From Rubricoccus marinus (GTDB lineage: Bacteria > Bacteroidota > Rhodothermia > Rhodothermales > Rubricoccaceae), in contig NZ_MQWB01000001.1 in NCBI RefSeq assembly GCF_002257665.1, positions 3,669,119-3,733,118 on the forward strand: a DNA stretch of 64,000 nt, read 5' to 3'. Within the stretch, counting starts at the first letter, position 1. Every line of letters starts with the position of its first letter. Below, in pieces: positions 1-64,000 of this stretch. The notes under the pieces are model-generated. The model was not told where the DNA came from, did not search any database, and worked only from the letters and a program-made list of their open reading frames with translations. A program made the translations under genes and the position numbers.

Positions 1-2175
1 ACCGTCGGCACGAGCGTTTTGGGCTACTCGCCTCTGGCGTCGGCGCTGTTGGGGAGCATTGTGGGGAGCCACACGCTGCTGGCGCTGCCTCTGGCGGGCA
101 AGCTCGGGATCTCCAAAAACACCTCGATCGTGGTGGCAACGGGGGCAACGCTGGTGACGGACCTGGCCTCGCTGCTGGTTCTCGCGATCGTGCAGGGGAT
201 GCAAAGCGGGGAGGCTGGCGTGGGGTTCTGGCTGAAGTTTGAGGGGCTGACGCTCTTGTGGGCGGTGTTCGTGTTGTGGATGCTGCCGCGCGTCGCGCGG
301 GCGTTTTTCCGCCGCGTGCGGCGCGAGGACGACCAGGCGTTCGCGTTTTTGCTCGCGGCCGTGTTCCTGACCGCGTGGCTGGCATCGCTCGTAGGGCTGG
401 CGCCCATTATCGGCGCGTTCGTGGCGGGCATCGCGCTCAACCGGATGGTGCCCAAGCAGAGCCCGCTGATGACGCGGCTGCGGTTCGTGGGCGACGCCAT
501 CCTGATCCCGTTCTTCCTCGTCTCGGTGGGGCTGCTCGTGGACGTGAGCGTGCTGGGCTCGCCAGAGGTGTGGGGTCTGGCGCTCGTCTTCTCGGGCCTC
601 GTCGTGGTGGGCAAGGGCAGCGCGGCGCTGCTGGGGCGCCCCCTGTTTGGCTTCACGCGGGAAGAGAGCTTGACCGTGGCGGGGCTCACGTTCCCGCAAG
701 CGGCTGCGACGTTGGCCGTGACGCTGATCGGCTTCGAGATCGGCTTGTTCTCGCAGACCGCCGTCAACGCCGTCGTGGTGCTGATCGTGATCACATGCCT
801 GTTGGGGCCGCTCCTCGTGCGGCGCTTCGGTGCGAAGCTGGCCCTCGCGGAAGCCGAGCGCCCCTACGAGCCCGCGCGCGCGCCCGAGCGCATCTTGGTG
901 CCTCTGGCGAACCCGGAGACGGCGACCGAACTCATGGAACTGGCGCTACTCGTGCGCAGCGACCAGAGCGAGGAGCCCGTGTACCCGCTCACCATCGCCA
1001 GAGGCGGGTTCGACGAAGCGTCGCACGTGGCGGACGCGGAGCGCGTGATGGAGCGCGCGGTGCTGCACTGCACCTCGGCGGACGTGCCGGTCTCGCCAAC
1101 GGTGCGCATCGACGACAACGCGACGGCGGGCATCTTGAGGGCCGCGCGTGAGATCCGCGCGTCGGAGATCATCGCGGGATGGTCCGGGGCGCCCTCGGCG
1201 GGGGACCGGGCGTTTGGCGGCGTGCTGGATAGCGTGCTGGAGGGCAGCCGCGCGATGATGGTGGTCGCGCGGCTCGTGCGGCCTCTGGCGGCGGCGAAGC
1301 GGCTGGTGATCCTGATCCCGCCGCTGGCGTGGCGCGAGGCCGGCTTTGCCCGTGCCGTCCGTGTGCTGAGCGTACTGGCCGCCCACAAGGGGATGAGCGT
1401 GGTGGTGCTCGCGGTGGAGAGCGACCGCGAGGTTCTGGAGGTGCGTCTGGGCCAGACGCGGCCCGAACTTGACGCCGACATCCAGGCGCTCGGGGACTGG
1501 AAGGACGTCATGGGCGCGATGGACGTGCTGGCCGAAGAGGGCGACGTGATCGCGCTGCTCAACGTGCGCCAGGGGACGGTCGCGTGGCGCCCGGCGCTGA
1601 CGCGCCTGCCGCGCGTGTTGGCGCGGCGGTTCGACACGCTGGACCTGCTCACGATCTACCTCTCGGAGTCGGAGGTGGCGGCGCAAGCGGCCGCAGCGGT
1701 AGACGGGGTGGGCGACGACGATCTGTACCTGCCCGCCGAGAACATCCACCTGGGGCTGGAGCCTGCGGAGACGGAAGCGCTGCTGCGCCGGCTGTTCTAT
1801 GGTGGCTTCCCAGACCACCCCGGGCTCGCCGCCCGCCTCGCGGAGCACGTCGCGCGGGTCCACGCGGAAAGCGCGCCGGAGATCATGCCGGGTGTCGTGT
1901 TCTACCACGCGCACGTGGCCGATGTGGACGAGCCCGCCACGTTTGTGGGCGTCTGCGCCAGAGGTGCCACCCTTCCAGACACAGGCAGCCCCGCTCGGGT
2001 CGTGCTCGCGCTCCTCGCGCCGATGGACATGGCGCCGGAGGAGTACCTCCGCTATCTCTCCGTCGTGGCACAAATGGTCCGCTCGGAGGAGACCGTTGAG
2101 GCGCTGCTCGACGCGGAGACGCCAGAGGCCGCACGCGAGCTGCTGATCGACGGGCTGCGGGCGGACGGGGTGTAG
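1..2175 (+). CDS. Cation/proton antiporter (CPA2/Kef type) with C-terminal USP-like domains, 5' partial
   Basis: The frame is open from base 1 with no convincing start, so the gene begins upstream of the window. About 724 residues are visible. The first 280 or so form hydrophobic helices typical of the CPA2 Na+(K+)/H+ exchanger family, including the TDLASLLVLA helix and the ALNRMVP segment. After the membrane part come two universal-stress-protein-like cytoplasmic segments, beginning near ILVPLANPE and VILIPPLAW. The family exchanges protons for Na+ or K+ across the inner membrane; which ion cannot be told here. An internal TTG at base 19 is unlikely to be the start because it would delete conserved N-terminal helices. 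The iterated 9-mer occurs several times, for example at the linker into the USP part (PLANPE). Confidence 0.85.
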   Translation, partial: TVGTSVLGYSPLASALLGSIVGSHTLLALPLAGKLGISKNTSIVVATGATLVTDLASLLVLAIVQGMQSGEAGVGFWLKFEGLTLLWAVFVLWMLPRVARAFFRRVRREDDQAFAFLLAAVFLTAWLASLVGLAPIIGAFVAGIALNRMVPKQSPLMTRLRFVGDAILIPFFLVSVGLLVDVSVLGSPEVWGLALVFSGLVVVGKGSAALLGRPLFGFTREESLTVAGLTFPQAAATLAVTLIGFEIGLFSQTAVNAVVVLIVITCLLGPLLVRRFGAKLALAEAERPYEPARAPERILVPLANPETATELMELALLVRSDQSEEPVYPLTIARGGFDEASHVADAERVMERAVLHCTSADVPVSPTVRIDDNATAGILRAAREIRASEIIAGWSGAPSAGDRAFGGVLDSVLEGSRAMMVVARLVRPLAAAKRLVILIPPLAWREAGFARAVRVLSVLAAHKGMSVVVLAVESDREVLEVRLGQTRPELDADIQALGDWKDVMGAMDVLAEEGDVIALLNVRQGTVAWRPALTRLPRVLARRFDTLDLLTIYLSESEVAAQAAAAVDGVGDDDLYLPAENIHLGLEPAETEALLRRLFYGGFPDHPGLAARLAEHVARVHAESAPEIMPGVVFYHAHVADVDEPATFVGVCARGATLPDTGSPARVVLALLAPMDMAPEEYLRYLSVVAQMVRSEETVEALLDAETPEAARELLIDGLRADGV

Positions 2176-2242
2176 GCTTCAGATCGGCACCACAGCCTCT
2201 GGCGGAAGGGGCATTCCACGACAGGGCATAGGTGGCCGCGAA

Positions 2243-2260
2243 GCCTCTGGCGCCAGAGGC
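2243..2260. repeat. 18-bp iterated palindrome
   Basis: Perfect GCCTCTGGCGCCAGAGGC in the gap between the antiporter and the TetR gene, just upstream of a promoter-like TAGGTTGG box. Confidence 0.9.
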
Positions 2261-2271
2261 CGCCGCCGGGG

Positions 2272-2279
2272 TAGGTTGG
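2272..2279 (+). promoter_or_regulatory. Putative -7 box (TAGGTTGG) for the TetR gene
   Basis: TAGGTTGG resembles the Bacteroidota -7 consensus TAnnTTTG and lies 31 bases before the ATG at 2310. No clear -33 TTTG was found. Confidence 0.4.
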
Positions 2280-2309
2280 ACGGAACGTTCCTGAACCGCG
2301 GCTTCCGAT

Positions 2310-2888
2310 ATGGCACGTCCCCTCTCGTTCGACCCCGACGCGGCCCTGGACGCCGCGATGCGCACCTTCTGGCAGCACGGGTACGCGGGCTCCAGCATCC
2401 AGGACCTCACGGAGGCAACAGGCCTGAGCCGTTCCAGCCTGTACAACCAGTGGGGCGACAAACTCGGCCTCTACATCGCCGCCCTAGACCGCTACCGGCG
2501 CCGCGATGGGGCGGTGGCGTTTCTGCCGCTGCTGCGCTCCGGTGAGCCACTGGCGCGCATCCGTGCCGTGTTCAGCGCGCTGGTGGAGGACGCGGTGGAG
2601 GCCCCGGGCCGCGGCTGCTTTATGGTCGGTGCGAGCGCGGAGCGGGGGCCGGATTGCAGCGCGACGCGGCTCCGCACACGCGACGCGCTGAGCGCGCTCG
2701 CGGGGAGCTTCGAGGCCGCCATCCGCTCGGCCCAAGCCTCTGGCGACATCTCCGCCGAGAAAGACCCGGTGGCTCTGAGCTACGGCCTTGCGGCCTCGGT
2801 ATACGGCCTCCGCACCCTGGCCCGCTCGCGGGTTCCACGCGAGGCCATGGAACAGGCAGCCTCTGGCGCGCTCGCCGCGCTCGCGTAG
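2310..2888 (+). CDS. TetR/AcrR family transcriptional regulator
   Basis: 192 residues, a normal TetR length. The N-terminal helix-turn-helix covers about residues 10-55 (GYAGSSIQDLTEATGLSRSSLYNQWGDK), followed by an all-helical ligand domain with a conserved-looking GRGCFMVGAS segment. Proteins of this type repress a nearby or distant operon until a small ligand binds. The neighbouring antiporter is upstream on the same strand and the next gene starts 4 bases after the stop, so it may be co-transcribed with 2893-3528. The ligand is unknown. The ATG lies 31 bases after a TAGGTTGG box. Confidence 0.85.
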   Translation: MARPLSFDPDAALDAAMRTFWQHGYAGSSIQDLTEATGLSRSSLYNQWGDKLGLYIAALDRYRRRDGAVAFLPLLRSGEPLARIRAVFSALVEDAVEAPGRGCFMVGASAERGPDCSATRLRTRDALSALAGSFEAAIRSAQASGDISAEKDPVALSYGLAASVYGLRTLARSRVPREAMEQAASGALAALA

Positions 2889-2892
2889 CCCG

Positions 2893-3528
2893 ATGACGCT
2901 GGCCGACCGGTACCGCCAGATGTCGCGCGAGGAGTTGCTCCACATCGCGCGGGAGGAAGCGGGGGACCTCACGCCAGAGGCCGTTGGCGTTCTCACGGCC
3001 GAGATCGACGCGCGCCGGCTGGGGCCGTTGGTGGGCGCGGCGATACGGGCGCAGACTCTGACGCTTTCGCAGAAGGAGGTCCGAGCCGTAGCGTATGCGA
3101 TCGTTCGGCGGCCATGCCCCCAATGCGGCCAGTCCCGGAGACCGGTCAACGCAGGCGTCATCGCGAACACCTACGGGCTCATCATCACCGGGGTGTACGA
3201 CGAAAAGGTGCTCGTCGCGTGCGCAGACTGCCGGGAAGCCCGCGCCAAGCGCGCGATGGCCCGGTCCGTGCTGTTGGGGTGGTGGTCGTTCCCCCACGGC
3301 CCGTTTCGCACCATCGGCGCGCTCTGGCAAAACGCTCGGACGCTGCGTGAGTGCGAACACCGCCAGAAGCCGACCGCAACGCTCTTGAACTACGTGGCCG
3401 CCAACCCCCTGCGTGCCCTCGCGCTCGCCCGGCGGACGCCTCTGGCGCCAGAGGCTAGCGGCTCCAGCCCGAGCGGCGTTTCTTCCACGGCAGCGGAACG
3501 ATCAGGCCGTCCATCAGCAGGTGGCTGA
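2893..3528 (+). CDS. Hypothetical protein with two Cys pairs and a C-terminal hydrophobic segment
   Basis: 211 residues if started at the ATG 4 bases after the TetR stop; the frame also extends upstream, but that would overlap the TetR gene by about 100 bases. Two CxxC pairs (CPQCG near residue 75 and CADC near residue 110) suggest a zinc ribbon. A hydrophobic WWSFPHGPF stretch follows. I do not recognise a named family. The last 25 residues read through the 18-bp palindrome (giving TPLAPEASG) and into the end of the convergent gene at 3455-3976. The true protein may therefore be shorter, or its C-terminus may have been extended when the repeat removed the old stop. Confidence 0.55.
   Translation: MTLADRYRQMSREELLHIAREEAGDLTPEAVGVLTAEIDARRLGPLVGAAIRAQTLTLSQKEVRAVAYAIVRRPCPQCGQSRRPVNAGVIANTYGLIITGVYDEKVLVACADCREARAKRAMARSVLLGWWSFPHGPFRTIGALWQNARTLRECEHRQKPTATLLNYVAANPLRALALARRTPLAPEASGSSPSGVSSTAAERSGRPSAGG
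3438..3455. repeat. 18-bp iterated palindrome overlapping a stop codon
   Basis: Perfect GCCTCTGGCGCCAGAGGC. Its right end shares one base with the TAG stop of the leftward gene at 3455. It is also read as coding by the rightward frame. Confidence 0.9.
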
Positions 3529-3976
3529 AATAGCCCGCCACGGCGGCGCCGTAGAACGGCAGCCCCGCCAGAGGCTCCTGATCGGGGAAGAGCAGCATCG
3601 GCACGAGCACGAGCGGCGCCGGGACCACGAGCATGGCCCATTTGGAATGCGTCCACCCGCGGTGCTTGCCGATCACCGGAAGGATGCAGAAAAGGCCCAG
3701 ATAGGCAGCCTCGCGGAAGTGCCGCCCGCCGATAAGCGCCACGTCGGTCAGGAAAAACAGCCAGTAGAAGATGTTCTGGCCTTTCGAGTTGGTGTCCACG
3801 TCCGGCCACAGGCCGAACATGAGGCCGATCCCCATGAGCACCGCCGCCCACCCGACCATCTCCATCTCCGAAAACTGCCGGTACGCCTCGTCCACGGCAA
3901 AAACCGCCGCGAGCCCCGCGAGGTAGAGCCCGGTTACGACAACGGCGCCGGTGAGGTGTCCTTTGTAGCCTGCCAC
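3455..3976 (-). CDS. YdjM-like membrane-bound metal-dependent hydrolase
   Basis: About 173 residues from the GTG at 3976, which gives an N-terminus MAGYKGHLTGAVV typical of the YdjM/LexA-regulated membrane hydrolase family. Upstream in-frame codons look non-coding. Several membrane helices are visible, with family residues in GLWPDVDTNSKGQ, HRGWTHSKWA and the helix containing SHLLMDG; the Asp and His residues are the presumed metal ligands. It should sit in the inner membrane. The substrate is unknown for the family. It ends against an 18-bp palindrome and converges on 2893-3528. Confidence 0.75.
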   Translation of the reverse strand: MAGYKGHLTGAVVVTGLYLAGLAAVFAVDEAYRQFSEMEMVGWAAVLMGIGLMFGLWPDVDTNSKGQNIFYWLFFLTDVALIGGRHFREAAYLGLFCILPVIGKHRGWTHSKWAMLVVPAPLVLVPMLLFPDQEPLAGLPFYGAAVAGYFSHLLMDGLIVPLPWKKRRSGWSR

Positions 3977-4146
3977 GGAGAAGGGAGAGGAGATGGAGGG
4001 GCCTAAGAACGGGAGGCCGAGCGCCAGAGGTGCGTCACGGTCTCTGGCGCGCGTGACGGCGCACCGTCTGTGACGGCGTTCCAAGCCGCACCTGTGGTCC
4101 CGGGCTTTCTCCACACGCGCTGCCTACCGCTCCAGGAAAGTGCGGC

Positions 4147-4164
4147 GCCTCTGGCGCCAGAGGC
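4147..4164. repeat. 18-bp iterated palindrome after a MarR gene
   Basis: Perfect GCCTCTGGCGCCAGAGGC, 15 bases downstream of the leftward MarR gene stop. A hairpin here could end its transcript, although there is no T tract. Confidence 0.9.
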
Positions 4165-4178
4165 GCATCGCAGCCGTT

Positions 4179-4640
4179 TTACTCCTGGTCGGTCCGCAGC
4201 GTCTCGAGCAGTCGCGAGAGCTTCTGGTGCTCGCTGTCGTCCAAATGCGCGCTCACGCGCTCGGTCGTCTCGCGGATGGGATCGTCCAACTTGTCCAGCA
4301 GGGCAAGCCCCTCGTCTGTGATCCGTACCTCCACAACGCGGCGGTCGTGTTCGGCGCGCTGCCGGTGGATCAGGCCGCGCTGCTCCAATCGGACGAGAAG
4401 GCGCGTAACGTCTGGCGTCCGGTCCAGCAGACGGCTGCCCACATCGGAGCAGGTGTAGCAGTTCGGGTGGTTGCCACGGAGGATGCGCAGCACGTTGTAC
4501 TGCGCGTGCGTCACGCCGTGCGGCGCCAGCGCCGCGTTGATCTCGCCCTGAGCCCACGAGGCGGTCGCCATAACGTTGAGAAGCGCCTCATGAGCGGGCG
4601 AGGCGAACGAGGACTGCTGGATGAGGTCGGCAAGCTTCAC
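4179..4640 (-). CDS. MarR family transcriptional regulator
   Basis: 153 residues from the GTG at 4640 (MKLADLIQQ). The open frame runs further upstream, but that part is Ser/Pro/Cys-rich and unlike the family. The winged helix-turn-helix is visible in the middle (YNVLRILRG, TCSDVGSRLLDRTPDVTRLLVRLEQRGLI), with the wing at RQRAEHDRRVVEVRITDEG. This matches the dimeric MarR fold that binds palindromic operators and responds to phenolics or oxidants. The adjacent SRPBCC gene lies upstream on the same strand, 103 bases away. The regulon is unknown. Confidence 0.85.
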   Translation of the reverse strand: MKLADLIQQSSFASPAHEALLNVMATASWAQGEINAALAPHGVTHAQYNVLRILRGNHPNCYTCSDVGSRLLDRTPDVTRLLVRLEQRGLIHRQRAEHDRRVVEVRITDEGLALLDKLDDPIRETTERVSAHLDDSEHQKLSRLLETLRTDQE

Positions 4641-4743
4641 AGGACGCGGGGGGAAGAAGGCACATATGGTACCGATCTCCAGCGGTTGGGGTCCCACGCC
4701 GCCACAGGCGGCGCCGAGCGAGGCCTCTGGCGTGCCGATCCCG

Positions 4744-5214
4744 TCAGGCGCCGAGCAGGATCTCGCGGATGGCGCGCTCTCGGTAGGCAAAGATGCGCCG
4801 GACCTGCCCGCGCACCACCGGGAGCGCAATTTCGCCAAAGGGCCAGAGCGGGAGCGCGTACGTCACCACGTCCAGGATGCGCGTTCCAGGCGTGCCGTCC
4901 AGACTAGGCTCGTCCAGGAACGTGTGGGTGTGGTGCCACACCCGGTACGGGCCTTTTACCTGCCGGTCCACGAACATCGTCGGCGGCTCCCACGCCGCGA
5001 TCTCGGTGCGCCACCCGAAGGGGATGCCAAACAGACGCAGCCGGTACTCGATGAGCGCTCCCCGCGCGATGGCCTCTGGCGCTTTCGTGATGGAGAACCG
5101 GAGTTCTGGCGGCGTGATGCGCTCCAGGTTCTTCGCGTCGGCGAAAAACTCGAAGACCTCGTCCCGCGGAAGCGGGAGGTGCATCTCGGTGGAGAAGAGG
5201 TGCGTGGAGTCCAT
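4744..5214 (-). CDS. SRPBCC (START/polyketide-cyclase-like) family protein
   Basis: 156 residues from the ATG at 5214. It begins with the SRPBCC pattern of a strand (HLFSTEMHLPLPRDEVFEFFADAKNLERITP) followed by PFGWRTEIAAWEPPTMFVDRQVKGPYRVWHHTHTF-like strands and a long C-terminal helix (VVRGQVRRIFAYRERAIREIL). Members hold a hydrophobic ligand in a helix-grip fold. Related proteins are often encoded beside NAD-dependent epimerase or cyclase genes, which are not seen here. An upstream in-frame ATG would add about 17 residues; I chose the start nearest the conserved strand. It lies upstream of the MarR gene on the same strand. Confidence 0.75.
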   Translation of the reverse strand: MDSTHLFSTEMHLPLPRDEVFEFFADAKNLERITPPELRFSITKAPEAIARGALIEYRLRLFGIPFGWRTEIAAWEPPTMFVDRQVKGPYRVWHHTHTFLDEPSLDGTPGTRILDVVTYALPLWPFGEIALPVVRGQVRRIFAYRERAIREILLGA

Positions 5215-5438
5215 CGGTCGGGAGGCGGAGGGGAGGCCTACCGCGAGAGGCCTGCCGGGATCCATAGGCGCCTTGCCAGAGGCCTCTGGCGAGGGATGAA
5301 AGAGGGGTGAGGCGCGCGCGGAGCGACACACGGGAGGGCATCGTCCGTAGCCTCTGGCGGCCCAACTCTTCGCCGTTGCGAGCGGGGATCCGCGACACGA
5401 GCGGTATCTATATCGCGCCGCGCCGCCTCTGCGCCGCT

Positions 5439-5456
5439 GCCTCTGGCGCCAGAGGC
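5439..5456. repeat. 18-bp iterated palindrome in a divergent gap
   Basis: Perfect GCCTCTGGCGCCAGAGGC between the divergent SRPBCC and aminopeptidase genes, where a terminator is not needed. This shows the palindrome is not confined to gene ends. Confidence 0.9.
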
Positions 5457-5492
5457 GCGTCTCTTTCCGTCCGCTTTCCACCTCCGTCCTCC

Positions 5493-6875
5493 ATGTTCTC
5501 CTCCGACACCTACGCCGCCCGTCGCGCCGCGCTTGCCGACAACATGAGCGGCCTCGTCGTCGTCCTCGGCAACGCCCACGCGCCGATGAACTACGTGGAC
5601 AACGTCTACGCTTTCCGGCAGGACGGCAGCTTTCTCTACTACGTGGGGTTGGACGAGCCGGGCTTGGCGCTCGGGCTCGACGCCGATAGCGGCGAGGCCA
5701 CGCTCTACGGCCACGAGCCGACGATGGACGACGTGATCTGGGAAGGGCCTCTGGCGTCTATGGGTGAGCGGGCCGCGCACGCGGGGATCGCCGCGACGGC
5801 TCCGCCCGAGGCGCTGGCCGACGCCATTCGAGCGGCGCAGCGCGCGGGCCGAGAGGTGCACGTGCTGCCGCCCTACCGGGGCGAGCACTCGCTCCGGCTG
5901 GGCCGCCTGCTCGGCCTCGCGCCAGAGGCGGTGGAGCCGTCCGCGGCGCTGATCGACGCGGTGATCGCGCAGCGCCTCGTCAAAACCGGCGAGGAGGTGG
6001 CGGAGATCGAGAAGGCGGTCGAGGTGGCGGTGCACATGCACGAGACGGCGATGCGCATGGCGCAGCCCGGGCGGACGGAGCACGAGATCGCCGCGGCGAT
6101 GCAGGCCGTGGCCTCTGGCGCGGGCGGGTTCACGTCGTTCCCGCTGATCGTGACCAAGCGCGGCGAGACGCTGCACAACCACGCCTCCAATGCCGTGCTG
6201 GAAGCGGGTGACCTGCTCCTGCACGACGGCGGCGGCGCGGCGCCCTCGCGCTACGTCTCGGACCTCACGCGCGTCTCGCCGGTCGGCGGCACGTTCTCGG
6301 ACCGCCAGCGGCAGGTTCTCAACACTGTTCTAGCCGCGCAAGAGGCCTCGCTCGCGATGTGCGCCCCTGGCGTGGCCTTCCGCGAGGTCCACGACGAGGC
6401 GTGCCGCGTTCTCGCCAGCGGCTTGGCGGACATGGGCCTGATGCGCGGCGATCCCGCCGAGGCCGTGGCCGCTGGCGCCCACGCGCTGTTCATGCCGCAC
6501 GGCCTGGGCCACGCGATGGGGCTGGACGTTCACGACATGGAGGCGCTCGGCGAAGACCGCGTCGGCTACGGTGACGCGGCCACGCGGAGCACGCAGTTCG
6601 GGACCTCCAACCTCCGCTTCGGGCGGCCTCTGGCGGCGGGCCACGTGATGACCGTCGAGCCCGGGTGCTACTTCATCGGCGCGCTCGTGGACAAGTGGCG
6701 GGCCGAGGGCACGCACGCCGACTTCCTGAACTTCGACGAGATCCAGCGCTGGGTGGGGCTCGGCGGTGTCCGCATCGAGGACGACATCGTGATCACCGAC
6801 GATGGCCACCGCGTGCTGGGGCCGGAGCTGGCCAAGACGCCAGAGGCCATCGAAGCCGTCGTGCAGGGGCGCTAG
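5493..6875 (+). CDS. pepP: Xaa-Pro aminopeptidase (aminopeptidase P, M24B)
   Basis: 460 residues from the ATG at 5493. The N-terminal AMP_N domain (about residues 1-150, FLYYVGLDEPG) is followed by the pita-bread M24 catalytic domain. All five dinuclear metal ligands are visible: Asp in LLHDGGG, Asp in SDLTR, His in PHGLGHAMGLDVHD, Glu in MTVEPGCYF and Glu in VRIEDDI. The enzyme removes an N-terminal residue preceding proline in the cytoplasm. The open frame extends upstream through a palindrome, but the AMP_N start fits the chosen ATG. It is a stand-alone gene, followed by a palindrome at 6901. Several copies of the iterated 9-mer lie in its codons. Confidence 0.92.
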   Translation: MFSSDTYAARRAALADNMSGLVVVLGNAHAPMNYVDNVYAFRQDGSFLYYVGLDEPGLALGLDADSGEATLYGHEPTMDDVIWEGPLASMGERAAHAGIAATAPPEALADAIRAAQRAGREVHVLPPYRGEHSLRLGRLLGLAPEAVEPSAALIDAVIAQRLVKTGEEVAEIEKAVEVAVHMHETAMRMAQPGRTEHEIAAAMQAVASGAGGFTSFPLIVTKRGETLHNHASNAVLEAGDLLLHDGGGAAPSRYVSDLTRVSPVGGTFSDRQRQVLNTVLAAQEASLAMCAPGVAFREVHDEACRVLASGLADMGLMRGDPAEAVAAGAHALFMPHGLGHAMGLDVHDMEALGEDRVGYGDAATRSTQFGTSNLRFGRPLAAGHVMTVEPGCYFIGALVDKWRAEGTHADFLNFDEIQRWVGLGGVRIEDDIVITDDGHRVLGPELAKTPEAIEAVVQGR

Positions 6876-6900
6876 CGCCCCTGGAGAGGGACCACAGGTT

Positions 6901-6918
6901 GCCTCTGGCGCCAGAGGC
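6901..6918. repeat. 18-bp iterated palindrome between convergent genes
   Basis: Perfect GCCTCTGGCGCCAGAGGC 26 bases after the aminopeptidase stop and 3 bases before the stop of the convergent response regulator. It could serve both transcripts. Confidence 0.9.
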
Positions 6919-6920
6919 GG

Positions 6921-7781
6921 CTATGAGAGGCCGTCTAGGAAGGCGCGGATGCGGTCGCTGTAGGTGCGGCTGACCTTGAGGCGTGTATCGTCGCGCAGGC
7001 CGAGCACGTACTCGCCGTGGGCGTGGCCGCGCGCCTCACGCACGCGGTCCAGGTTGACGATCGTGGAGCGGTGGATGCGCACGAACCGGGTCGGGTCCAG
7101 GCGGCGCTCCAACTCCGCTAGAGGCGTCCGGAGCAGGTGCGCCTTGTCGCCCACGATGAGCCGGGCGTACACCCCCGCGCCCTCAATCCAGTCGATCTCG
7201 TCGACCTCTACCAGGTGGTAGCGGCTGCCCGTGCGGATCGCGAGGCGCGTGAGCAGGGCTTCGCTGTCCTCGTTCTCGCCCTTGGCGCCGGAGGCCCCAT
7301 CGGGATCGGCGCGCGAGACGTCGGCCGCTTCGCCGTCGTCCTGGCGCAGGAGCGCGAGAAGCCGCTGGGTAAGCGCGGCGGCTTCGCCGCGGCGGACGGC
7401 ATCGCGGGCGCGGTCCAGGGCGTTGTGGAAACGGGCGTCGTCGAACGGCTTGAGGAGGTAATCCAGCGCGTGGAGGTCGAAGGCGCGGAGCGCGTACCGG
7501 TCGTAAGCGGTCACGAACACGACGGCGGGGCGCTCCTCGATGTCCAGTTCGTTGAGGGTGCCGAGCCCGTCTAGCTCGGGCATCTCGACGTCCAAGAGGA
7601 GCAGGTCGGGGGCCGTCCCGTTCTGGCGCAGCTCCCGGATCCTGTCCACGGCCTCGCGCCCGTTCCGGGCCTCTCCGACGCACTCGGCGTCTCCGCGCGT
7701 GCCTAAAAGCTCGCGCAGGCGCTCGCGCGCCAGAGGCTCATCGTCGGCGACGAAAACACGAAGGGGGGGCATCTCGGACAT
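6921..7781 (-). CDS. LytTR family response regulator
   Basis: 286 residues from the ATG at 7781. The receiver domain occupies about residues 7-130, with acidic pocket VADDEP and phosphoacceptor Asp64 in LLLLDVEMPELDG; the conserved Thr (FVTAYD) and Lys (LLKPFD) are present. A C-terminal LytTR DNA-binding domain covers about 178-286 (RYHLVEVDEIDWIE, RIHRSTIVNLDRV). It is the partner of the histidine kinase gene 83 bases upstream on the same strand. LytS/LytTR pairs usually control envelope or transporter genes; the target is not visible. The linker between the domains is acidic and poorly conserved. Confidence 0.92.
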   Translation of the reverse strand: MSEMPPLRVFVADDEPLARERLRELLGTRGDAECVGEARNGREAVDRIRELRQNGTAPDLLLLDVEMPELDGLGTLNELDIEERPAVVFVTAYDRYALRAFDLHALDYLLKPFDDARFHNALDRARDAVRRGEAAALTQRLLALLRQDDGEAADVSRADPDGASGAKGENEDSEALLTRLAIRTGSRYHLVEVDEIDWIEGAGVYARLIVGDKAHLLRTPLAELERRLDPTRFVRIHRSTIVNLDRVREARGHAHGEYVLGLRDDTRLKVSRTYSDRIRAFLDGLS

Positions 7782-7848
7782 AGTGGGTGCGCGTCGTTCT
7801 GCGGGGAAAGCCGTCGGAAGATGCACCGGCTCTGCGAATCGTGCCCGG

Positions 7849-7864
7849 CCTCTGGCGCCAGAGG
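7849..7864. repeat. 16-bp core of the iterated palindrome
   Basis: CCTCTGGCGCCAGAGG lies in the gap between the kinase and regulator genes and ends at the kinase stop codon. One outer base pair is lost compared with the 18-bp form. Confidence 0.85.
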
Positions 7865-9022
7865 TCAGGCGGAGGTGAAGGGGATGCGGACTTCGGCGTC
7901 GAGGCCGCCTTCCGGGCGGTTGCTCAGCGTGAGCCGCGCCTCGTCGCCGTAGATCTTCTCCAGGCGGTCGCGGGTGTTGCGCAAGCCGACGCCCTCGCGC
8001 TTGACGCCGCCGGGGGGCAGGCCGGGGCCGTCGTCGCAGACGTGGAGCACGAGGTGCCCGTTCATGCGCTGCGCCGCGATTTCCACCCGTCCGCCTTCGC
8101 CACGCGGCGCGATGCCGTGCTTGATGGCGTTCTCGACGAGTGGCTGGAGGATAAGCGTCGGGACGAGGGCGCTGCGCATGCCGTCGTCTACGTCCATGGC
8201 CACGTCCAGGCGGTCGGTAAAGCGCGCGCGCTCGATCTCCAGGTAGTGCCCCAGCAGGTCCAGCTCGTCGTCCAGCGGGACCTCCGGCGCGTCCGTCCCG
8301 TCGAGGACGCGGCGCAAGAGGCCCGAGAGGTTCGAGATCATCGTGCGGGCGCCGTCCACGTCGCGCGCCATGAGCGTGCTCACGGCGTGGAGGGTGTTGA
8401 ACAGGAAGTGCGGGTTGAGCTGCATCCGCAGCGCGTCCAGCTGTGCGGCGGAGAGCTGCCCTTCGAGCTGGGCCGTGCGCTCGCGCAGGCGCGCCGCGCG
8501 AATCTCGCGTTTGCGGAGCTCGGCCTCGCGCTCGGCGGCCCGTCGCTCCTGCGCAAGCGCGATGCGGGTCGCGGTGGCGGCCGTCGCCGCAGCAGCAACG
8601 GCGAACCAGATGATCTCGAAAAGGAGGAACACGCGGGTGTACGTCCCCGGGAAAGCCGCCCACCCCGTTGGAATGCGCGGGCCCATGTCGAACGGGCTAA
8701 TCGCGACGACGACCAGGACGGCCACGGCCGCCGCTACGATTGCTGCGGTCCCGAAGTGCACCGCGATGCTGCGGATCCACCGCCGGCCAGCCAGGGGGAA
8801 GCGGGCCACCATCGCGATCACGAGCGGCGTCACCAAGATCCACGTCAGCCCCTGCACCGCGCCGGAGACGCCGTACCCGATGCGGTACTCCATCCCCACG
8901 ACGTACACGAGCGTGACGTACGCGTGGCCGACGATCAGGAGCGTGAAGCAGGCCCAAAAGGCGACCAGCACGCCGATGCGCCCCCACCTGGAGTTTGGGA
9001 GGCGTGGAAGGTTGGTAGTCAT
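7865..9022 (-). CDS. LytS/YehU-type sensor histidine kinase
   Basis: 385 residues. Four predicted membrane helices lie within residues 16-150, without a large periplasmic domain. A coiled-coil-like stretch (about 153-195) leads to the His_kinase motif LNPHFLFNTLHAV, with phosphoacceptor His205. The HATPase domain follows: N box LVENAIKHGI, G1 box DDGPGLPP and G2 box GVGLRNTRDRL. All catalytic motifs are intact. It sits in the inner membrane and should phosphorylate the LytTR regulator encoded 83 bases downstream. The stimulus is unknown, since the membrane part has no recognised ligand domain. Confidence 0.92.
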   Translation of the reverse strand: MTTNLPRLPNSRWGRIGVLVAFWACFTLLIVGHAYVTLVYVVGMEYRIGYGVSGAVQGLTWILVTPLVIAMVARFPLAGRRWIRSIAVHFGTAAIVAAAVAVLVVVAISPFDMGPRIPTGWAAFPGTYTRVFLLFEIIWFAVAAAATAATATRIALAQERRAAEREAELRKREIRAARLRERTAQLEGQLSAAQLDALRMQLNPHFLFNTLHAVSTLMARDVDGARTMISNLSGLLRRVLDGTDAPEVPLDDELDLLGHYLEIERARFTDRLDVAMDVDDGMRSALVPTLILQPLVENAIKHGIAPRGEGGRVEIAAQRMNGHLVLHVCDDGPGLPPGGVKREGVGLRNTRDRLEKIYGDEARLTLSNRPEGGLDAEVRIPFTSA

Positions 9023-9116
9023 AGAGATAGGCTACGGCTTCTGGCGGGGTGCGTGCGCGCGAGATGCGCGCGCATGGGGAGATTTCGGGACCAAGCCGGA
9101 GCGCGCGATGCACGCG

Positions 9117-9134
9117 GCCTCTGGCGCCAGAGGC
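9117..9134. repeat. 18-bp iterated palindrome in a divergent gap
   Basis: Perfect GCCTCTGGCGCCAGAGGC between the divergent kinase and lipoprotein genes, upstream of a TATGTTTC box. Confidence 0.9.
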
Positions 9135-9159
9135 CGAACGGGGGCGACTGCGGCTTCTG

Positions 9160-9167
9160 TATGTTTC
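9160..9167 (+). promoter_or_regulatory. Putative -7 box (TATGTTTC)
   Basis: TATGTTTC matches TAnnTTTG at seven of eight positions and lies 23 bases before the GTG start at 9190. Confidence 0.4.
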
Positions 9168-9189
9168 CGGCTCTTCCTCCCGCTTCGCA

Positions 9190-9579
9190 GTGCCACGCTC
9201 GGTACGAATCCTTGCCCTCGTCCTCCTCGCTGCGGCCGTGGCGTCGTGCGCGGGACCGTCTCGCAGCGTCTCTTCCGGCGCGTTCGGGACGAGCGAGGAG
9301 AACCCGATCCGCGTCGCGGGGCTCGCCGATGGCGGACCGTCCAGCGAGCGCGCCTATCTGGACCGCCTGCGGGGCCCCAACAACGAGGCCGTGGAGTACA
9401 CGCGGATCCGAAACTGCTGCGCGTTTAGGACGCCGCGCGGCATCATGGACACCGGCCTGCTGGACGTGTACGAGGTCACCTATCCGGGGTTGGATGCACC
9501 GGTCCTGCTGTACCTCAATATGTACGACCCGCCGCAGGGAGAGCTTATAGCCCCCGAGGGGTTCACGCTCGCGGGCTGA
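9190..9579 (+). CDS. Small lipoprotein of a Bacteroidota family
   Basis: 129 residues from a GTG start. The N-terminus is a lipoprotein signal (VLLAAAVASC, lipobox AASC-like with the Cys near residue 19). The mature part holds ENPIRVAG, a double Cys (RNCCAFRTPRG) and DVYEVTYPGLDAPVLLYLNMYD. From memory, this pattern matches a Bacteroidota family often mislabelled as 2-dehydro-3-deoxyphosphooctonate aldolase. It has no aldolase barrel, so that name should not be transferred. It probably sits in the outer membrane or periplasm, function unknown. A TATGTTTC box precedes it. Confidence 0.7.
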   Translation: MPRSVRILALVLLAAAVASCAGPSRSVSSGAFGTSEENPIRVAGLADGGPSSERAYLDRLRGPNNEAVEYTRIRNCCAFRTPRGIMDTGLLDVYEVTYPGLDAPVLLYLNMYDPPQGELIAPEGFTLAG

Positions 9580-9582
9580 CGC

Positions 9583-9600
9583 CGCCAGAGGCCTCTGGCG
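9583..9600. repeat. Iterated palindrome in the opposite arm order
   Basis: CGCCAGAGGCCTCTGGCG, the two 9-mers in reversed order, 3 bases after the lipoprotein stop. Confidence 0.9.
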
Positions 9601-9653
9601 CGAAGACGCGGCGGCGCGCACGGCGCGATCTTGCACGCGATCCCCCCGCGCCC

Positions 9654-10853
9654 ATGTCTGACCTGCCTGACGACCTCTCCCCCGATTCCCTCGCCGTCCA
9701 CGCCGGACGCGGCGATCTCCGCGCCCTCGGCGTCCACGCGCTCCCGCTGGACCTCTCCACGACGTACCCGTTCGCCAGCTTGGACGGCGCCGTGGCCAGC
9801 CTGGATGCCATGATGGCGGGCGACGACCCGACAGAGGGCGGCCCGGTTTACTCCCGCCTCCACTCGCCGACGGTCGCGCGGTTCGAGAGCGGCCTCGCCG
9901 CGCTGGAGGGGACCGAGCGCGCGGTCGCGTTCTCCAGCGGTATGGCGGCGATCACCGCCGCGGTCCTGGCCGCGCGCGAGGCTTCGGCCTCTGGCGAGAA
10001 CGGCACCGGCAAAAACCACGTGGTCGGCGTAAAGCCGATCTACGGCACGACGGACAAGCTGCTCTCTTCCGGCACGCTCGGCCTGGAGGTCACGTGGACC
10101 GACGCCAGCGGCGTGCGGGACGCCGTCCGCGAGGACACGTGCCTCGTGTGTGTGGAAACGCCCGTCAACCCGACGCTGGAACTGGTGGACCTGGAGGATA
10201 TCGTACGGCAGGCCTCTGGCGTGCCCGTCATGTGCGATTCCACGTTCGCGACGCCGGTCTTGCAACGCCCTGCAGCGCACGGCGTCGCGATGGTGGTCCA
10301 CAGCGGGACCAAGTTCATCGGCGGCCACGGCGATGTGCTCGCGGGCGTCGTGGCGTGCTCGCGGGAGTGGGCGGCAAAGCTGCGCGAGGTCCGCATCCTG
10401 ACGGGCGCCAACCTCCACCCGATGGCGGCCTACATGCTCCACCGCGGTCTGCCCACGCTCCCGCTCCGCGTGCGTCGCTCGCAGGAGACTGCGACCGACC
10501 TGGCCGCACGGCTCCTGGCGCACGAGGCCGTCTCGAACGTGTACCACCCCAGCGTTCCTGGCCGAGACCCGCACGGGCTCGTCGGGCGCCAAATGGACGG
10601 TCCGGGGCCGATGCTCTCGTTCGAAGTCGCGGGCTTCGTAGAAGCCGACCGCCTCATGCGCGCGCTCCGCGTCATCACGCCCGCTGTCAGCCTGGGCTCC
10701 ACGGACACCCTTATTCAGCATCCGGCGGGACTCACGCAGCGCGTGGCCTCTGGCGAAGGCGGCGCCATCACGCCCGGCCTCTTGCGCCTGGCGGTCGGGC
10801 TGGAAGACGCTGAGGACCTCTGGCGCGACCTGCTGAGAGGGCTGGACGGGTAG
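9654..10853 (+). CDS. Trans-sulfuration family PLP enzyme (cystathionine gamma-synthase/lyase or Met gamma-lyase)
   Basis: 399 residues, the usual length. The Cys/Met metabolism PLP fold is clear: YSRLHSPTVARFE near the N-terminus, substrate loop FSSGMAA, the Asp that holds the pyridine nitrogen in MCDSTFATP, and Schiff-base Lys220 in HSGTKFIGGHGD. The C-terminal domain contains SLGSTDTLIQHPA, the Ser/Thr-rich active-site loop. It works in the cytoplasm on cysteine, homocysteine or methionine. Sequence by eye cannot separate synthase from lyase. It is a lone gene followed by 367 bases of spacer. Confidence 0.88.
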   Translation: MSDLPDDLSPDSLAVHAGRGDLRALGVHALPLDLSTTYPFASLDGAVASLDAMMAGDDPTEGGPVYSRLHSPTVARFESGLAALEGTERAVAFSSGMAAITAAVLAAREASASGENGTGKNHVVGVKPIYGTTDKLLSSGTLGLEVTWTDASGVRDAVREDTCLVCVETPVNPTLELVDLEDIVRQASGVPVMCDSTFATPVLQRPAAHGVAMVVHSGTKFIGGHGDVLAGVVACSREWAAKLREVRILTGANLHPMAAYMLHRGLPTLPLRVRRSQETATDLAARLLAHEAVSNVYHPSVPGRDPHGLVGRQMDGPGPMLSFEVAGFVEADRLMRALRVITPAVSLGSTDTLIQHPAGLTQRVASGEGGAITPGLLRLAVGLEDAEDLWRDLLRGLDG

Positions 10854-11220
10854 GGCCGCGCGACTGCGATCGAGCGCCAGAGGCCGCTGGCGAGGCGCCC
10901 GCTCTGCCGCCACCGGCTCTGGAGTCATCTCAGCGCGTGCCAGAGGCGTGAGGGCGCGGTGAAGTCTCTAACCCGGCACACCGCACTAGCAGTCGGCCCG
11001 TTTGGAACGTCAGAGGTGCGGAGCGGTAACGAAAAGGCAATAGCGCAGGAACCCGCGCGCTCTTTGCCGATTCCTCCTCCGTTGCTCCCCGGAGACTTCC
11101 CAATGGCGCCCTAGCTTTTGGATTGAGCCGCACGAATGTGGCTCTCCGGCCCTGGGCGGCACCCCACCCGGTTCGCGTCGCTGACCGACGCCCTTTCAAC
11201 ACTACCCCCATACGCGCCCG
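10854..11220 (+). other. Intergenic spacer and leader of the sigma factor gene
   Basis: 367 bases without a credible gene. It holds one exact and several near copies of the iterated 9-mer (10,875-10,945). A stretch at about 11,030-11,110 reads on the reverse strand as LRGATEEES, a peptide reminiscent of dispersed intergenic repeats. A TAGCTTTTG box at 11,112 would leave a leader of about 95 bases. Confidence 0.5.
11112..11120 (+). promoter_or_regulatory. Putative -7 box (TAGCTTTTG) for the sigma factor gene
   Basis: TAGCTTTTG is the Bacteroidota TAnnTTTG box with one extra T. It is 109 bases before the ATG at 11221. No well-spaced -33 element was seen. Confidence 0.35.
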
Positions 11221-12060
11221 ATGTACGTCCCCCGCAGCCAGCGGATGCTGGACCAGTACCTCCAGGAGATCGGCAAGGTCGACCTCCTCAAACCTGAAGA
11301 GGAGGTCGAGCTCGCCGTCCGCATCAAGCAGGGTGATCAACTCGCGCTGCACCAGTTGGTGCGCGCCAATCTGCGGTTCGTCGTCTCCGTCGCCAAGAAG
11401 TATCAGGGCCAGGGACTCTCCCTCGCCGACCTGATCTCCGAAGGCAACTACGGCCTCGTGAAAGCTGCCCAGCGCTTCGACGAGACCCGTGGCTTCAAGT
11501 TCATCTCCTACGCCGTTTGGTGGGTGCGCCAGAGCATCCTCAAGGCGCTCTCCGATCAGGTCCGCACGGTCCGCCTCCCGCTCAACCGCGTCGGCACGCT
11601 GAGCAAGATGCGGAAGGCCTCGGCGCGCCTCGCGCAGGAACTCGGCCGCCAGCCGACCCCGCAGGAGATCGCCGAGCACATGGACATCAAGGAGGAGAAG
11701 GTCCGCGAAGGCCTGCAGCACTCGCGCCACTCCCTCTCGATGGACGCGCCCTTCGACGACGACGACGGCAACAGCCTCCTCGACGTTCTCCCCGATGACT
11801 CCTACGAGTCCCCGGATGAGGACCTCACCAACGAGAGCCTCAACATCGACATCGAGCGCGCTCTCGCCACGCTGCACCCGCGCGAGGCCGAGATCACGCG
11901 CCTGTACTTCGGCATCGGGCACGAGCAGCCGCTCACGCTCGTCGAGGTCGGTCAGCGCTTTGGCCTGACGCGCGAGCGCGTGCGCCAGATCAAGGAGAAG
12001 GCGCTCCGCAAGCTCCGCCAGAAGCACCGCCGCGAGGAACTCGTGGCGCACCTCAACTAG
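11221..12060 (+). CDS. rpoD: Primary RNA polymerase sigma factor (RpoD/SigA, short Bacteroidota type)
   Basis: 279 residues, matching the short Bacteroidota RpoD that lacks region 1.1 and the non-conserved insert. Region 1.2 starts at residue 1 (RMLDQYLQEIGKVDLL). Region 2 (LRFVVSVAKKYQGQGLSLADLI and FISYAVWWVRQSI) binds core enzyme and the -7 element. Region 3 (RLPLNRV, ELGRQPTPQEIAE) and region 4.2 (LTLVEVGQRFGLTRERVRQIKEKAL) follow. It directs housekeeping transcription. There is no exact copy of the iterated 9-mer in 840 bases, unlike its neighbours. A strong terminator follows at 12113. Confidence 0.95.
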   Translation: MYVPRSQRMLDQYLQEIGKVDLLKPEEEVELAVRIKQGDQLALHQLVRANLRFVVSVAKKYQGQGLSLADLISEGNYGLVKAAQRFDETRGFKFISYAVWWVRQSILKALSDQVRTVRLPLNRVGTLSKMRKASARLAQELGRQPTPQEIAEHMDIKEEKVREGLQHSRHSLSMDAPFDDDDGNSLLDVLPDDSYESPDEDLTNESLNIDIERALATLHPREAEITRLYFGIGHEQPLTLVEVGQRFGLTRERVRQIKEKALRKLRQKHRREELVAHLN

Positions 12061-12084
12061 CCTCTGGCGAGTTGAGCGCCCGGC

Positions 12085-12102
12085 GCCTCTGGCGCCAGAG
12101 GC
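12085..12102. repeat. 18-bp iterated palindrome before the rpoD terminator
   Basis: Perfect GCCTCTGGCGCCAGAGGC placed 24 bases after the rpoD stop and 10 bases before a classical terminator hairpin. Confidence 0.9.
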
Positions 12103-12112
12103 AGATTTCTGA

Positions 12113-12144
12113 GGCCCGGCCGATTCACTTCGGCCGGGCCTTTT
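12113..12144 (+). terminator. Rho-independent terminator of rpoD
   Basis: An 11-bp stem, GGCCCGGCCGA at 12113-12123 paired with TCGGCCGGGCC at 12130-12140, with a 6-base loop and then TTTT. Confidence 0.85.
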
Positions 12145-12274
12145 GCGTGTGTTCGGAGGAACACTCACCAGATCCCGGGTTGTTGTCCTCGCGAGGAGCA
12201 CAGCGACGCGGCGACCTCGCGACCCAGCGCTCGGCGGAAGGAGATCACCAGGCTTCGCTTGAGATGGCGCTTGA

Positions 12275-12292
12275 GCCTCTGGCGCCAGAGGC
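12275..12292. repeat. 18-bp iterated palindrome
   Basis: Perfect GCCTCTGGCGCCAGAGGC in the spacer upstream of the small secreted protein gene. Confidence 0.9.
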
Positions 12293-12408
12293 CAGCGGTC
12301 CCGGTCGCTTTTTTTGGCAGGATGGTCTGCTGATGAGAGGAGTGTCGAATGGATAGGCAGGTGCCCACTGCGCCTCTGCCTGGTCCTTCAACCTCTTCCG
12401 TTCCAATC

Positions 12409-12882
12409 ATGTATCGTTCCATCCTCCTCGCGCTCGGCCTCAGCCTGTCGCTCGCCGTCGCTCTCGCTGTCACGCCTGATTCCAGCCAGGCCGCCGTCGC
12501 CTCGCCGGGCGCCACGTCCGACCTGATCGCCGAACTCGGCCAGGGCTGCACCGTCTCCATCCGCGGTACGAACCGCGGCAACCGCGACATCGAGATCAAG
12601 CTGACCCGTTCCAAGGTGAAAGTCCGCGGCGGCATCTGGAAGCGGATCGACAAGGTCGCCGGCACGGTCGGCGGCGCGTGCACCGACGACGAAGTCAGCG
12701 TCCCGAACGACCGCCAGACCTACAGCGAGTCCTGCAACCTCGACCTCGGCTGCGGGTCCCGCCGGCGCTACAAGTTCGAGATCAAGCGCGGCGGCAACAC
12801 CCACATCGAGTACTTCCCGAGCTCCAACGGCTGGACGACGAGCACGACGATCAACCTCGGTGACCTGAACCGCCACTTCTAG
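12409..12882 (+). CDS. Small secreted protein of unknown function
   Basis: 157 residues from the ATG at 12409, chosen because it starts a normal signal peptide (MYRSILLALGLSLSLAVALA), with cleavage near SSQA or AVA. The mature part is basic and strand-rich, with four cysteines (GCTVSI, GACTDDE, SESC, DLGCGSRRR) that could form two disulfides in the periplasm or outside. I recognise no family. It contains no exact copy of the iterated 9-mer. It is followed by two stacked hairpins at 12892 and 12918. Confidence 0.7.
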   Translation: MYRSILLALGLSLSLAVALAVTPDSSQAAVASPGATSDLIAELGQGCTVSIRGTNRGNRDIEIKLTRSKVKVRGGIWKRIDKVAGTVGGACTDDEVSVPNDRQTYSESCNLDLGCGSRRRYKFEIKRGGNTHIEYFPSSNGWTTSTTINLGDLNRHF

Positions 12883-12891
12883 CCGACCGCC

Positions 12892-12909
12892 GCCTCTGGC
12901 GCCAGAGGC
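12892..12909. repeat. 18-bp iterated palindrome, first of two stacked hairpins
   Basis: Perfect GCCTCTGGCGCCAGAGGC 9 bases after the stop of the small secreted protein gene. Confidence 0.9.
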
Positions 12910-12917
12910 AGCGTGGT

Positions 12918-12949
12918 GCGGCCCGGCCGGCTCTGCTCGGCCGGGCCGC
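12918..12949. terminator. GC-rich hairpin between convergent genes
   Basis: A 12-bp stem, GCGGCCCGGCCG at 12918-12929 paired with CGGCCGGGCCGC at 12938-12949, loop 8 bases, no T tract. It lies between convergent stops and resembles the rpoD terminator stem. Confidence 0.6.
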
Positions 12950-12965
12950 TGTGCATAAGAAGGGC

Positions 12966-13415
12966 TCACGCCCCGAGCACCGCCCGCCTCTGGCGCGCGA
13001 TCGACGTGGCGTGCAGGCCCTCGTGGAAGAGGTTGAACTGCACCGCGTCATCGAGCGAGCGCAACACGACGCCGGTCGAGGTCGGGTACTCGCGGAAGTC
13101 GGTGAACGCGCCAGAGGCCCGGTCGGCGTCGAACCGCTGGGGAAGGGCGACGAGCAAGCGCTTGACCTCGTCCGGGGCGGGCCCTTCGTCGTCCCAATCG
13201 GCGGGTGCTGTGCCCTTCCGGCACTGCGCGACGAGGGCCTCTGGCGCGAGCAGCGGGAGGCCGGCGAGGCCGTAGGTGAGAAGCTGCTGCGTGACGACGA
13301 GGTGCCCGAGGTGCCACAAGATGTGATTGCGCTCGCCGTCGGGGATCGTGCGGAGCTGCGCGGGCGAGAGGCCGTCGGTGAGGCGGAGAATGAACTGGCG
13401 GATGTCGAGAAGCAC
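12966..13415 (-). CDS. DinB-like four-helix metal-binding protein
   Basis: 149 residues from the GTG at 13415 (MLLDIRQFILRLTDGLSPAQL). The open frame upstream is antisense to the gamma-glutamyltransferase gene and is not coding. The DinB/YfiT fold is indicated by its helices and histidines: NHILWHLGHLVV for the first ligands and FHEGLHATSI for the last. Members bind a divalent metal. Some act as thiol-dependent transferases; others have no known role. It is divergent from the gamma-glutamyltransferase gene, 75 bases apart. Confidence 0.8.
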   Translation of the reverse strand: MLLDIRQFILRLTDGLSPAQLRTIPDGERNHILWHLGHLVVTQQLLTYGLAGLPLLAPEALVAQCRKGTAPADWDDEGPAPDEVKRLLVALPQRFDADRASGAFTDFREYPTSTGVVLRSLDDAVQFNLFHEGLHATSIARQRRAVLGA

Positions 13416-13460
13416 GGCGCGAGGGAAGTGAGAACCGGAAGGTCGCGCCGCCAGAGGCGG

Positions 13461-13468
13461 TAGGTTCG
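13461..13468 (+). promoter_or_regulatory. Putative -7 box (TAGGTTCG)
   Basis: TAGGTTCG differs from TAnnTTTG at one base and lies 23 bases before the ATG at 13491. Confidence 0.45.
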
Positions 13469-13490
13469 GTGCCTCCCTGCTACTACGCCG

Positions 13491-15245
13491 ATGCTCGCTC
13501 GTCTTACTCTCGTCGTCCTTGTTCTGACCTCGTGCGCGCCCACGCCCGAGGCGCAGGTCTCGGCCACGCCGCCGCCGCTCCGTGCCGAGAACGGCATGGT
13601 GGTCAGCGCCGAGGTCAACGCGTCCACCGCGGGCGTCGAGATCCTGAAGGCCGGCGGCAACGCCGTGGACGCAGCGGTGGCCACAGGCTTCGCGCTGGCG
13701 GTGACGTTCCCCATCGCGGGCAACATCGGCGGCGGCGGCTTTATGGTCATCCGCATGCCCGATGGGACGGCGACGACCATCGACTACCGCGAGACGGCGC
13801 CCGCAGCTTCCACGCGCGACATGTTTCTGGACTCGACGGGGACGTACGTGCCAGAGCGGTCGCGGGTGGGCACCCTCGCCTCTGGCGTGCCGGGCGCGGT
13901 CGCGGGGCTCCTGATGGCGCACGAGCGCTACGGCAGCCTGCCTCTGGCGCAGGTGATGGCACCCGCAATCCGGCTGGCCGAGGGGTACGCGCTCTCGCGC
14001 GAGCAGGCCGAGCGCTTCAACGGCTACCGCCCGCGCTTCGAGACGTTTGCGAGCACGGCCAAGTATTTCGCGCCAGAGGCGGGCTTCGGCGCGGGCGAGA
14101 CGTTTCGTCAGGGGGACCTCGCGGCGGTTCTCAAGCGCATCGCCGCCAGAGGCCGCGACGGGTTTTACCGTGGGGAGACGGCGGACCTGCTCGTGGCTGA
14201 GATGGAGCGCGGCGGCGGGCTCATCACGCACGCGGACCTCGCGGCGTACCGCGCCGTGGAGCGCGAGGCGGTCCGCGGGAGCTACCGCGGCTACGGCGTG
14301 ATCTCGATGCCGCCGCCGTCCTCTGGCGGCGTGGCGCTCGTCCAACTCCTGCGCTCCGTCGAGCCGTACGACCTGCGCGCGATGGGCTTCAACTCGTCCG
14401 CTACGGTCCACCTCATGGCCGAGGCCATGCGCCGCGTCTACGCCGACCGCGCCGAGTGGCTGGGCGACCCGGACTTTACGCCCGTCCCCGTGAGCGGCCT
14501 CACAGGCGTGAACTACGTGCGCGAGCGGATGGCGGACTTCAACCCGTACCGCGCCGACACCAGCGCGACGGTGAGCTACGGCGTGCCTCTGGCGGGCGAG
14601 AGCGACGAGACGACGCACTACTCCGTCGTGGACGCGGGCGGCATGGCCGTCAGCACGACGACGACGCTCAACGGCGGCTACGGCTCCATGCTCGTGGTGG
14701 ACGGCGCGGGGTTCTTCCTCAACAACGAGATGGACGACTTCGCGGCGGCGCCAGGCGTGCCCAACATGTTCGGGCTCGTGGGGACGGAGGCCAACGCGGT
14801 CGGCCCCGGTAAGCGGATGCTCTCGTCGATGACGCCGACGATCCTGGAGACGCCAGAGGGCGAGCTGTTCATGGTCATTGGTTCGCCCGGCGGCGCGCGC
14901 ATCATCACGACCGTCTTCCAGGTCATTCTCAACGTGATCGACCACGAGATGCACATCCAGGCCGCCGTCGCGGCACCGCGCATCCACCACCAGTGGTTGC
15001 CCGACGTGCTCTACGCCGAGCGGCAGTCGCTCTCGGCCGACGTATTCATGGCCCTAGAGCAGCGCGGCTGGAGCGTCCGAGAAGGCGGCCGGTGGTCCCG
15101 CGCCGACGGCATCGTCGTCGCGGAGCAGGCCTCTGGCGTGGCGGACGATCCCTCGGGGCTGACCGAGGTGGAAACCGTGGTCCGCGCTCGGGTGCTGCTG
15201 GGCGGGGCGGATCCGCGCGGCGAGGACACGGCGGTAGGCTATTGA
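13491..15245 (+). CDS. ggt: Gamma-glutamyltransferase, predicted lipoprotein
   Basis: 584 residues. The N-terminus LVVLVLTSC is a lipoprotein signal with the Cys at residue 15, so the enzyme should be membrane-anchored on the outside; many bacterial relatives are soluble and periplasmic. The large-subunit core shows NAVDAAVATGFALAVTFP and NIGGGGFMVI. The autocleavage nucleophile Thr is in TTHYSVVD, and the small subunit follows with the oxyanion and substrate loops (LSSMTPTI, GSPGGARI). The enzyme hydrolyses or transfers the gamma-glutamyl group of glutathione. About nine iterated 9-mers fall within the gene, read as ASG, PLA, PEA and ARG. Confidence 0.93.
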   Translation: MLARLTLVVLVLTSCAPTPEAQVSATPPPLRAENGMVVSAEVNASTAGVEILKAGGNAVDAAVATGFALAVTFPIAGNIGGGGFMVIRMPDGTATTIDYRETAPAASTRDMFLDSTGTYVPERSRVGTLASGVPGAVAGLLMAHERYGSLPLAQVMAPAIRLAEGYALSREQAERFNGYRPRFETFASTAKYFAPEAGFGAGETFRQGDLAAVLKRIAARGRDGFYRGETADLLVAEMERGGGLITHADLAAYRAVEREAVRGSYRGYGVISMPPPSSGGVALVQLLRSVEPYDLRAMGFNSSATVHLMAEAMRRVYADRAEWLGDPDFTPVPVSGLTGVNYVRERMADFNPYRADTSATVSYGVPLAGESDETTHYSVVDAGGMAVSTTTTLNGGYGSMLVVDGAGFFLNNEMDDFAAAPGVPNMFGLVGTEANAVGPGKRMLSSMTPTILETPEGELFMVIGSPGGARIITTVFQVILNVIDHEMHIQAAVAAPRIHHQWLPDVLYAERQSLSADVFMALEQRGWSVREGGRWSRADGIVVAEQASGVADDPSGLTEVETVVRARVLLGGADPRGEDTAVGY

Positions 15246-15283
15246 AAGAAGGGTGCGGGACGGATGGGGGCGCGGAAATCCTG

Positions 15284-15301
15284 GCCTCTGGCGCCAGAGG
15301 C
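15284..15301. repeat. 18-bp iterated palindrome
   Basis: Perfect GCCTCTGGCGCCAGAGGC between two co-directional genes, 38 bases after the gamma-glutamyltransferase stop. Confidence 0.9.
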
Positions 15302-15342
15302 CCGCGCCGTCCCGATCTTGCGGCACCCTTCGGCTTCGTCCT

Positions 15343-15864
15343 ATGCGCTGGTCTCTGATCGTTCTCGTCGCGCTCGCCGCCTGCACGGACGAGCCTGCGC
15401 CGTCTCGCGCGCCCGTTGTCGCCTCGTCCGATGTGGCGCCTGATACGTCGGGCTCAGCGCTTCCAGGGGCGGTTGTGGGGCAGGCGCTCTACGTGCCGGC
15501 GTACTCCCATGTGTACTCCGGCAACCGCCAGCAGCCCGTCGATCTCACGGCCACGCTCAGCATCCGCAACACGGACGCCACCGCGCCGATCCGGCTCACG
15601 CGCATCCGCTACGCCGGCTCCGAAGGGCAGGTCATCCGCTCCTACCTGGAGGCGCCGCGCACGCTCGGGCCTCTGGCGTCGGCGGAGTTCGTGGTCAACG
15701 AGAACGACCGCGCGGGCGGCGCGGGCGCCAGCTTTATGGTGGAGTGGACGGCAGAGGGAGCGGTGTCCCAGCCCGTCGTGGAAGCCGTCATGATCAGCAC
15801 CGCCTACCAGCAGGGGATCTCGTTCGTGACCGAGGGCCGCGTGGTGGAAAGCGTAGGGCTGTAG
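15343..15864 (+). CDS. DUF3124 family lipoprotein
   Basis: 173 residues from the ATG at 15343. The signal MRWSLIVLVALAAC has a lipobox with Cys14. The mature domain contains YVPAYSHVYSGN, LTATLSIRNTD and ASAEFVVNENDRAGGAGASFMVEW, the hallmark strands of DUF3124. The function of this family is unknown. It is 97 bases downstream of the gamma-glutamyltransferase gene and could be read from its promoter or from its own. It ends just before an 18-bp palindrome. Confidence 0.82.
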   Translation: MRWSLIVLVALAACTDEPAPSRAPVVASSDVAPDTSGSALPGAVVGQALYVPAYSHVYSGNRQQPVDLTATLSIRNTDATAPIRLTRIRYAGSEGQVIRSYLEAPRTLGPLASAEFVVNENDRAGGAGASFMVEWTAEGAVSQPVVEAVMISTAYQQGISFVTEGRVVESVGL

Positions 15865-15866
15865 CG

Positions 15867-15884
15867 GCCTCTGGCGCCAGAGGC
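15867..15884. repeat. 18-bp iterated palindrome between convergent genes
   Basis: Perfect GCCTCTGGCGCCAGAGGC 2 bases after the DUF3124 stop, facing the end of the TBDR gene. Confidence 0.9.
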
Positions 15885-15910
15885 CGCTCGGTCCGCTTCT
15901 CTGGCGGCGC

Positions 15911-18133
15911 TCAGAACGCGACGCGGAGGCTCACGCGCACGCTGCGTCCGGGCGAGAGGATGCCGTACGGGCGGTACCGCGAGAGCGGGTCCACGTACGC
16001 CGCGTCGGTCAGGTTGTCCAGCGCTAGGACGGGCGTGATCGTGGCGCCAGAGGCCTGGAAGGCGGCACTCAGGCTCGCGTCCCACGTCGTGTACGCGTCG
16101 GTCGGGATCTCGCTGGGCAGCTCGGGGCGCGTCTGCGAAGCCGTAAACGTGGGGCCGAAGCGGACCTCCACGTCCCGCGCCGGTCCGATCCGCTCCGCGC
16201 TGTACTCCACCACGGTTTCGAGCCGCGCCGGCGGCACGAACGGCAGCGGTACGTCGGTGTCGAGGTTGTCACTGCGCGTGAGATCGCCCTGCAGGTGCAC
16301 GCCCAAGCCGTGCAGCACGTGCGGGTGGATGTCCAACCGCACCTCGGCGCCGTACAGCCGCGCCTGCGCCTGGGTGAAGTCGAAGATCTCGAACCCGCTC
16401 TCGTCGTCGATCTCGCCAGAGGCCAGCGGGTAGATGTAGCCGTCGATGCGGTTGACGAACGCGGCGGCTTCGAGGTATACGTGCGGCGTGAAGTAGCGGA
16501 CCGTCCCGTCGAGCGCGAGGCTGGCCTCTGGCGTGAGGTCCGCGTTGCCGCGCTCAAAGCGGAGCGTGCCTTCGTGGACGCCGTTGCCGAACAGCTCTTG
16601 CAGGACCGGCGCGCGGAAGGCCCGGCCCAGGTTGGCGGCAAACGAGAGGTCGGTCCGTGGCTGGTACGCCGCGCCGATCGCGCCCGTCAGTGCCGTGTAC
16701 GAGCGCGTCTGGGCCTCTACGCCCAGGTCCGGCGCGCTGTCCACGTCTAGGCTTCTGGCGTCGAAGCGGAGCCCGGCGTCCAGCGTCACGCGCGAGAGGA
16801 TCAACTGCTCTGCGACGTACACGGCGCCGTTGAGCGTCTGCCCGCCTGGGATCAGCGTTTCCTCCGCGAGGGTCTCGTTCGTCTGCGCCATCCCGCTCAC
16901 GCCGATCGTGCCAAAGACGCGCCCGATCGGACGGTGGTGGAGGCGCGCGTCGAGCGTGCCCGTCGTGAGGCGGAGGGAGAGCTCGGCCTCGTCGGCCTCT
17001 TCGAACTCAAGGCGGCGGTTCTGCTGCGCCGCGCCGATGATCTCGATGCGGTCGCCAGAGGCCAGACGTGTCTCGCCGCGGAGCACGGCGCGGTCATGGC
17101 TCACGCGCTGGAACGGCGCGCCGATCTCGAACCGGCTCAGGTCTCCCAACTCGTCCGCCTCCTCCGGCTCGAAAAGGCCGAGCTGCTGCTCAAACCGGCC
17201 GAGCTCTGCCACAACCTCGCCTCTGGCGAAACGCCGCCCCGCGCGGGCCGAGAGCGTGAACTGCTCCTGCGCCGTGTTGGGAATCAGCGCCTGGGGGGTG
17301 CGGACCTGCCCCGCTCGGAGTCCGCCGACGCGTGCTTCGGCGCCCCAGTCGGCGCCAGAGGCTCCGGCGCGGAGTTGGCCAGCGGCGCTCTGCGCCATGC
17401 TCACGCCTGTCACCTGCGCCGTCGCGCCGAACGCGCCGAGGTCGAATAGGTCGTCCTGGACGGTCTGGATCACGCCGCCCAGCGCGTCCGACCCGTAGAG
17501 CAGGCTTGCCGGGCCGCGTACCACCTCGATGCCGTCCACGTCCGCGCCGCCGATCTCGGGGCCGTGCTCGTCGCCCCAGCCCTGGCCTTCTTGGCGCACG
17601 CCGTCGTTGACGATCAGCACGCGCTGCGCCGTCAGTCCGCGCACGACGGGCTTGGCGACGGCCGGGCCGGTCCGCAAGAGGCGCACGCCGGCCACGTCCT
17701 CAAGCGCGTCCATCGGAGAGCCCGTAGCCTCGCGCTGCAACTCCCGCGCGGTAATCACGGCGACGGACTGCGGCGTCGTGAGGATGTCCGACGCCCCGGA
17801 ACGCGCCGTTACGGTGATCACGGGCGCTTCCACGGCCGAATCCTGCAGGGCGACGTCGTACACGGTCCCGCCGGAGGCTACCGTGACAGCTTCGGTGCGC
17901 GAGGTATAGCCTACAAAGGAGACCACCACCCGGTAGACGCCGGCGCCCGGAAGCGCAACGGTGTACCGCCCGTCGGCGTCGGTCGCGGCACCAGAGGCCA
18001 GTTGGGGGAGGAAAACGGTGGCGCCGGGAAGCGCCTCGCCGGTTTGGGCGTCGGTGACGCGTCCGGAGAGTGTTTGCGCGTGAGCGCCAGCGGCAAGACC
18101 GACGAGGGCGGCCGCGAGGAAAAAGCGGAGCAT
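15911..18133 (-). CDS. TonB-dependent outer-membrane receptor with N-terminal carboxypeptidase-regulatory-like domain
   Basis: 740 residues from the ATG at 18133 (signal peptide ending GAHAQ). An Ig-like CarboxypepD_reg domain covers about residues 20-105 (LSGRVTDAQTGEALPGATV). The plug follows (ITARELQREATGSPMDALEDVAGV, PVVRGLTAQRVLIVNDGVRQ, EVVRGPASLLYGSDALGG), then a 22-strand-type barrel ending SLRVAF with the C-terminal Phe typical of outer-membrane proteins. The plug style resembles receptors for metals or metal chelates. The His-rich secreted protein gene lies 91 bases upstream on the same strand, which supports a metal role. The substrate is inference only. Confidence 0.9.
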   Translation of the reverse strand: MLRFFLAAALVGLAAGAHAQTLSGRVTDAQTGEALPGATVFLPQLASGAATDADGRYTVALPGAGVYRVVVSFVGYTSRTEAVTVASGGTVYDVALQDSAVEAPVITVTARSGASDILTTPQSVAVITARELQREATGSPMDALEDVAGVRLLRTGPAVAKPVVRGLTAQRVLIVNDGVRQEGQGWGDEHGPEIGGADVDGIEVVRGPASLLYGSDALGGVIQTVQDDLFDLGAFGATAQVTGVSMAQSAAGQLRAGASGADWGAEARVGGLRAGQVRTPQALIPNTAQEQFTLSARAGRRFARGEVVAELGRFEQQLGLFEPEEADELGDLSRFEIGAPFQRVSHDRAVLRGETRLASGDRIEIIGAAQQNRRLEFEEADEAELSLRLTTGTLDARLHHRPIGRVFGTIGVSGMAQTNETLAEETLIPGGQTLNGAVYVAEQLILSRVTLDAGLRFDARSLDVDSAPDLGVEAQTRSYTALTGAIGAAYQPRTDLSFAANLGRAFRAPVLQELFGNGVHEGTLRFERGNADLTPEASLALDGTVRYFTPHVYLEAAAFVNRIDGYIYPLASGEIDDESGFEIFDFTQAQARLYGAEVRLDIHPHVLHGLGVHLQGDLTRSDNLDTDVPLPFVPPARLETVVEYSAERIGPARDVEVRFGPTFTASQTRPELPSEIPTDAYTTWDASLSAAFQASGATITPVLALDNLTDAAYVDPLSRYRPYGILSPGRSVRVSLRVAF

Positions 18134-18224
18134 AGAAAACCACAGGGAGGCGGGGCGCACCGGGCGACCCACAGGGCATACAGGACACGAAGCCTCTGGC
18201 GCTCGGTATGGCGCTCGAGAGGCG

Positions 18225-18602
18225 TCAGGCCTGCACGGGTGGTCCTCTGGCGCCCTGCGTCGTAAGCGCGCCCGGGAGAAGCGCGAATGCTTCTCGGGTG
18301 TGCAACGTGCCGCTCGGCTCTGGCTCGGCCCCGTCGCTCCGCGCCATCGCGACCGCTCCAGAGGCGGCGGCGCACAGCACGCAGAGGAGGTGATCCGCCA
18401 GAGGCTCAGGGCAGGGCGGGACCACCTCGGTCCCGTGCGTGCTGGCGCCCGCGTGGTGATGATGCTCCGCCGTTGCGTGCCGCTCTCGTGTCTCCGCCGT
18501 TTCCTCCGCATGCGCCGCCCGGTGGACCACCGGCGCGACGGTCCCGCCCGTCGTCAGGACGGCGAGCAGCAGGAGCGCGATAAAGGAGCGGAAGCCGGAC
18601 AC
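18225..18602 (-). CDS. His-rich small secreted protein, putative metal binder
   Basis: 125 residues from a GTG at 18602. A signal peptide (FIALLLLAVLTTGGTVA) is followed by a His cluster (HRAAHAEETAETRERHATAEHHHHAG), then PCPEPLADHLLCVLCAAASG, with three cysteines and another His. Small His/Cys-rich exported proteins of this shape often accompany metal-uptake TBDR genes. The TBDR gene 91 bases downstream on the same strand fits. A TAGCTTGA box sits so close to the start (18607-18614) that the transcript may be nearly leaderless. Family unrecognised. Confidence 0.65.
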   Translation of the reverse strand: MSGFRSFIALLLLAVLTTGGTVAPVVHRAAHAEETAETRERHATAEHHHHAGASTHGTEVVPPCPEPLADHLLCVLCAAASGAVAMARSDGAEPEPSGTLHTREAFALLPGALTTQGARGPPVQA

Positions 18603-18606
18603 AGAT

Positions 18607-18614
18607 TCAAGCTA
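18607..18614 (-). promoter_or_regulatory. Putative -7 box (TAGCTTGA) almost at the start codon
   Basis: On the minus strand TAGCTTGA ends 4 bases before the GTG at 18602, so the RNA would start at or inside the codon. Confidence 0.3.
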
Positions 18615-18737
18615 CGGCGCCAGAGGCGGCGGCCCTGCTAGGCCTCTGGCGCCGGCACGGCGCGCGGCGTTGCGGGTGGGCCGTGTAACCGGCGGGAGGT
18701 GCAGCCGTAGGGCAGCGAGCACCTCACCCCCCGTCCC

Positions 18738-19004
18738 ATGACCTTCGGCACCGTCACCTCTTACAGCTCCAAACGCAAAACCGGAACGGTTACCTGCGCC
18801 TCTGGCGCCGCCTTCCCGTTCTCGTCCGCCGAGCCGCTCGTCCTCGGGGAGAAGGTCAAGTTCTGCGCGATCGGCGGCATCGCCGGAGTGTACGCGATCC
18901 ACGTGGAGTCCGTCTCACACTCCCATGCCGCCCGCCGCGCCACGCAGGCCCGCCGCCCGGTCTGGCTTCCCACGCGCGCGCCGCGCCTCGCGCTCGCGGC
19001 CTAG
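18738..19004 (+). CDS. Small cold-shock-domain-like protein
   Basis: 88 residues. The first 60 resemble a cold-shock OB fold (MTFGTVTSYSSKRKTGTVTCASGAAFPFSSAEPLVLGEKVKF), but the usual RNP1 signature KGFGFI is missing, so nucleic-acid binding is uncertain. A basic tail (SHAARRATQARRPVW) ends in a run of Ala, Arg and Pro. The ASG in the middle is encoded by the iterated 9-mer. Hypothetical with a plausible fold. It is divergent from the His-rich protein gene, 135 bases away. Confidence 0.55.
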   Translation: MTFGTVTSYSSKRKTGTVTCASGAAFPFSSAEPLVLGEKVKFCAIGGIAGVYAIHVESVSHSHAARRATQARRPVWLPTRAPRLALAA

Positions 19005-19010
19005 CACCGG

Positions 19011-19028
19011 CGCCAGAGGCCTCTGGCG
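19011..19028. repeat. Iterated palindrome in the opposite arm order
   Basis: CGCCAGAGGCCTCTGGCG, 6 bases after the cold-shock-like gene stop. Confidence 0.9.
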
Positions 19029-19043
19029 AGAGCCCCAACGCAC

Positions 19044-19075
19044 AACGCTCCCCCGACGCGAGTCAGGGGAGCGTT
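19044..19075 (-). terminator. Hairpin downstream of the tRNA cluster
   Basis: A 10-bp stem, AACGCTCCCC at 19044-19053 paired with GGGGAGCGTT at 19066-19075, immediately after tRNA-Cys in the direction of transcription. The T tract is weak. Confidence 0.6.
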
Positions 19076-19081
19076 CGTGTG

Positions 19082-19152
19082 AGGTCCCGAGCGGATTTGA
19101 ACCGCTGTAGCAGCTTTTGCAGAGCTGTGCCTAGCCACTCGGCCACGGGACC
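19082..19152 (-). tRNA. tRNA-Cys (anticodon GCA)
   Basis: A 71-base cloverleaf on the minus strand. The acceptor stem is GGTCCCG/CGGGACC with discriminator T. The anticodon stem CAGCT/AGCTG carries loop CTGCAAA. The CCA end is not encoded. It is last in a three-tRNA cluster. Confidence 0.93.
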
Positions 19153-19189
19153 CGGTGCGCCGAAGATACGGCCTCGGCCGGCAGGATCG

Positions 19190-19263
19190 CGAGCCCGGCA
19201 GGACTCGAACCTGCGACATGCAACTTAGAAGGTTGCCGCTCTATCCAGCTGAGCTACGGGCCC
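19190..19263 (-). tRNA. tRNA-Arg (anticodon TCT)
   Basis: A 74-base cloverleaf. The acceptor is GGGCCCG paired with CGGGCTC (one G-T pair), discriminator G. The anticodon loop CTTCTAA lies between GCAAC and GTTGC. It reads AGA and AGG, the Arg codons contained in CGCCAGAGGC. CCA is not encoded. Confidence 0.93.
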
Positions 19264-19266
19264 AAG

Positions 19267-19301
19267 GCCTCTGGCGCCAGCGCGCAGGTCGCGCCAGAGG
19301 C
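19267..19301. repeat. Hairpin of two iterated 9-mers between tRNA genes
   Basis: GCCTCTGGCGC at 19267-19277 pairs with GCGCCAGAGGC at 19291-19301 with a 13-base loop, in the spacer between tRNA-Pro and tRNA-Arg. It may affect processing. Confidence 0.8.
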
Positions 19302-19305
19302 GGTG

Positions 19306-19379
19306 TCGGGGTGGCCGGATTCGAACCGACGACTTCTCGCTCCCAAAGCGAGTGCTCTACCGGACTGAGCTACACCCCG
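19306..19379 (-). tRNA. tRNA-Pro (anticodon TGG)
   Basis: A 74-base cloverleaf. The acceptor is CGGGGTG/CACCCCG with discriminator A. The anticodon stem CTCGC/GCGAG carries loop TTTGGGA. CCA is not encoded. Confidence 0.93.
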
Positions 19380-19386
19380 AAGGTGT

Positions 19387-19411
19387 CGCCTCTGGCGTAC
19401 CGCCAGAGGCG
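19387..19411 (-). terminator. Iterated-motif hairpin ending the rpmB-rpmG-DUF4295 operon
   Basis: CGCCTCTGGCG at 19387-19397 and CGCCAGAGGCG at 19401-19411 form an 11-bp stem with a 3-base loop, 7 bases after the DUF4295 stop. There is no T tract. Confidence 0.6.
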
Positions 19412-19418
19412 AGAGTCA

Positions 19419-19592
19419 CTAGGCAGCCTTGGCGGCTTTCAGCTCGTCCTGCACCTGGTCGGCTTCGACCATGCGGGAGCGGAACTCGAACTCGCCGTTC
19501 TGCTTCTTCGCAGCGACGATGATCTTGGCCATCTGCTTCTGCGGGGCGCCGCCACGGTTGGTGCGCTGGTTCTTGGAGACCTTCTTGGCCAT
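19419..19592 (-). CDS. DUF4295 family small basic protein
   Basis: 57 residues: MAKKVSKNQRTNRGGAPQKQ at the start, then KIIVAAKKQNGEFEFRSRMV and a Lys/Ala-rich tail. Length, composition and position directly after rpmB and rpmG match DUF4295, a Bacteroidota-specific protein found at this locus. It may be ribosome-associated, but that is inference from the neighbourhood. It contains no iterated 9-mer. Confidence 0.85.
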   Translation of the reverse strand: MAKKVSKNQRTNRGGAPQKQMAKIIVAAKKQNGEFEFRSRMVEADQVQDELKAAKAA

Positions 19593-19672
19593 CGGAGTGG
19601 GGGTCTAGTGCGAGAGAGCTGCGGTGCCAGAGGGTACGCCTCTGGCGGGGGCGGCGCAGGTGCGCCGCGCGG

Positions 19673-19843
19673 CTACTTGATCTCGCGGTGGAGGGTGTGC
19701 TTGCGGAGCTTCGCGTTGTACTTCTTCAACTCCAGGCGCTGCGTGGTGTTGCGACGGTTCTTCGTCGTGGAGTACCGCGAGGTGCCGGGCGCCTCGGTGC
19801 ACTCGAGGGTGACCTGGATGCGTGCGTCTTTGCCCTTTGCCAT
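19673..19843 (-). CDS. rpmG: 50S ribosomal protein L33
   Basis: 56 residues with the L33 core ([43 protein letters not shown]). Only one cysteine is present, so this is the zinc-free form rather than the four-Cys zinc ribbon. It lies between rpmB (41 bases upstream) and the DUF4295 gene (80 bases downstream), which is the conserved Bacteroidota order. The spacer after it carries a single iterated 9-mer, but the gene has none. Confidence 0.95.
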
Positions 19844-19884
19844 CGAATCGGGAGTCTAAATGCGCCAGAGGCGCGAGTTCGAGA

Positions 19885-20121
19885 TCAGACGCGGACGCCC
19901 TGGGCGCGCGCTTCCTTCAGAACAGCGGTGATGCCGTTCTTGTTGATCGTCTTCAGCGTCTGCGCCGAGATCCGGAGGGTGACCCAGCGGTCCTCCTCAG
20001 GGATGTAGAACCGCTTCTTTTGGAGGTTCACGTTGAAACGCCGCCGCACCTTGTTGTGAGCGTGCGAGACGTGGTTGCCGGCCATCGGGCCCTTGCCCGT
20101 CAGTTGGTCCTTGCGTGCCAT
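19885..20121 (-). CDS. rpmB: 50S ribosomal protein L28
   Basis: 78 residues from the ATG at 20121 (MARKDQLTGKGPMAGNHVSH). The HAHNKVRRRFNVNLQKKRFYIPEE and WVTLRISAQTLKTINKNG segments are typical of L28. The open frame continues 30 codons upstream, but that part is not L28-like. It is the first gene of the rpmB-rpmG-DUF4295 unit. It contains no copy of the iterated 9-mer. Confidence 0.95.
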   Translation of the reverse strand: MARKDQLTGKGPMAGNHVSHAHNKVRRRFNVNLQKKRFYIPEEDRWVTLRISAQTLKTINKNGITAVLKEARAQGVRV

Positions 20122-20331
20122 CGGATCGTCGGAGGGGGAGCCGGAGCTCCTGTTCGGTCGCAGAAAAACGCCCCACCGGAGCCGCTGGCGCGGATGGCGG
20201 GGCAGAGCCACGAAACCTACGGAGCCGGAGGGGCCAGCTCCAAGTGTTGAGCGCGTGGATCGTGTGAGACGCGGGCGAAGAACGAGAGGCTCCTGGCGCC
20301 AGAGGCGCCGCCCGCGAGGCCTCGCCAGAGG

Positions 20332-21573
20332 CTAAAAGATGCCCAACCGGAGCTGGACGACGTGGTTACGGCGTCCGAGCTGCCCCAGCGTCCGCCCGTC
20401 TTCCACGCCGTAGGTGGCGTAGTCGATCTGGAGGTACTTGAGGTCCAGGCCGACGCCTGCGGTGGGGTACCCCTGCGCGAGCCCGGCCCGGAGGTTCATG
20501 AATCCCGCCAGACGCGCCTGCGCGCCGAGGCGTACGCCCGCCTCTGGGCCCTGGTCGAATTCGCTCGTAGAGCCGCTGATCCAGTCCGCCGAGACGGCGA
20601 GGTCGTTGAGGGGCGACGCGGCGGGCAGGCCGATGGTGTAGGCCGCGCCCATGCGGAGGACCGGGGTCGCCGAGCGGGCTGCGAAGCGCGCTTCCAAGCC
20701 TGCGATCTCGGCCGGGTCGTCTGCAGGCTCAGGCTCGTCCTCTGGCGTCGAGATGGCCCAGGACTCGCTGTAGGTCAGGTCCCCGACGCCTCCGATGTTG
20801 CTGACCGCCATGCCGAGGTTCAGGCCAGGAAGCAGGAAGTCCTCGCTGACGACGCCCGCGCTAAGCGCGATGCCTTCGCCTTTCAGGAGGTACAGCTTCT
20901 CATCGTCCGGCTCCAACTGGTCCACGAAGTCGGCTTTGGCGCTTACACGGCGCTGCACGTAGGCCGCGCTCACGCCGATGGAGAGCGGGAAGTCCGGCAG
21001 GTCCATCGCGGCGACGACCGGCACGACGAAGTCGGCCTGCGAGTACGCGTCTAGAAACGGCACGCCGACGCCTCCGCGGTTCACCTTGGCTCGCGAGCGC
21101 ACGTTTCCAAAGGCGCCGACGCCGATCGCCAGAGGCCCCGCGCCGAACTGGACGGAGAGGGCCTCGGCGGTCGCGTCGAGCGTTTTCTGGTTCCGCCCGA
21201 CCTCCAACGCCTCGTCGTAGAGCGCGCGGAGGCGGTCCGGGTCGGTGTCGTTGATGGTGTCCAGGCCTTCTTCGAGCGCCGGTCCGAAATCGTCGCGGTA
21301 GAACGTGTAGGCCTCCCACGCGTCGCCGCCAATACCCGCTTGGGCGCCGACAACCGTGAGACGGAAGCCATCCAAGCTGGCGAGGTGCGCCGGGTTGGAA
21401 AAGAAAGACGTCTCTGCCCGCGGGACTGCGGTCACGGCGTCCCCCATCGCGAGGGCCGTGATCTCCGGGACGTCAACGGCCGCGTCCTGCGACATCGCGC
21501 CAAACCGGTACTGGGCCGAGGCCTCTGGCGTGGCGGCGGCCAGGGCGAGAAGAGATAGAGCGAGCGCGCGCAT
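20332..21573 (-). CDS. PorV/TraF-like outer-membrane beta-barrel protein
   Basis: 413 residues. The signal peptide ends TPEASAQ, where PEAS is encoded by the iterated 9-mer at 21521. The mature protein begins like the PorV/TraF-type barrels (ALAMGDAVTAVPRAETSFFSNPAHLASLDGF), and alternating strands end NHVVQLRLGIF with a C-terminal Phe. PorV relatives are outer-membrane partners of type IX secretion or general porin-like barrels; which applies here is unknown. It follows the TPR lipoprotein gene by 42 bases on the same strand, so the two are probably co-transcribed. Confidence 0.75.
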   Translation of the reverse strand: MRALALSLLALAAATPEASAQYRFGAMSQDAAVDVPEITALAMGDAVTAVPRAETSFFSNPAHLASLDGFRLTVVGAQAGIGGDAWEAYTFYRDDFGPALEEGLDTINDTDPDRLRALYDEALEVGRNQKTLDATAEALSVQFGAGPLAIGVGAFGNVRSRAKVNRGGVGVPFLDAYSQADFVVPVVAAMDLPDFPLSIGVSAAYVQRRVSAKADFVDQLEPDDEKLYLLKGEGIALSAGVVSEDFLLPGLNLGMAVSNIGGVGDLTYSESWAISTPEDEPEPADDPAEIAGLEARFAARSATPVLRMGAAYTIGLPAASPLNDLAVSADWISGSTSEFDQGPEAGVRLGAQARLAGFMNLRAGLAQGYPTAGVGLDLKYLQIDYATYGVEDGRTLGQLGRRNHVVQLRLGIF

Positions 21574-21595
21574 AAAGCCGGTGGTGGGGAAGTGC

Positions 21596-21613
21596 GCCTC
21601 TGGCGCCAGAGGC
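21596..21613. repeat. 18-bp iterated palindrome inside an operon gap
   Basis: Perfect GCCTCTGGCGCCAGAGGC within the 42-base gap between two co-directional genes. Confidence 0.9.
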
Positions 21614-21615
21614 GA

Positions 21616-22527
21616 TCAGGTGCCGGTGCAGTAGGGCGCGAGGTCGTCGCGGAACTCCTGGTACACGTCGAGGACGAGCCCGACGAGCTCGGTGGAAACG
21701 TCGCCGGCGTCGAGGACTTCGGTGCGGAGGTCGATGGAGACGAGCGCTTCGCCGAAGTCCGCGATGGCGTCCTCTGAGAAGTCGCGGAGTGCGGTTTCGT
21801 CCATGTTGCGCGGGCAGATGCCGAGCGTTTCGTCGGAGAGCCTGTACCAGTCGGTCTGGGTGTTGAGGTCCTCGGTGATAAAGCCGTAGGTCTTCAGCAC
21901 GAGCGAGACCGCGTTCATGGCGAGCGCAGACGCGATGTGATCGTCGGTGAGCTCGGGGTCGACGGCGCGGAGGGCGCCGATGGCGGCCGCCCGGTCGTAG
22001 TTGAGCTCGCCGTCTACGATGCCGTTGCAGAGGAAATCGGCGGGGCGGACCACGTCGTTGATGACGGGGTCGAGCAGTTCGAGAACGCGAGTCGCGACGG
22101 GCGCGCGGACGAGGTAGTCGTCGTAGCCGTCAAAGTCCCGGGGGTCGAACGCCTCGGCGTCGGGATCGTCGGCGTAGGGGCACGTCCCGGCTTTCTGGGG
22201 GGCGAAAGCGGCGCCAGAGGCTCCGGTCAGGCCGCCAGCAGACACTTCGCGAGAGAAGGTCCGCGCGATCTCGTCCAGGTTGGCGATCCCGAGGTCTGCC
22301 TGCTCGAACAGGGCGGCCGCGAGCTCGATGCGGAGAACGGCGCTCGTCGGGTCGTTCGCGAAGCCCTCTTCGTACAGCTCGACGGCGCGGTTGATGTCGC
22401 CGGCTTGCCGCGCGATCCGGGCGTCAGCGAGGAGGTCGTCTGGGTTGCTTGGGAACGACGTGCTCTGGTCGCAAGCCGAGAGCGTCAGGGCAAAAGCAAG
22501 GGCGACCAGGAAGGCAGGGAAACGCAT
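21616..22527 (-). CDS. TPR-containing lipoprotein
   Basis: 303 residues from the ATG at 22527. The lipoprotein signal is FALTLSACDQ, with the Cys near residue 19. A tetratricopeptide-like repeat pair covers about residues 35-80 (ARIARQAGDINRAVELYEEGFANDPTSAVLRIELAAALFEQ). The rest is acidic and helical with three further Cys (GTCPYAD, DFLCNG, GICPRN) and a final Cys near the end. Function unknown. It probably acts with the barrel encoded 42 bases downstream, as lipoprotein-porin pairs often do. Confidence 0.72.
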   Translation of the reverse strand: MRFPAFLVALAFALTLSACDQSTSFPSNPDDLLADARIARQAGDINRAVELYEEGFANDPTSAVLRIELAAALFEQADLGIANLDEIARTFSREVSAGGLTGASGAAFAPQKAGTCPYADDPDAEAFDPRDFDGYDDYLVRAPVATRVLELLDPVINDVVRPADFLCNGIVDGELNYDRAAAIGALRAVDPELTDDHIASALAMNAVSLVLKTYGFITEDLNTQTDWYRLSDETLGICPRNMDETALRDFSEDAIADFGEALVSIDLRTEVLDAGDVSTELVGLVLDVYQEFRDDLAPYCTGT

Positions 22528-22730
22528 AGTGGCGGAGAGTCGAGAAGCGCGCGGCGTGCGGACAGGGCACGGTCCCACCGGGTATCGGCACGTGGGACGC
22601 CGTGGTTAATCCCGCGCCGCTCTTTTGTATGTGGAAGCACATGTGAGCGGACTCTTTCAACCTACTCTACGGCAGCTTTCCGGGCTAGCAAGATCCCCCA
22701 TCCGAAGGTGTGGCTTTCCTGAGGATCGTC

Positions 22731-22748
22731 CGCCAGAGGCCTCTGGCG
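22731..22748. repeat. Iterated palindrome in the opposite arm order
   Basis: CGCCAGAGGCCTCTGGCG, 25 bases after the ABC permease stop. Confidence 0.9.
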
Positions 22749-22773
22749 ATGGGGAGCGTGCTCCACCGTGCGG

Positions 22774-24057
22774 TTAGGCGCCCTCCTGAACGGCCCGCGC
22801 GGGCTCGGTCTGCGCCGCTCGCGTAGCGGGGTACAGCGCCGCGAGGGCGCACATCGTGATGGACACCAGGACGACCACGGCCACGTCGAACGGCCGCACA
22901 GCGACGGGGTAGCTGTCGATCACGAACGAGCCCGCCTCCGCCAAAGGCACGAGCTCGAAAGTGCCCTGCACCCAGCAGATCAGAAGGCCCACCGCAAGGC
23001 CGATCCCGGTCCCGATGCCGCCGACGAGCATGCCTTCCAAGAGGAAGATGCGGCGGATGTCCTTCCGGCTCGCGCCCATCGCCTGAAGCACGCCCAGATC
23101 GCGACGTTTCTCGATCACGGTCATGGTCAGCGCGCCGACGATGTTGAACGCGGCCACGACGACGATGAGCACGAGAATGGCGCTTGCGGCCCACTTCTCC
23201 AGCCGCATCACGCCGTAGAGCGACGCTTGAAGGTCGTACCACGTGAGCACGCTGAACTGCTCGGGGTCCAGCCTCTGGCGCAAGAGGTCCTGGACGGCCG
23301 CGGCGTCATCCAAGTCCGTCAGGCGGAGGTCAATGCCGCTGACGCGGCCGGCCATACGGAACAGGCGTTGGCCTTCTTCCAGGCCCACAAAGACGTGGCT
23401 CTCGTCGTAGGCAGGCTCCAATTCGTAGATGCCGCGCACGTCGAAGCCCTGCTGGGACGGCAAGCCGAACGGGTACGCCACGAGCGCGCGCTCCAGGGCG
23501 GGTGCGGAAAGGAGCGAGACCTCGGTCCCGGCCGTCGCCACGTCGCCTTCGGGCGTGGCTTGCGTTCCCGCCTGCACGCCGGAGCGCGCCGCGAGCGAGG
23601 CGCCCATCACGAGCCCAGGCGGCCCCTCGCGCCGGGCCAGGTCGAAGGCGCCTTGCCGGATGGCGCCCGCCGTGGCGGAGTCCAGCGCGGCCGGGTCCAC
23701 GCCGCGAACGGTCACGACCTGGTTGAGCGCCGGGGCCTCTGGCGCGGTCAGCAGCGCCTTGCCCTCCACGTACGGCGTGGCGGAGACGACGCCCTCGACG
23801 CCAGAGGCGAGCTCGACGAGCCCTTCGGGGTCCTCCAAGCCGCGTCCGCCCACGGCTTCGATGCGGACGTGCGGGTCCACGCTCACGAGCAGGTCTCGCA
23901 CGACGTCGTAAAACCCGTTCATCACGCTCAGCACCACGACCAGCGCGGCCACGCCCAGCGCCACGCCGCCGATGCTGATGCCGCTGATGACCGAAATCAG
24001 CGTGACGCGACGGCGGGTCGCGAGGTAGCGGCGGGCGATGAGGAGGCGGTAGTCCAC
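22774..24057 (-). CDS. LolC/LolE-type lipoprotein-releasing ABC transporter permease
   Basis: 427 residues from the GTG at 24057 (MDYRLLIARRYLATRRRVTLIS), which fits the family start. The longer frame upstream reads through iterated 9-mers and is unlikely to be translated. The order is: helix 1 (GGVALGVAALVVVLSVMNGF), a large periplasmic MacB-like domain, then FtsX helices with IEKRRDLGVLQAMGASRKDIRRIFLLEG. The complex releases lipoproteins from the inner membrane to LolA. No LolD ATPase gene is adjacent. Several lipoprotein genes in the window would be clients. Confidence 0.85.
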   Translation of the reverse strand: MDYRLLIARRYLATRRRVTLISVISGISIGGVALGVAALVVVLSVMNGFYDVVRDLLVSVDPHVRIEAVGGRGLEDPEGLVELASGVEGVVSATPYVEGKALLTAPEAPALNQVVTVRGVDPAALDSATAGAIRQGAFDLARREGPPGLVMGASLAARSGVQAGTQATPEGDVATAGTEVSLLSAPALERALVAYPFGLPSQQGFDVRGIYELEPAYDESHVFVGLEEGQRLFRMAGRVSGIDLRLTDLDDAAAVQDLLRQRLDPEQFSVLTWYDLQASLYGVMRLEKWAASAILVLIVVVAAFNIVGALTMTVIEKRRDLGVLQAMGASRKDIRRIFLLEGMLVGGIGTGIGLAVGLLICWVQGTFELVPLAEAGSFVIDSYPVAVRPFDVAVVVLVSITMCALAALYPATRAAQTEPARAVQEGA

Positions 24058-24227
24058 GAGAAGCGGGGCGGGGAACGGAAGATCGCGGTTGGCGGAGCCT
24101 CTGGCGTCAGAAGCTTCGGCGCGGGGAGTGGCCGCTGGCGCCAGAGGCCGGGACCAGGCTTCCGTGCCAGAGGCTTGGGCGCGCTGTTGGGACCGACGAA
24201 CGCGCACGAACCGCTCTATCCTGTGCC

Positions 24228-24935
24228 ATGCGCTCTCTGCTCGCTCTCGCCCTCCTCCTTGCCGCCGCTGCTAGCGGCGCCCAGCCGCTGCCCCTGGCGG
24301 ACGCGGACACGACCGCTGCACGCTTCGGGAGCAGTACGGCCTTGGTCATCCGGCTGGACGAGTACGGCTTCGGGCTCGGCGGCGCCACGCGCGCGCGGCT
24401 GACGGACGACCTCTCTCTGACGTTCGAGGCGGCGGTCGGCTCGGGCAAGGACACGCGCGAGCAGCAGTTCTTTTTCGGCTCCTTCGGCGATTCCGTGACG
24501 CCGTTCAAGCGCAACTACGCGCTGCTCGTGCCGCTGCACCTCGGGCTGGAGCAGCGGCTGTTTCGCCGCAGCGTAGAGGACAACTTCCGCCCGTTCGTGA
24601 CGGCCTCTGGCGGGCCCGTGATGGCGTTCCAGTGGCCCTACTTCGAGGACGTGAACGGCGACGGCATCTTGGATGAGGGGGAAGAGCTGCAAGGCGCCTT
24701 CCGCGGCATCCCCGACGGTGAGATCCGCGTGGGCGTCGGCGCGAACGCGGCACTCGGCGCCTACTTCGGGCGGAGCGAAAAGCGGACGCAGGGGCTCCGC
24801 TTCGGCATCATCGCGCACTACTTCCCGGCCGAGGTGGACCTGCTGGAGCCGCGGCCCGAGGTGGAGGACCCCTCCCGGCAGTGGTTTATCACGCCGGTGG
24901 TCAGCTTCCACCTCGTGCGGCTAATCGGCGGGTAG
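24228..24935 (+). CDS. Exported outer-membrane-like beta-barrel protein
   Basis: 235 residues. The signal peptide ends AAAASGAQ. Amphipathic strands alternate through the protein and it ends FHLVRLIGG. A loop DVNGDGILDEGEELQG looks like a calcium-binding EF-hand-type Asp/Gly/Asp loop. I do not recognise a named family. It is the only rightward gene in a long leftward block. Its stop touches CCTCTGG, and the following hairpin (24934-24954) is an imperfect version of the iterated palindrome. Confidence 0.65.
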   Translation: MRSLLALALLLAAAASGAQPLPLADADTTAARFGSSTALVIRLDEYGFGLGGATRARLTDDLSLTFEAAVGSGKDTREQQFFFGSFGDSVTPFKRNYALLVPLHLGLEQRLFRRSVEDNFRPFVTASGGPVMAFQWPYFEDVNGDGILDEGEELQGAFRGIPDGEIRVGVGANAALGAYFGRSEKRTQGLRFGIIAHYFPAEVDLLEPRPEVEDPSRQWFITPVVSFHLVRLIGG

Positions 24936-24951
24936 CCTCTGGCATCAGAGG

Positions 24952-26025
24952 CTACGGCAGCGCGCGGATCTCGACGGCGCGCGCGTTGTTGGGGTCCAGG
25001 TCCAGCGCGGACGCGGCGGCGGCCGAGAGCTCCATCAGGTACGCTTGGCTGACCGGGCCGCGGTCGGCCACGCGCACGAACGTGCTGCGGCCGTTGGCGG
25101 GGTTGGTCACCAGCAGGATGGTCCCGAACGGGAGATCGCGGTGCGAGGCTGTGAACTGGAGCGGGTCGTAGGCCTCGCCAGAGGCCGTCGGGCGGCCCTG
25201 CATCACGTCGGGGAAGACGAGCGCGAGGCCGGCATCCATCGCGGGCGGGAGCTCGGCGCGGACGGCGCGGGCGGGGTCCACGGCGCGAGGCAGGACGAGC
25301 ATCGTGCCGGGCACCAGCGGCGCCGTCGTCACGGCGTTCTGCGCGATCAGCGCGTCCATCGAGAAGCCGTAGCTGGACGCGATGGAGTACAGCGTTTCGC
25401 CGGGCTCGGTGAAGTGCACCATGTCGGCCGGGACCGTAGTGCGCTGGATGTCCCAGTCGCGCGCCCGCGCGATGGGCGCAGGCTGCGTTGCGCCGCCCGT
25501 GGAGGGACGCCCGCCGCCGCGCGTGACCACGAGCCGCTGGCCGACCTCGATCTGGTCGCCCTGGATGTTGTTGAGCTGCCGCAGCGCCTCCACCGTGGTG
25601 TCGTAGCGGAGCGCGATGCGGAACAGCGACTCGCCTGCCACGACGGTGTGCGTCGTCCCGCCAGAGGCCGCTGGTGCCTGCGTGGGTCGGCCCGTGGGCA
25701 CGCGCGGGGCTTCCACGCGTGGCTCGGGGCGCGGCGTTACGGGCGCCTCAGGCTGGCGTGGTTCGGGCTGCCGTGGCTCCGGCTGCCGGGGCGTCTGCGC
25801 GGCGCCTCTGGCGGGGAGCCGGAGCCGCTGGCCCACGCGGATGGTGTCGGAGTCCAGGCTGTTGAACGCCTTGAGCTCGGCGACGCTCATGCCCGCGTCA
25901 GTCGCGATGCGGTAGAGCGTCTCGCCGGGCTGGACCACGTGGACGCGGGAATCCTGGGCGGCGGCCTCTGGCGCCACACCAGAGGCCGCGAGGAAAAGGG
26001 CGGCGAAGAGAAGGAGACGGATCAT
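24952..26025 (-). CDS. RlpA-like septal-ring protein with three LysM domains
   Basis: 357 residues. The signal ends PEAAAQ. Three LysM repeats bind peptidoglycan: about residues 29-72 (HVVQPGETLYRIATDAGMS), 125-170 (HTVVAGESLFRIALRYDTT) and 205-250 (HFTEPGETLYSIASSYGFS). They are separated by a Pro/Glu/Arg-rich linker with a repeated PRQPE unit. The C-terminus is a double-psi barrel RlpA domain (GRPTASGEAYDP, TASHRDLPFGTILLVTNPANGR, VRVADRGPV). RlpA proteins act on denuded glycan at the septum or cell pole. The start overlaps the stop of the TPR gene by 4 bases, so translation is coupled. Confidence 0.88.
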   Translation of the reverse strand: MIRLLLFAALFLAASGVAPEAAAQDSRVHVVQPGETLYRIATDAGMSVAELKAFNSLDSDTIRVGQRLRLPARGAAQTPRQPEPRQPEPRQPEAPVTPRPEPRVEAPRVPTGRPTQAPAASGGTTHTVVAGESLFRIALRYDTTVEALRQLNNIQGDQIEVGQRLVVTRGGGRPSTGGATQPAPIARARDWDIQRTTVPADMVHFTEPGETLYSIASSYGFSMDALIAQNAVTTAPLVPGTMLVLPRAVDPARAVRAELPPAMDAGLALVFPDVMQGRPTASGEAYDPLQFTASHRDLPFGTILLVTNPANGRSTFVRVADRGPVSQAYLMELSAAAASALDLDPNNARAVEIRALP

Positions 26026-26345
26026 TCGAAGCCGAGGCCCTCGGCCTCCAGAAGGGCGCTCTGCAACTCGGCGCGCGCGTGGAGGTCGTTCGCGCGCGTC
26101 GCCTCCGCGATGCCTTCGCGGTAGGTGCGCAGGGCGTCGTCCTCGCGGCCGAGGTGCGCGTATAGCGCGCCCAGGTGGTAATAGGTCCCCACGTAAGCGG
26201 GGTGATCGCGGACGAGGCCTTCGAAAAAGGCCAGCGACGTGGAGGCGTCTCCGGCTTTGAGGTGCTCCTGCGCGAGGGCGAACCGCGTGAACGGGTCGTC
26301 GGGGTCCTCCTCGTAGAAAGCAGTCAGGGCCGCAAGACGGTCCAT
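26022..26345 (-). CDS. Short TPR protein
   Basis: 107 residues from the ATG at 26345, with no signal peptide, so cytoplasmic. About two and a half tetratricopeptide helices pairs are visible (DPFTRFALAQEHLKAGDASTSLAFFEGLVRDHP, YVGTYYHLGALYAHLGREDDALRTYREGI). Its stop overlaps the start of the LysM/RlpA gene by 4 bases (ATGA), indicating one transcript and coupled translation. Function not known; TPRs bind partner proteins. Confidence 0.75.
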   Translation of the reverse strand: MDRLAALTAFYEEDPDDPFTRFALAQEHLKAGDASTSLAFFEGLVRDHPAYVGTYYHLGALYAHLGREDDALRTYREGIAEATRANDLHARAELQSALLEAEGLGFE

Positions 26346-26451
26346 GCAACGTCGGCGATAGCGTGGGGCAAGATAACGGGGCATCCCCGCGAGACCGTGT
26401 GCGCCTCTGGCGAGGTGCGCGCGAAGGCTCGGGCGCCAGAGGCGCACGGCG

Positions 26452-27270
26452 CTACCAGCCGCCGCCCGCGCCGCCGCCGCCGAAGCCGCCGCCGCCAAAC
26501 CCTCCGAATCCGCCTCCTCCACCGCCGCCGAGAATCCCTCCCAGACCGCTGCCACCGCCGCCGAAGCCGCCGCCAAACCCGCCGGAGTAGCCCCCGCCTG
26601 GGATAAAGATGACGCCCGGACTGCGGCGCCGGCGTCCGCCTCCGCCCCCACCAGGCGGCGGTCCCGGCCGGCCTCGGCTCTTGGAGGCCAGGATCACGAA
26701 CACGAGGAAGATGAGCAGCACCAAGAACAGCGAGGCCCCCATGCCCTCGCCAGAGGCGACCGGCTGGTTGGAGTAGTCGCGCGTGTACTCGCCGCTGAGC
26801 GCTGCGATGATGGCGTTTGTGCCCTCGTCCAGGCCGGCGTAGAACTGTCCCTGGCGGAACCGAGGCGAGATCACGTTGCGGATGATCTGCCCCGCGAGCG
26901 CGTCTGGAAGTGCGCCCTCGGCCCCATAGCCCGTCGCGATGTAGATCTCGCGGTCGTTCAGCGCCACGAGCAAGACCACGCCGTTGTCTTCAGCGGCCGT
27001 GCCCACGCCCCACGCGCGGCCCAGCGCCGTCGCGTACTCGTTCATGTCCGCCCCGCCCACGGTCGGCACAACGGCGACCGCGATCTGGGCCGTGGAGGAG
27101 TCCCCGAACGCCATGATCTTGCGTCCCAGCGCCATCCGTTCCGACGGCGAGAGCACGCCTGCGAAGTCGCCCACCGGTGCGTCCCGAGGGACCGGCGGCA
27201 GGTCGAAGCGCTGCGCCGCCGCGCCAGAGGCGAGGGCAAACAGCAAGGCGAGCAGGAGTGAGACGCGCAC
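26452..27270 (-). CDS. TPM-domain (YgcG-like) membrane protein with Gly-rich tail
   Basis: 272 residues from a GTG. The signal ends ALASGAAAQ, with ASG from the iterated 9-mer at 27222. The TPM domain covers about residues 30-150 (VGDFAGVLSPSERMALGRKI, TAQIAVAVVPTVGG, LVALNDREIYIATGYGAEG). One membrane helix (SLFLVLLIFLVFVILA) follows, then an Arg/Pro patch and a long run of Gly with Phe typical of this family. Members are inner-membrane, acid-phosphatase-like proteins of unclear role. The LemA gene sits 76 bases upstream on the same strand, a pairing common in bacteria. Confidence 0.88.
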   Translation of the reverse strand: MRVSLLLALLFALASGAAAQRFDLPPVPRDAPVGDFAGVLSPSERMALGRKIMAFGDSSTAQIAVAVVPTVGGADMNEYATALGRAWGVGTAAEDNGVVLLVALNDREIYIATGYGAEGALPDALAGQIIRNVISPRFRQGQFYAGLDEGTNAIIAALSGEYTRDYSNQPVASGEGMGASLFLVLLIFLVFVILASKSRGRPGPPPGGGGGGRRRRSPGVIFIPGGGYSGGFGGGFGGGGSGLGGILGGGGGGGFGGFGGGGFGGGGAGGGW

Positions 27271-27346
27271 GGGAAGCGGGAGGCGGCCTCTGGCGTCGGC
27301 GCGGGGGCCGCGCCAGAGGCTCGCGGGAAGGGGGACGCCTCTGGCG

Positions 27347-27949
27347 CTAGTCGAAGCTCACGTCGGGCGCGTTCTCGGCGCCGGCCTCAGCCTCGAAAGG
27401 CACCTTGCGGTCGAAGCCGGTAAAGCCGGCGACGATGTTCGTCGGGAAGGTGCGGACCTCGCGGTTGTAGTCCGCCACCGCAGCGTTGTAGTCGCGCCGC
27501 TGCGTGTTGATGCGGTTTTCCGTGCCTTCGAGCTGCACCTGGAGATCGCGGAAGGACTCGGTCGCGCCGAGCTCCGGGTAGTCCTCGCGGACGAGGTTGA
27601 TGAGAGAGCCGGTGGCCGCGTTGAGTGCGCCCTGCGCGTTGAGGAATTCCTGAACGCGGGCCTCGTTGTTGAGGTCGTCGCCGTCGAGCGTGATGTTGGC
27701 GGCGCGGGTGCGCGCCTCGGTCACGGCCGTGAGCGTTTCCTGCTCGAAGTCCGCAGCGCCCTGGACGGTCGCCACGAGGTTCGGGATGAGATCGGCGCGG
27801 CGCTGATACGTCGCTTCGAGGTTGCTCCACTCCTGCTCTACGTTGGTGTCCGCGGAGACGAGCGAGTTGTACGTCCCGCATCCGGCGCAGCCTGCGAAGG
27901 CCACGACGAGGACGAGGACGAGAATGATGATGGCGCCAGTGCTGCGCAT
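27347..27949 (-). CDS. LemA family protein
   Basis: 200 residues from the ATG at 27949. The N-terminal helix (IIILVLVLVVAFAGCAGCGTYN) anchors the protein or is a lipoprotein signal. Helices typical of LemA follow: EQEWSNLEATYQRRADLIPNLVATV, EFLNAQGALNAATGSL and QLEGTENRINTQRRDYNAAVADYN. The function is unsettled; the family co-occurs with TPM proteins such as the one 76 bases downstream. It is separated from the upstream TBDR gene by a terminator. Confidence 0.9.
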   Translation of the reverse strand: MRSTGAIIILVLVLVVAFAGCAGCGTYNSLVSADTNVEQEWSNLEATYQRRADLIPNLVATVQGAADFEQETLTAVTEARTRAANITLDGDDLNNEARVQEFLNAQGALNAATGSLINLVREDYPELGATESFRDLQVQLEGTENRINTQRRDYNAAVADYNREVRTFPTNIVAGFTGFDRKVPFEAEAGAENAPDVSFD

Positions 27950-28071
27950 ATCGACGGGGGGTGAGAGGGTTCGCACGATACGGACGTGCGGCCCGGTGTT
28001 GCGTTCCACGCGCTTCTGGCGGAGCGGGCCCGGGGCTTCTGGCGCGGAGGCCGAGCTCGCCAGAGGCGCAT

Positions 28072-28105
28072 AAAAAAGGCCGGCCCCGCATGAGCAGGGC
28101 CGGCC
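28072..28105 (-). terminator. Rho-independent terminator of the 1,090-residue TBDR gene
   Basis: A perfect 9-bp GGCCGGCCC/GGGCCGGCC stem with a 10-base loop, followed on the minus strand by TTTTTT. It lies 41 bases after the stop. Confidence 0.9.
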
Positions 28106-28128
28106 GGGATCCGTCGCCGGAGGCCGAA

Positions 28129-28146
28129 GCCTCTGGCGCCAGAGGC
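28129..28146. repeat. 18-bp iterated palindrome overlapping a stop codon
   Basis: Perfect GCCTCTGGCGCCAGAGGC sharing one base with the TAG stop of the TBDR gene, just before a true terminator. Confidence 0.9.
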
Positions 28147-31100
28147 TAGAACGTGTAGCGGATGCCCAGCTGGAGCTGCCAGCGCGAGCTGAGAGCCGTC
28201 GAGCTGAAGATGTCCGTGCGGTCCACCTCTCCGTCACCGTTGTTGTCGCGGGTGTTCGGGGCGTACCCGACGACCGGCTTGCCAACATCGCCAGCGGCGA
28301 TGGTCTGGCCTGCGATGGTCGTGCCCACGTCGTCGGCGTCGACGTAGCCGTAGAAGTTGAGCAGCGTCTGGTTGTCGTTCGACCGGAAGTAAACCCGGCC
28401 CCAGTCGTTGTTCAGCAGGTTGAGCACGTTGAGGAGGTTCGCCGTCAGCTCTACCTTCTGGCCCTGAACCGTCTGGATCTCCTGCGTGAACTGGAGGTCG
28501 AGCAGGTTCTGCCATGGGGTGCGGGCCGTGTTGCGCTCTGCAACCGTGCCACGGTTGTCGGCGAGCGACGGCTCGCTCTGGATAAAGGCGTCGAGGTCGC
28601 TGTAGTTGCCCGTCGTGAGGATGATGTCATCCTCAGAGGCCGGGATGTACACGAGGTCGTTGAACGACTGCGTGTCGCCGTTGGCGTTGCCCGCGTAGAT
28701 CCACGAGAACGGGTTGCCCGCGCGGCTGTCGAGGATCAACCCGAAGCTGGACGCGAACCGACCGCCGTACTCCGCACGGTAGAACATCGTACCGAGGACG
28801 CGGTGGCGAACCTCGAAGTCTGCCGTGCCGACTTCGGCGTTGTTCACGTCGAAGTTCTCGTTGAACTGCCAGTTGGAGATGGCGCGGGACGAGGTCCCGT
28901 TGTTCACCGAGGTCGCGCGGCCGTAGGTGTACGAGAGCGAGCCGCTGAGGCCGCCGAGCACCGTTCCGTCGTTGAGCGCGTCGCGGCGGAGCTGGCCCGT
29001 CACGTTGTACTCGTACCCCTCGCTCGTATTGCGGAGCAGGAGGGCGTTCGTGAACCGGTCGTCGTCGCGGTTGGTCGAGCCGTTGAGCGTCCGGCTCGTG
29101 CTGCCTGCGAAGGCGGCGTCGCCGTAGATCGGGCGTCCCTCGAACGAAGTGCCGGTCTGGATGATGTTGAGGTTCGTGTAGTCGATGTCGTTGATCGCCT
29201 TCGAGTAGATGCCCTCAACCGTCGCCACGAAACCGCCAGCGAGCTGCTGGTCGATCGCGAGGTTCGTCCGCCAGACCTGGGGGAACTTGAAGTCCTCGTC
29301 GGTCAGGTTGATCTCAGCCGTCTGCCCGGTCGGGAGCTGCGCAGCCGTTTCGGCCTGCGACTCCGGGTCCGCGCTCGGGTTGAACTCAATGTCCGGGTTG
29401 CGGACGTCGATGCGAGCGAAGTCGACACCAGTGTTGGAGTACTGGTTCGAGATCCACACGTACGGCGTGCGGCCTGCGAAGAGGCCGGTTCCACCGCGGA
29501 GCTGCGTCGAGCGAGCCTCGTTGACGGCGTAGTTGAAGCCGAGGCGCGGCGAGAACAGGAAGTTGCCGCTCGGCACCTCGTCGGTGCGGAGGCCGAAGGC
29601 TTCCTCAGACGCCGGGTTGTTCAGCGGGTCGCTCGGGAAGACCGGGAGGTCCACACGGAGGCCGCCCGTGAGGCGCAGCAGCGGCGTTGCCTGGAACTCG
29701 TCCTGGACGTACGCGCCGAGCTGAGCGGCCGAGAACTCGGCGCGCGGCTGCGGGTCGTCCAGCAGCGACGTGCTCAGGTAGTAGCGGCTTGGATCGCCAG
29801 AGGCGAAGTCCTCGATGGAATCGAACACGTAGCCACCGTAGAAGTCCTGAATGAACAGGTTATTGAACCGGAAGAACTGGTTCGACGTGCCGAGTGTGAC
29901 GGTGTGGTCGCCCTTGTACAGGGTGAGGTTGTTCGTGAACTCGATCAGGTCCTGGTCCAGGGAGTTGGCCTGGCTGAAGCGGTCGATCCCGAGGTACACG
30001 TTGCTCGTCTCGCCTCCCCGCTGGTCCACAATCTGGACGTAAGGGAACGGCTGAGCCTGCACGTCGCGGCTGTCACGAACGCCCGTGTAAACGAGGCGGG
30101 CCTCGTTGAAGGCGCTATTGCCAAGCTGGCTCCGGAGTTCGGCGACCGTCGAGAGCGTGTTGCTGTTGAACTGGTACAGGCGGTTCGAGAAGTCGAAGTT
30201 GTTTACGCTCCGCGAGATGCCCGCGTCGTCCTGAGCGTCTACGTAGCTCGCACGGAGGCTGAGGCGGTTGGCGTCATTCAGCACCCAGTCCAGCTTGCCG
30301 AGGAGCTTGATGTTGCTCGTTCCGTCGGTAAACGCGTCGGTCGTGCCGGCGTCGTAGTTGTACCGGTCCTGCGCGATGGTGCGGATGCTATCCAGCGCGC
30401 TCGTCGGCAGCTGGAAGATGGTCGCAGCGCCGGAGCCGATGACACCTGCGTTGAGCGGGGTCGCCTGATCCTGATACTCGACGTTCGCGAAGAAGAACAC
30501 CTTGTCGCGAACGATGGGGCCTCCGAGGGTGCCGACGAAGTACTGGTCGGTGAAGTCGCCGAGGCGCTGGTCGGTAAACGTGCCGTCCGACTGGCGGACG
30601 GGGAGCGCGCCCGCGAGGTCCTGGTTCCGGCCGAGGTAGCGGACGGAGCCCGAGAACTCGTTGGTGCCGCTGCGCGTGATCGCGTTGATGAGACCGCCCG
30701 TGAAGCCGCTGTAGCGAACGTCGTACGGTGCGATGTCAACATTGAACGCCTCAATAGCGTCGAGCGAGATCGGCTGCGCGCCGGCCTGGCCGCCTGGAGC
30801 GCCCGTGCCGGAGAGACCGAACACGTCGTTCAGCGTCGCACCGTCGATCTGGATGTTGTTGTAGCGGTTGTTCCGGCCTGCGACCGTGGTCTGGTCGGAT
30901 GACCCTCCACCGGCCTGAGGCGTCAGGCGGGCGATGTCAGCCAGAGAGCGGCTGATCGTCGGGGTCTGGTCGATCTCCTCTCTCCCGATGACAGTGCGCG
31001 CGCCGGTGCGGCTCGCGCTGAGGACGGCGTCCTCTTCAGCCGTCACCTCAATCGAGCCCAGCTCTCCGATGTCCTCCCGGAGCACGAAATCGAGCGTCAG

Positions 31101-31418
31101 GCTCTGGCCCAGCGTCGTCTGGATTCCAGTCTGGGTGACATCCGTGTATCCAACAAACGTCGCGGTAACCGTGTACGGGCCGCCGACGCGGAGACCGCGG
31201 AGGTTGTACTGACCGTCGATCCGCGTTGCGCCACCATAGCGCGTGCCCGAAGGCTCGTGGACGGCGACGACGTTCGCGCCAGGAATCGGATCGCCGTTGG
31301 CGTCCGTAATCGTGCCGCTCATCGCGGCACTCGTGGTACCCTGCGCGAAGGCGGGGCCGCTGGCGAAGGCGAGCAACGCCACAAGGGCGAGGAGCCAACG
31401 CTGGGTAGCGTGAAACAT
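28146..31418 (-). CDS. Oar-like TonB-dependent receptor
   Basis: 1,090 residues. The signal ends GPAFAQ. A CarboxypepD_reg domain (SGTITDANGDPIPGANVVAV) is followed by a plug (TISRSLADIARLTPQAGG, RYNNIQIDGATLND, GGLINAITRSGTNEFSGSV) and a very large barrel ending LQLGIRYTF. This is the layout of the Oar/TBDR group of Myxococcus and Bacteroidota. It holds only one exact iterated 9-mer (29,798) in 3.3 kb, far fewer than neighbouring genes, and its codon mix looks a little less GC-biased. The substrate is unknown. It is flanked by its own terminator and a putative promoter. Confidence 0.9.
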   Translation of the reverse strand: MFHATQRWLLALVALLAFASGPAFAQGTTSAAMSGTITDANGDPIPGANVVAVHEPSGTRYGGATRIDGQYNLRGLRVGGPYTVTATFVGYTDVTQTGIQTTLGQSLTLDFVLREDIGELGSIEVTAEEDAVLSASRTGARTVIGREEIDQTPTISRSLADIARLTPQAGGGSSDQTTVAGRNNRYNNIQIDGATLNDVFGLSGTGAPGGQAGAQPISLDAIEAFNVDIAPYDVRYSGFTGGLINAITRSGTNEFSGSVRYLGRNQDLAGALPVRQSDGTFTDQRLGDFTDQYFVGTLGGPIVRDKVFFFANVEYQDQATPLNAGVIGSGAATIFQLPTSALDSIRTIAQDRYNYDAGTTDAFTDGTSNIKLLGKLDWVLNDANRLSLRASYVDAQDDAGISRSVNNFDFSNRLYQFNSNTLSTVAELRSQLGNSAFNEARLVYTGVRDSRDVQAQPFPYVQIVDQRGGETSNVYLGIDRFSQANSLDQDLIEFTNNLTLYKGDHTVTLGTSNQFFRFNNLFIQDFYGGYVFDSIEDFASGDPSRYYLSTSLLDDPQPRAEFSAAQLGAYVQDEFQATPLLRLTGGLRVDLPVFPSDPLNNPASEEAFGLRTDEVPSGNFLFSPRLGFNYAVNEARSTQLRGGTGLFAGRTPYVWISNQYSNTGVDFARIDVRNPDIEFNPSADPESQAETAAQLPTGQTAEINLTDEDFKFPQVWRTNLAIDQQLAGGFVATVEGIYSKAINDIDYTNLNIIQTGTSFEGRPIYGDAAFAGSTSRTLNGSTNRDDDRFTNALLLRNTSEGYEYNVTGQLRRDALNDGTVLGGLSGSLSYTYGRATSVNNGTSSRAISNWQFNENFDVNNAEVGTADFEVRHRVLGTMFYRAEYGGRFASSFGLILDSRAGNPFSWIYAGNANGDTQSFNDLVYIPASEDDIILTTGNYSDLDAFIQSEPSLADNRGTVAERNTARTPWQNLLDLQFTQEIQTVQGQKVELTANLLNVLNLLNNDWGRVYFRSNDNQTLLNFYGYVDADDVGTTIAGQTIAAGDVGKPVVGYAPNTRDNNGDGEVDRTDIFSSTALSSRWQLQLGIRYTF

Positions 31419-31490
31419 GGGAGGGTAGGGTAGGTGGAGTCCTATGGAGAAGCTGCGCGGCCGAGGAGGTCCCAGACGCGGAAGTTGGGC

Positions 31491-31498
31491 CGAAGCTA
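31491..31498 (-). promoter_or_regulatory. Putative -7 box (TAGCTTCG)
   Basis: On the minus strand TAGCTTCG, one base from TAnnTTTG, 73 bases before the TBDR start. Confidence 0.4.
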
Positions 31499-31572
31499 GG
31501 CGTCCTGATTGGGCGCTTCGTGAAGCCGAAAGGGAGTCACATTTGGTTCATCTAGGGGACGCCCTGATGCCC

Positions 31573-31599
31573 CGCCAGAGGGGAGCGTCGCCTCTGGCG
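31573..31599. repeat. Hairpin of two iterated 9-mers
   Basis: CGCCAGAGG at 31573-31581 and CCTCTGGCG at 31591-31599 pair with a 9-base loop, upstream of the TBDR promoter. Confidence 0.8.
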
Positions 31600-31652
31600 A
31601 ACCAGGATTTCATGCAATAGCTGTCCGTAACGAGCGCTCGCCCACCCGCCCC

Positions 31653-31690
31653 AAAACAGAGCGAGGGCGGCCCTCTCGGACCGCCCTCGC
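31653..31690 (-). terminator. Terminator of the NHL-type lipoprotein gene
   Basis: A 10-bp stem, GCGAGGGCGG at 31661-31670 paired with CCGCCCTCGC at 31681-31690. Reading leftward it is followed by TCTGTTTTGG. Confidence 0.75.
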
Positions 31691-31701
31691 GACGTCGACA
31701 A

Positions 31702-31719
31702 GCCTCTGGCGCCAGAGGC
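31702..31719. repeat. 18-bp iterated palindrome overlapping a stop codon
   Basis: Perfect GCCTCTGGCGCCAGAGGC sharing one base with the TAG stop of the lipoprotein gene. Confidence 0.9.
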
Positions 31720-33044
31720 TACTCGAAGTCCGTGTTCAGGCGGAAGCGGCTGATCCGGTTGTTGCCCGTGTCTGCCACGTACACGATCCGGTTGTAGTAC
31801 GCCACGCCCTGCGGGTTGGAGAACTGGAGCGGGCCGCTGCCCGTGCCGCCGAACGAGACGCGGACCGGGAGCGAGGAGTCCGCGCCCGGTGGCGGCGCCA
31901 CGCCCTCGATGCCCGCCTGGTTGAACACGAACAGGCTGTCCTTGCCCGCGTCCAGCACGAAGAGGTAGCCCGTCTGGTCGGCGGCGTAGCCGAGCGAGGA
32001 GACGCGGGAGAACTGCCCAGCCTCGAAAAGCGCGCCGTCACCGGCGTCCGGGTTGCCCGCCGCGCCGAGGCGCTGGCTATCCACGCGGTACTCGATGCCG
32101 TCGGTCGTCTCCACGACCTTGACCGAGACGACGCCGTAGGTCGGCGAGGCGAAGGCCTCTGGCGGGGACTGGGCGATCAGGAAGTCCGGGTTGAGCGAGA
32201 CGCTCGCGCGTTGCGGCGGGCCCACAAACGTGAGCACGTCGGACGGGTAGTAGGCGCTCAGCAGGCTCGGGCGGTCCGGCGAGAGCGCGCGGATGTACTG
32301 CACGTAGTCGCCAGAGGCCGTGTACTGCAGGAAAGCGTTGAACGGGCTGAACGTCTGGCTCGGGCGGCCTGTGGCCGTGGTGTTGACCGGACCGCTGCGC
32401 GTGATGTACACGCTGTTGTCCGCCAGAGGCGAGACGCCCGTAAACACGGCGTCCTCGTCGCTCGTGCCGCCGGCGTAGGTGTCGGGAAGCTCGAAGCGAG
32501 TGAGGCGGCGGCTGCCGTCATCGAACGGGTGCCAGAGGATGTCCACCACGCGTGGCGCGCCGACCGTCAGGCCGCGGATGCGGTACACGACGGCGAGATC
32601 GCACTGCTCGGGGTTGCCTCCAGAGGGGCAGTCCGCGCCCGCCACGGTCGTATCGCGCCGGGCGGCGACGTAGACGTCCAGGCGGCGGTCCTGCGTCACG
32701 GCCGTGATGTCGCGCAGCGGCTGGCCCAGCACTTCGGTCAGCAACTCGCGCGGGCGTCCGGCGAGGTCCAGCACGTGGAGGCCCTTGGCGTCGGCGACGT
32801 AGACGAACTCGTCGTAGCCGACGTAGACATCCACGGGGCGGTCAAAGGCGCCGTCCAGTCCCTGGGAGTAGGAGGGGTTGAGCGGGACGTAGCCCACGTC
32901 GTCCGCGAGCGTCGGATCGGTCTGACCCTGCTCGAAGATCTCCTCGGTCGTGCTGTCGCCCTTCGAGCCGAAAAGGGCGTCGCAGCCCTGGAGGATGGGG
33001 GCAGCGGCCAGTAGGCAGTAGCAGAAAAGGCGCGGGACTGTCAT
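31719..33044 (-). CDS. NHL/beta-propeller-like lipoprotein
   Basis: 441 residues. The lipoprotein signal AAAPILQGCDALFG has its Cys near residue 21. The body has repeated propeller-like blades (PVDVYVGYDEFVYVADAKGLHVLDL, GYLFVLDAGKDSLFVFNQAG, NPQGVAYYNRIVYVADTGNNRISRFRL), with the NHL signature VADTGNNRI in the last. It should face the periplasm or cell surface. Neighbours on the same strand are the PorV-like barrel and the TBDR, so it may be a surface partner. Ligand unknown. Confidence 0.8.
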   Translation of the reverse strand: MTVPRLFCYCLLAAAPILQGCDALFGSKGDSTTEEIFEQGQTDPTLADDVGYVPLNPSYSQGLDGAFDRPVDVYVGYDEFVYVADAKGLHVLDLAGRPRELLTEVLGQPLRDITAVTQDRRLDVYVAARRDTTVAGADCPSGGNPEQCDLAVVYRIRGLTVGAPRVVDILWHPFDDGSRRLTRFELPDTYAGGTSDEDAVFTGVSPLADNSVYITRSGPVNTTATGRPSQTFSPFNAFLQYTASGDYVQYIRALSPDRPSLLSAYYPSDVLTFVGPPQRASVSLNPDFLIAQSPPEAFASPTYGVVSVKVVETTDGIEYRVDSQRLGAAGNPDAGDGALFEAGQFSRVSSLGYAADQTGYLFVLDAGKDSLFVFNQAGIEGVAPPPGADSSLPVRVSFGGTGSGPLQFSNPQGVAYYNRIVYVADTGNNRISRFRLNTDFE

Positions 33045-33085
33045 CGTAGAGGGGTGTGGCCGGTTACGCCAGAAGCGAGCAGACG

Positions 33086-33110
33086 GTAGGGGCGTATTGC
33101 ATACGCCTAC
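33086..33110. repeat. GTAG-headed REP-like hairpin
   Basis: Arms GTAGG and CGTAT (with GG between them) pair with ATACG and CCTAC around the loop TGC. It is related to the elements at 50,027-50,135. Confidence 0.65.
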
Positions 33111-33124
33111 TTTCGGAGAGGGAG

Positions 33125-33142
33125 GCCTCTGGCGCCAGAGGC
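33125..33142. repeat. 18-bp iterated palindrome
   Basis: Perfect GCCTCTGGCGCCAGAGGC, 15 bases from the REP-like hairpin. Confidence 0.9.
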
Positions 33143-33235
33143 AGAATCGCGAGAGCAGAAAAGCGCCACCAGAGGCGGAAATCGGAGCGGCCTCTGGCGC
33201 CGGGTCTAGCCCCCGCTGGCCACTCCCTACTGGCC

Positions 33236-34255
33236 CTAAAACGAAGCGGTGACGCCGATGCGGTGCGTGGAGCCGAGGCGGTCGAGCTGGGTGTAGCCGT
33301 AGTCGGCGTGGACCTCGCGGTCGCCCAAGCCGGGCACGTTGATGCCGAAGCCGAAGGAGGGCAGGTTGGCTTCGTCGGCGCCGAAGGCGTAGCCGGTGCG
33401 CAGCGCCAGGAGCCCGCCGAAGACGTACTCCGCGCCGAGGTTGAACTGCTCGGCGTTGTCGTTGGGGTTGGTGAGCTGGCCCGAGACCGTCAGCGCGTGG
33501 TCCGCGGTGCGCATCACGTCGTAGCTGAGCCCCAGCAGGAAGGTGGTCGGCGGCACGAGGTCCTCGAACTCGTCCTCGATCACCGGGTCGCCTTCGACCG
33601 TCGTGCGCGGCAGGTCGCCAGAGGCCACACCGTTGAGGCCGAAGTTGCGGATCGCGATGCCGATGTTGGCGCCGGTGTCGCCCACCTTGTACGCCACGCC
33701 GAGGTCGACGAGGCCGGCGGTCATCGCCACGTCGGCGGCGCTCTCGCGGACGACCTTGGCCGTTACGCCGTAGGAGAACAGGTCCGTGAGCGCCTGGCTG
33801 ACGGTCAAACCGCCCACGATGCCGACGTACGAGAACGTCTCGCCGGTTCCAGACGGGCCGGAGAACTCGTCGGTCACGGTCATGTCGCCGGAGTCCAGAG
33901 CCTGCACGTGTGCGCCGACGGTAAAGGCGCCCACCTTCTGCGTCAGCGCGGCGTAGCTCATGCTCACGTCGGCGTAGTAGTTCAGCCGCGCGAGCGCGAG
34001 CTGCGTGTCGGCGCCTCTGGCGGAGAGCGCCGGGTTCCAGAACAGCGCGCTGGCGTCGTCGGCGGTGGCGACGGCCGTGCCGCCGAGCGCGGCGCCGCGG
34101 GGGTCGACCGTGACCTCCAGGAACTGGAAGCCGGAGGTGCCCGCGCGGTCGCTACCGTAGGACGGGAGCAGCTGTGCGCTCGCGCCAGAGGCCACGAGCA
34201 GCAGCGCCGCGAGCAGCGCCAGAGGCCGGGAGAGGGAGGGGGAGAATCGGGTCAT
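33236..34255 (-). CDS. PorV-like outer-membrane protein
   Basis: 339 residues. The signal ends VASGASAQ (ASG from the iterated 9-mer at 34183). The mature start GFQFLEVTVDPRGAALGGTAVATADDASALFWNPA is a clear PorV/PorQ-type opening. Strands continue to a C-terminal Phe (IGVTASF). In T9SS bacteria PorV shuttles cargo from the translocon; divergent copies like this are common beside TBDR genes and may be porins or transporters. The stop of the upstream TBDR gene is 54 bases away. Confidence 0.85.
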   Translation of the reverse strand: MTRFSPSLSRPLALLAALLLVASGASAQLLPSYGSDRAGTSGFQFLEVTVDPRGAALGGTAVATADDASALFWNPALSARGADTQLALARLNYYADVSMSYAALTQKVGAFTVGAHVQALDSGDMTVTDEFSGPSGTGETFSYVGIVGGLTVSQALTDLFSYGVTAKVVRESAADVAMTAGLVDLGVAYKVGDTGANIGIAIRNFGLNGVASGDLPRTTVEGDPVIEDEFEDLVPPTTFLLGLSYDVMRTADHALTVSGQLTNPNDNAEQFNLGAEYVFGGLLALRTGYAFGADEANLPSFGFGINVPGLGDREVHADYGYTQLDRLGSTHRIGVTASF

Positions 34256-34278
34256 GGATGCGGGATCCGCAGGCGGAG

Positions 34279-34296
34279 CGCCAGAGGCCTCTGGCG
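34279..34296. repeat. Iterated palindrome in the opposite arm order
   Basis: CGCCAGAGGCCTCTGGCG inside the 54-base gap between the TBDR and PorV-like genes. Confidence 0.9.
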
Positions 34297-34309
34297 AGGC
34301 CGGTGTGCG

Positions 34310-37222
34310 CTAGAACTTGTAGCTCAGGCCGAAGACGACGTGCCGGGGCGCGAGGTAGCGGGCGGGGTTGAGCGGCGGGAGGCCGCTCGTGTCGGGGTCC
34401 TCGTAGCGCGGGTCGCGGACGGTCCCGGTGACGTCATAGTCCGGGTTGCCACGGAGCGCGGTGAAGTCCGTCGTCTCGTCCACCTCGGGGTAGGCGCGGC
34501 CCGTCACGGGGTTGATGATGACGCCGTTCTTCTGGTTGAAGAGGTTCTCCACCTCCAGCGTGAAGACGACGTCGCTGCCGGCGACCGCGAAGCGGCGCTC
34601 GGCGCGGAGGTCGAACCACCACCACGGCTTGCCGCTCTCGGAGAAGCGGAGCGCGGGGTCGTCCACGGTCTCGTAGATCGGGCGCCAGTCGCGCTCGCCG
34701 GTGAACGGATTGCGCTCGTTGCCGATAAACTCGACGGGCGTGTAGCGCTGCCCGCTGCGGAAGGTGCTCTGGAGGAACAGCTTGGCGCGGTTCAACCCAG
34801 GGATCCCGAGCCACGGGCGGTCCTCGTCATGGCTGAGCGTGAGCGAGCCCTTGATGTCCAGCGGGCGGTCCCACGCCAGAGGCGTCTCGAACGTGTTGTC
34901 CACGTTGCCTGTCCGGATGAGGTCATCCAGCGCGTCGTTGTTGGTGGAGCTCAGGCCTGTGGCCCGGGAGTAGCTCGCGTTGAGTTGGCCCTGGAACCAA
35001 GAGCCGATGCGCTTGATGTAGGACGCCTCGATGCCGCGGACGCGGGCGAAATCACCGTTGACGCGGAGCGCGCGGTTGGTCTCACGGCCCGTCGGGTCGA
35101 TGATCGTGGCGCGGGCGACGGTGATGAAGTCGTACTTGTCGCGCCAGAAGGCCGTCACGCTCAGCGCGTCGTTCTGCGTGATCTGGTTGCGGATGCCGAG
35201 CTCGTAGGCCACGTCCACCTCGGGGTTGAGGTTGGGGTTACCGAGGTCGGAGAAGAAGGAGCGGTCCTGGTAGAACGGGTCCAGGTTGGCGTACACGAAC
35301 GTCGGGTGCGCCTGCTGCATGGAGTGGCCGTAAGAGAAGAACAGCACCTGGTTCTCACGGACGGGGAAGCTCACCGAGAGCTTGGGCAGGAAGCGGCCCT
35401 TCCAGCGCAGCCCGAGCGCGCTCGTGGTCTCGTCCAGGTACGCCTCGCGGAGCGGCGCCGGGATCGTAAAGGCCTCGCTCTCCACGAGGTTGTCCACGTA
35501 CTCGCCAGCGGCCCACGTTTCGACGCGCGCGCCGAGTGTGGCGATGAGGCCGTTGTAGCGGATCCGGTGCGAGGTGTAGAAGGCGCCCTTGCGCGGCTTC
35601 ACGCGCCAGATGTCCGCCGACTGGCCCAGGCGGTTGGACTGCGAGACCGTCCCGTCCGGAAGCGTGATCGGCGCGCCGACCCACGGGCGCACGATGTCGA
35701 TCCACTGGTAGTCGTTGAACGACGCCTCCAGGCCGGCGGTGAACTCGTAGTTGGTGTCCTTGGAGAAGCGGGTGTACTCGCCTCTGGCGGTGATCTGCTC
35801 CGCGAAGTGATCGTGCCAGTCCGTAGCGACGCCGCCGTTGTTGAAGAAGCCCGGCCCAGGGAGGACGAACAGCGTCGTATCCGAGGGGAGGCTGCCGAGG
35901 TCCGGGTTGCCGAAGATGGTCCCGGGGTAGCCCGGGATGGAGGACGGGTCGAGCTCTGTGTCCACGTTCTCCGGGCGCCAGTCGCGGCCGTTGGCGTCGG
36001 CGCGGAGCTGGGTGAACAGGCGCGAGACCTGGATCTCGTAGATGGACTGCGGGGTGTTGGCGTGCGTCCACAGCAGGTAGCTCAGGTTCGAGTTCTGCGT
36101 GTACGTGTTCGCGAGGTCCGGCTGCTGCGCGAAGGCGTACTGGAAGCCCGGCGCGACGACCGCGTCGTTGCCGGTCACCTGCAGGCTGCGAGTGTCCTGG
36201 TTGATGCCGAGCGAGCGCTGGTAGGAGCCCACGAGCTTCATGCCCGAGCGCGGCAGGAAGACCAGCTTGCCCAGCCCGTTCCAGCGGTTGCTGCGGCGGG
36301 GGGCCCAGAAGTCGCTCTGCACGACCGAGGACTCCAACTGGTCCGGCACGAAGCCCTGGAAGCCATCCTGGAAGTTGGACTGGCCGGAGACGAAGAACCG
36401 CAGGCGGTCCGGCACGATGGGGCCGGCGACCGAGAGCTCGTAGTTCTCCTCGTTGAAGGTGCTCGCCCAGTCGTCGTTAAAGCCGGCGTTGTCCCGTTGG
36501 ACCGCGATGCCGACCTCGAACTCGTCCGAACCCTCGCGCGTGCGGACCTGGATCACGCCAGAGGTGGAGCCGCCTACGCTGGCGTCGGAGCCGGTCGTGT
36601 TGACCTCCACCTCGCCGAGCGAGTTGGAGCCCAGGTCGAGCCCGAAGCCCGTTCCCGCCAGAGGATCCTTCGCGTTGACGCCGTCCACGACGTAGCCGGT
36701 CTCGTTTGCGCGGCCGCCGCGGATGTAGAGGCCCGTCGGGTCCTGAAAGACGCCGGCCTGGTTGCTCACCACGTCCTGCACGTCGCGCACGGGACGCGCG
36801 GCGATCTCCTCGGCGCTCACGAAGTAGGCGCTCTGTGCCTGCTCCACGTCGATCAGCGGGCGCTCACCGATCACGACGACCTCTTGGTCGGCGTCCAGCG
36901 AGGCCTCCGCAAGCTCGACGTCCAGCCGCGTCGTCTCGCCGTTTCGGACGGAGATGCCGGTGAACTCCAGGGTCTGGTAGCCCACGTACGACACGCGCAC
37001 GGTGTAGTCGCCCGCGCGGAGGTCCCCGATGGAGAACTCGCCGTCGAGGTCCGTCGCGGCACCGCGCGTGGTGCCGATCACGAGCACGTTGACGCCGATC
37101 AGCGTCTCGTCGTTGGACGCGTCGGTAACGGTCCCGGCGAGGGTGCCCTGCGCGGAGGCCTCTGGCGCGAGCGCGAGGAGGAACACCGTGAGGGCAGCGA
37201 GGAGGAGCAGGCGCGGAGTCAT
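34310..37222 (-). CDS. TonB-dependent receptor with CarboxypepD_reg domain
   Basis: 970 residues. The signal ends APEASAQ (iterated 9-mer at 37158). A CarboxypepD_reg domain covers about residues 26-110 (LAGTVTDASNDETLIGVNV). The plug follows (PVRDVQDVVSNQAGVFQDPTGLYIRGGRANETGYVVDGV, GEVEVNTTGSDASVGGSTSGVIQV). The barrel ends RHVVFGLSYKF. It is SusC-like in build but no SusD gene is adjacent. It lies in a leftward block between a large lipoprotein gene (58 bases upstream) and the PorV-like gene. Cargo unknown. Confidence 0.92.
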   Translation of the reverse strand: MTPRLLLLAALTVFLLALAPEASAQGTLAGTVTDASNDETLIGVNVLVIGTTRGAATDLDGEFSIGDLRAGDYTVRVSYVGYQTLEFTGISVRNGETTRLDVELAEASLDADQEVVVIGERPLIDVEQAQSAYFVSAEEIAARPVRDVQDVVSNQAGVFQDPTGLYIRGGRANETGYVVDGVNAKDPLAGTGFGLDLGSNSLGEVEVNTTGSDASVGGSTSGVIQVRTREGSDEFEVGIAVQRDNAGFNDDWASTFNEENYELSVAGPIVPDRLRFFVSGQSNFQDGFQGFVPDQLESSVVQSDFWAPRRSNRWNGLGKLVFLPRSGMKLVGSYQRSLGINQDTRSLQVTGNDAVVAPGFQYAFAQQPDLANTYTQNSNLSYLLWTHANTPQSIYEIQVSRLFTQLRADANGRDWRPENVDTELDPSSIPGYPGTIFGNPDLGSLPSDTTLFVLPGPGFFNNGGVATDWHDHFAEQITARGEYTRFSKDTNYEFTAGLEASFNDYQWIDIVRPWVGAPITLPDGTVSQSNRLGQSADIWRVKPRKGAFYTSHRIRYNGLIATLGARVETWAAGEYVDNLVESEAFTIPAPLREAYLDETTSALGLRWKGRFLPKLSVSFPVRENQVLFFSYGHSMQQAHPTFVYANLDPFYQDRSFFSDLGNPNLNPEVDVAYELGIRNQITQNDALSVTAFWRDKYDFITVARATIIDPTGRETNRALRVNGDFARVRGIEASYIKRIGSWFQGQLNASYSRATGLSSTNNDALDDLIRTGNVDNTFETPLAWDRPLDIKGSLTLSHDEDRPWLGIPGLNRAKLFLQSTFRSGQRYTPVEFIGNERNPFTGERDWRPIYETVDDPALRFSESGKPWWWFDLRAERRFAVAGSDVVFTLEVENLFNQKNGVIINPVTGRAYPEVDETTDFTALRGNPDYDVTGTVRDPRYEDPDTSGLPPLNPARYLAPRHVVFGLSYKF

Positions 37223-37250
37223 AGAGCGAGAGACAGAATCTCAGAGCAGA

Positions 37251-37272
37251 GCCTCTGGCGAGCGCCAGAGGC
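37251..37272. repeat. Iterated hairpin with 2-base loop
   Basis: GCCTCTGGCG, AG, CGCCAGAGGC: the palindrome with two extra bases at its centre, between lipoprotein and TBDR genes. Confidence 0.9.
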
Positions 37273-37280
37273 CAAAACGC

Positions 37281-38912
37281 TTAACGGGCGGCGAAGGTCG
37301 AGCCGGTCGGGAAGTCGAGGCCGTCGAGCAGGACGGCGAGCGCGTCGGCGACGCCCTCGGTCCCGCCCCCGGCGGGCGCGAAGAGCGGGTTCGGGCCGGC
37401 GAAAAGCGGGAGAGAGAAGAGGGCCACGCGGCGGTCGGCGCGGATGCTGGCCACGACCTCGCTGCCCTGCCAGACATCGGTGGGGCGGTTGTTCTCGTAG
37501 AACGAGATGCGGTAGAGCACCAGGTCGTCCGGCCGCGCCTCGTAGGGGAGCGCGCTGGTGAGCAGCCGCGTGGTCTGAAGCGGCGGGAGCGTGCGGCCCG
37601 TGCCCGGGACCTCAACGCCGGGCCGGACGGCGGTCCCGCTGTTGGCGCGGAGCGCGATCACGCCCGGGCGGAATTCGATCAGGTTGCCCAGCGGCAGCAC
37701 GTCGATCGCCGGGTTGCCCGCGCCGTCGTCGGCGTTCTGCGGGAGCGTAATGGGCGTGTGGACGAGGATCCGGCCGCCGCCGTCGAAGAAGTCGCCGAGG
37801 ACGGCCGCGGCGCGCGGGAAGTTGTTGCCGGAGACGCGGTTGGTGACGGCGTTGGAGACCCAGTAGATCCGGTTCCAGAGCGCGAGAGTCTCGCGGAGCG
37901 TCGGGTCCTGCGTGGCCGGGAGCGCGTCGGAAAACGTGGGGCTGGCGGCGCTCTGGGCGGTCGCGGAGAGGTCCCACTCGTCGTAGTTCGCCGTGCCGTG
38001 AATGCCGAGGGCCTCTCGCGCGACGCCGAGCACGGCATCGTCGCCAGCGGCGCGGTAGTCGTTGACGAGCAGCACGTCGCTGGTCACGCGGCGGACGTAG
38101 AAGGCGCCGAGCGGGGTGCCGTCGGCGTCCAGGTCGGGGTAGCGCAGCGTGGGGCTCGTGGCGCCGGCCTGGTCCACGGAGCGGATGTACAGCACGTTGT
38201 CGCCGTCCAGCCGCAGGCCGGGCAGGACCGTCCCCGTGTTGGAGAAGCCGCGGCCCACGTAGAGGCGCGCGCCGGTCTCGCCAGAGGCGCGCGGGTTCTC
38301 CGCAACGAGCGTGAGGAACGTGGCCTCTGGCGCGATGCGCGTAAACGTTCCGTCGGGGTCGTTCAGCGAGAGCTCGATGGCGGCGAGGTTGGCGTCGCCG
38401 TCGCGGTCAGCGGCCGCAAAGGAGAACGAGACGACCGGCCAAGTGGAGTCCGGCGGGGCCTCGGCGGCGATCAGCCGGAAGGTGGGGTTGGAGTTGACGA
38501 TGGGGAAGACCGTGCGCGCAGGCGTCGGGTCTTTGGCCTCGTCGTTGTCGATCGCGCGGACCTCGACGGCCACGTCGGCCTCGGCGGAGCCCAGCGGGAT
38601 CGGGAGCAGTAGGGTGGAGTCGCGGCGCGCGGTGCGGCCCCAGCCGTCCTCGGGCGCGGGCTCGGGGAGCCCGGCACCGATGGCGTAGGCGCGGACTTCG
38701 TAGGCGAGCACGACGCCGTCGGCGTCGGTTCCGCTCCAGGCCACGTTCACCGTCGAGACGAGGCGGCGACCGGCGAGGTCTTCGCGCAGGTCCGTCGAGC
38801 GGACGGACAGTTCGGTCTCGGGCGCCTGGTTGTCCGAGCGGTTGCCCTCGAAGCCCGCGTCGCAGGCGGCGAGCGCGACGAGCGCGGTGAGAGCGAGAAG
38901 GGAGCGGAGCAT
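37281..38912 (-). CDS. Large lipoprotein of unknown function
   Basis: 543 residues from the ATG at 38912. The lipoprotein signal is TALVALAACDAGF with Cys18. The first third has fibronectin/Ig-like strands (APETELSVRSTD, VAWSGTDADGVVLAYEVRAY, AAADRDGDANLAAIELSLND). The second half has an alpha/beta part (VTSDVLLVNDYRA, RAAAVLGDFFDGGGRILVHTP) resembling glutamine-amidotransferase-like or flavodoxin-like folds. I do not recognise a family. The gene precedes the TBDR gene by 58 bases on the same strand, like lipoproteins that partner SusC-type receptors. Confidence 0.7.
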   Translation of the reverse strand: MLRSLLALTALVALAACDAGFEGNRSDNQAPETELSVRSTDLREDLAGRRLVSTVNVAWSGTDADGVVLAYEVRAYAIGAGLPEPAPEDGWGRTARRDSTLLLPIPLGSAEADVAVEVRAIDNDEAKDPTPARTVFPIVNSNPTFRLIAAEAPPDSTWPVVSFSFAAADRDGDANLAAIELSLNDPDGTFTRIAPEATFLTLVAENPRASGETGARLYVGRGFSNTGTVLPGLRLDGDNVLYIRSVDQAGATSPTLRYPDLDADGTPLGAFYVRRVTSDVLLVNDYRAAGDDAVLGVAREALGIHGTANYDEWDLSATAQSAASPTFSDALPATQDPTLRETLALWNRIYWVSNAVTNRVSGNNFPRAAAVLGDFFDGGGRILVHTPITLPQNADDGAGNPAIDVLPLGNLIEFRPGVIALRANSGTAVRPGVEVPGTGRTLPPLQTTRLLTSALPYEARPDDLVLYRISFYENNRPTDVWQGSEVVASIRADRRVALFSLPLFAGPNPLFAPAGGGTEGVADALAVLLDGLDFPTGSTFAAR

Positions 38913-38954
38913 TCGAGTCAGAATCAGTCGGCGCGCAGGGCGCCAGAACGCAAG

Positions 38955-38988
38955 CCCGGCCTCTGGCGAGAAGGTGCCAGAGGCCGGG
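38955..38988 (-). terminator. Long hairpin built on the iterated motif
   Basis: A 13-bp stem, CCCGGCCTCTGGC at 38955-38967 paired with GCCAGAGGCCGGG at 38976-38988, loop 8 bases, 11 bases after the stop of the OB-fold T9SS gene. No T tract. Confidence 0.6.
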
Positions 38989-38999
38989 CCCACGGAGGG

Positions 39000-41261
39000 T
39001 TAGCGGACGACCGCGATGCGGGCCGTCGTGACTTCACCGGCGGCCTCCAGGCGGAGGACGTAGACGCCAGAGGCGAGGCCTGCAGCGTTGAGCGTCGCGA
39101 CGTGCGCGCCAGCGGCGGTGTCGCCAGAGGCGAGCGTGGCGACCTCGCGGCCGGTCACGTCGTACAGGCGCAGCGTGGCGGGGCCAGCGGCGTCCAGCTC
39201 ATACTCCACGCGTGCCATGCCCGTCACCGGGTTGGGGTACGTGCCGTCGATGCGGATCGTGCGGGCCTGGATGCCGCCCTCGTTCGCGCTGATCACGGCG
39301 CCGATGTCGGCGGTCGTGACCGGCGTCACCTTGTAGTTGAAGAACGAGTAGTAGAGCGGGCCACGGACGAAGTCCAGCACGTTGCCCTCGTCGAGCAGCT
39401 CGTCCGGGTCGTTGCCCGTGTACGAGAGGCCGTTCGAGTAGTCGTCCGCGCGGACGCCGTTGCCGGTCGTGCCGTCGCTGGAGAACAGGAACTCACCAAA
39501 CGGGCCGTTCGGGGCGTCCGCGTTGGTGGAGACCACCGTCACGTCGTCGAACGAGACGAGCATGCCTTCGTGCTGCTCTGCCGTGAACGCGCCGTTCGAG
39601 CCGTTGAACGCGCTCGTGGGGACCTCTACGTAGCCGTAAGGGGCGCCGCTTCCGGTCTCGGTGAACGTCACGTTCGTGAGCTGCGTCACGTTGAAGTTCT
39701 CGGTGACGGTCGCTTCGCTGATGTTGATCCGGTCGCCCACGGCCAGGCCGGGGTCGGCGGAGCCGAAGAAGATCCAGATGCCAGTAAACGGCGCGAGGTC
39801 CTCGTCGTCCTGGATCGTTGCGACCCAGTTGTTGCCGCTTCCGGTCTGGAAGATGGACTGCACGACGGCGTCGAGGTCGAAGGTGACCGCGTTGCCGGTG
39901 GCGAGCGGGCTGGCCTCCGCGCCTGCGGTGGCGTCGAAGACGGTCTGGATCAGCGCGATGCTGTTGATTGCGCCCTCGAACACGAGGTAGGCCTGCTCGT
40001 CGGTCGTCGTCGAGCCGCCCTCGGTGTCGGTAGCGACAACGTTGTAGAAGACGTAAGCGCCGTTGGCGTCGTCGCTCGTACGGGCCGGGATGGTGGCCGT
40101 GAACTCGTCGCCAGAGGTCCGCGTCAGCGTCGCCTGGCCGCTCTGGACCTCGGTGCCGTCCACCACGTAGCGGTAGTTCAGGACCGCGCTCGCGATGGTG
40201 CCGTCACCGGCCACGATGGTCGCCGTGATGGTCACGTCGTCGCTCGGGCCGGGGACCGTTGCGGGGCCGTTCACGGAGACGGTCGGAGGCGCGGATGCGA
40301 CCTCGAAGTCCGTGTCCTCGAACGGGTTGATGACGAAGTTAGCGCCGTTCGGCGTGGAGTAGTTGAAGCCTCCGGTGTCGCCGGTGAAGAGCAGGAAGCC
40401 CTGCACGTTGGCCGTGCCCGTTGCCGGCGGCACGAAGTCGTCGTCGATGCAGGCTGCGGCCTGGCCGGGGGGGAAGTACGTCGCGTCGCGGTCGTTGCGG
40501 AAGCAGACGGACGTGTCGTAGAGGTTGGTCTGCGGTGCGCCGCCATCAGAGGCGTCGGAGAACAGCACGTTGGGACGCGCGCCCTGAACGCCCTGCACGA
40601 CGGTCGTGTTGACCAAACGGACGTACTGGCCGTTGTAGTCGCCGTACACGCTCCAGTCGATCTGCGTCAGGTCGTCAACGGCGTCGTGGAAGTCGTCGAT
40701 GGAAACCGTGATCGGGTCCAGGATCGGGTCGCCAGCACCAACGGGGTTGCCGTTGTTGGTGACGCTGACCGGGGAGATCTGCATGCTCTTGCCGCCGCCA
40801 TCGAAGGGGCTCACGAAGCCGCAAACAGTGATCTCGTCGCCGACGAAGAGGTTCTGCGTCTCCTCACGCGCGGAGCGGCCGTCCACGATCTGGATGCCCA
40901 TGCCCTCAGGGCCTGCGGTCGCCGCAGTGATGTCGCGCACGAAGACGTGGATACGTCCCGGGATGCCGTCCACAGCCGACGCGAGGCCGGAGAGGCGTGG
41001 GTTGGAGAGGACGACGGCGGTGAACTCGACGAGCTCGTCTTCGAGGTCGTTGGTGAGCAGCGTCTGGATCTGCGCGATGTCCAGCGTGCCCGCCGCGGAG
41101 GCGGAGTTCAGCTGGTCAACGTTGGCCTGCGGGATCGCGTTGATGTCGCGAACGGTGACCCGCTGGAAGTCGGTGCCTGCGGTGCCGGTGCACTGCGCGA
41201 GCGCCTCTGGCGCCGCGAAGAGTGCCAGCGCCGCGAGGGCGAGGGTAGCGTTTCTCATCAT
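39000..41261 (-). CDS. Secreted OB-fold/Ig-like protein with type IX secretion sorting domain
   Basis: 753 residues from the ATG at 41261. The signal ends APEALAQ (iterated 9-mer at 41203). Two OB-fold-like regions typical of extracellular nuclease-associated proteins are visible, around 50-260 (LVEFTAVVLSNPR, MGIQIVDGRSA, GDEITVCGFVSPF) and 500-660 (HEGMLVSFDDVTVVS, FGEFLFSSDGTTGNGVRADD). An Ig-like domain lies between. The C-terminal 80 residues (TYPNPVTGMARVEYELD, LRLYDVTGREVATL, GVYVLRL, TARIAVVR) are a T9SS type A sorting domain. It should be exported and anchored at the surface. No catalytic site is recognised. Confidence 0.82.
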   Translation of the reverse strand: MMRNATLALAALALFAAPEALAQCTGTAGTDFQRVTVRDINAIPQANVDQLNSASAAGTLDIAQIQTLLTNDLEDELVEFTAVVLSNPRLSGLASAVDGIPGRIHVFVRDITAATAGPEGMGIQIVDGRSAREETQNLFVGDEITVCGFVSPFDGGGKSMQISPVSVTNNGNPVGAGDPILDPITVSIDDFHDAVDDLTQIDWSVYGDYNGQYVRLVNTTVVQGVQGARPNVLFSDASDGGAPQTNLYDTSVCFRNDRDATYFPPGQAAACIDDDFVPPATGTANVQGFLLFTGDTGGFNYSTPNGANFVINPFEDTDFEVASAPPTVSVNGPATVPGPSDDVTITATIVAGDGTIASAVLNYRYVVDGTEVQSGQATLTRTSGDEFTATIPARTSDDANGAYVFYNVVATDTEGGSTTTDEQAYLVFEGAINSIALIQTVFDATAGAEASPLATGNAVTFDLDAVVQSIFQTGSGNNWVATIQDDEDLAPFTGIWIFFGSADPGLAVGDRINISEATVTENFNVTQLTNVTFTETGSGAPYGYVEVPTSAFNGSNGAFTAEQHEGMLVSFDDVTVVSTNADAPNGPFGEFLFSSDGTTGNGVRADDYSNGLSYTGNDPDELLDEGNVLDFVRGPLYYSFFNYKVTPVTTADIGAVISANEGGIQARTIRIDGTYPNPVTGMARVEYELDAAGPATLRLYDVTGREVATLASGDTAAGAHVATLNAAGLASGVYVLRLEAAGEVTTARIAVVR

Positions 41262-41293
41262 GAGTGTGGAGGGGAGGGGAGGAGAGTCTTGCG

Positions 41294-41311
41294 CGCCAGA
41301 GGCCTCTGGCG
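41294..41311. repeat. Iterated palindrome in the opposite arm order
   Basis: CGCCAGAGGCCTCTGGCG in the gap upstream of the OB-fold T9SS gene. Confidence 0.9.
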
Positions 41312-41394
41312 GGGGCGCCGTGCGGCGCGGAGGCCTCGGGCGCGGGCCGCCGAGGCGGGCGCCAGAGGCGAGGGGTGCCGCCCGAAGGCGACCG

Positions 41395-43653
41395 TCACCG
41401 GAGGATGACGAACTTGCCCGTCTCGGTCTCCCCGGAATCGAGGTCCTGGACGGAGAAGAGGTAGAGCCCGCTGGAGATGCGGAGCGAGTTGTCGGAGAGG
41501 ATGTCCCACGCGTGGACGCCGCCGGCAACGACGCGGTCGTCGGTGCTGAAGTCGTCGAACCAGCGGATGTCGCCGGTCGCCGTCTGCGCGTCGTGGTCCA
41601 TCTCGGCGACGATCTCGCCGGCGAGGGAGTAGACGCGGATCTGGGCGCGCTCCGGGAGATTGTAGAAGTAGAGCTTGCGCTGCGTGGAGAGCGGGCCGTC
41701 CCAGGCAGCCTGCACGCGGTACGGGTTGGGGAAGACGCCGGGCTTGTTGCCGGTGCCCGCCTCCGTTCCTGGGAAGACGCGGACGGCGTTGGTCGTCTTG
41801 GACGACTCCAGTGGGAGCAGGCCGCTGGCGGTGTCGCCCTCGTCGAAGGCGGTCACGGCGAAGGCGTACTGCCAGCCGTCCAAGAGGCCCGCCGCCTCAA
41901 AGCGGTAACGGTACTCGTTGGGGTCGCCCTCGAACGTCACCGGCGTGTCCAGGCGGATGGCGTCCAGCCCGTTGTTGAAGCCGACCTCGTTGCCGGGGTT
42001 GTCGTACTGCGCGATGAGCCCTGCGTCGCCGAGGATGTTGCCCGCGCGGTCGTCGCCCGGGTCCGAGCGGTAGACGCGGTAGCCCTCAAAGTCCACGCGG
42101 CCCGTCACGGGGTCCACGGACTGCTCGGCGAACTCGGTCCAGTAGAGGATGGCCTTGCCCTGCTCCAGCTCCACGCGGAGCTGCGGGCTGCTCGGCGGCT
42201 CGGGGATGAGGTAGCGGTCCAGGACGCCGTTGCCGTTGATGTCCTCGCCGGGGTCCAGGGCGCCGTTGTAGTTCGCGTCCTCGCCGGCGTAGGTCTCCTG
42301 CGCCCAGAACACGTTTGTGCGGAGGTTGGTGCGGGCCTCTGGCGTATCGGCCTCGCGGCCAACGGGGACGGTCTGGAACTGCTCAGGCTTGAGTGCGGCA
42401 ACCAGCGCGAAGGTGACCGTCACGCTCTCGCCAGAGGCGAGCGCCGCGAACGGGCCGACAGACGTGAGCCCGATCCAGTTGCCCGCCCCGATGGTGCCGT
42501 CGGTCTGCAGGCGGCCGATGCCCTGACCGCCGCCGTAGAAGGCGTCGCGGGCGTTCTCGTAGGCCGCGTCCGACGCGAACGCGGCGGGGTTGGGGTACGG
42601 CTGCTGCATGCGCTGGTAGCGCTCCAGGTCGTCCGCGGGGCGCGCGAGCGCGGGGTCCGGGTCGTTGCCGCCGAAGAGCCAGAAGCGCGGGTTCAGGCGC
42701 GGCTCGGGAAGCCCGAGGTCGCGGTACTGCTGCGCCACGTTGGGGTGGAAAAAGCGCTGCGCCGCCGGGCGCCCGGCGCTTCCGGGGTCGCTCCACTCCG
42801 CGCCCAGAAAGGCGATGGAGCCGTAGGTGTTCAGGCTCTCCTCCTGGCCGCCCGCGTTGAACGCGTAGGAGACGTACTGCGAGTCCGGGTTCGCGTTGGT
42901 GAGCGCGCCCGTCCCGCCCTCGTAGTCCGGGTAGCCGAGGATGCCTCTGGCGCCCTTGTTGAAGAAGGCGCCGCCGCCCTCGGTCGTGGTGACCACGTTG
43001 CGGACGACGAGGTCATCCCAGAGGCCGACCCAGATGTCGGTCAGCGGGCCGCCGCTCACGTTCGTGATCTCGTACTCCACGATCACGAAGTACTCCGTGA
43101 ACGGGAAGCTCCACGCGTAAGAGGTCTGCTGGACGCTCAGCCCGAGCTGGTTCTGCACGTCCGGCAGCGGCGTGTTCGTGCCGGGCAGGAGGGCGAGCGT
43201 GTCCGAGTACGCCGTGATGAAGTCCTGCTGGCTCGTCGCCAGAGGCGAGAAGAACGGCGAGGTCTGGAGCGAGGAGCGGCGCTGGAACGTGGCCTCTTGC
43301 GCAAACTCGAAGCCCGGCGCGCCGGGGGAGTAGCCTCCCGAGGAGGTCACGGCGCCGGTCCGGACGCTGACGACGCCGTCGGGGCGCCGCGCGCCGACCC
43401 ACAGGCCGGCCTCGAAGAGGTGCTCGATGCCGGAGTTGAGCGGGTACTCAAACGAGGGCAGCCCGCTCGGGTCGTTGGCGACGCCGGGCCGACCGAGCGT
43501 GCCCGCGTTGGTGACCGAGAGCCCGGTGTTGCCAACGTCGGTGGCGACGCGCTCGAAGGGCTGGGCGTCCGCGCTCAAAGGCGCGAGGAGCAGGGCCGCA
43601 AAGGGCACCGCCGTGAGGGCGGTCCGGCGGAGGGTATCGAGAGAGAAGACCAA
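41395..43653 (-). CDS. Large exported protein with FlgD-like C-terminal domain
   Basis: 752 residues; a TTG at 43653 gives a good signal peptide (LTAVPFAALLLAPLSADAQ), and no better in-frame ATG or GTG is nearby. The body alternates strands rich in Tyr, Trp and Gly (GLWVGARRPDG, NVSGGPLTDIWVGLWDDLV, EEPNYNG-like Asp/Asn loops such as EDANYNGALDPGEDINGNG that look calcium-binding). The last 90 residues (RKLYFYNLPERAQIRVYSLAGEIVAEMDH, SSGLYLFSV, GKFVILR) are FlgD/T9SS-sorting-like. Proteins of this build often sit beside TBDR and PorV-like genes in related phyla. Role unknown. Confidence 0.75.
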   Translation of the reverse strand: MVFSLDTLRRTALTAVPFAALLLAPLSADAQPFERVATDVGNTGLSVTNAGTLGRPGVANDPSGLPSFEYPLNSGIEHLFEAGLWVGARRPDGVVSVRTGAVTSSGGYSPGAPGFEFAQEATFQRRSSLQTSPFFSPLATSQQDFITAYSDTLALLPGTNTPLPDVQNQLGLSVQQTSYAWSFPFTEYFVIVEYEITNVSGGPLTDIWVGLWDDLVVRNVVTTTEGGGAFFNKGARGILGYPDYEGGTGALTNANPDSQYVSYAFNAGGQEESLNTYGSIAFLGAEWSDPGSAGRPAAQRFFHPNVAQQYRDLGLPEPRLNPRFWLFGGNDPDPALARPADDLERYQRMQQPYPNPAAFASDAAYENARDAFYGGGQGIGRLQTDGTIGAGNWIGLTSVGPFAALASGESVTVTFALVAALKPEQFQTVPVGREADTPEARTNLRTNVFWAQETYAGEDANYNGALDPGEDINGNGVLDRYLIPEPPSSPQLRVELEQGKAILYWTEFAEQSVDPVTGRVDFEGYRVYRSDPGDDRAGNILGDAGLIAQYDNPGNEVGFNNGLDAIRLDTPVTFEGDPNEYRYRFEAAGLLDGWQYAFAVTAFDEGDTASGLLPLESSKTTNAVRVFPGTEAGTGNKPGVFPNPYRVQAAWDGPLSTQRKLYFYNLPERAQIRVYSLAGEIVAEMDHDAQTATGDIRWFDDFSTDDRVVAGGVHAWDILSDNSLRISSGLYLFSVQDLDSGETETGKFVILR

Positions 43654-43792
43654 CGGAGGCGGGAGCGGAGCCGGCAGGAGAACAAGAGCTGCCGTCAGTA
43701 TCGCAGAATGCGTAAGGAGAGACGGCGAAGGTGAGATTGTCTTTCCGCAACCGGGAGGGCCATCTCACGTGCCCCGCCCGGAAACAAACGGG

Positions 43793-44974
43793 TTAGCGCG
43801 TGCGCACGACGGTCCGCGTCTGCACCGCGCCGCCCGTTTCGAGCCGCACGACGTAGACGCCAGAGGCGAGATCGGACCCGTCCAGCGTGACGGCGTGCTC
43901 GCCCGCGGCGTAAGGGCCGCTGGCGCTCATCACGTGGCGGCCGAGCACGTCCACCACGTCGAGCCGCACGTCGGCGGGCTCGTCCAGGCGGAAGCGCAGT
44001 GCCGTCGACTCGCGGAACGGGGAGGGCGCCGGCGCGAGCAGCGCCACACCCGCAGCCTCTGGCGCGGGTTCGTCGGCCACGACAACGAGCGTGAAGCTCG
44101 CCAGGACCGGCAGGTGGTCAGACGTGGACTCGCGGTAGTTCTGGATCGCCGCGACGAGCTCGCCGTAGCGGTCGCCAGAGGCGGGCAGGAAGCTCGCGGC
44201 GAGGTCCTGCGTGAACAGGAGGTGGTCCAGGGTGCTGCCGGACGTGCACGAGGAGTTCGAGCAGTAGGTCGGCGTGTTGGACTGGTTGAGCTCGCGCGTG
44301 GCGATGGTGTACGTCGCCGTGTCCGTGTAGTAGGGGCGGTACGGGGAGAGGCCGCCGGCGATGGACTGGTTGAGCTCGTCGTTGAAGTCGCCGAGGACGA
44401 TCAGGGCGCGGTTGTCATTCGCGAGCTGGTCCGTGTAGTTCTTCAGCGCCGCCGCCGCCCGCGAGCGCCGCCCGTAGCTGGCCTGGTCGCCGCAGCACTT
44501 CGCGTGGATGTTGATGATCTGCATCGACTGCACGGCGTCGCCCACGGTCACGCTCGCAAACATCTCGAACGGGTACCGATACGCGAAGTCGTTCTCGTTC
44601 TGCGTCAGGATGGAGCGCGTCGCGACGACCGTCACCACGTCGGGCTTGTAGATGTACGCGAGCCGCTGGTCGCCACCGAGGCGCGGCTCGGGGCCGAGGA
44701 TGCCTGCGTAGCCGTCCTGCTCCAGTTCCTGCACGAGGAGGTTAAAGTCGTTCACGTCTACGATCTCCTGGAGCGCCCACAGGTCGATGTCCGCCTGCCG
44801 GATCACCGCCGCGGCGTTGAGCCGCTGCTGCGTGCCGCCCGCGCCCGTCCCGAAGTTCTCGATGTTCCACGAGGCGACATCGAACGTGGCCTCGGTGCCG
44901 CGTGGGGCGATCGTCTGGGCGGTGGCGCCGCTGGCGACGAATACGAAAGAGACGAAAAGGGAGAACAGACGCAT
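43793..44974 (-). CDS. Secreted endonuclease/exonuclease/phosphatase-like protein with T9SS sorting domain
   Basis: 393 residues. The signal ends VASGATAQ. The EEP fold shows ASWNIENFG, the metal-binding Glu in LWALQEIVD, NIHAKCCGDQ, LGDFND and the final SDHLPVLASF with the catalytic Asp-His. An SNSSCTSGSTLDHLLFT loop is also typical. The C-terminal 75 residues (PAPSPFRESTALRFRLDEPADVRLDVVDVLGRHV, LASGVYVVRLETGG) are a T9SS type A domain. It probably cleaves nucleic acid or a phosphodiester outside the cell; the substrate is not determined by sequence. It is first in the leftward block down to 33,236. Confidence 0.85.
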   Translation of the reverse strand: MRLFSLFVSFVFVASGATAQTIAPRGTEATFDVASWNIENFGTGAGGTQQRLNAAAVIRQADIDLWALQEIVDVNDFNLLVQELEQDGYAGILGPEPRLGGDQRLAYIYKPDVVTVVATRSILTQNENDFAYRYPFEMFASVTVGDAVQSMQIINIHAKCCGDQASYGRRSRAAAALKNYTDQLANDNRALIVLGDFNDELNQSIAGGLSPYRPYYTDTATYTIATRELNQSNTPTYCSNSSCTSGSTLDHLLFTQDLAASFLPASGDRYGELVAAIQNYRESTSDHLPVLASFTLVVVADEPAPEAAGVALLAPAPSPFRESTALRFRLDEPADVRLDVVDVLGRHVMSASGPYAAGEHAVTLDGSDLASGVYVVRLETGGAVQTRTVVRTR

Positions 44975-45171
44975 CGAAAGCGGAGCGGTGGGGCCTTCGA
45001 ATGTATGCGGTCAAGTGCGCGAGTCCAGACCGTTCCCCTCTTCTTCGCGTAGCGCTTCCAGGGCGCCAGAGGCCGCGCGCCGGGCGGCGCTCCCGCGGGG
45101 AGACCGGCCTCTGGCGAAAAGCGGTCGCGGCAGAGGCTCGCGCCAGAGGCCGCCGTCGCGGGAGGCTGCGC

Positions 45172-45179
45172 TAGCTTGC
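45172..45179 (+). promoter_or_regulatory. Putative -7 box (TAGCTTGC)
   Basis: TAGCTTGC lies 21 bases before the aroQ ATG at 45200. Confidence 0.4.
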
Positions 45180-45199
45180 CGCCCCTCTCCCCGCACAGG

Positions 45200-45637
45200 A
45201 TGTCTTCCCGCCCTGCCGTTCTCGTCCTCAACGGCCCCAACCTGAACCGCCTCGGGATCCGCGAGCCGGAGATCTACGGCGCGATGACGCTGGCGGATCT
45301 CGAAACCGGCCTGCGCGCGGACTTTCCCGACCTCACGCTCCGCTTCGAGCAGCACAACAGCGAAGCCGGCCTGATCGACGCGCTGCACGCCGCGGACACC
45401 GTGGAGACGGCCGGCATCGTGCTCAACGCCGCAGGCTACACCCACACGTCGGTCGTCCTGCGCGATGCCATCTCGTCGATCTCCACGCCCGTCGTGGAGG
45501 TCCACATCTCCAACGTGTACGCCCGCGAGTCCTTCCGTCACACGTCGCTGATCGCGGCGGTCTGCTCGGGCGTGATCGCGGGCTTCGGCGTGGAGAGCTA
45601 CCGGATGGCGGTACGGCACTTCGCGGACCGGCCGTGA
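45200..45637 (+). CDS. aroQ: 3-dehydroquinate dehydratase, type II
   Basis: 145 residues, the normal length. It makes 3-dehydroshikimate from 3-dehydroquinate in the shikimate pathway and forms a dodecamer. The type II signature is complete: VLNGPNLNRLGIREPEIYG (catalytic Arg and Tyr), FEQHNSEAGLIDAL, LNAAGYTHTSVVLRDAI and VEVHISNVYARESFRHTS (catalytic His). Its TGA overlaps the GTG of murJ by 4 bases, so the two are coupled. There is no iterated 9-mer inside the gene. Confidence 0.96.
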   Translation: MSSRPAVLVLNGPNLNRLGIREPEIYGAMTLADLETGLRADFPDLTLRFEQHNSEAGLIDALHAADTVETAGIVLNAAGYTHTSVVLRDAISSISTPVVEVHISNVYARESFRHTSLIAAVCSGVIAGFGVESYRMAVRHFADRP

Positions 45638-47535
45638 GCAGCACCCCCCACGACGGCACCGCGCCAGAGGGCGAGCCGCTCGACGCCTCTGGCGGCCCGG
45701 GCGCCGTCTCCGAGGATTCCGAGTCCACGCCAGAGGCTGACGTGGAGGCGGCGATGGACGCCGAGGCATCGCACGGAGATGCTCCGCCAGAGGCGAGCGG
45801 CACCGCTTCAGGCAGCGACGGCCCGGGCAGCGCTGAAACGGCTACGCCAAAGGCCTCTGGCGCGGGCAGCGCGGCCGGCCTCGTGGCGGCGGGCATTTTC
45901 GCGAGCCGCGTTATCGGGCTCGTCCGCGACCGCATCATCGGCTACTTCTTTGGCGTCGGCGCGTTCTCAGACGTGTACCGGCTGGGGCTGCGGGCGCCGA
46001 ACCTGCTGCAGAACCTGCTCGGCGAGGGCACGCTCTCGGCGGCGTTTATCCCCATCTACAGCCGGATGGTGGAGAACGGGCGCGAGGAAGACGCCGGGCG
46101 CTTTGCCGGCGCGGTCCTCGGGCTCCTGGCGGTCGTCGCGTTCGGCGTCGCGCTCTTGGGCGTCATCTTCGCGGACGCCATCGTCGGCGTGCTCCAGCCG
46201 GGCTGGCTGGGCGACGCCGAGGCCTTCGCCAGAGGCGAGATCGCGGTCAACCGCTACGATTTGGCGGTGGCGGTCGTGCGGCTGGCCTTCCCGATGACGG
46301 CCGTTTTGGTGCTGAGCGCGTGGGCGCTGGGCATCCTCAACAGCCACCGGAAGTTCCTCCTGTCGTACTTCGCGCCTGTGGCCTGGAACGTGGCGCTGCT
46401 CGTCGCGCTCGGCATCGGCGCGTACCTGTACTTCGACGACCCGCTGGCGGTGGGCGCGCTCGACGTGGTCCCGACGGACGCGCTCTCGAAGCTGCTGATC
46501 GCGCTGTTCATCGGCGGCGTCGCAGGCGGCGTGCTCCAGTTCGGCGTCCAACTGCCGACGGTTTTTCGCGTGATGAAGGGCTTCCGCCTGAGCGTCTCCA
46601 CAGCCGTTCCAGGCGTGAAGGAAGGCATCAAGGCGTTCGTGCCCGTCGTCCTTGGCCGCGGCGCGTACCAGCTCTCGGGCTACCTCGATGTTTTCCTCTC
46701 CAGCTTCCTGGCCGCTGGCGCCCTCGCGGCGCTGGGCTACGCGCAGACGCTGTACCTCCTCCCGATCTCGCTGTTCGGCATGAGCGTGGCCGCGAGCGAG
46801 CTCCCCGAGCTTTCGCGCATCTCGAAAACGGAGTTGAGCACGTTCCTGGAGCGCGTGCGCGGCTCGCTGGGCCAGATCCTCTACCTCGTCATCCCGACGG
46901 TCGTGGGCTACCTCGCGTTCGGGTACTTGGTGGTGGGCGTGCTCTACCAAACCGGCAGCTTTGGCGTGGACGATACGTGGCTCGTCTACCTCGTCCTCGC
47001 GGCCTACACCGTCGGTCTGGCCGCGACGACCGCCAGCCGGCTGCTACAGAACGCGTTTTACGCGCTGGACGACACCAAAACGCCCGCGCGCATCGCGGTC
47101 TGGCGCGTGGTCATCTCCGCCATCGTCGGCTCGGCGCTGATGATCGTGTTCGACCGCCTGAGCGTGTTCGAGGTCATCGGCGTGGCGAGCGAGGGCGAGC
47201 CGCTGCGGATGGGCGCGGTCGGCCTCGCGTTGGGCTCGGCCGCTGGCGGCTGGATCGAACTCTGGCGGCTCGTGCGCGCGCTCAAAAAGCAGGCGCCGGA
47301 CTTCACATTGCCGTGGGGCCGCGCGGGCCGCATGACAGGCCTCGCGCTTCTGGCGGCCGTCCCGGCGGGCCTGATCTACGCCTTCGTTCCGGTCGACATT
47401 CTGCCCATCTGGCTGTACGGCGCGGGCGTGCTGGCCGTCTTCGGCTTCGGCTACCTCGCGCTGGGCCACGCGCTGAGCTTCCCCGAAGGCGACGCGTGGA
47501 CGGGCAAGTTCCTGCGCCGCCTGAAGCGGTCCTAG
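45634..47535 (+). CDS. murJ: Lipid II flippase MurJ with long N-terminal extension
   Basis: 633 residues from the GTG that overlaps the aroQ stop (GTGA). The MurJ/MviN core begins near residue 76 (GLVAAGIFASRVIGLVRDRIIGYFFGVG) and has about 13 helices with conserved DVYRLGLRAPNLLQNLLGEGTLSAAFIP. It moves lipid II across the inner membrane for peptidoglycan synthesis. The first 75 residues are an acidic, Ala/Ser/Gly/Pro-rich tail not found in usual MurJ. It is encoded by DNA with five iterated 9-mers in about 200 bases (read PEG, ASG, PEA, PEAS, ASG). An alternative is a later start nearer residue 76. Confidence 0.9.
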   Translation: MSSTPHDGTAPEGEPLDASGGPGAVSEDSESTPEADVEAAMDAEASHGDAPPEASGTASGSDGPGSAETATPKASGAGSAAGLVAAGIFASRVIGLVRDRIIGYFFGVGAFSDVYRLGLRAPNLLQNLLGEGTLSAAFIPIYSRMVENGREEDAGRFAGAVLGLLAVVAFGVALLGVIFADAIVGVLQPGWLGDAEAFARGEIAVNRYDLAVAVVRLAFPMTAVLVLSAWALGILNSHRKFLLSYFAPVAWNVALLVALGIGAYLYFDDPLAVGALDVVPTDALSKLLIALFIGGVAGGVLQFGVQLPTVFRVMKGFRLSVSTAVPGVKEGIKAFVPVVLGRGAYQLSGYLDVFLSSFLAAGALAALGYAQTLYLLPISLFGMSVAASELPELSRISKTELSTFLERVRGSLGQILYLVIPTVVGYLAFGYLVVGVLYQTGSFGVDDTWLVYLVLAAYTVGLAATTASRLLQNAFYALDDTKTPARIAVWRVVISAIVGSALMIVFDRLSVFEVIGVASEGEPLRMGAVGLALGSAAGGWIELWRLVRALKKQAPDFTLPWGRAGRMTGLALLAAVPAGLIYAFVPVDILPIWLYGAGVLAVFGFGYLALGHALSFPEGDAWTGKFLRRLKRS

Positions 47536-47638
47536 CGCCAGAGGCCTTCCGCGCCAGAGGCTTCTGGCGCGGAGCAGACGCCCGGTGGGCATCGGCCCGC
47601 AGCGCGGGCTCCAGGGAGTTTTGCGCCGCGGGAGGCGG

Positions 47639-48112
47639 TTACCGCGAGGGCGGGCACCCTGCCTGGGCCTTGCGCTCTTCTTCGGAGAGGTCAGCCTCCT
47701 CGTCCCCCGTGACGTGTCCGTACACGCCAGGGCCGTCGGCGTCGGTGAGCGTGAGGAGCGTCCCGTCGTACTCGGCGCGGTAGGACATGCCGTCAACGGT
47801 CAGGTTGTCCCCGTCGAGGGCGTACTCCACAGACGCTTGCATGGGGCGGCTGCCAGCGTAGGTGCTAAGGCCTTCCTCGCCGAACGAGGCTTCCTCGTCG
47901 AGCGGAGTCATCCCGGAGCAGTGCAGCCAGTAACCAGCTTCGAGATCGGAGACCGAGAGCGGGGTGGCCGCTGGTGCGGGCTCCGCGGGTTCTGGGTCGG
48001 CCACTACTGCGGCGTTGTCGGTTGCGGGTGAGCCCGTGGCGTCGTCCACCGCCGCGTCGTCGGCGCAGGCGGCAAGGGAGAACGTGAGGGACAGCAGAAG
48101 CAGGAGTCGCAT
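47639..48112 (-). CDS. Small acidic lipoprotein
   Basis: 157 residues. The signal LSLTFSLAACADD has its lipobox Cys at 16. An Asp/Ala/Pro-rich linker (residues 17-50) precedes a domain with GYWLHCSGMTPLDEE, SVEYALDGDNLTVDGMSYRAEYDGTLLTLTD. It looks like a small beta-sheet domain of the lipocalin-like or copper-resistance NlpE-like type, but I cannot assign it. A further Cys (AQAGCPPSR) ends the chain. It is convergent with murJ and divergent from the M49-type gene. Confidence 0.65.
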   Translation of the reverse strand: MRLLLLLSLTFSLAACADDAAVDDATGSPATDNAAVVADPEPAEPAPAATPLSVSDLEAGYWLHCSGMTPLDEEASFGEEGLSTYAGSRPMQASVEYALDGDNLTVDGMSYRAEYDGTLLTLTDADGPGVYGHVTGDEEADLSEEERKAQAGCPPSR

Positions 48113-48283
48113 AGAGATGAGGGTAAGGGAACGGGCGGTCGTCGCTCGCGAGGCGAATATCTACCTGAAGCGCGGCTTCTTGCGACGCGGGGCGTGCCCC
48201 TCTCGCGCCAGAGGCCTTTGGCGACGGTTTCAGCGGGCGCTTCCTTGGGGCCGGGCTTCCCATCGGCTGGAACGCCCCGTCGT

Positions 48284-48291
48284 AGGTTTCA
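48284..48291 (+). promoter_or_regulatory. Putative -7 box (TAGGTTTC)
   Basis: TAGGTTTC matches TAnnTTTG at seven positions and lies 26 bases before the ATG at 48317. Confidence 0.45.
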
Positions 48292-48316
48292 GGCAAATCC
48301 CCACCCGAAGCCCACG

Positions 48317-50023
48317 ATGAAGCCCTTTTTGCTCTTTCTGCCGCTGGCGGCGCTCGCCGTGCTCGCGGGCTGCCGCGCCGAGAGCGCGCCCGCCGTGAGC
48401 CCTACCGCCACGACCGACGGCCTGACGCCCCAGGAGGACTCCGTCCTCGTCGCCAAGCTCGCGCAGTACACAACGGTGCGGCTGGACGCCGACCTCTCGG
48501 GGCTCAGCGACAGCACGCGCCAGATGATTCCGTTGCTGATCCAAGCCGCCGAGGCCATGGATGAGGTGTTCTGGATGCAGGCCTACCCCGGCGACAAGGA
48601 CTCGCTGCTCGCGAGCCTGGACAGCGAGGCCGCCAGGCGCTACGTGATGATCAACTACGGGCCGTGGGACCGCCTGGACGGCAACGCGCCGTTCCTGCCG
48701 GGCGTCGGGCCGAAGCCACTGGGGGCCAACCTCTACCCGCGCGGCGCCACGCCAGAGGCCATCCGTGAGGCGGCCGATCTCTACCCGGAGCGCGACCTGC
48801 TCGGGTTGTACACCGTTGTCCGGCGCAACGCCAGAGGCCGCCTGAACGGGACGCCGTACCACGTCGCCTTTGCCGAGCAGCACGAACGCGCGGCGGGCCT
48901 CTTGCGGCGCGCTGCCGCGCTCGCGCAGGACGCGGGGCTCAAGACCTACCTGGAGCTCCGCGCCGACGCGCTGGAGACGGGCAACTACCAGCCCAGCGAC
49001 CTCGCGTGGATGGACATGAAGACGAACCCGCTCGACGTGGTGATCGGCCCCATCGAGACGTACGAGGACCAGCTGATGGGCTTCAAGGCGGCGCACGAGG
49101 CGTACGTGCTGCTCAAGGACCCCGAGTGGAGCGCGCGCTTGCAGCGCTACGCCGAACTCCTGCCCGAGCTTCAGCGCGGCCTCCCGGTGGATAGCACCTA
49201 CAAGACCGAAACGCCCGGGACCGACGCCGACCTCGGCGCCTACGACGTGCTCTACGTCGGCGGAGATGCGAACGCGGGCTCCAAGACCATCGCGATCAAC
49301 CTGCCCAACGATGAGGAGGTGCAGCTCCAGAAGGGCAGCCGCCGGTTGCAGCTCAAAAACGCGATGCGCGCCAAGTTCGACCGCATTCTGCGGCCCATTA
49401 CGGAAGAGCTCATCGTAGAGGAGCAACGGGCCAACGTGACGTTCGACGCCTTTTTCGGCAACACGATGTTCCACGAGGTGGCGCACGGGCTGGGCATCAA
49501 GAACACGGTCTCGGGCAACGGGACCGTCCGCGAGGCGCTGCGCGACAACGCGAGCGCGATCGAGGAGGGCAAGGCCGACGTGCTGGGCCTCTACATGGTC
49601 ACGAGCCTGATCGAGCGCGGCGAGTGGACCGAGGCGACGCTAGAGGACCACTACGTCACCTTCGTGGCGTCCATCTTCCGCAGCGTCCGCTTTGGGGCGA
49701 GCAGCGCGCACGGCCGCGCCAACCTCGTGCGCTTCAACTACTTCGTCGAGAAGGGCGCCATCGTGCAAGAGGACGACGGCCGCTGGCGCGTCGTGCTCGA
49801 GAAAATGGCCGAGGCCACCGACGGCCTCTCCCGCGACCTGCTGATGCTCCAGGGCGACGGCGACTACGACGCGACCGCCGCCTTCGCGGCGACCTACGGC
49901 GAGATGACGCCTGCGCTGACCGCGAGCCTGGAGCAGCTCGCCGCGGCGGGCATCCCGGTGGATGTCGTCTTCGAGCAGGGCGTGGACGTGCTGGGCCTCT
50001 CGCCAGAGGCCTCTGGCGAATGA
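48317..50023 (+). CDS. M49-like (dipeptidyl-peptidase III family) zinc peptidase, lipoprotein
   Basis: 568 residues from the ATG at 48317. The lipoprotein signal is LAALAVLAGCRAE, with Cys near residue 19. The catalytic region shows MFHEVAHGLGIKN and, about 35 residues on, AIEEGKADVLGLYM. The HExxH and EExKAD arrangement matches bacterial relatives of M49, whose classical members have HELLGH. It probably trims peptides in the periplasm. The last codons read through two reversed 9-mers (SPEASGE), so the stop lies against the repeat and the following REP-like region. Confidence 0.82.
   Translation: MKPFLLFLPLAALAVLAGCRAESAPAVSPTATTDGLTPQEDSVLVAKLAQYTTVRLDADLSGLSDSTRQMIPLLIQAAEAMDEVFWMQAYPGDKDSLLASLDSEAARRYVMINYGPWDRLDGNAPFLPGVGPKPLGANLYPRGATPEAIREAADLYPERDLLGLYTVVRRNARGRLNGTPYHVAFAEQHERAAGLLRRAAALAQDAGLKTYLELRADALETGNYQPSDLAWMDMKTNPLDVVIGPIETYEDQLMGFKAAHEAYVLLKDPEWSARLQRYAELLPELQRGLPVDSTYKTETPGTDADLGAYDVLYVGGDANAGSKTIAINLPNDEEVQLQKGSRRLQLKNAMRAKFDRILRPITEELIVEEQRANVTFDAFFGNTMFHEVAHGLGIKNTVSGNGTVREALRDNASAIEEGKADVLGLYMVTSLIERGEWTEATLEDHYVTFVASIFRSVRFGASSAHGRANLVRFNYFVEKGAIVQEDDGRWRVVLEKMAEATDGLSRDLLMLQGDGDYDATAAFAATYGEMTPALTASLEQLAAAGIPVDVVFEQGVDVLGLSPEASGE
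50001..50018. repeat. Iterated palindrome at the very end of a coding region
   Basis: CGCCAGAGGCCTCTGGCG read in frame as the last residues of the peptidase; the TGA follows 2 bases later. Confidence 0.9.
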
Positions 50024-50026
50024 TCC

Positions 50027-50051
50027 GTAGGGACACACCGCTGGTGTGTCC
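50027..50051 (+). repeat. REP-like element with GTAG head (left member)
   Basis: GTAG is followed by arms GGACACACC (50031-50039) and GGTGTGTCC (50043-50051) with loop GCT. GTAG at the foot of an imperfect hairpin is the mark of REP elements mobilised by RAYT transposases. Confidence 0.7.
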
Positions 50052-50061
50052 GCTCGATGCT

Positions 50062-50092
50062 GGCGATGCGCCAGGGGCCTCGGCGCATCGCC
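50062..50092. repeat. Hairpin between the two REP-like elements
   Basis: GGCGATGCGCC (50062-50072) pairs with GGCGCATCGCC (50082-50092) around a 9-base loop. Confidence 0.75.
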
Positions 50093-50110
50093 AGAGGCTG
50101 TGGCACCGAA

Positions 50111-50135
50111 GGGGGCGTATGCGATACGCCCCTAC
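50111..50135 (-). repeat. REP-like element with GTAG head (right member, opposite orientation)
   Basis: Arms GGGGCGTAT (50112-50120) and ATACGCCCC (50124-50132), loop GCG, with TAC at the right end, so the minus strand reads GTAGGGGCG. The stop codon of the leftward TBDR gene lies inside it. Confidence 0.7.
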
Positions 50136-52138
50136 AGACGAACGCTCAGCCCCGCACTCACGCCGCGGCCTGGCGCGGGCTCGTAATACCGTCCGCCTCT
50201 GGCGTTGATGGCGACCGAGCCGACCGTCTGGGCGTCCAGCACGTTCTGGATGCGGACGAACGGGAGGAGCGTCGCGCCGCCGGCGCGGAGGCCCTCGTGG
50301 CCCAGCGCGAGGTCCAGCACGACGGCGCCAGAGGCGTCGGCCGTGTTGGCGTCGTCCGCCCAGAGGCGCGAGCGGACCGAGGCCTCTGGCGCGAGGAAAA
50401 AGCCGCCGCGTGAGAAGCGGATCCGCGCCGAGAGGCGGTGCTCGGGCACGCCCGGGAGCGTGTTGCCGTCCAACTCGTCCGTCCCATGGGCCGAAGCGAA
50501 ACGGAGGCGGCTGTAGGCGTACGTCGCCGTCGCGCGGACGTCCGCCAGAGGCGACCACTCGGCAAAGGCTTCGAGGCCGCGATGCGTGGTGCGCTCGCGG
50601 TTGGCGTAGAACGTGCGCCCGTCCTCGCCCTCGAACGGCGCGAGCCCGTCGCGCACGACCAGGCTGTACACGGCCACGTCCACGAGCGCGCGGCCCAAAA
50701 TGACGCCTCTGGCGCCGAGTTCAACCCCGGACGAGCGCTGCGGCCCGACCTCGGCGTTGAACCCGCCGCCGCCCTCGGGACGGTTGACGAGTTCGGTCGT
50801 CGTCGGCGTTTGGAAGCCGGTCGCGAAGGACGCGAAGGCGAGCACGCCTCTGGATCGGTAGCTCAGTCCGACCTGCGGGCTGAACGCTCCCAGCGTGCGC
50901 GATCCGCTCTGGTCGCCGTCGCTCAGCAACCGGTCATCGGCGGAGAAGCGGACACGGTCGGCGCGAAGTGCGGCCTCGGCGCGGAGTGGCCCCGCCAGAG
51001 GCAATCCGGCGCGTGCGAAAAGCCCGCCGCTGGCGACGGTTTCGAGCTGATCCAGATCGCGGACGGCGCCCGGCTCGCCGTTCTCGTTGGGCGCGTTGAA
51101 CCGGCTGTCGCGCTGGACCGCGCCATCGGCACCGAGGGCAACCGCCAGAGGCCCCAGATCGCGCTCGGCGCTCAGCCGAAGCCCTCCCGCGAGGCGGTCC
51201 ACGCCGATGTACGCGAACGGGAGCGGGTTGCGGAGGTCGCGCGCGATGCCGTAGGCCGTGGCCGAATAGGTGGCCTCTGGCGTGACGGCGCGGAGCCGCG
51301 CGGAGAGTTGCCCCTGGGTGCTCCTCTTGCCTGAGTTGGAGTCCACGTAGCGCGTCTCGGCCTGCCGCCGGTCCGTTTCCAGGTCCTCCAGTGTGAGCGC
51401 GCCGGGATGCTGGAGCAGCGGCGACTCCTCCAGCGCGGCCAGAATCCGCAGGTCGGCGCGGAGGGAGAGCGGCAGGTCGGCAAAGCCTCTGGCGCGGTAC
51501 ACCTCCTGCGCGCTGTAGTCGCGGTAGCCGGTGCGCTCGGTCCTGCTTACCGCGAGCCCGACGCGCCCGGCTCCCAGCCGCGTCGCGCCTTCGCCAGAGG
51601 CGCGGATCAGGCCGTAGGCGCCGCCGGTGAGTTGCGCCGTCGCCGTGTCCTCTGGCGGGACAGTGTCGAGGAAGAGGACGCCGCCGCTGCCGTTCCCCCA
51701 GAGCGCGCTCGCGGGGCCGCGCACGATCTCGGCGCGCCGGACGGTCTCGGGGTCCACGACGCCGAGCACGGCCTGGCCATCGGCGAGCGTGAGCGGGATG
51801 CCATCCAGTACGACCTGCACGCCGCGCACGCCGAAGGCGGAGCGGTAGCCCTGCCCGCGCACGATCAGCCGCTCGCCGAGCGCCGCGTTTTCGCGGTCGG
51901 CCACGAACAGGCCGGGGAGCGACCGCAGCGCGGTCTCCAGCCCGGCGCCCGCGTTCGCACTTCGCTCGGTGATGCCGCGCTCGATCACGGCCACGCTGAA
52001 CGGCGCGCGCGCGATGCCGCCTTCGCTGCGCGTGGCCTCTACCCGGACCGACGGGAGCGCGAGGGTGTCGGGGGCTGGGGCCTGGCCTCTGGCGCCAGAG
52101 GCGGCGAGGAGGAGCGTGAGCGTGAGGAGTCGTCGCAT
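50132..52138 (-). CDS. TonB-dependent receptor
   Basis: 668 residues from the ATG at 52138. The signal LLLAASGARGQ is encoded across a full 18-bp palindrome. There is no CarboxypepD_reg domain; the plug starts at once (VRVEATRSEGGIARAPFSVAVIERGI, GLETALRSLPGLFVADRENAALGERLIVRGQGYRSAFGVRGVQVVLDGIPLT). The barrel ends AGLSVRL. The build suits siderophore or vitamin receptors. It is convergent with the peptidase gene across the REP-like region and divergent from the sugar dehydrogenase gene. Its cargo is not determinable. Confidence 0.9.
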   Translation of the reverse strand: MRRLLTLTLLLAASGARGQAPAPDTLALPSVRVEATRSEGGIARAPFSVAVIERGITERSANAGAGLETALRSLPGLFVADRENAALGERLIVRGQGYRSAFGVRGVQVVLDGIPLTLADGQAVLGVVDPETVRRAEIVRGPASALWGNGSGGVLFLDTVPPEDTATAQLTGGAYGLIRASGEGATRLGAGRVGLAVSRTERTGYRDYSAQEVYRARGFADLPLSLRADLRILAALEESPLLQHPGALTLEDLETDRRQAETRYVDSNSGKRSTQGQLSARLRAVTPEATYSATAYGIARDLRNPLPFAYIGVDRLAGGLRLSAERDLGPLAVALGADGAVQRDSRFNAPNENGEPGAVRDLDQLETVASGGLFARAGLPLAGPLRAEAALRADRVRFSADDRLLSDGDQSGSRTLGAFSPQVGLSYRSRGVLAFASFATGFQTPTTTELVNRPEGGGGFNAEVGPQRSSGVELGARGVILGRALVDVAVYSLVVRDGLAPFEGEDGRTFYANRERTTHRGLEAFAEWSPLADVRATATYAYSRLRFASAHGTDELDGNTLPGVPEHRLSARIRFSRGGFFLAPEASVRSRLWADDANTADASGAVVLDLALGHEGLRAGGATLLPFVRIQNVLDAQTVGSVAINARGGRYYEPAPGRGVSAGLSVRL
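52085..52102. repeat. 18-bp iterated palindrome inside a signal-peptide coding region
   Basis: Perfect GCCTCTGGCGCCAGAGGC read in frame as Ala-Ser-Gly-Ala-Arg-Gly just before the predicted cleavage site. Confidence 0.92.
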
Positions 52139-52248
52139 CGCCAGAGGACACGCGCGCGGGTGTGGCGTTCCGGACGCACGCCAGAGGCCCGCGCGGAACA
52201 CCTCGGGAAGCGTTTGGGTCTCTGAGGGACGAACTCCCTACTCCCGCC

Positions 52249-53385
52249 ATGATCCGCTCGGCTCTCGCCCTCTGTTTCCTGCTGCTCGCCGCGCCGATGT
52301 GCGCGCAGACGCTCCCCGGCCAGTCCGCCGATGAAGTCGCAACCGACGCGGGCAACGTCGAGGTCCTCGACGTGACCGGCGGCCTCGTGCACCCGTGGGG
52401 CATGGCGTTCTTGCCCGACGGACGGCTTCTCGTCACGGAGCGCGCCGGGCGCCTTCGCATCGTGGACACGGAGGGCAACGTCTCGCCAGAGGTCCCCGGT
52501 GGGCCGAAGGCTTACGTACAGGGCCAAGGTGGCTACCTCGACGTCGCGCTGGACCCTGACTTCGCGGCCAACCAGCACGTGTGGCTCTCGTACTCGCGCC
52601 CCGGTCCGGGCTCGTCGTCCGCGACAGCTCTCGGCCGCGCGACGATGCAGGGCGACAGCCTGACGAATTGGGAGGTGATGTTCACCCAGACGCCGTGGTT
52701 CTCCAACGGGCTCCACTTCGGCGGCCGTATCGGCTTCTCGCCAGAGGGCCACGTGTTTCTCACCCTTGGCGAGCGCTTCCAGTTCGACCCGGCGCAGGAC
52801 CTCACCAACCACATGGGCGCCGTCGTACGGCTCAACCGCGACGGCTCCGTGCCGGAGGACAACCCGTTCGTGGGCCGCGAGGACGCGCTGCCGGAGATCT
52901 ACAGCTACGGCCACCGCAACGTGCAAAGCATCGCGTTCGACCCGGCCTCTGGCGACATCTGGGAGGCGGAGTACGGCCCGCTCGGTGGCGATGAGCTGAA
53001 CCTCCTCACGCCCGGCACGAACTACGGCTGGCCCGTCGTGAGCTGGGGCGACAACTACGACGGCTCACAGATTCCAGACCCGGACGGCGAGGCCCAGTTC
53101 ACCGACGCCGTGAAGCAGTGGACGCCTGTCATCTCGCCCTCCGGCATGATCTTCTACACGGGCGATGTCTTCCCGGAGTGGACCGGGAGCCTCGTGATCA
53201 GCAGCCTCTCGCGCCAGGGGCTCGTGCGCCTGAACCTCGAGAACGGCGCCGTTGCGAACGAGGAGATCATCCCGCTCGGCGCCCGTATCCGTGACGTAGA
53301 GCAGGGTCCGGACGGCCACCTTTACGTGCTCACCGACGACCGCGACGGCCACGTGTGGCGCCTCTCGCCGCTAACGGCGGAGTAG
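52249..53385 (+). CDS. PQQ-dependent sugar dehydrogenase-like (GDH/YliI) beta-propeller protein
   Basis: 378 residues from the ATG at 52249. The signal ends APMCAQ. Propeller blades of the soluble glucose/aldose sugar dehydrogenase family are clear: VHPWGMAFLPDGRLLVTERAGRLRIV, GGYLDVALDPDF, HFGGRIGFSPEGHVFLTLGER, YSYGHRNVQSIAFDP and ELNLLTPGTNYGWP. The catalytic His and PQQ-binding residues lie in these segments. It should oxidise aldoses in the periplasm, provided PQQ is made or scavenged; no pqq genes are in the window. It ends 5 bases before an iterated-motif hairpin. Confidence 0.88.
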   Translation: MIRSALALCFLLLAAPMCAQTLPGQSADEVATDAGNVEVLDVTGGLVHPWGMAFLPDGRLLVTERAGRLRIVDTEGNVSPEVPGGPKAYVQGQGGYLDVALDPDFAANQHVWLSYSRPGPGSSSATALGRATMQGDSLTNWEVMFTQTPWFSNGLHFGGRIGFSPEGHVFLTLGERFQFDPAQDLTNHMGAVVRLNRDGSVPEDNPFVGREDALPEIYSYGHRNVQSIAFDPASGDIWEAEYGPLGGDELNLLTPGTNYGWPVVSWGDNYDGSQIPDPDGEAQFTDAVKQWTPVISPSGMIFYTGDVFPEWTGSLVISSLSRQGLVRLNLENGAVANEEIIPLGARIRDVEQGPDGHLYVLTDDRDGHVWRLSPLTAE

Positions 53386-53390
53386 CAGTT

Positions 53391-53428
53391 CGGCCTCTGG
53401 CGCCGCGGCCACGCTGCGCCAGAGGCCG
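53391..53428. terminator. Iterated-motif hairpin between convergent genes
   Basis: CGGCCTCTGGCGC (53391-53403) pairs with GCGCCAGAGGCCG (53416-53428), a 13-bp stem with a 12-base loop. No T tract. Confidence 0.6.
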
Positions 53429-53432
53429 GGAG

Positions 53433-53624
53433 TTAGGCTCTAGCGGCGAAGGCGGCTCCGCCGTCGACGTACACGCGCGCGAGGTCGTCGCTGCCGCTCT
53501 CAACGTCTTGGCTGCACCCACGTTGGGTCACGAGCAGGACAACGAAGAGAACGATGGCGAGGGCCGCGGCGCCGAACATGATGTACCCCGTGGGGCTGAA
53601 TCCGCGGGTAGGAGGCTTAGACAT
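53433..53624 (-). CDS. Small single-helix membrane protein
   Basis: 63 residues with MSKPPTRGFSPTGYIMFG, one membrane helix (AAALAIVLFVVLLV), then QRGCSQDVESGSD and an Ala-rich tail. No family recognised. The ATG at 53624 and hydrophobic helix make it plausible. It lies 71 bases downstream of the menG stop on the same strand and may be in its transcript. Confidence 0.55.
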   Translation of the reverse strand: MSKPPTRGFSPTGYIMFGAAALAIVLFVVLLVTQRGCSQDVESGSDDLARVYVDGGAAFAARA

Positions 53625-53695
53625 GGAAGGGGGAGAGATGGGCCGTGCCTACGGGTTAGGCGCAAGCCGGTTCGCCCTTCCGGCGGCCTCTGGCG

Positions 53696-54424
53696 CTACG
53701 CTAGCCCCCGATACAGACTCACGGCGCCGAACGTGAGCGGCTTCGCCACACAGTCGGAGTAGCCGGCCGCTCGCAGTTCCGCGAGGAACGCCTCGCCAGA
53801 GGGGAAGCGCTGCGCGGACTCCGGGAGGTACTCGTACGCCTCGGCGTTGCCGCTGAACCACTTGCCCAGGCGCGGCATGATGTGACCGACGTACAGCTTG
53901 TAGCCGACTGTAAACGGGAAACGCGTGGGCTGGCTGGTTTCTAGGATCACGAGCGGCGCGCCCGGCTTGAGCGTGCGGCGGATGCCTTCCAAGCCCGCGC
54001 GCAGGTCCTCGAAGTTGCGCACGCCGAACGAGACCGTTGCGCCGTCAAAGGCGCCGTCCTCGAAGGGCATATCCACGGCGTCGGCTTGGACGAGCGTAAT
54101 GCGATCGTCGAGGTTCTTGCGCGCCAGCTTCTGGCGACCGACCTCCAGCATCCCGTCTGAGATGTCCGAGCCCACGACCTCGCGGGGGTTCAGCGAGAGC
54201 ATCTCGACGGCGAGGTCTGCCGTCCCCGTCGCTACGTCGAGCAGGCGTTCAGGCGCGCGGTCCATGCCGGCGCGGAGCATCTGGACAGCTTTCTTGCGCC
54301 ACCAGATGTCGATGCCGCCGGAGACGACGCGGTTGAGAAAATCGTAGCGCGGAGCGACCTCGTCGAACATGGCCTCGACCTGGACCGCTTTGCCGGGGGC
54401 CTGGCCGATGGGGGGCTTTGTCAT
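53696..54424 (-). CDS. menG: Demethylmenaquinone C-methyltransferase (MenG/UbiE)
   Basis: 242 residues from the ATG at 54424. The Rossmann methyltransferase shows the SAM motif LLDVATGTADLAVEM, the UbiE signatures PRYDFLNRVVSGGIDIWWRKKAV and FDGATVSFGVRNFED, and the C-terminal GAVSLYRGLA. It adds the last methyl group to make menaquinone. It is divergent from menF, with 133 bases between start codons, which keeps the pathway together. The gap between them contains AT-richer sequence likely to hold both promoters. Confidence 0.93.
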   Translation of the reverse strand: MTKPPIGQAPGKAVQVEAMFDEVAPRYDFLNRVVSGGIDIWWRKKAVQMLRAGMDRAPERLLDVATGTADLAVEMLSLNPREVVGSDISDGMLEVGRQKLARKNLDDRITLVQADAVDMPFEDGAFDGATVSFGVRNFEDLRAGLEGIRRTLKPGAPLVILETSQPTRFPFTVGYKLYVGHIMPRLGKWFSGNAEAYEYLPESAQRFPSGEAFLAELRAAGYSDCVAKPLTFGAVSLYRGLA

Positions 54425-54557
54425 CGAAAAACAAGGGGTGGATCTAGCCTCACACGCGCCAGAGGCCGCCCGGTGCCGCGTTGTGTGACTGCCCCGTGCA
54501 TTCGGGTCAACTTTCACTATTTTCTGAAACCTGCCGATACAGGTCGGGTAATCCCCT
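54425..54557. promoter_or_regulatory. Divergent promoter region of menG and menF
   Basis: 133 bases, noticeably richer in A+T than the rest (CACTATTTTCTGAAAC). A TATTTTCTG box lies about 35 bases before the menF start. One iterated 9-mer lies on the menG side. Confidence 0.45.
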
Positions 54558-55925
54558 ATGCATCCCCGGCCTCCCGCCGTGTCCGCACGCCTCCACACCG
54601 CCGTTGACCCCCGCCCCCGCCCCCGCCCCCGCCTCTGGCGCGAAGCGACCGAAGCGCTCCGCCAGCGGCGGGGCGTGATCCGCGTGGAGACGCTTCTGCC
54701 CGACGCCGTGGAGCCTCTGGCATGGCTGGCCGCACAGGACGGCTCTGAAAAGGCCTTCTGGCACGGCCGCGATGACGGCTCGTGCCGCGCCGCGCTTGGT
54801 GCCGCGGACGTGATCGAGGGCGAGGACCTGTTCGCGAGGTTGGACGAAGCGGCGCGGGCGCTCCCCGACGGCGCGCGCTACCTCGGCGGCCTCCGCTTCG
54901 ACGACTCGATGGCGCCGGAGGCGGAATGGGCGGGCTTCGGCTCCGGCCGGTTCGTGCTCCCGCGCGTCGAACTCGTCGCCAGAGGCGACCGGACGGTTCT
55001 GGCGCTGAACGCCGTCGCCTCTCGCGACACGCCCGCCGACCTCCGCGCCGCCCTAGACGCGCTCACCTTCGACGCGCCGCCTCTGGCGACGCGCCTGGAC
55101 TTTCCCGTCGCGCGGCTGGACCGCCCGGACCGCGAGCGCTGGGATGAGGCAATCGCGTCGGCGCTCGCGGCGATGGAGCGCGGCGATGTGCAAAAGGTCG
55201 TCCTCGCGCGCCGCGCCACTTACCGATTCGAAGAAGGCCTCGACCCCGCGGCCCTGCTCGCGCGGCTGACCATCGCGGCGCCAGAGGCCTTCCACGTGCT
55301 GCTCAGCGATGGCGAAGGCCGCACGTTCGTGGCCGCCACGCCCGAGCGCCTGGTGCGCGTAGAGGGACGCCGCGCGTGGACGGAGGCCGTTGCGGGCACG
55401 CGCCGGAAGGGGGAGGGCGCCGGGGCGCTCGCCTTCCGCGACGAGCTTGCCGGCAGCGAGAAGGACCGCCGCGAGCACGCCTTCGTGCGCGACTTCATCT
55501 CCGAGGCCCTCGCGCCTCTGGCGTCGCTGGTCGCCGTCGAGGCGCCGCGCCAGATCGAGGCGGGGCGCGTGCGGCACCTCAAGACGCCGCTCCGCGCTCA
55601 CCTCCGTGGCGACGTGACGCCTCTGGCGGCGATGAACGCGCTGCACCCGACGCCCGCCGTTGGCGGTACGCCCACGCCAGAGGCGCTCGCAGCGATCCGC
55701 GACCTGGAAGGCTTCGACCGCGGGCTCTACGCCGGCCCGGTCGGCTGGGTCGGGCGCGACGGGGCGGAGTTTGCCGTCGGCATCCGCTCCGGGCTCGTGT
55801 GCGGAACGGACCTCGCGCTTTACGCGGGCGCAGGCATCGTGCCCGGGTCCGAAGCCGAGGCCGAGTGGCAGGAGACCGAAGCCAAGCTCGGTGCCTTCGC
55901 GGACGCGCTCGGCCTGGACGCGTAG
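54558..55925 (+). CDS. menF: Isochorismate synthase
   Basis: 455 residues, somewhat long because of an Arg/Pro-rich N-terminus. The chorismate-binding domain is clear: RGDVQKVVLARR (catalytic Lys), FVAATPERLVRVEGRR, EAVAGTRRKG, ELAGSEKDRREHAFVRDFI (Mg-binding Glu), LHPTPAVGGTP and GFDRGLYAGPVGW. It converts chorismate to isochorismate, the first step of menaquinone synthesis. It is followed by menD 72 bases downstream. The Arg-Leu-Trp-Arg near residue 25 is one of the rare readings of the iterated 9-mer in that frame. Confidence 0.93.
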   Translation: MHPRPPAVSARLHTAVDPRPRPRPRLWREATEALRQRRGVIRVETLLPDAVEPLAWLAAQDGSEKAFWHGRDDGSCRAALGAADVIEGEDLFARLDEAARALPDGARYLGGLRFDDSMAPEAEWAGFGSGRFVLPRVELVARGDRTVLALNAVASRDTPADLRAALDALTFDAPPLATRLDFPVARLDRPDRERWDEAIASALAAMERGDVQKVVLARRATYRFEEGLDPAALLARLTIAAPEAFHVLLSDGEGRTFVAATPERLVRVEGRRAWTEAVAGTRRKGEGAGALAFRDELAGSEKDRREHAFVRDFISEALAPLASLVAVEAPRQIEAGRVRHLKTPLRAHLRGDVTPLAAMNALHPTPAVGGTPTPEALAAIRDLEGFDRGLYAGPVGWVGRDGAEFAVGIRSGLVCGTDLALYAGAGIVPGSEAEAEWQETEAKLGAFADALGLDA

Positions 55926-55997
55926 CCGGCGCCTGCCCCGATCTGGGGGCGCCAGAGGCGCCGCTGTCAGTGCTCTCGCGCCACGCGATCTTAGGCC

Positions 55998-57755
55998 ATG
56001 CCCGCTCCCGACTCCGTTTTCCACGCGCCGAACGCCAACCACCTCTGGGCCGCGCTTCTGGTAGAAGAACTGGTCCGCCATGGCGTGACGCACTTCGTCG
56101 TGGCGCCCGGCAGCCGGAGTACGCCTCTGGCGGCGGCGGTTGCGCAAAACCCTCGCGCCGAGGCGCACGTGCACATCGACGAGCGTGGCGGCGCGTTTCT
56201 CGCGCTCGGGATCGGACGCGCGACCGGAATCCCCGCCGCGTGGATCACGACGAGCGGCACGGCGGTCGCGAACGGTCTCCCCGCCGCCGTCGAGGCCGAC
56301 GCCGCTGGCGTCCCGCTTCTCCTCGTCACGGCCGACCGGCCACCCGAGTTGCGCGACACGGGCGCGAACCAGACCATCCGCCAGCCGCCGCTTTTCGCGT
56401 CGGTCGCGCGCTGGGCTACGGACCTCGCGCCGCCTACGCCGGAGGTGGACCCCGCGTATGTGCTCACGAGCGCGGCGCACGCCGTCGCTCGCGCCAGAGG
56501 CCTGCACCCCGGTCCGGTGCACCTCAACTGCCCGTTTCGCGAGCCTCTGGCGCCGGTGGAGAACGGGACGGGCGCGCTGCCCGATCACCTCCAGGCCTGG
56601 GCCTCTGGCGTGGCGCCCTACACCGAAACCATCGAGGTCAGGACTGCTCCAGCGCCAGAGGCTGTCGCGAGCGCCGCGCAGGCGCTGAGCGGGTGTCGCC
56701 GCGTCCTCCTCGTGGCTGGGCAGGGCGCCGACGCCGCCGCGTGCCGCCGCGCGGCCGAGGCGACCGGCTGGGTGCTTCTGGCCGATGTGCTCTCGGGCGC
56801 CCGCACGCCAGAGGCTTCTGGCGCCCCGTTCTACGATCTCGCGCTGAGCAGCGCCGCGTTTGCGGCCTCGCACGCGCCGGATGCCGTCGTCCACGTCGGT
56901 GCCCGGCCGACCTCGAAGCGGCTCCAGGCACTGATTGACCGCGCGCCTCTGGCGATCCGCATCTCGCCAGAGGCGGGGCGGCTGGACCCCGCGCACCGCG
57001 TCACGCACCGCATCACCGCTGATCCTGGACCTGCGCTGGACGCGCTGGCTGCCGCCGTCCGGTCCTCGCCAGAGGCGGGCTGGCGCGAGGCGTGGAACGC
57101 GGCCTCTGGCGCCGTCGCGGGTGTCATCGAGGACGCGTTGAGCGGCGGCGAGATCACCGAACCGCACGTCGCGCGGACCGTCGCTGCCCTTGCGCCTAGC
57201 GCTCTTGTGGTCGCAGCGTCGATGCCGATCCGAGACGTGGACAGCTTCGGGCAGCCTCTGGCGCCGGTCTTCGCCAACCGCGGCGCCAGCGGCATCGATG
57301 GGACCGTGGCGACGGCTGGGGGCGTGGCGCGAGGTCTCGGCGCGCCCACGGTCCTGCTGATCGGCGATCTCGCGCTCCTGCACGACCTGAACAGCCTCGC
57401 GCTGCTGCGCTCCGGCCCGCCGGTGGTCGTCGTGGCCGTCAACAACGACGGCGGCGGCATCTTCCACTTTCTGCCCATCGCGCCCGGCGGCTCAGGCCCC
57501 GCGCCTCTGGCGCCAGAGGCCTTCGAGCCGTTTTTCGGCACGCCGCACGGGCTGGATTTCGCGGACGCCGCGGCTATGTTCGGTCTCCGGTACTACGCGC
57601 CAGACTCTGCGCGCTTTTTCGAGCGGTATCTAGAAGAAGCCCTCGCCTCTGGCGCGAGCGCGATCATCGAGGTGTGCACGGACCGCCACGCCAACGCCGC
57701 GCTGCACCGCGCGATCACCGCCCGCTGCGCCGAGGCTGTCGGCGCAACGCTCTAA
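55998..57755 (+). CDS. menD: SEPHCHC synthase (MenD)
   Basis: 585 residues. Thiamine-diphosphate enzyme layout: N-terminal Pyr domain (VAPGSRSTPLAAAVAQ, GTAVANGLPAAVEADAAGVPLLLVTADRP), central domain, and C-terminal PP domain (DGTVATAGGVARGLG, GDLALLHDLNSLAL, VVAVNNDGGGIFHFLP). It condenses isochorismate with 2-oxoglutarate. About 14 iterated 9-mers lie within 1.76 kb, one of the densest genes here, mostly in linkers (for example APLAPEAFE at a full palindrome near residue 505). menF lies just upstream. Confidence 0.95.
   Translation: MPAPDSVFHAPNANHLWAALLVEELVRHGVTHFVVAPGSRSTPLAAAVAQNPRAEAHVHIDERGGAFLALGIGRATGIPAAWITTSGTAVANGLPAAVEADAAGVPLLLVTADRPPELRDTGANQTIRQPPLFASVARWATDLAPPTPEVDPAYVLTSAAHAVARARGLHPGPVHLNCPFREPLAPVENGTGALPDHLQAWASGVAPYTETIEVRTAPAPEAVASAAQALSGCRRVLLVAGQGADAAACRRAAEATGWVLLADVLSGARTPEASGAPFYDLALSSAAFAASHAPDAVVHVGARPTSKRLQALIDRAPLAIRISPEAGRLDPAHRVTHRITADPGPALDALAAAVRSSPEAGWREAWNAASGAVAGVIEDALSGGEITEPHVARTVAALAPSALVVAASMPIRDVDSFGQPLAPVFANRGASGIDGTVATAGGVARGLGAPTVLLIGDLALLHDLNSLALLRSGPPVVVVAVNNDGGGIFHFLPIAPGGSGPAPLAPEAFEPFFGTPHGLDFADAAAMFGLRYYAPDSARFFERYLEEALASGASAIIEVCTDRHANAALHRAITARCAEAVGATL
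57503..57520. repeat. 18-bp iterated palindrome inside menD
   Basis: Perfect GCCTCTGGCGCCAGAGGC read in frame as Pro-Leu-Ala-Pro-Glu-Ala. Confidence 0.92.
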
Positions 57756-57760
57756 GCCGC

Positions 57761-57778
57761 GCCTCTGGCGCCAGAGGC
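57761..57778. repeat. 18-bp iterated palindrome
   Basis: Perfect GCCTCTGGCGCCAGAGGC in the 33-base gap between menD and the HIT gene, 5 bases after the menD stop. Confidence 0.9.
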
Positions 57779-57788
57779 CTCCGGTCCC

Positions 57789-58193
57789 ATGGACGACTGC
57801 CCGTTCTGTGCCATCATCCGCGGCGACGCCGACGCCTGGATCGTGCACGAGACGCCGACCGCGCTCGCCTTTTTCGCGACCGGCCCGGCCGCCGAGTACC
57901 ACACGCTCGTCGTACCCAAGTGCCACCACGCCGACCTTTTCGCGATCCCCTCCGACGAATGGCTCGGCGTCTCGGCTGCTGTGAAAGACGTGGCGGACCT
58001 CTACCGCGAGAGGCTGGGCATCGAGAACGTGGAGGTTCTCAACCACTCCGGCGAGCACGCGCAGCAGGACGTGTTCCACCTCCACGTGCACATCCTGCCC
58101 CGCCGCGAGGGCGACGGCCAGGACACGTCGTGGACGGACCACCCGGAGATCGAGAAACGGTTCGACGCGCTCCTGGCCGCGCTCAAGGCGTAG
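57789..58193 (+). CDS. HIT family nucleotide-binding hydrolase
   Basis: 134 residues. The Hint/HIT fold is complete: MDDCPFCAIIRGDADAWIV at the start, HTLVVPKCHHADLF, and the triad HLHVHILPRREGD with the nucleophilic His in the middle. Members hydrolyse AMP-N or AMP-lysine bonds of small adducts. It is 33 bases from menD on the same strand; a functional link to menaquinone is not evident. There is no iterated 9-mer inside. A palindrome abuts its stop. Confidence 0.92.
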   Translation: MDDCPFCAIIRGDADAWIVHETPTALAFFATGPAAEYHTLVVPKCHHADLFAIPSDEWLGVSAAVKDVADLYRERLGIENVEVLNHSGEHAQQDVFHLHVHILPRREGDGQDTSWTDHPEIEKRFDALLAALKA

Positions 58194-58211
58194 GCCTCTG
58201 GCGCCAGAGGC
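58194..58211. repeat. 18-bp iterated palindrome touching a stop codon
   Basis: Perfect GCCTCTGGCGCCAGAGGC starting directly after the TAG of the HIT gene. Confidence 0.9.
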
Positions 58212-58221
58212 CTGAAACGCA

Positions 58222-58252
58222 GCGAGGCCCGACGCAACCGCCGGGCCTCGCG
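58222..58252. terminator. Hairpin between convergent HIT and transglycosylase genes
   Basis: GCGAGGCCCG pairs with CGGGCCTCGC across a loop of about 10 bases. Reading leftward it is followed by TGCGTTTC. Confidence 0.6.
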
Positions 58253-58272
58253 AGAGAAAACAGAAGGGGCGC

Positions 58273-60396
58273 TTAGCCGCGCACGCCGCTCCGCTCGATC
58301 TTGAGCGACTGCCCCGGGCGGATGGTGTCGCCGGAGAGGCTGTTCCAACGGCGGAGGTCGCTCAGCGAGACGCCGTACTTCCGCGCGATCTGCGTCAGGT
58401 TCTCGCCTCTGGCGACGCGGTGCGTCGTCGTCCGCGTTGCCGTGGCGGCACGGGCCCGGGCGGCGCGGGCCGCACGCGGGTTGTACCCGTCCGGCGCCGT
58501 CAGGCGGAGGCGCTGACCCACGCGGATAACGTCGGTGTCGAGGTCGTTCCAGCCCTGGAGATCGCTGACGCGGATGCCGTACTGGTTTGCGATCATCGTC
58601 AGGTGCTCACCGCTCCGCACGCGGTGGCTCGTCGGGCGAGCATTGCGCGTGCTGGCTGCGAGGCGAACGGGCGGCGTGGGAGCCGCAGCACGCTCGGGAG
58701 CGGGTGCTGGCGCCGTCTGCGCGACGGGCTCAGGCGCGGGCGCGGCCTCTGGCGCCTCATCATCCCTCACGGGCTCGGCCGCCGCCAGAGGCTCAGCCTC
58801 TCGGGCAGCAGGGGACGCCGCGACACGCGGCGACTCGGCAACGGCGACCGTTTCCGCGACTTCCGTCGCCTGGGGTGCGGCGGCCACGGGCTCAGCGACG
58901 GCGCGCTCCGGGCGCGTAAACGTGGCCGGAGGCAACGGCGGACGCGTCGGCGCGCCGCTCGTGGCGACGAGCGTGCGGCTTCCAGACTCGGCGCCAGCGG
59001 CCTCGCGGGCCGCGATCAGGATCTCGGCCGGCTCCTCGCTCGCCAGAGGCCGCACGGCGCGTGGGCCGAAGCTGATGGTCTCGGCGACGAGGCCCATGCC
59101 CTCCGCCTCTGGCGAGGCGAGGCGGTCCAGCTGTGCGGCGTGCCGCTCGTAGAAGCCTTGCGGGACGCGGATGGTGTGCGGCATGCGCGTGCTGGGCACG
59201 CGGCCACGGCGGAGCATGGGGTTGAGGGCGCGGAGCACGGCCTCGTCCACGTCGATCGTGCGCGAGACCTGGGAGAGGCTCGTGCCTGGGGCGACCGGGA
59301 TGCGGTCGAACGCGTATACCGGGCCGGGCTCAGGCGCCTCGAAGCCGTAGGCGTCCGGGTTGCTCAGGATGAGCGAGGTCGCGATAAACATCGGGACGTA
59401 GCCGCGGGTCTCCTTCGGGATGGCGTGATCGATGTCCCAGAAGGTGGCCTTGTGTCCGGTCTGGTCCTCGAAGCGCCGCACGGCGCGCGCGATAACGGCC
59501 GGGTTGCAGTTGTAGCCGGCCAGCGCGAGCTGCCAGTCACCGAAGCGGTCGTAGAGGTCGCGGAGGTGGCGGGCCGCGGCGCGCGTCGAGAGCTCAGGGT
59601 CCAGGCGGTGGTCGATGTCGCCGTTGGCCTGCAGGCCGTAGGCGCCGCCCGTCGCGCGGATAAACTGCCACATGCCTGCCGCAGCCATGTGGCTCCGGGC
59701 GACAGGGTTGAGCGCGCTCTCCACCATCGCGAGGTACTTCAGCTCGTCCGGAACGCCCTCCTCGGCGAGGATGCGCTCCACCATCGGGAAGTAGGTGTCG
59801 GCGCGCTGGCGCAGCGTGGCGACGTGGCTCGGGCGGCGCAAGAGATAACGCAGGCTGCTCTCCACGCTCGGCGTGACCTCCATCGGGATCGTCGCCTCCA
59901 CGATTTCCCGCGTCCTGACGATGACCGGGAGCCGGACCGACGCCAGCGTCGGCTCATTGGGCTCGTAGATCATCCGGAAGGCCTCGGCGTTGACGGCATA
60001 GATGTCGCCGCGGTCAAGGGTTTCGGTCCCGTAGAACAGCTCCTTCTCGGTCAGGACCGAGGCGTAGAGCTCGCGGAAGCGCGGCTCGTAGAGCATCCCG
60101 GGGCGCTGCGCCAGAAGCTCGAGGTCCCCCACCAAGCCCTCCAGAAGGGAGGCGTAGCGCGAGTCCTGGCCGTCGGCGGCGGCGAGGAGGAGGTCAGCGT
60201 GGCGCTGGTACAGGTGGGCGACGCGGCGTGCGAGCTCGGTCTCCGAAAGCGCGTCCACGTCCACCGAGGCGAGGGAACGGGCCGACGCACTCGCCTGAGT
60301 GCGAAGGGCCGGTACCGCGACCTCCGTGGGGACGGACTGGGCCAGGAGAGGGGCCGAGACGAACAGCAGCGCCGCCGCGAAGAAGAATCGTGGCAT
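58273..60396 (-). CDS. MltD-like lytic murein transglycosylase with LysM repeats
   Basis: 707 residues. The signal ends APLLAQ. An N-terminal helical part is followed by the SLT domain around residues 200-330 (EGVPDELKYLAMVESALNPVARSHMAAAGMWQFIRATGGAYGL, with the catalytic Glu in MVES, and LALAGYNCNPAVI). A third region (VAPGTSLSQVSRTIDVDE) is LysM-like; a long Ala/Pro/Glu-rich linker follows, then two clear LysM domains (HRVRSGEHLTMIANQYGI and HRVARGENLTQIARKYGV). It cuts glycan strands in peptidoglycan to 1,6-anhydro ends. The linker is dense in iterated 9-mers. Confidence 0.9.
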   Translation of the reverse strand: MPRFFFAAALLFVSAPLLAQSVPTEVAVPALRTQASASARSLASVDVDALSETELARRVAHLYQRHADLLLAAADGQDSRYASLLEGLVGDLELLAQRPGMLYEPRFRELYASVLTEKELFYGTETLDRGDIYAVNAEAFRMIYEPNEPTLASVRLPVIVRTREIVEATIPMEVTPSVESSLRYLLRRPSHVATLRQRADTYFPMVERILAEEGVPDELKYLAMVESALNPVARSHMAAAGMWQFIRATGGAYGLQANGDIDHRLDPELSTRAAARHLRDLYDRFGDWQLALAGYNCNPAVIARAVRRFEDQTGHKATFWDIDHAIPKETRGYVPMFIATSLILSNPDAYGFEAPEPGPVYAFDRIPVAPGTSLSQVSRTIDVDEAVLRALNPMLRRGRVPSTRMPHTIRVPQGFYERHAAQLDRLASPEAEGMGLVAETISFGPRAVRPLASEEPAEILIAAREAAGAESGSRTLVATSGAPTRPPLPPATFTRPERAVAEPVAAAPQATEVAETVAVAESPRVAASPAAREAEPLAAAEPVRDDEAPEAAPAPEPVAQTAPAPAPERAAAPTPPVRLAASTRNARPTSHRVRSGEHLTMIANQYGIRVSDLQGWNDLDTDVIRVGQRLRLTAPDGYNPRAARAARARAATATRTTTHRVARGENLTQIARKYGVSLSDLRRWNSLSGDTIRPGQSLKIERSGVRG

Positions 60397-60570
60397 GAAA
60401 GCGCGGGGCTAGGAAGGGGTTACAGGGAATGCCTAAAGTAAAGCGCGAGAGAGCGATGCCCAACACCGTGCACATATCCGCCTCCCGCGACCCGGGGCGC
60501 TAGCCTACCGCGCGCCTTCATGCTGCGTCAAGGGGCTAGGCCGATTCTTGAACGAACGCCGCGAGGCTCG

Positions 60571-60588
60571 GCCTCTGGCGCCAGAGGC
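60571..60588. repeat. 18-bp iterated palindrome
   Basis: Perfect GCCTCTGGCGCCAGAGGC, 31 bases beyond the stop of the carboxylase gene. Confidence 0.9.
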
Positions 60589-60618
60589 CGAGGCCGTTCC
60601 CCGCATCCCACGCAAGGC

Positions 60619-62184
60619 CTACAGCGGGAGGTTGCCGTGCTTCTTCCGGGGCAGCTTCTGCACCTTGTTCTGGAGCATCGTCATCGCCGAGATCAGCCTC
60701 TGGCGCGTCTCGCTCGGGCGGATCACGTCGTCCACGTAGCCTCGCTCGGCGGCGACGTACGGGTTGGCGAACCGCTCGCGGTACTCCTCGGTGAACTGCT
60801 CCTCGGCTGCGGCCGGGTCGTCCGCCGCGGCGATCTCACGCTTGCGGATGATCTCGACGGCTCCTTTCGGGCCCATGACGGCGATCTCGGCGCTCGGCCA
60901 CGCGAGGTTGAGGTCGGCGCGGATGTGCTTGGAGTTCATCACGTCGTACGCGCCGCCGTAGGCCTTGCGCGTGATGACGGTCACCTTGGGCACGGTCGCC
61001 TCGCAGAAGGCGTAGAGCAGCTTGGCGCCATGGCGGATGATGCCATTCCACTCCTGGTCCGTTCCGGGCATGAAGCCGGGCACGTCCTCGAACACGACGA
61101 GCGGGATGTTGAACGCGTCGCAGAAGCGGACGAAGCGCGCGGCCTTGACGCTCGCGTCGATGTCCAGCACGCCCGCGAGGACGGCCGGCTGGTTGGCCAC
61201 GATGCCGACGCTGCGGCCACCGAGCCGCGCGAAGCCGACGACGATGTTCTCGGCAAAGTCCGGGTGGATCTCGAAAAAGCTCTTCGCGTCCACGACGCCT
61301 CGGATCACGTCATGGATGTCGTACGGCGTGCTGGGCGACTCCGGGATGATGCCGTCCAGGTCCACCGACTCCGGCGCGGCCTCTGGCGCCAGAGGCACGG
61401 GGTCCTCGCAGTTGGAGGGGAGGTAGCCCATGAGCTCGCGGATGCCGAGCAGCAGCGCGGCCTCGTTCGCGAACGCGCGGTGCGCCACGCCGGAGCGGCT
61501 CGCGTGCGTGTCGGCGCCGCCCAGCTCCTCTTGCGTGACCACCTCGTTGGTGACGGTTTTGACCACGTTGGGGCCGGTCACGAACATGTAGCTCGTGCCG
61601 CGCGCCATAAACGTGAAGTCCGTGATCGCGGGGCTGTAGACCGCGCCGCCGGCGCACGGCCCGAGGATGGCCGAGATCTGCGGCACGACGCCAGAGGCGA
61701 GGGTGTTCTGCAGGAACAGGTCGGCGTAGCCGCCGAGCGCCGCCACGCCTTCCTGGATGCGCGCGCCGCCGGAGTCGTTGAGGCCGATCACGGGCGCGCC
61801 GTTCTCCAGCGCGAGCTCCATCAGCTGCACGATTTTGCGCGCGTGCGCCAGCCCGAGCGAGCCGCCGAAAACGGTGAAGTCCTGGGAGTAGACGTACACC
61901 ATCCGCCCGTCGATGCTGCCCCAGCCGGTCACGACGCCGTCGCCGTAGGGCCTCTGGCGCTCCAGGCCGAAGCCGACGGCTTGGTGACGGACGAACTGGC
62001 CGAGCTCCTGGAACGAGCCGGGATCGAGCAAGATGTCGAGCCGCTCGCGCGCGCTCAGCTTGCCCTTCTCGTGCTGCCGCGCGATGCGGGCCTCGCCGCC
62101 TCCGGCGCGGGCTTCTTCGCGGCGCCGGTCGAGGTCGGCAAAGGGGTCGAGAGGGGCGTCGGCGTCGGTCTGCGTGTCGGGCAT
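60619..62184 (-). CDS. Acyl-CoA carboxylase carboxyltransferase (beta) subunit
   Basis: 521 residues, the standard length for propionyl/methylmalonyl-type beta subunits. Both crotonase-like halves are present: [41 protein letters not shown] (acyl-CoA site), then [47 protein letters not shown] (carboxybiotin site) and a C-terminal [13 protein letters not shown]. It moves the carboxyl group from biotin to propionyl-CoA or a similar acyl-CoA. No biotin carboxylase gene is adjacent. A full palindrome lies in an exposed loop ([11 protein letters not shown]). Confidence 0.93.
61379..61396. repeat. 18-bp iterated palindrome inside the carboxylase gene
   Basis: Perfect GCCTCTGGCGCCAGAGGC read as Pro-Leu-Ala-Pro-Glu-Ala on the coding strand. 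Confidence 0.92.
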
Positions 62185-62230
62185 CGGGGCGGCTCGGTCG
62201 GAGGGGCCGGAAGCTACGCGTCCCCGCCCG

Positions 62231-62248
62231 GCCTCTGGCGCCAGAGGC
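62231..62248. repeat. 18-bp iterated palindrome
   Basis: Perfect GCCTCTGGCGCCAGAGGC in the gap between the carboxylase and the large acidic protein genes. Confidence 0.9.
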
Positions 62249-62260
62249 GCGGGACCGGCC

Positions 62261-63892
62261 TTAGTCTCGGCGGAGGCGCGATTCGACGGCCTCGGTAAAG
62301 CTCACCGCAGGCTCGCTGTAGATGTTGACCTTGTACCGGCGGAACACCTCGCGGCCGATGATCTGCGTCGCGTCCGTCCACGAGGACGAGTTGGAGAGCT
62401 GCGCGAGGACGCGGGCGTAGGCGGCCGGGTCGCCGCCGAAGAGGTTTTCGGTGTACCAGTCGCGATTCTCGGCGGCCTCGCCGAGCACGGCGGCCTCGTG
62501 GGCTTCCAACGGCGCGTCGGGCGCGGGCGTCGTCATGGCGTCGTGGAGCGTGGGAGCGGGAGGCGGAGCCTCTGGCGTGCCGCCCTGCGCGAACCGTTTC
62601 CAGAGCGGGTCCGCGGAGGCGGGCTCGGGCGTCGCCAGAGGCGCGTCGGTGCCGAGCGTCTGGCCGCGCTGCCGCGCGAGGCGGTCGAGCAGCGTTTCCG
62701 ACTCGGGCTCGGAGGCGACAGCCGGGGCAGGGGGCGCCTCTGGCGGCTCTGGCGCAGCGGGGCCGTCCAGGTCCTCTGGCTCCTCCAGGTGACGGATCGG
62801 AGCATCGAGCGGGGAACCGGCGGGAGCAGCCGGGCCCGCTTCCGCGGCGTCCTTCTCCGCCGTTGCGGCCTCTGGCGCTGCGTCTTTGGGAGCCTCGTCT
62901 TCTAGAGCTTCATCGGGGTCTGCCGCAGGAGGCTCGTCGGTGTGGTCCGGCTCGTCCTGGGGCGCGCCGTCGATCAGCGCGGCGAGAAAGTCCGAGGAGG
63001 AGCGTGGCGCCTCTGGCGTTTTCGCCTCTGGCGCCAGCGCCGCGTCGTCCACGACATCCGCGTCCTCGATGTCGTCGGACTCGGCCGACATCGGCGCGTC
63101 GACGGCGTGGACTTCGGCCGCCGCGTGCGCAAGCTCGGGGTCCGCTGGGATCGGGGATGTCGCCTCCGGCGCCAGAGGCGGAGAGGCGGAGGGCGGCAGC
63201 GTGCGCGTCAGGACGCCGCGTAGCGCGTCGCGGTCGACTTCGGTACGCGAGACCACCTCGCGACCCAATCCGGGGCAGCCTCTGGCGGAAAACGCTTCGG
63301 CGAGGACGAGACCGGGCACGTCGCCGTCCTGCTCCGGAATCCCACCGACGACCTCGTAGAGCGGCGCGAGAAGCGCCATCCACCCGTCCGCGTCCAGCTC
63401 GCTCGCCACGCGCCGGTCGATCCGCGCGAGAAGGTGCCCGAGCTCCTCGCGCTCGAACGTCTCCATGCCCTTTTTCTCGACATAGCGGCGCACGATCTCG
63501 GCGAGGTACGGGTACACGCCGAGCGTTTTCAGCCCGTGCAGCACCTCTGGCGCCGGAGCGGTCCCCTCCGGGATCAGCTGCTCGGGAAGCGCCTCCGACG
63601 GCATGACCAGAGTCGCCAAGAGCTCGCTGCATGTTTCGCGGACGGCAGGCTTCCAGGCATCGGCGGGGAAGCGCGCACCGGCAAGCGCCTCCTCACGCCA
63701 CGCCTCCGGCGTGCGGCTGAGCCACGGCGCGGCCTCGTCCAGGCGCGCGCCGGCCTCGCGCTCCAGCGTCTGGCGCATCGCGTGCGCGAGAAGCGGCGGG
63801 AGCTGAGCGAGGTCGGCGCGGGCGTGCGAGCGGTCCGCGGCGAGGGTCTCAAAAATCTGACGGGCGAGCGCGTCCGAGAGGGCGTCGAGCAT
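62261..63892 (-). CDS. Large acidic, partly disordered protein of unknown function
   Basis: 543 residues from the ATG at 63892. The first 230 are helical ([64 protein letters not shown]). The middle (about 250-450) is acidic and rich in Ala, Pro and Glu, probably disordered. A conserved-looking end ([65 protein letters not shown]) closes it. It has no signal peptide. About ten iterated 9-mers fall mostly in the disordered part. A TAGCTTCG box precedes it. No family recognised. Confidence 0.75.
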
Positions 63893-63912
63893 GTGTGGAG
63901 AGGGGCGGTTCG

Positions 63913-63920
63913 CGAAGCTA
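63913..63920 (-). promoter_or_regulatory. Putative -7 box (TAGCTTCG)
   Basis: On the minus strand TAGCTTCG, 21 bases before the ATG at 63892. Confidence 0.45.
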
Positions 63921-63955
63921 GCGCGCAGGCGCTGGGAAGGGCGGGGCTGGCACAG

Positions 63956-63973
63956 GCCTCTGGCGCCAGAGGC
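63956..63973. repeat. 18-bp iterated palindrome
   Basis: Perfect GCCTCTGGCGCCAGAGGC upstream of the last gene's promoter box. Confidence 0.9.
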
Positions 63974-64000
63974 GGTCAACGGCGCAGCGGCCGCGCTCGC

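What the first reader, a model, noticed from the sequence alone, without database searches (positions are those of the whole stretch)
50027..50135. A REPIN-like pair of GTAG-headed hairpins facing each other
Two imperfect hairpins with GTAG at the foot (arms GGACACACC/GGTGTGTCC and GGGGCGTAT/ATACGCCCC) lie in opposite orientation around a third hairpin in a 108-base convergent gap. REP elements moved by RAYT (TnpA-REP) transposases have GTAG/GGAG feet and are often paired this way. The arms differ between the two while keeping the head and pairing, as in a family under structure selection.
Basis: partly seen in the sequence, partly recalled or inferred. Interest (0 to 1): 0.6.

Follow-up and report, generated by a model that had tools for sequence, protein, structure and literature searches.

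The report
Hybrid REP pair with own RAYTs

Summary
Confirmed. Window 50027-50051(+) is GTAGGGACACACC-GCT-GGTGTGTCC (family A). Window 50135-50113(-) is GTAGGGGCGTAT-CGC-ATACGCCC (family B). They lie with GTAG outside, in a 108-base gap between a convergent peptidase M49 gene and a TonB receptor gene. The genome (a Rhodothermales relative of Rubrivirga) holds 22 A copies and 21 B copies; reversed-pattern controls give 0 and 0. All ten close pairs of distinct elements point the same way. The key test succeeded: the genome has three RAYT genes, each flanked by one REP family (R1 by B, R2 by C, R3 by A), found only with a RAYT query because a Pfam PF01797 genome scan misses them. REP stems track RAYT phylogeny in relatives, and REPs also sit in frame inside RAYT genes, the published hallmark of TnpAREP subclass 2.4 (RAYT group 4). 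Mobility itself was not shown. New members of a known kind; modest interest. Noticed in passing: the decamer GCCTCTGGCG occurs 14,176 times in this genome, at most 99 in any relative.

The parts
50027..50051 (+). REP of family A: GTAG foot + GGACACACC-GCT-GGTGTGTCC hairpin
   Evidence: exact member of a 22-copy family; 10 of the 22 copies lie within 6 kb of RAYT R3 (G000:C1:889425-889970), whose 5' side carries an A head-head dimer and 3' side another A copy
50113..50135 (-). REP of family B: GTAG foot + GGGCGTAT-CGC-ATACGCCC hairpin
   Evidence: exact member of a 21-copy family; RAYT R1 (G000:C1:272383-272904) lies between two B head-head dimers
50052..50112 (.). spacer between the two REPs
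   Evidence: holds an extra hairpin; not shared with the second A-B hybrid or with homodimers (inspection)
50060..50094 (.). middle hairpin CTGGCGATGCGCC / GGCGCATCGCCAG, in the spacer
   Evidence: folds; arm found elsewhere without REPs
50089..50098 (-). one copy of the genome-wide decamer GCCTCTGGCG (read on this strand)
50132..50134 (-). TAG stop codon of the TonB-receptor gene, supplied by the GTAG of the right REP
   Evidence: ORF 50132-52201(-) ends here; the same-genus orthologue ends at the same residue with TAA and has no REP behind it (L216)
48317..50023 (+). left neighbour, peptidase family M49 (convergent)
   Evidence: PF03571 2.6e-10
50132..52201 (-). right neighbour, TonB-dependent receptor (convergent)
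   Evidence: PF00593 1.1e-33, PF07715 3.2e-13
33086..33110 (+). another REP of the window: family B singleton GTAGGGGCGTATTGCATACGCCTAC, with a GTAG-type foot at both ends

Best explanation
The feature is a hybrid head-head REP dimer (REPIN-like): one REP of family A and one of family B, in inverted orientation with GTAG outside, at the junction of two convergent genes. Each family is the non-autonomous substrate of its own RAYT (TnpAREP), a single-tyrosine HUH nuclease encoded in a REPtron on the same contig: R3 for A, R1 for B, with R2 serving a third family, C. By analogy with E. coli and S. maltophilia TnpAREP, each RAYT would bind the GTAG foot plus the hairpin in single-stranded DNA, cut nearby and transfer the strand, which spreads copies. 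SHOWN: the copies, the pairing geometry, covariation within B, RAYT genes with intact HUH and Tyr motifs flanked by the matching REP family, and REP stems that track RAYT phylogeny. INFERRED: that these RAYTs moved these REPs, and that the hybrid arose when a member of one family landed beside (or replaced the partner of) the other. The pair may also act passively as RNA hairpins at the ends of two convergent transcripts.
For: Copy number: A 22, B 21, controls 0. All 10 pairs of distinct elements within 400 bp are head-head, none tail-tail or head-tail (about 1e-6 if orientations were random). Three RAYTs in the genome at E 1e-119, 9e-54 and 2e-47 with R1 as query; NF047646 REP_Tyr_transpos at 2e-21 (R1), 8e-20 (R2), 6e-19 (R3), just under that model's cut-off; invariant MPDHVH, WQ and YI-ENP motifs. 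R1 lies between two B dimers, R2 between C elements, R3 between A elements. RAYT tree: R3 groups with the G001 RAYT (96/85), and G005a lies just outside the clade that holds R1-R3; the palindromes in those two relatives' genes are GGGGCACACC..GGTGTGCCCC and GGACACGCC..GGCGTGTCC, both A-like. R1 groups with G006 and G007 (clade with R2, 99/98), whose internal palindrome is GGGGCGTATTGCAATACGCCCC, B-like. R3 itself carries a decayed A-type REP in its variable loop.
Against: No direct sign of movement: no same-species empty site was available, and synteny breaks at this junction in the same-genus relative. The RAYT NCBIfam scores fall slightly below the curated cut-off. Copy numbers are low (about 20 per family) compared with hundreds in Pseudomonas (own knowledge), so the families may be old or barely active. 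The two REPs of this pair could be independent singletons that happen to be close.
Confidence: 0.92

Rival explanations
1. The two REPs are independent singleton insertions, each placed by its own RAYT, and never moved as one unit; the pair is REPIN-like in shape only. (A sub-case of the best explanation, differing only in the origin of the pair.)
For: They belong to different families with different RAYTs. The other A-B hybrid (C1:3278800/3278924) has a different spacer, so hybrids do not descend from one unit. Because the arms differ, the two REPs cannot pair into one long hairpin as homodimers can.
Against: Two A-B pairs in head-head orientation within 130 bp are more than expected: with 22 A and 21 B on 3.95 Mb, about 0.015 such pairs within 250 bp (own arithmetic; about 0.15 if insertions are confined to a tenth of the genome). 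No other relative orientation is seen.
Confidence: 0.45
2. The hairpins are kept as bidirectional transcription terminators or mRNA 3'-end stabilisers between the convergent M49 and TonB genes.
For: Position between two convergent genes, strong folding, and the known enrichment of REPs downstream of genes (PMC3733652).
Against: No T-run terminator on either strand. Copies of the same sequences sit elsewhere, including around RAYT genes, so this local role cannot explain the family. It could only be a secondary use.
Confidence: 0.05
3. Chance hairpins in a GC-rich, palindrome-laden genome.
For: The genome holds thousands of copies of the decamer GCCTCTGGCG, many in inverted pairs, and one arm of the middle hairpin overlaps such a copy.
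Against: Exact 25-nt and 22-nt sequences repeated 15 and 13 times with controls of 0; the repeats are GTAG-headed and RAYT-flanked.
Confidence: 0.01
4. The REPs are ends left by IS200/IS605-type elements moved by the two TnpA-like genes on contigs C10 and C11.
For: Those two genes are the only PF01797 hits of the genome scan.
Against: No family A, B or C REP lies next to them; their signature is IS200-like (NF033573 just below cut-off), and in one the HUH motif looks lost. The RAYTs flanked by these REPs are elsewhere.
Confidence: 0.01

Closest known systems
RAYT group 4 / TnpAREP subclass 2.4 REPtrons (grouping of Bertels et al. 2017 as mapped in PMC6006769)
   Same: GTAG-foot long REPs with GC pairs at the stem base; HUH...WQ...YI--NP transposase with a variable insertion between HUH and Tyr; REPs inserted in frame inside the RAYT gene in relatives; abundant in Bacteroidetes and Cyanobacteria
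   Different: This genome's flanking REPs are single-foot, while most relatives' internal ones are double-foot; three REPtrons with three distinct REP families coexist; the main text of that paper does not name Rhodothermus or Salinibacter
GTAG REP superfamily and HH dimers, including hybrid dimers of Stenotrophomonas maltophilia (PMC3733652)
   Same: GTAG terminus, 6-9-bp stem, 2-3-nt loop, GTAG-outside dimers mostly 20-100 bp apart, some hybrid dimers made of two families
   Different: Different stems and host lineage; the main text names neither Rhodothermus nor Salinibacter
REPINs of Pseudomonas fluorescens (PMC3116915)
   Same: Two REPs in inverted orientation forming a doublet, with a RAYT in the genome
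   Different: Here the two halves come from two families; about 20 copies per family; replication as a unit not shown

Membership tests
GTAG REP element | GTAG foot followed by a short stem-loop | tested here: met
GTAG REP element | repeated in the genome beyond chance | tested here: met
   22 and 21 copies, controls 0
GTAG REP element | stem maintained by compensatory change | tested here: met
   family B: 4 of 8 pairs change on both sides, 96% of cells paired, covariation 0/500 shuffles
GTAG REP element | cognate RAYT gene flanked by the same REP | tested here: met
   R1-B, R2-C, R3-A
REPIN | two REPs of the same family inverted around a spacer | tested here: not met
   geometry met, but one half is A and the other B; same-family dimers do occur elsewhere in the genome
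REPIN | replicates as a unit | not testable with these tools
   needs sibling strains or an assay; the two A-B hybrids share no spacer
RAYT / TnpAREP (the three genes) | HUH motif, WQ, single catalytic Tyr followed by --NP | tested here: met
   invariant MPDHVH, WQ, YI-ENP in R1, R2, R3
RAYT / TnpAREP (the three genes) | score over the NCBIfam NF047646 cut-off (80 bits) | tested here: inconclusive
   76.4, 71.1 and 68.4 bits; E 2e-21 to 6e-19
RAYT group 4 / subclass 2.4 | variable insertion between HUH and Tyr, often holding an in-frame REP | tested here: met
   most relatives' RAYTs; a decayed A-type REP in R3; in R1 the loop holds the genome decamer palindrome instead
RAYT group 4 / subclass 2.4 | phylogenetic placement with reference group-4 sequences | not tested
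   no reference set was loaded
IS200/IS605 element ends | adjacent IS200-type TnpA | tested here: not met

The most novel reading that the evidence does not exclude
Hybrid A-B dimers are real composite elements: two RAYTs of different specificity (R3 and R1) act on, or compete for, the two ends of one unit, so that families recombine and new REP families arise by exchange of halves.
Probability: 0.1. Interest if true: 0.5.

Novelty: new member of a known kind. Interest (0 to 1): 0.3.

Why it matters
It documents three REPtrons with three matched REP families in one Rhodothermales genome. That gives a compact natural set for testing how RAYTs tell their own REP from a neighbour's, and whether mixed dimers can be processed. 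It also shows that a PF01797 genome scan can wrongly suggest that a REP-bearing genome has no RAYT.

Tried and rejected
PF01797 scan of the genome: only two IS200-like genes on C10/C11, no family A-C REPs beside them. At first this suggested that RAYTs were absent; it was overturned by querying with a RAYT from relative G005. Rfam: nothing. Intrinsic terminator scan: nothing. Bare GTAGGG is not enriched in the window (21 seen, 16.6 expected), so the hexamer alone proves nothing. Middle hairpin as part of the element: rejected, its arm recurs without REPs. In-frame REPs inside RAYT genes looked new but are already described for subclass 2.4. Empty-site test: the same-genus orthologue of the TonB gene has no REP, but its neighbour differs, so this is suggestive only. 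The nearest M49-gene relatives lack A/B REPs behind the gene; one (L072) has another GTAG double-foot palindrome there.

Full report
OBSERVATION. GTAGGGACACACC-GCT-GGTGTGTCC lies at 50027-50051 on the + strand, and GTAGGGGCGTAT-CGC-ATACGCCC at 50135-50113 on the - strand, with a third hairpin between. The 131-base strand folds far better than shuffles (z = -5.0, 0 of 200). The pair fills the gap between a peptidase M49 gene ending at 50023 and a TonB-dependent receptor gene ending at 50132. Bare GTAGGG is not enriched in the window, so the claim rests on the full elements.

COPIES. In the whole genome (4.43 Mb, 15 contigs, 97.7% complete) the pattern GTAGGGRC-N11-15-GYCC occurs 58 times, against 19 for the reversed control. 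Most of these fall into discrete families. Family A (the left hairpin) has 22 copies with up to 3 mismatches, 15 of them exact. Family B (the right hairpin) has 21, 13 exact. The reversed controls are zero for both. A third family C is GTAGGGGCGAGGCTCGCCTCGCCC, and a minor D begins GTAGGGGCGACC. Another B copy lies in this window at 33086. Within B, four of eight stem pairs change on both sides and pairing holds in 96% of cells; the covariation score is reached by 0 of 500 shuffles and by no slid version. Nine of 19 B copies examined also carry CAGGAYG within 18 nt of the hairpin's 3' side (background about 0.003 per copy), so the copied unit is longer than the hairpin. CC stands directly before GTAG in 29 of 41 A and B copies.

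GEOMETRY. Ten pairs of distinct elements lie within 400 bp of each other, and all ten are head-head, with GTAG outside: four A-A, two B-B, two C-C and two A-B (that listing also shows each hairpin's own reverse strand, which I discounted). The window pair is one of the two A-B hybrids (109 bp). The other is C1:3278800(B, decayed)/3278924(A), 125 bp, with an unrelated spacer. By simple arithmetic (22 A, 21 B, 3.95 Mb) about 0.015 such hybrids are expected within 250 bp if placement is uniform, and perhaps 0.15 if it is confined to a tenth of the genome. Hybrids are therefore somewhat more common than chance, but two cases are few.

RAYT GENES. A Pfam PF01797 scan of the genome returned only two IS200-type genes on small contigs, with no family A-C REPs beside them. 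A relative (G005, same family) has a RAYT between GTAGGGACGCCTCGCCGAGGCGTCC elements. Using that protein as query hit the own genome exactly between two B dimers. Using the gene found there (R1) revealed exactly three RAYTs: R1 at C1:272383-272904, R2 at C1:3848423-3848929 and R3 at C1:889425-889970. R1 lies between B dimers at 272188/272377 and 272923/273114. R2 has a C dimer at 3848103/3848344 on one side and a C element at 3848929 on the other. R3 has an A dimer at 889257/889329 on one side and A elements at 890032 and beyond on the other. Ten of 22 A copies lie within 6 kb of R3. All three genes have MPDHVH, WQ and YI-ENP. They match NF047646 (REP-associated tyrosine transposase) at 2e-21, 8e-20 and 6e-19 for R1, R2 and R3, slightly below its curated cut-off. 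The genome scan probably missed them because their variable loop splits the PF01797 domain (inference; the isolated proteins do hit it).

COGNATE PAIRING IN RELATIVES. In a RAYT tree R3 groups with the same-genus G001 RAYT, and G005a lies just outside the clade that holds R1-R3. The palindromes inside those two genes are GGGGCACACC..GGTGTGCCCC and GGACACGCC..GGCGTGTCC, A-like. R1 groups with G006 and G007, whose genes contain GTAGGGGCGTATTGCAATACGCCCCTAC, B-like. REP type thus follows RAYT lineage, which supports cognate pairing. In most relatives a REP lies in frame inside the RAYT gene, between HUH and Tyr; R3 holds a decayed A copy there (GGACATACCAGCGGCGTGTCTCC). This looked new, but Quentin et al. 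2018 (PMC6006769) describe exactly this for TnpAREP subclass 2.4, equivalent to RAYT group 4 and frequent in Bacteroidetes.

SITE. The TAG of the right REP's GTAG is the stop codon of the TonB gene. The same-genus orthologue ends at the same residue (GLSARL, here GLSVRL) with TAA and has no REP behind it. This fits arrival of the REP at the stop codon, but the neighbouring gene differs in that relative, so it is not a clean empty site.

MECHANISM. Shown: two REP families, their RAYTs, the geometry, and structure conservation in B. Inferred from the biochemistry of E. coli and S. maltophilia TnpAREP (PMC8266576): each RAYT recognises GTAG plus hairpin in single-stranded DNA, cuts and transfers the strand. 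Whether the hybrid dimer ever moves as a unit is open. The arms of A and B cannot pair with each other, so it cannot form the long hairpin that a homodimer can; two adjacent insertions are about as likely. A passive role at the 3' ends of both transcripts is possible but untested; there is no T-run terminator.

The arms differ because the two REPs belong to two families with separate RAYTs, not because one family drifted. The middle hairpin is spacer sequence containing the genome's own hyper-abundant decamer, not a shared part.

ORGANISM. The host is placed in the Rhodothermales from its named relatives: the closest hits to the M49 gene include a Rubrivirga MAG and Rhodothermaceae MAGs. The species is not identified.

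VERDICT. New members of a known kind (GTAG REPs with subclass 2.4-like RAYTs), in a lineage not named in the main text of the two surveys I searched. Interest 0.3. The genome-wide decamer listed under noticed in passing deserves its own study.

Noticed in passing
whole window, e.g. 50089-50098; genome-wide: The decamer GCCTCTGGCG (and its complement) occurs 14,176 times in this 4.43-Mb genome, about one per 312 bp, against 61 for the reversed control and at most 99 in any of 29 relatives including the same genus. In the window there are 231 against 3.6 expected per both strands from an order-3 Markov model. It often forms inverted pairs (GCCTCTGGCGCCAGAGGC, 23 in the window), lies in several reading frames within genes, and resembles the cyanobacterial HIP1 phenomenon but is confined to one species in this sample.
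   Followed up: partly
L166-L193, L195-L211 (RAYT genes of relatives): Most Rhodothermales RAYT genes carry a palindrome, usually a double-foot GTAG..CTAC REP, in frame between the HUH and Tyr motifs. In relative G019 the only such perfect palindrome among the listed matches is the one inside its RAYT gene. Known for TnpAREP subclass 2.4, but why it is retained is unexplained.
   Followed up: partly
L031 (G000:C11:8835-9146) and L032 (G000:C10:136307-136615): Two IS200/IS605-like TnpA genes on small contigs, one with HIH at the HUH position and one apparently without HUH; weak PF01797 matches of similar length occur in relatives G001, G004, G007 and G029. Possibly a domesticated or decayed group.
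   Followed up: no
L035:7188-8114 and other B copies: Nine of 19 B REPs share CAGGAYG within 18 nt of the hairpin, and CC precedes GTAG in 29 of 41 A and B copies; these may mark the true ends or cleavage sites of the mobile unit.
   Followed up: partly
G000:C1:884142-891572: Ten family-A REPs cluster within about 7.5 kb around RAYT R3, far denser than elsewhere in the genome, as if copies land near their RAYT.
   Followed up: partly
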